A stretch of DNA of 10,339 nucleotides, taken from Acidimicrobiia bacterium (lineage in GTDB: Bacteria; Actinomycetota; Acidimicrobiia; Acidimicrobiales; AC-14). Positions 1 to 10,339 of the stretch are shown here, in pieces (the first letter of the stretch is position 1; each line of letters opens with the position of its first letter). A program made the translations under genes and the position numbers. Location: contig JAFAUA010000279.1 of assembly GCA_019243595.1 (NCBI GenBank), positions 1 through 10,339 of the forward strand, in the 5' to 3' direction. The notes beneath the pieces are model-generated. The model worked only from the letters and a program-made list of their open reading frames with translations, searched no databases and was not told the origin of the DNA.

Positions 1-1
1 A

Positions 2-2065
2 CGGACTTGGAGAGGTTTTGTCGCGGTGTGCGTTCTCGCGGGGGCGCTTGCGGCGTGCAGCTCCGGTGGCAGTACGGGCCCGCTCAAGGTCGGGGTGATG
101 TTGCCCCTCACCGGAGCGAACGCGGTGGGGTATCGCCAACCGCTGCAGTGGGCCGTCGACGCTGTCAACGGCGCGGGCGGCATCGACGGGCGCAAGCTCG
201 AGCTCGTCTTCGCCGACACCGCCAAGCAACCGGCGGCCAAGATCGCCGACAAGTTCGCCCACGACCACTCGATCGTCGCCGCCATCGGACCGGACAACTC
301 CGAGGACGCGCTCGGCGCGGCGGCGACGTTCGTCAAAGCCCACAAGGTGATCGTGACGCCTTCGGCAACGTCGGCCGACCTGTTCCGCGCTTTCGCGGCC
401 GACAATCCGCAGTTCGTCTGGCGACCCGTCGAGTCGGACATCGCCCAGACGAGGGCCCTCCTCCAGCTCGCCGACGAGCACGGCGCCACGTCCGCCGCCC
501 TCGTCACCGGCCGCAGCGCCTACGGGTCGACGTTCTTTGACTGGTTTGGCTTCCTCGCCGATGAGGCCGGTCTCAAGGTCACCACGACCATCCGCTACGA
601 CGAGTCGAGTCAGTCGTGCGACGGTCCGGTCGCCCAGGCCCTCGCAACCAATCCAGACGCCCTCATCGCCGCGCCCGACAACGTCGACCAGGCCGACTGC
701 ATGGCGCTGGCCTGGCGGCAGCACCAGGGCAGCCGTCCACCGATCTTCTTCTCCGACAGCGCGCAGTCGACGCGGGTCGACGGCACCGAGGGAACGGCGC
801 CCGCCCCCGACCCCAACAACTTCTTCACCCGCGCCTACACGGGCAACTTCGGAAAGCCGCCGCCGCCCTACGCCGCCAACACCTACGACAGCGTGCTGCT
901 GATCGCCTACGGCCTGGCCCGCTCACACGGCAGGGCGGGTGCCCCGCTCGCCCAAGCCATCCGAGACGTCACCGCTGGGACCGGTCCCACGACCGGCTGG
1001 GACGCGACCGGCGTCGGCCACGCGCTCGCCGCCATCAAGGCAGGTCAGCAACCCACGATCAACGGCGCCGTTGGTCCGTGGCGCTTCGATAAGACCGCCG
1101 GACTCGAGCTCACCGCGTCGACCTACGAGAACTGGCAGGTCTCGGGCGGTCAGTTCTCGATCGCCGGCCTCCTCCCGATGACCAGCGAGCCCAGCCCCGC
1201 GCCGACCCCCGAACGCGCCGACCGACTTGCTCCGACGCCCACACCTATCCAACTGGCGCCGAAGACGGGCACGTGGGCCCTCCTCGTTGCCGCCTCCGAC
1301 GGCTGGGACAACTACCGCCACCAGGCCGACGTCCTCGCCCAGTACCAGCGCCTGCGCGCCAACGGCGTTCCCCCCGACCACATGGTTGTCGTGATGGCGA
1401 ACGACATCGCCGACAACGCCCGCAACAAGCCGAAGGGAACGGTGCGCTACACGGTCGGCGGCCCCAACCTCGACACCGGCGTCCGCGCCGACTACTCGCC
1501 GACCAAGCTCACGGGCGGCCAGCTCATGGACGTCCTCGCTGGCCGCGCCAACCCACAGACGCCGAAGGTCATCGACAGCGGACCCGGCGACAACCTCTAC
1601 GTCTATCTGGCCGGCCACGGCAACGACAGCGGCCTCTACCTCGGACTCGGCCAGCCGGTCCCGTCGCCCACAACGCAGTACTCGGTGCTCACGCCGGCGA
1701 CGCTGGAGGACACGATCGCCCGCATGGCGACCCAGCACCGCTACCGCCAGCTGATCGTGGCCATCGAGGCCTGCCAGTCCGGCGCCTTCGGCGGCGAAGG
1801 CTTCAACGCCCCCGGCGCCCTGCTCCTGACCGCCGCCGGACCCAACGAGGACTCGCTCAGCACCAACTACGACCCGACGCTGCGCACCTGGCTGGCCGAC
1901 CAGTTCTCCTACCAGCTCTACCGAGCAGAGGCGGACCCGACCACGACGCTCGACCAGCTCTACCGGAACGTCTACCTCAACGTCGCCGGCGCCCACGTCC
2001 GCGCCTACGGCCCCAACTTCGGCGACCCGGCCACCGTCACCGTCGGCAGCTTCCTGAGCCCCTAA
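2..2065 (+). CDS. Lipoprotein fusing a type I periplasmic-binding (LivK-like) domain to a legumain-type C13 cysteine peptidase domain (5' partial)
   Basis: Numbering is from the GTG at 26. That GTG is probably not the true start: the frame is open to base 2, and the codons before it (R-T-W-R-G-F-V-A) supply the charged n-region of a lipoprotein signal peptide, so the start likely lies just upstream of the window. The lipobox is LAAC, with Cys11 as the anchor. Residues about 19-382 resemble type I ABC substrate-binding proteins (LKVGVMLPLTGAN near the start, then GGIDGRKLELVFAD); Cys198 and Cys225 could form a disulfide. A Pro/Thr-rich linker covers about 385-414. Residues about 415-679 match the legumain (C13) family closely: DNYRHQAD, a long core, AGHGND with His531, and IEACQSG with Cys583. 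Asn429, Arg431, Glu581 and Asp625 align by eye with human legumain Asn42, Arg44, Glu187 and Asp231, giving the full active site and the Asn-selecting S1 pocket. The inference is a surface-anchored asparaginyl endopeptidase with a ligand-sensing or substrate-presenting domain. The ligand is unknown; the domain calls are firm. Confidence 0.88.
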   Translation, partial: RTWRGFVAVCVLAGALAACSSGGSTGPLKVGVMLPLTGANAVGYRQPLQWAVDAVNGAGGIDGRKLELVFADTAKQPAAKIADKFAHDHSIVAAIGPDNSEDALGAAATFVKAHKVIVTPSATSADLFRAFAADNPQFVWRPVESDIAQTRALLQLADEHGATSAALVTGRSAYGSTFFDWFGFLADEAGLKVTTTIRYDESSQSCDGPVAQALATNPDALIAAPDNVDQADCMALAWRQHQGSRPPIFFSDSAQSTRVDGTEGTAPAPDPNNFFTRAYTGNFGKPPPPYAANTYDSVLLIAYGLARSHGRAGAPLAQAIRDVTAGTGPTTGWDATGVGHALAAIKAGQQPTINGAVGPWRFDKTAGLELTASTYENWQVSGGQFSIAGLLPMTSEPSPAPTPERADRLAPTPTPIQLAPKTGTWALLVAASDGWDNYRHQADVLAQYQRLRANGVPPDHMVVVMANDIADNARNKPKGTVRYTVGGPNLDTGVRADYSPTKLTGGQLMDVLAGRANPQTPKVIDSGPGDNLYVYLAGHGNDSGLYLGLGQPVPSPTTQYSVLTPATLEDTIARMATQHRYRQLIVAIEACQSGAFGGEGFNAPGALLLTAAGPNEDSLSTNYDPTLRTWLADQFSYQLYRAEADPTTTLDQLYRNVYLNVAGAHVRAYGPNFGDPATVTVGSFLSP

Positions 2066-2073
2066 GCCGACCC

Positions 2074-3678
2074 TTAACTCCTCGGCGGGACGTGGGTTGC
2101 CTTCTCGGCCAGGAACGTCTGGGCGTCGCCGATCGTCTTCACATTCGCGGCCGAAGACCCCGGCGACGGGAAGGCGGCGTCTATGGCGCCGATGAACGCC
2201 AGCTGCAGCTCGTTGAGGTTCTGGCGCGGATCCTCGACTGCGTCACCAGCGGGCCGCGGCGACACTGTCGGCCACGAGCTGGGCGACCGCGGCTTGGTGA
2301 GATTGAAGAACGGCGCCAGGTCGGGCGCCGTCTTGTCCCGCTGCGTCAGATAGGCGATGCCCCACTTTTCTTGCATGGTCCGAGCGACCGCCGTGTGGTG
2401 CAGCGGTGCGTTCACGACCGTCCCCGCCGCCGTGTACGCCGACACCAGCACCGCCGGCACCCGAACGCCCAAGCGGTCGAACATGAACCCTTCCTCGCCC
2501 GGCCGCTGACCGATGTCAGGCGTCACCGCCGCCGGAGGCGACACGTGGTCGTAGCAGCCGCCGCCCTCGTCGTAGGTGATCAGCAGCGCGGTGTTCCGCC
2601 AGTTGCTGCCGGTGGACGAGTTCGACGTTCGGATGGCGTTGTACACCTCGGCGATCAGTTGCTCGCCAGCGAGCACGCTCGACGGCGGGGTGATGTCGTC
2701 GAACAGCGGCGCCGGCGGGTGCTCGTCGTTGTGGTGGATGATCATCCGCGGCTCGATGAACGAGTACGCGGGCAACTTGCCGCCGGCCACGTCCGCGTGG
2801 AAGTCCTGCATGGTCTTGACGTTGGTCGTCAGCTTCGGCAGCAGCGGCTCGAAGTGGATGAGCGCCGTCATCGGCAACAGATCCTTGGTGTCGAAGTAGA
2901 TCCGCCACGGCAGACCCTTGTCGTCGAGACGGTTGAACACCGTCGGTGCCGTGTTGTGGAACGGGAACTGCGAGTACGGCTCGTTGCTCGTGAACCCCGA
3001 CGACGTGCCGGCATGGAAGAACGACCGGTTGCAGAACGTCTGGCTCGGCACCTCGCAGTGCCAGTGGTCGGCGACCGCGAACCCCTTCGCCAGCGTGCTG
3101 ATCACCGGCACCGCCGACGGTGGGAAGCAGTGCATGATGATGCTGTACTCGGCCTGGGTCGGCGGACGGCCCTTGTACAGCGTGAACCGGTTGATGTAGT
3201 CCTGCACGAAGCCGTTCATCGGCGCCGGGACCGGGATCGGCGACGGGGCGTTGAACGGGGCCTCCATCTTCGTCACGTCCTTGCCGGCGTTGGTCGACGG
3301 GATGACCGTGCCGAACAGGTCGGTGTTGATGTGGGGGTACTCCTCGCCCGGATCGGGGTTCGGGTCGTCCATCACCGTCCCCTGAGACACCGGGATCTTG
3401 GTGCCATCGGGCGCCAGGTTGAAGAGGTTCTTGCCGGCAACGCCGTCGAACTTCTGGCCCCGCGGCACCTTCCCCGGCGAGTACAGGTACCCGAGCATGT
3501 TGTCGAACGTGCGGTTCTCCATCATCAGCACGACGAGATGGTCGAACTGCGGGAAGCTGGCGACCGCGTTCGACGCGGGCGTTGGCGCCGCCTTCGACCC
3601 TCCGCCGCCACCGCACGCGACTCCGGCGACTAGGCCGGCACTGGCGGCAAGGAACTGCCGTCGACTGAGTTGCTGCAT
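2074..3678 (-). CDS. Tat-exported phosphoesterase (acid phosphatase / phospholipase C family)
   Basis: A 534-residue protein of the phosphoesterase family that includes AcpA-type acid phosphatases and bacterial phospholipases C. The N-terminus has a twin-arginine signal (SRRQFLAASAG, Arg6-Arg7), then GVAC-GGGGG; Cys22 could be lipidated, although Gly at -3 is not ideal for a lipobox. Family motifs are MMENRTFDN (Glu54-Asn55, expected metal ligands), a PSQTFCNR stretch that corresponds to the family P-[ST]-x-P-N-R nucleophile region, SFIEPR followed by DEHPP, and TYDEGGGCYDHV (Asp370, Glu371, His378, expected metal and phosphate ligands). The protein should hydrolyse phosphate mono- or diesters outside the membrane; the substrate cannot be told. 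The ATG at 3678 is chosen because AGGAG lies 5 bases upstream and it gives a clean Tat signal; the frame stays open further upstream, but that stretch lies inside the neighbouring gene. It lies 8 bases after the giant lipoprotein gene and is probably co-transcribed with it. It is tail to tail with the C13 fusion gene, 8 bases apart. Confidence 0.92.
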   Translation of the reverse strand: MQQLSRRQFLAASAGLVAGVACGGGGGSKAAPTPASNAVASFPQFDHLVVLMMENRTFDNMLGYLYSPGKVPRGQKFDGVAGKNLFNLAPDGTKIPVSQGTVMDDPNPDPGEEYPHINTDLFGTVIPSTNAGKDVTKMEAPFNAPSPIPVPAPMNGFVQDYINRFTLYKGRPPTQAEYSIIMHCFPPSAVPVISTLAKGFAVADHWHCEVPSQTFCNRSFFHAGTSSGFTSNEPYSQFPFHNTAPTVFNRLDDKGLPWRIYFDTKDLLPMTALIHFEPLLPKLTTNVKTMQDFHADVAGGKLPAYSFIEPRMIIHHNDEHPPAPLFDDITPPSSVLAGEQLIAEVYNAIRTSNSSTGSNWRNTALLITYDEGGGCYDHVSPPAAVTPDIGQRPGEEGFMFDRLGVRVPAVLVSAYTAAGTVVNAPLHHTAVARTMQEKWGIAYLTQRDKTAPDLAPFFNLTKPRSPSSWPTVSPRPAGDAVEDPRQNLNELQLAFIGAIDAAFPSPGSSAANVKTIGDAQTFLAEKATHVPPRS

Positions 3679-3683
3679 GTGAG

Positions 3684-3688
3684 CTCCT
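3684..3688 (-). promoter_or_regulatory. Ribosome binding site overlapping the upstream stop codon
   Basis: On the minus strand the bases read TTAGGAGCTCACATG. AGGAG sits 5 bases before the phosphoesterase ATG, and its first two bases are the last two of the TAG stop codon (3689-3687) of the upstream lipoprotein gene. A ribosome terminating on the first gene sits on the binding site of the second, which suggests translational coupling. It also fixes the start of the phosphoesterase. Confidence 0.8.
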
Positions 3689-6600
3689 AACGCGGATACA
3701 ACACAGGCGTCTCCGACCAGCCGGTCGACGACGAGTAGTGGTCGATGACCAGCGCCCGGTTGACCGACGCCACGACCGAGAACTCGCCTGCTCCCAGAGC
3801 GAAGGCCGTGATCCCGCTGCCGGGATCCGGGTGGGCCACTGCCGGCGTCGGGCCCTGCCAGCCGCCCGCCGACGTATACAAGTCGCTGACCAGCGCGCCG
3901 CCCTGTACGAAGAACAGGCGAATGGTCCCGGACGTGTCCGCCGCTGCCGCGAGCTGCGATCCGTTGTCGGGCCGTCCTGGCAGCGGAGCCGAGCCCTGCC
4001 AGGGCGCCGGAGGCCAGTACCAGTCGTTCATCAACGCCCCGTCCTGGAGGAAGAAGACGTTCATCTGCCCCCGCTGGCCCGAGACCGCCGCCAGGGGCGT
4101 CTCCTTGTCGACGCGCCCGGGCAGAACGCCGGGCCCCTGCCAGCCACCCGACGGGCTGTAGTAGTCGTTGACCAGCCTGCCGTCGTCGACGAAGAACGCA
4201 TGCGGGTTGCTCGGCCCCGGCAGCGCGGCGGCCACGCCGTTGGCGTCGGGCGAGCCCGGGAGGGGACCTGGCCCCTGCCAGCCGTCCGCAGCCGAGTAGT
4301 AGTCGTTCATCAACTGCTTGCCCTGGTGGAAGAACACGTGGCCGGTCACGGCCGCCAGCCCCGAGCTGCCGTCGGGGCTTCCGGGCAGCCCGCCCGGGCC
4401 GTTCCACCGCGACTGCGACGAGTAGATGTTGCTGACGCGGCGAGGTGACCCCTGCGTCAGATAGAAGACGTTGGACGCGCCCTGACCGTTACCGAGCGCG
4501 GCCATCCCCGGGCCGTACAACACCTCGGCGTTGCGACAGGTGGCGACGTTCCCCGTCGTCAGCGTCAGTGTGTGCTCGTAGAAATCGGGCTTGAACAGGC
4601 CGAGGTTGGTGGTGTCGCCGAACTCGAGCGTCTTGGCGAACAACGGAGTAGTGACGTTCGAAGGAGCGGCCGGTGGGTGTCGTTGATCCCCGGGGATGTA
4701 GAAGTCGCTGGGGTTGCCCGGCGTGCGGTAACCGCCGCTGAGGGGTGGGACGTTCGACAGCACGTAGCGGGCCGGCGGTCCGCTCGTCCCCACCGCCAGG
4801 TATTGCGCGCCGTCCGGCACGTTCCACGGGAAGTAGGAGCTGTTGAATGCACCCGCCTCGCACGAGAACGTGTTGGCGTCGCCGCTGTAGATCGCTTGCT
4901 GCTTCTCCGCCTGGTTGCAGGTCTGCGTGGAGTTGCAGTTGAGGTCCGTGTACCGGCGCAGCGGGGTCGGCTGGTAGGCGGCGCTCAGGACGATCGGCTC
5001 CATCCAGGCGACTGCCGATGTCGCCATCGCGTCCTCAACGTTGGTCCACTGGTCCGACGTGAGCGGGCCGTTCGCAACCGCCGCCAGCTTTCCCCAGTCG
5101 GTGACGACCATGTCGCCCAGCCAGGCGATCTGGTTGGGGACGTTGGCGTAGCGGTGGGTCATGTCGACCACGACGTCCTGGGCTGTTGTCTCGACCTTGC
5201 CCGACAGCCCGGCGCCGCCGCCGCTCGACCCGCTCGTGCTTGTGGCGTCCCCGGCGGCCGCCAGGCCCTCGGACACGACCCCAAACAGGGCGCTCAGACC
5301 CGGTTCGAAAGCGCCGGCAATCGCCCAGGCCACGCCCGCGATGTCGGAGTCGATGTCGAGCCAGAAGCTGGTGCTGCTGTTCTTGGTGTTCTGAGCATGC
5401 GAGAGGTTGACCTCGTTGAGGATGTTGGTCTCGAGCGTGTTGAGGTCGTAGTTGGTGTCGCCGCCGTTGGCGACGAACTCCGCGGCGGTCTTCAGCTTGG
5501 CGAGTCCGCGCTCGACTGAGGCGACGTAGGACGCTTCCTTCGACAGCTGCCGCGCGACCGCATTCCAGTCCGCGGTGACGAAGGAGTACCCGGGGTGCGA
5601 CGGGGGCGGCGCCACGGGTTCGCAGACGCCGTCCGCCTGGGCGGAGCAGAGGAACCCTCCGAAGTTCGTCCACTCGCCCGCCGAGATGTTGGTGTCGCAG
5701 TAGGCGTCGCGGATGCTGGGATCCTGGGGCTGCCAGCAGTGACCGTCGTGGCTCGGCCCGATCCTGAACGTCGTGTCCCAGCTGTAGTCCGGGGCGGTGA
5801 CGTCGGTGATGTACCTCAGCGCCTGCTGCTGGCCCGCCGCCGTCGACCCCGATGGACACGTCCCCGGTGCGCACGGCACCGGCCACGGCGTCGGCGGTGC
5901 GTAGGCGGCGGCCCGGAAGCCGTTGCCGATCGCGGCCCCGGTCGACTTCGTCGAGGGCGTCAGGTCGTTGCGATGGTTGCGTGCCAGCACGGCGCCCAGC
6001 CGTGCGGAGGGGTGCAGCGAGGGCGCGTCGCTGCTCGTCGTCATCGCATAGGGCGAGTCCGACCCCGGGAGGGCGAGCGAGTTCCCACCCACGAGGCTGT
6101 AGCCCGACGTGCGACCGAGGTCCCCCAGCGCCGACGGTGTGCCGCCGATACCGCCGATGGCGCCGGCGAGCTGCAGCCACTGGGCGTCCAGGGCGGCGCT
6201 CTGGGGCCGCGGCGAGCCGATGCTCTGAATGGCGATCAGGTGGTCGTTGGTGCCGTCGCTCGAGGGGTACTTGGCGAGCAGTGCGGCCATCGCCGCCATG
6301 GCGGCGCTGTCACCATTGGTGCCGTCGGCTCCGCAGCCGGTGTTGGTGGCGAACGAGGCGTTGTCGACGACGTCGAGCGTCGACGCCCAGAACACAGCGA
6401 CGTGGAATCCGCCTGTGTTCTGCGGCGACGGACACACGGTGATGGCCGGACTCTCGAGATGGACGCACGACGAATGTGGTGGCGCGTCCTGGGCGCACGC
6501 CCCGATGTCCATCGTGTTCTTCGTCCCCGTGGACCTCGCCGCGGTGTCGAGCGGGATGTAGGTGTCGGGGACGAAGCCGTAGGGATCGACGCCCCCGTTG

Positions 6601-8048
6601 GTCAGCTGGAGGTAGCCGGACAGGCCGGCCGAGAGCTGCTCGGCGTTCGCCCCCACCGCCGACGCGCTCGACGGCGGCGTGAGGTTCGACCGCCACACCT
6701 GGGGGTCGGTCGACTCGCCGATCACCGACACGAACGAGAACGGGTTGCCGGCCTGCACGTTCTTGTCCCACGTGCTCTTGTCGTTCGCCTTGTTCACGCC
6801 GATTGTCTCGAGCAGCGTCTGCCACGAGGAGTCGGCGTTGAGGCCGGCGTCGATGCCGGCCGGCGAGCTGAGCACGGCGATCACGCCCAGGGGACGGTTG
6901 CTCGTGGCGTTGTTGAGGTCGGTCAATAACCCGCTGGCGCCAGTTGGCGGGGCGACGTCGACGGCGAGGACCTCGAGCGTCTGGCGGTCCCAGACCACGA
7001 ACACGACGCCCTTCTGGCCTGGGGGAAGCGCGGCGCGCGTTCCGGCTGCGTTGGAAGGCACGACGCCGTCGAGGGCGACCCCGTTCACGCTCGCCAGCTG
7101 GGTCTGGAGATGGGCGCCCACCGGGTTCGTGGACGAGTCCTGCTCCGACACGGTCACGTCGTCGGCCGTCACCGGCCGCCCCGGTTGCATCACATAGACG
7201 CGCAGCACATACGAACCGCGTCTGTCGGCGACGAAGGTCGGCCGAGCGGTGTTCATGTTCTTCACGAAGAACGGATGCGCACCGGCCGGCGCGCTCAGGA
7301 CCGACCAGTGGTACGACACCTTCCCGCCGCCCGCGCCGGCGACGCTCGTCGCGGCGTTGAGCTGGATCGGGACCCCCGTCCCCCCCGTGACGTCCTTGCC
7401 GGCGGCCGCCAGCGGCGCCCCCTGGGCGACCTGCAGGACCACGCTCGCCTGCTGAGAGGCGCCGTCGTCGGTGACGGCCGTGACCGAGACCGTGTTCGCA
7501 CCGGCGACGATGCCGTCGCCGGCGCCCAGGGTGACGGTCCGGTTGCCCGGGGTCGGCGACAACGACGTCTTGATCGGATGGCCGTTGACCGTGGCGCCGA
7601 GCTTGCCGACCCGCTGGCCGAGGCCGATGCGCACGACCGACGCGCCGTCGCCGCTGCCCGCGTCGGCCACCGACAGGCCCAGGTTCGCCGGCGCCCCCAG
7701 CAGCCACACGTGCGACAGCTCCTTGGCCACGACGTGCGACGAGTCGAGCGCCTTTACGGTCAGCGTGTTGGCGCCAGGGGTCAGCACCGCGTCCTTGGTC
7801 CAGGTCGCACCCTGCTTCGAGAAGCGACCCAGCTCCTTGTCGCCCACCCACGCCAACACCGACGCCGGGTTCCCGGTCGCACGGGCCGCCACCGGCACCG
7901 TGGCTCCGCTGAGGATCGCCCCGTCCGCGGGTGAGGTGATCGTCAGCTTCGTCGACCCGGCGCGAGGCGACTTGTGGCTCGAGCACGCCGCGAGCGACGC
8001 GCCGAGCAGCGCGACAAGGACCCCCACAGCGACTTTCCCCCGAGCCAG
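3687..8048 (-). CDS. Giant multidomain lipoprotein with Ig-like/PKD-like domains and a C-terminal six-repeat beta-propeller
   Basis: About 1450 residues. No single known protein is recognised, but the architecture is readable. The signal peptide has R-G-K, a hydrophobic run and lipobox LAAC (Cys codon 7985-7983). An Ig-like domain follows at 7946-7698 (LTITSPADGA), a second beta-rich domain at about 7680-7415, and a PKD-like domain at about 7415-7145 (YHWSVLSAPAG, then YVLRVYV). Two segments at about 7012-6713 and 6413-6085 resemble ILEI/FAM3-like domains (tentative). The middle has about 14 cysteines, an even number that would suit disulfides, a helical stretch at about 5575-5465 and a hydrophobic Gly/Ala-rich segment at about 5345-5245. 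The C-terminus is six repeats typed by FF-x(3)-G-x-L-x(3)-Y and GWQGP, as in lectin-like propellers. Start: an ATG at 8144 is in frame, but it would overlap the divergent membrane-protein gene and give a 37-residue leader that looks like antisense of that gene. CTG at 8048 yields an ideal signal peptide (MARGKVAVGVLVALLG). GTG at 8027 has a GGGGGA-like site but loses all positive charge. The stop is certain; the start is not. Confidence 0.85.
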   Translation of the reverse strand: MARGKVAVGVLVALLGASLAACSSHKSPRAGSTKLTITSPADGAILSGATVPVAARATGNPASVLAWVGDKELGRFSKQGATWTKDAVLTPGANTLTVKALDSSHVVAKELSHVWLLGAPANLGLSVADAGSGDGASVVRIGLGQRVGKLGATVNGHPIKTSLSPTPGNRTVTLGAGDGIVAGANTVSVTAVTDDGASQQASVVLQVAQGAPLAAAGKDVTGGTGVPIQLNAATSVAGAGGGKVSYHWSVLSAPAGAHPFFVKNMNTARPTFVADRRGSYVLRVYVMQPGRPVTADDVTVSEQDSSTNPVGAHLQTQLASVNGVALDGVVPSNAAGTRAALPPGQKGVVFVVWDRQTLEVLAVDVAPPTGASGLLTDLNNATSNRPLGVIAVLSSPAGIDAGLNADSSWQTLLETIGVNKANDKSTWDKNVQAGNPFSFVSVIGESTDPQVWRSNLTPPSSASAVGANAEQLSAGLSGYLQLTNGGVDPYGFVPDTYIPLDTAARSTGTKNTMDIGACAQDAPPHSSCVHLESPAITVCPSPQNTGGFHVAVFWASTLDVVDNASFATNTGCGADGTNGDSAAMAAMAALLAKYPSSDGTNDHLIAIQSIGSPRPQSAALDAQWLQLAGAIGGIGGTPSALGDLGRTSGYSLVGGNSLALPGSDSPYAMTTSSDAPSLHPSARLGAVLARNHRNDLTPSTKSTGAAIGNGFRAAAYAPPTPWPVPCAPGTCPSGSTAAGQQQALRYITDVTAPDYSWDTTFRIGPSHDGHCWQPQDPSIRDAYCDTNISAGEWTNFGGFLCSAQADGVCEPVAPPPSHPGYSFVTADWNAVARQLSKEASYVASVERGLAKLKTAAEFVANGGDTNYDLNTLETNILNEVNLSHAQNTKNSSTSFWLDIDSDIAGVAWAIAGAFEPGLSALFGVVSEGLAAAGDATSTSGSSGGGAGLSGKVETTAQDVVVDMTHRYANVPNQIAWLGDMVVTDWGKLAAVANGPLTSDQWTNVEDAMATSAVAWMEPIVLSAAYQPTPLRRYTDLNCNSTQTCNQAEKQQAIYSGDANTFSCEAGAFNSSYFPWNVPDGAQYLAVGTSGPPARYVLSNVPPLSGGYRTPGNPSDFYIPGDQRHPPAAPSNVTTPLFAKTLEFGDTTNLGLFKPDFYEHTLTLTTGNVATCRNAEVLYGPGMAALGNGQGASNVFYLTQGSPRRVSNIYSSQSRWNGPGGLPGSPDGSSGLAAVTGHVFFHQGKQLMNDYYSAADGWQGPGPLPGSPDANGVAAALPGPSNPHAFFVDDGRLVNDYYSPSGGWQGPGVLPGRVDKETPLAAVSGQRGQMNVFFLQDGALMNDWYWPPAPWQGSAPLPGRPDNGSQLAAAADTSGTIRLFFVQGGALVSDLYTSAGGWQGPTPAVAHPDPGSGITAFALGAGEFSVVASVNRALVIDHYSSSTGWSETPVLYPR
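3690..4475 (-). repeat. Six-repeat beta-propeller (lectin-like) region inside the giant lipoprotein
   Basis: Six degenerate protein repeats of 42-47 residues end the lipoprotein. The conserved Trp codons begin at 4406, 4280, 4142, 4001, 3860 and 3719, so spacings are 126, 138, 141, 141 and 141 bases. Typical units are HVFFHQGKQLMNDYYSAADG-W-QGPGPLPG and HAFFVDDGRLVNDYYSPSGG-W-QGPGVLPG. Repeats 1 and 6 are the most divergent, and repeat 6 has WSETP in place of WQGP. Six repeats of this length are what fucose-binding or PLL-type lectin six-bladed propellers show. Sugar binding is inferred, not shown. Confidence 0.78.
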
Positions 8049-8088
8049 AACCCGGATTGTGGCATGGGACGCGCCATCATGCTGACCT

Positions 8089-8322
8089 GTGAAGTGGGCC
8101 GTGCTCGTCGTCGTGGTGATCCTCGTGGCACCGACGATCGCCAAGCGTTTGGAGGCGCTGGACCCCGAGCGCCGCGAACAACTGGCGAACGAACCGCAGA
8201 AGAAGCGCGGACCCGTCTACCGCGCCGTGCGCCGCTTCGGCCTCGGCCGCGTGTTCGCGGCTTTCGCACTCCTTGTGGTGATTCTCTCGGTCGTGGTGTA
8301 CCTCCTGACGAAGGGCGTCTGA
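8089..8322 (+). CDS. Small membrane protein with two transmembrane segments, function unknown
   Basis: A 77-residue protein starting at GTG 8089; the in-frame TGA at 8083 rules out a longer form. It has a hydrophobic segment at residues 3-18 (WAVLVVVVILVAPTIA), a charged loop rich in Arg, Lys and Glu (19-54), and a second hydrophobic segment at 55-73 (VFAAFALLVVILSVVVYLL), ending TKGV. The regular hydrophobic/charged/hydrophobic layout and G/C third positions support a real gene. No clear Shine-Dalgarno precedes the GTG, so it may be leaderless or weakly translated. It is divergent from the giant lipoprotein gene and lies 110 bases before the subtilase gene. I recognise no family; a small accessory or stress membrane protein is possible but unsupported. 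Confidence 0.66.
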   Translation: MKWAVLVVVVILVAPTIAKRLEALDPERREQLANEPQKKRGPVYRAVRRFGLGRVFAAFALLVVILSVVVYLLTKGV

Positions 8323-8350
8323 GAAAAAAACACTCTTCGCGCTCAAGGGG

Positions 8351-8386
8351 CTAGTCCGAGGGGTCGAGTACATGGCCTAGTCCGAG
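8351..8386 (+). promoter_or_regulatory. Direct repeat CTAGTCCGAG x2 upstream of the subtilase, possible operator
   Basis: CTAGTCCGAG occurs at 8351-8360 and again at 8377-8386, both preceded by GG or GGC. The copies are 26 bases apart start to start, roughly two and a half helical turns, and end 46 bases before the subtilase ATG in the 110-base intergenic space. The position suits a regulator binding pair. I cannot assign a regulator, and no convincing -35/-10 pair is visible. Confidence 0.35.
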
Positions 8387-8420
8387 CGATCCCGAGAGAC
8401 CGGCTCTGGCTGGGGGAGCA

Positions 8421-8428
8421 GGGGGGAG
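8421..8428 (+). promoter_or_regulatory. G-rich ribosome binding site of the subtilase
   Basis: GGGGGGAG lies 4 bases before ATG 8433. It is the second of two near-identical ten-base units (GGGGGAGCA then GGGGGGAGCA, 8412-8430). It supports the ATG at 8433 as the start, which also gives a proper signal peptide. Confidence 0.6.
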
Positions 8429-8432
8429 CATC

Positions 8433-10151
8433 ATGGCAGTACGTCGCGCGATTCGGCCCTTCGCGGCCCTGGCCGCCGCAATGACGGCGATGGTGGTGAC
8501 AGCACCGCTGACGCCGGCGCAACGGACCGACGAGCACGCACGAGTCGTCGTGCTCGGCGACGCGACCGCCGCCCTCGCCCACGACGTCGCACACCTCGGC
8601 GGCACCGTCGAGCGCGAGCTCAACAGCCTCGGCGGCGTCGTCGCCGAGCTCCCGGCCACGAGCATCGACCAGCTGCGACATACCGCCGGCGTCCGCACCG
8701 TCACCGAGGACCAGGCCATCCACCTGTCCGACGCCGGGTGGGACCCGTCGACTGACGCCGGCTCCCTACCGAGCACGGCGCAAGCAGTGAACGCCGCGAC
8801 GCCCGCCGCCAGCGCGGCGACCGGCAAGGGCATCGACGTGGCGCTCGTCGACTCGGGCATCGCCCCCGTCCCCGGCCTCACCGTTCCGGGCAAGGTCGTC
8901 AACGGACCGGACATCTCCTTCGACTCCCAGAACAAGGCCAAGGGCCTCTACGGCGACAACTACGGCCACGGGACCCACATCGCCGGCATCATCGCCGGCA
9001 CCGACGGGGCGAGGAACGGCCAGTACGACGGTCTCGCGCCGGACGCCCGCCTCCTCAACGTCAAGGTCGCCGACGCGGGCGGTGCCGTCGACGTGTCCCA
9101 GGTCATCGCCGCCATCGACTGGGTCGTGCAGCACCGCACCGACAACGGCATGAACGTGCGCGTGTTGAACCTGAGCTTCGGCACCGACGCCGGCCAGAGC
9201 TACCTCGCCGACCCGCTTGCCTATGCGGCGGAAGTTGCCTGGCGAAACGGCATCGTCGTGGTCACCGCCGCCGGCAACGACGGCACGACCCTCGGCCACC
9301 TCACTGACCCCGCCAGTGATCCCTTCGTCATCTCCGTCGGCTCCGACGACACTCGCGGCACGTCGACCACCGCCGACGACGCGGTCTCGGACTTCTCCAA
9401 CTGGGGCGACGGCACGCGCAATCCCGACGTGGTCGCACCCGGCCGCTCGATCGTCAGCATGCGTGCCCCCGGCTCCTCCGTCGACACCACCTATCCGACG
9501 GCCCGCGTCAACAAGACGCTCTTCCGCGGCAGCGGCACCAGCCAGGCGACGGCGGTCGTGTCCGGCGTGGTGGCCGACCTGCTCCAAGCCCATCCCGACC
9601 TCACGCCCGACCAGGTGAAGGCGATCCTCACGTCCACCGCCCAACCGATCCCGGGCGCCGACGCCCGCGCCCAGGGGGCCGGCCTCGTCAACCTCGATGC
9701 CGCCCTTGCCGCTTCGATCCCCCAGATCACTGCCCAGGCCTGGACGGTCTCGGCGGGAGCCGGCTCCCTGGACGCGGCGCGTGGGTCGCTGCGCATCGTG
9801 CAGAACAACGTCACCCTCACCGGCGAGCAGGACGTGATGGGCCACGCCTTCGACTCGACGTCGATGGCCGCCGCCGAAGCCACCGCCAGCAGCTGGAGCG
9901 GCGGCACGTGGAACGGGAGCTCCTGGTCCGGCAGCAGCTGGTCGGGCTCGAGTTGGAGTGGCAGCTCGTGGTCCGGCAGCAGCTGGTCGGGCTCCTCCTG
10001 GTCCGGCAGCAGCTGGAGTGGCAGCAGCTGGTCCGGCAGCTCCTGGTCGACGGCCGGGTGGGGCGCCACCGCGACCGTGTGCCTCAAGCCCAACGGCAAA
10101 CCGATCAACAAGTGCTCAGCCGAGGTCCAGTCCAACACCCAGTGGGGATAG
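8433..10151 (+). CDS. Secreted subtilisin-family (S8) serine protease with Trp-Ser-Gly-Ser-Ser repeat tail
   Basis: A 572-residue protein. A Sec signal peptide (residues 1-29, RR near the start, likely cleavage after TPA) is followed by an inhibitor I9-like propeptide (about 35-100, HARVVVLGD through VRTVTEDQAIH). The S8 catalytic domain spans about 118-430: Asp140 in ALVDSGI, His179 in GHGTHIAG, oxyanion Asn282 in TAAGNDG and Ser370 in RGSGTSQATAVVSG, so all catalytic residues are intact. About residues 486-543 hold 12 tryptophans at exact five-residue spacing, then a short tail with two cysteines (CLKPNGKPINKC) that could close a disulfide. The protease should be exported and self-activated by removing its propeptide. 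The Trp repeat is an obvious candidate for wall, glycan or surface attachment, but this is inference. The membrane-protein gene downstream starts 4 bases after this stop, so the two are likely one operon. Confidence 0.95.
   Translation: MAVRRAIRPFAALAAAMTAMVVTAPLTPAQRTDEHARVVVLGDATAALAHDVAHLGGTVERELNSLGGVVAELPATSIDQLRHTAGVRTVTEDQAIHLSDAGWDPSTDAGSLPSTAQAVNAATPAASAATGKGIDVALVDSGIAPVPGLTVPGKVVNGPDISFDSQNKAKGLYGDNYGHGTHIAGIIAGTDGARNGQYDGLAPDARLLNVKVADAGGAVDVSQVIAAIDWVVQHRTDNGMNVRVLNLSFGTDAGQSYLADPLAYAAEVAWRNGIVVVTAAGNDGTTLGHLTDPASDPFVISVGSDDTRGTSTTADDAVSDFSNWGDGTRNPDVVAPGRSIVSMRAPGSSVDTTYPTARVNKTLFRGSGTSQATAVVSGVVADLLQAHPDLTPDQVKAILTSTAQPIPGADARAQGAGLVNLDAALAASIPQITAQAWTVSAGAGSLDAARGSLRIVQNNVTLTGEQDVMGHAFDSTSMAAAEATASSWSGGTWNGSSWSGSSWSGSSWSGSSWSGSSWSGSSWSGSSWSGSSWSGSSWSTAGWGATATVCLKPNGKPINKCSAEVQSNTQWG
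9888..10061 (+). repeat. 15-bp tandem repeat encoding W-S-G-S-S units
   Basis: Trp codons begin at 9894, 9909, 9924, 9939, 9954, 9969, 9984, 9999, 10014, 10029, 10044 and 10059: 12 codons with no deviation from 15 bases. The units encode mainly W-S-G-S-S, with edge variants WSGGT, WNGSS and WSTAG. Serine codons vary (AGC, TCC, TCG, AGT) between units, but a 26-base block beginning at 9924 recurs identically at 9969, showing a three-unit (45-base) duplication. Confidence 0.93.
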
Positions 10152-10155
10152 CGAC

Positions 10156-10339
10156 ATGAAGACGCGCACGGTCAGCGTCTGGGGACTGACGGCACTACTC
10201 ACCACAGCGGCGGCGCTCATCGGCGTCACCGAGCTGCGCCACATCCACACGCCAACGGGCCACACCCACGTGCCCTGGCTGCTCGTAGCCGTCGCCTTCT
10301 ACCTGGCCGAGGCGCACGTGGTGCACGTGTACCGCAAGG
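10156..10339 (+). CDS. Membrane protein N-terminus (3' partial), possibly a sensor or signalling protein
   Basis: The ATG at 10156 is 4 bases after the subtilase stop, with a GGGGA 7 bases upstream. The 61 visible codons encode two hydrophobic segments (VSVWGLTALLTTAAALIGV and WLLVAVAFYLAEAHVVHVY) separated by a His-rich loop (RHIHTPTGHTHVP); the frame is open at the window end. The second segment, with its FYLAEAHVVH-like stretch, reminds me of the N-terminal membrane sensor part of actinobacterial GGDEF/EAL (cyclic-di-GMP) proteins that follow Trp-repeat subtilases. That is a recollection and the catalytic part lies outside the window. Another multi-pass membrane protein is equally possible. 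Coupling to the protease gene is well supported by spacing. Confidence 0.7.
   Translation, partial: MKTRTVSVWGLTALLTTAAALIGVTELRHIHTPTGHTHVPWLLVAVAFYLAEAHVVHVYRK

Follow-up and report, generated by a model that had tools for sequence, protein, structure and literature searches.

We found that a lipoprotein gene of an Acidimicrobiia bacterium encodes in a single chain a substrate-binding (Venus-flytrap) domain, by profile and fold a descendant of the LIV/HAAT amino-acid-binding proteins, and a C13 peptidase that is legumain-type by its conserved residues. The same two-part architecture recurs in a number of other genomes. We favour, tentatively and at somewhat less than even likelihood, the reading of a lipid-anchored asparaginyl endopeptidase at the cell surface that is controlled by an amino-acid-like ligand through a former transport binding protein, with activity, ligand and gating all putative.

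The fusion gene

The window, by which we mean the whole stretch of DNA analysed (10,339 nucleotides), is an entire contig (G000:C239:1-10339) of a genome of 3.7 Mb in 597 contigs that is 81% complete. Its forward strand from position 2 to 2065 is one open frame of 687 codons (687 aa), the 5' end of which lies beyond the contig start. The contig begins within the signal peptide, and the start codon of the fusion gene is therefore missing; the earliest in-frame start, a GTG at position 26, leaves just 10 residues ahead of the lipobox cysteine. The chain opens with the remainder of a signal peptide and its lipobox (LAAC, Cys19), followed by Peripla_BP_6, a linker and Peptidase_C13. Both families had been expected in an earlier note on this DNA and both were found by Pfam above their cut-offs, Peripla_BP_6 at residues 27-333 (98.9 bits, cut-off 31.7, E 6e-28) and Peptidase_C13 at residues 424-670 (164.7 bits, cut-off 22.8, E 3.9e-48). 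ANF_receptor also matches at residues 49-322 (43.3 bits, cut-off 25.4). The frame, the Pfam matches and the LAAC motif together confirm the earlier description of a ligand-binding domain and a C13 domain in one uninterrupted frame behind a lipobox.

By eye, the lipobox stands at residues 16-19 behind a hydrophobic stretch, as in bacterial lipoproteins, and from it we infer a lipid anchor on the outer side of the membrane. Of 80 aligned sequences, 54 show a crude lipobox pattern, and many of those that do not are truncated at the N-terminus. The genome contains one C13 place and 17 Peripla_BP_6 places. Elsewhere in it (L009, G000:C403, 1372-3771, reverse strand), a 799-aa lipoprotein has two binding domains in one chain, an N-terminal phosphate-binding-type substrate-binding protein (SBP) domain, assigned by eye, and a C-terminal Peripla_BP_6. 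No structured RNA or tRNA was found in the window.

Table 1. Features of the window and of related loci. Coordinates are those of the window unless a locus (L) is named. Counts out of 80 come from an alignment restricted to proteins of 600 aa or more (9 of 89 fell below this length), in which one row is an oyster legumain (P0087) and two rows, P0001 and P0002, are the window protein; counts made later are based on 79 or 78 sequences.
Feature	Position	Strand	Basis or conservation
Fusion gene, lipoprotein SBP and legumain, 687 aa seen	2..2065	+	Open frame, Pfam matches
Partial signal peptide and lipobox LAAC, putative lipid-bearing Cys19 at 56-58	2..58	+	Sequence
Substrate-binding (Venus-flytrap) domain, Peripla_BP_6 / LIV-HAAT type, residues 27-392	80..1177	+	
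S100, putative ligand contact	299..301	+	S in 75/80
T123, putative ligand contact	368..370	+	T in 76/80
Helix 173-188, motif TFFDWFGF, right after Y174	518..565	+	Alignments; helix in AlphaFold model
C206, one of conserved cysteine pair	617..619	+	C in 78/78 fusions, 0/25 free SBPs
C233, second of cysteine pair	698..700	+	C in 77/78 fusions, 0/25 free SBPs
D252, putative contact of ligand amino group	755..757	+	D in 78/80; 77/78 fusions, 3/25 free SBPs
Linker, about residues 395-421, predicted ordered strap	1184..1264	+	pLDDT 82-86; 87-94 in distant member
Legumain-type C13 catalytic domain, residues 422-687	1265..2062	+	
NYRH: N437, R439, H440	1310..1321	+	79/80, 80/80, 80/80; aligned to legumain
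Catalytic His539	1616..1618	+	80/80
E589 (putative S1 pocket) and catalytic Cys591	1766..1774	+	E 73/80, D 7/80; C 80/80
S618 (putative S1 pocket)	1853..1855	+	80/80
D633 (putative S1 pocket)	1898..1900	+	D 75/80, N 5/80
Phosphoesterase (PF04185), twin-arginine-type start (by eye)	2074..3678	-	90% identical gene beside fusion in L010
Large lipoprotein, 1485 aa by first start	3687..8144	-	58% identical gene beside fusion in L010
Bmp/PnrA-like genes, some deltaproteobacterial lineages	L012 9006-9980, L013 8997-9980, L014 8961-9980, L017 8916-9962, L062 2142-3140 (-)		

Recurrence, distribution and history

Among 5.8 billion proteins we found 88 relatives, and precomputed labels assign both C13 and an SBP family to 81 of them, a figure that includes the protein of the window itself. 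Of the remaining seven, three are C13-only records, three are legumains that lack an SBP (one from oyster, two metagenomic) and one is an SBP; one of the C13-only records (P0041) starts inside the SBP domain. Acidimicrobiia, Leekyejoonella antrihumi, Dehalococcoidia and Myxococcales are among the named sources of members, and further members lie on genome contigs of Plesiocystis pacifica and of several deltaproteobacterial and Thermodesulfobacteriota bins. With our own profiles, both halves were found in one frame at 25 of 28 loci, 24 of them distinct (L018 and L063 are the same stretch), and a weak C13 match was all that was found in L076-L078. The addition of L105 and L067 brings the distinct fused loci to 26. 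An artefact of assembly or gene calling is suggested by a short contig that starts inside the gene, but both domains in 81 of 88 relatives and 26 distinct fused loci, with Leekyejoonella antrihumi C5-26 and Plesiocystis pacifica SIR-1 among the strains, leave it next to no likelihood, and a join confined to this one assembly, the doubt raised at the outset, was rejected.

The fusion architecture is rare and patchy. The C13 cut-off is passed by one of 395 genomes of the window's class and by one of 396 of its phylum, in both cases the genome of the window itself. In the phylum of the Myxococcales bin G755 (L012), 34 of 377 genomes match at E 0.001; the fusion is present in 12 of the 15 that match at E <1e-15, and the remaining 19 of the 34 have best E-values of 3e-10 to 9e-4. 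In the phylum to which G760 (L017) and the Thermodesulfobacteriota bin G763 (L020) belong, the full fusion was detected in 3 of 395 genomes, a count based on two scored candidates for most genomes; 22 of the 395 match through the SBP half alone at E 1e-30. Mobile spread was rejected, since query coverage exceeds 80% in none of the 16 matching plasmid records and phage records give no match at E 1e-5. Among the plasmid matches listed (8 of the 16), it is the SBP half alone that matches (51-53%).

Pairwise identity in one half tracks that in the other (r 0.885 across 99 rows, with the window protein counted twice, against at most 0.246 in 500 permutations). In the SBP tree the fused domains make up a single clade of 78 (support 0.775); the fused C13 domains likewise fall into one clade (support 0.856), which also takes in four C13 proteins that stand alone, nested next to P0043 and P0064 (supports 0.873 and 0.918). 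The trees include only six C13 rows of eukaryotic type and have midpoint roots, which were used because the outgroup rows are not monophyletic in the raw trees. With these moderate supports, the simplest reading would be a single fusion event, then joint inheritance with occasional loss of the flytrap.

The stand-alone proteins inside the fusion clade (P0106-P0109) are of bacterial type, 290-317 aa long, and have signal-peptide-like N-termini; the two that were scanned contain C13 only and no SBP. Several genomes encode two or three paralogous fusions: G973 (L071, L072, L073), G759 (L016, L061, L062) and G761 (L018, L067). Two other C13 frames, P0104 and P0110, lie on long contigs and start in the middle of the SBP domain, and these are perhaps disrupted fusion genes or sequencing frameshifts.

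The protease half

The C13 half is legumain-type, as judged from its residues and profile matches. Its catalytic His-Cys dyad (H539, C591), aligned to legumain, is invariant. We take N437, R439, H440, His539, E589, Cys591, S618 and D633 to be the equivalents of legumain N42, R44, H45, H148, E187, C189, S216 and D231, and we assume that the legumain S1 pocket comprises R44, H45, E187, S215, S216 and D231. The pocket is retained except at position 617, the equivalent of S215, which is occupied by N or D in 69 of the 80 aligned sequences (N in 46, D in 23, D in the window) and S in 4. Given the kept dyad and S1 pocket, an Asn-specific endopeptidase would be the natural expectation.

The fusion also differs from animal legumain, or asparaginyl endopeptidase, in its added N-terminal flytrap and lipobox and in two features of the C13 half. 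A Gly precedes the catalytic His in 77 of 79 sequences, whereas the six legumain rows of eukaryotic type, with oyster as the sole named organism, have Asp. In addition, no C-terminal legumain prodomain is among the Pfam matches, and the chain ends at residue 687, 17 residues after the end of the C13 match at 670. The prodomain, which provides zymogen control, is a feature of animal and plant legumains and not of all C13 peptidases.

The best solved relatives of this half are legumains, animal legumain being the best of all. The family profile gives 208 bits for animal legumain, at most 163 for other asparaginyl endopeptidases and at most 159 for GPI transamidase, and identity with the catalytic subunit of the latter (PIG-K/GPI8) was rejected on this difference. 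PIG-K/GPI8 is a subunit of a eukaryotic membrane complex. The possibility that the C-terminal part belongs to another clan CD family without a C13 match, also raised earlier, was rejected since C13 is the top peptidase match and the Pfam, NCBIfam and family-profile results favour it. For caspases and metacaspases (C14), also rejected, the only match is NCBIfam caspase_w_EACC1 at 23.1 bits against a cut-off of 140, with no Peptidase_C14 in Pfam.

The flytrap half and its predicted docking

The first reading of the N-terminal half as LivK-like holds. Both a curated profile and the fold match a LIV/HAAT substrate-binding protein (Peripla_BP_6), and the half is a descendant of the LIV/HAAT amino-acid-binding proteins in which the putative pocket positions are retained. 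The Pfam match ends at residue 333, yet the SBP fold reaches about 390-395, and the domain end is corrected for this. The putative pocket positions S100, T123, Y174 and D252 are kept in the alignments. From LIV-binding proteins, we presume that S100 and T123 contact the ligand and D252 its amino group, and that Y174 is a residue of the ligand loop.

Two traits separate this half from ordinary LIV/HAAT binding proteins. Helix 173-188 is aromatic almost only in fusions, and this aromatic helix and the cysteine pair are absent from the free SBPs with which we compared them (25 proteins from 22 loci, one phylum sample). The helix is a candidate docking surface for the protease.

The linker was at first described as Pro-rich, which is correct for the window protein; it is predicted to be ordered, not floppy. 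The stretch 385-422 spans 33-50 aa among 79 relatives. Self-cleavage in the linker was considered and set aside. Asn makes up 1.5% of linker residues and 3.1% of those in the body, and it is missing from 44 of 79 linkers, where 20 would be expected. This scarcity may reflect avoidance. We do not use it as evidence because the linker also differs in other residues, Pro and Thr being more frequent.

A structure prediction had been proposed as a way to examine the linker and the domain arrangement. The AlphaFold model of the window protein (57 sequences) has a mean pLDDT of 94.8 and a pTM of 0.92, and that of P0085, a 34%-identical member, has a pLDDT of 90.1 and a pTM of 0.87, with 52 disordered N-terminal residues. 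The second alignment consists of 23 rows hand-picked from the more distant part of the relatives, and the two models are not independent because 21 of the 23 rows are common to both. By a crude estimate with assumed errors, a pTM of about 0.6 is expected for domains without a defined arrangement. The linker pLDDT values of both models (Table 1) predict an ordered strap, and the flytrap and the protease are predicted to form one rigid body. With 99 sequences, coevolution between the halves was uninformative: inter-domain pairs account for 12 of the top 60 and form no coherent patch.

Gene neighbourhood

Downstream of the fusion, the window encodes a phosphoesterase and a large lipoprotein on the reverse strand, both conserved beside the fusion in L010 (Table 1). 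The large lipoprotein (3687-8144) has matches to Glucodextran_B and PKD below the cut-offs, and its C-terminal WQGP-rich repeats resemble, by eye, a lectin-type propeller. A subtilase (PF00082) with a long run of SGSSW repeats at its end is encoded on the forward strand (8433-10151). L017 and L105 have two large lipoproteins in common (36-37% identical); in L105, 4366-6858 matches GON above cut-off and 1456-4362 matches a C-type lectin domain.

A Bmp/PnrA-like lipoprotein gene is located directly upstream of the fusion in 5 of 26 loci (L012, L013, L014, L017 and L062), the window, L061 and L064 being without upstream DNA. The stop codon of this gene runs past the point at which the fusion could first start, with overlaps of 4, 4, 4, 1 and 19 bases, respectively. 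Two-component genes of differing types and orientations are found near the fusion in L010 and L011, and an S41 peptidase gene lies downstream in L061.

Unlike the case of LIV-type ABC transporter binding proteins, no LIV permease was detected near the fusion loci: LivH and LivM (queries from L106 and L107) have no match in the 352,186 bases around the 26 loci, and LIV ATPases from the same sources have a sole match there, in L072 (28-31% identity). We collected 97 neighbour ORFs (180 aa or longer, no further than about 1.2 kb from the fusion) at 24 loci, in sets of 69 and 28, and 4 more from L067 and L105. BPD_transp_2 and ABC_tran were found in none of the 69 at E 1e-15 and in none of the other 28 at 1e-6. 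One of the 69 matches an ABC-2 export-type permease family; other neighbours in this set are diverse, each occurring once, and include kinases, MutS, 5'-nucleotidase and a TonB receptor. A known anti-phage defence system was rejected, with no family matched by PADLOC.

Proposed ligand control and its alternatives

The 'ligand-gated or substrate-guided proteolysis' suggested in the earlier note is plausible, given the conserved putative pocket, the predicted rigid docking and the lack of an adjoining LIV transporter. Under ligand control, the reading we favour, the lipid anchor would keep the protein on the outside of the membrane, where the C13 half would cleave after Asn in extracellular or surface proteins, as its dyad and S1 pocket suggest, and the flytrap half, with its kept pocket positions, would bind an alpha-amino-acid-like ligand. 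The open or closed state of the flytrap would not feed an ABC transporter and would instead be relayed to the protease through the rigid interface, the docking being predicted and the gating conjectural. The interface may include the aromatic helix near the ligand loop and the ordered linker, its position being putative. The flytrap would take over the part that the C-terminal prodomain, absent here, plays in the control of eukaryotic legumain. Against this, the four nested stand-alone C13 proteins make clear that the protease can be kept when the flytrap is lost, and a mere scaffold would also yield a rigid predicted body.

The flytrap could instead be a guide and not a switch, holding substrate or catching product (the end of a peptide, or a free amino acid set loose beside the protease) and so raising the local efficiency of a protease that is always on. 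The kept pocket positions and the predicted rigid packing of the halves would fit a guide, and the second binding-protein lipoprotein directly upstream in 5 of 26 loci looks as if binding partners matter. Legumain, however, releases peptides, and LIV/HAAT pockets take single amino acids or small acids; moreover, no LIV permease is near to import a captured product. We consider a guide unlikely.

Several neighbours are large secreted lipoproteins (that at 3687-8144 in the window and the two common to L017 and L105), which suggests that the flytrap may be a stalk or docking platform presenting the protease to neighbouring surface lipoproteins for their maturation, its pocket being a relic or filled by a structural ligand. 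The aromatic helix and the cysteine pair could then be read as structural reinforcement. The pocket positions are, however, among the conserved ones, which a relic need not keep, and the neighbours vary between lineages, making a platform rather improbable.

C13-type joining of proteins is known from GPI transamidase and plant peptide asparaginyl ligases, and the C13 half could similarly act in transpeptidation or ligation, coupling proteins to a partner at the surface; we give this little credence, as the family profile is nearest to animal legumain and not to other asparaginyl endopeptidases or GPI transamidase.

Extended to its history, ligand control would make the fusion a single-chain receptor protease, an extracellular legumain switched by an amino-acid-like ligand in a flytrap locked to it, invented once in bacteria, spread over several phyla and acting, in some deltaproteobacterial lineages, together with a second, Bmp/PnrA-like ligand-binding lipoprotein from the same transcript. 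We put forward this fuller account more hesitantly, as possible and some way short of probable.

Relation to known systems and significance

The fusion differs from the LIV/HAAT binding proteins of ABC transporters (LivK TM1135, 3td9; LivJ, 4gnr; and 4mlc) in carrying a protease. A parallel in role is GlnH of Actinobacteria, an amino-acid-sensing lipoprotein linked to PknG (PMC6069109). GlnH is likewise an amino-acid-binding lipoprotein that is used as a sensor, and it is proposed to signal via a separate membrane protein to a kinase, whereas the output of the fusion would be a protease of the same chain. Another bacterial C13 peptidase is abrp, a C13 gene reported from Acinetobacter baumannii (PMC11615727); the passage on it mentions no flytrap domain. 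Family C13 is listed for bacteria in a review table (PMC4357240), and passages that name C13 as the legumain family and a target of cystatins mention no bacterial legumains (PMC2784779).

Public records already label single members 'Legumain' or 'C13 family peptidase'. We found no description of an SBP-legumain fusion in the open-access literature; this agrees with the earlier note, whose author knew of no such system, as weak evidence of absence. Both parts are known families, and it is their combination and likely mode of control that are undescribed, as far as the open-access literature shows.

Venus-flytrap domains drive channels, kinases and G-protein receptors, and legumains are, to our knowledge, otherwise held in check by a prodomain. 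If ligand control is true, a protease as the direct output in the same chain would be a new kind of flytrap output and a new form of legumain control, and biochemistry would gain a small-molecule-controlled Asn-specific protease, possibly a ligase. The bacterial relatives would be useful for asking about the origin of eukaryotic legumains.
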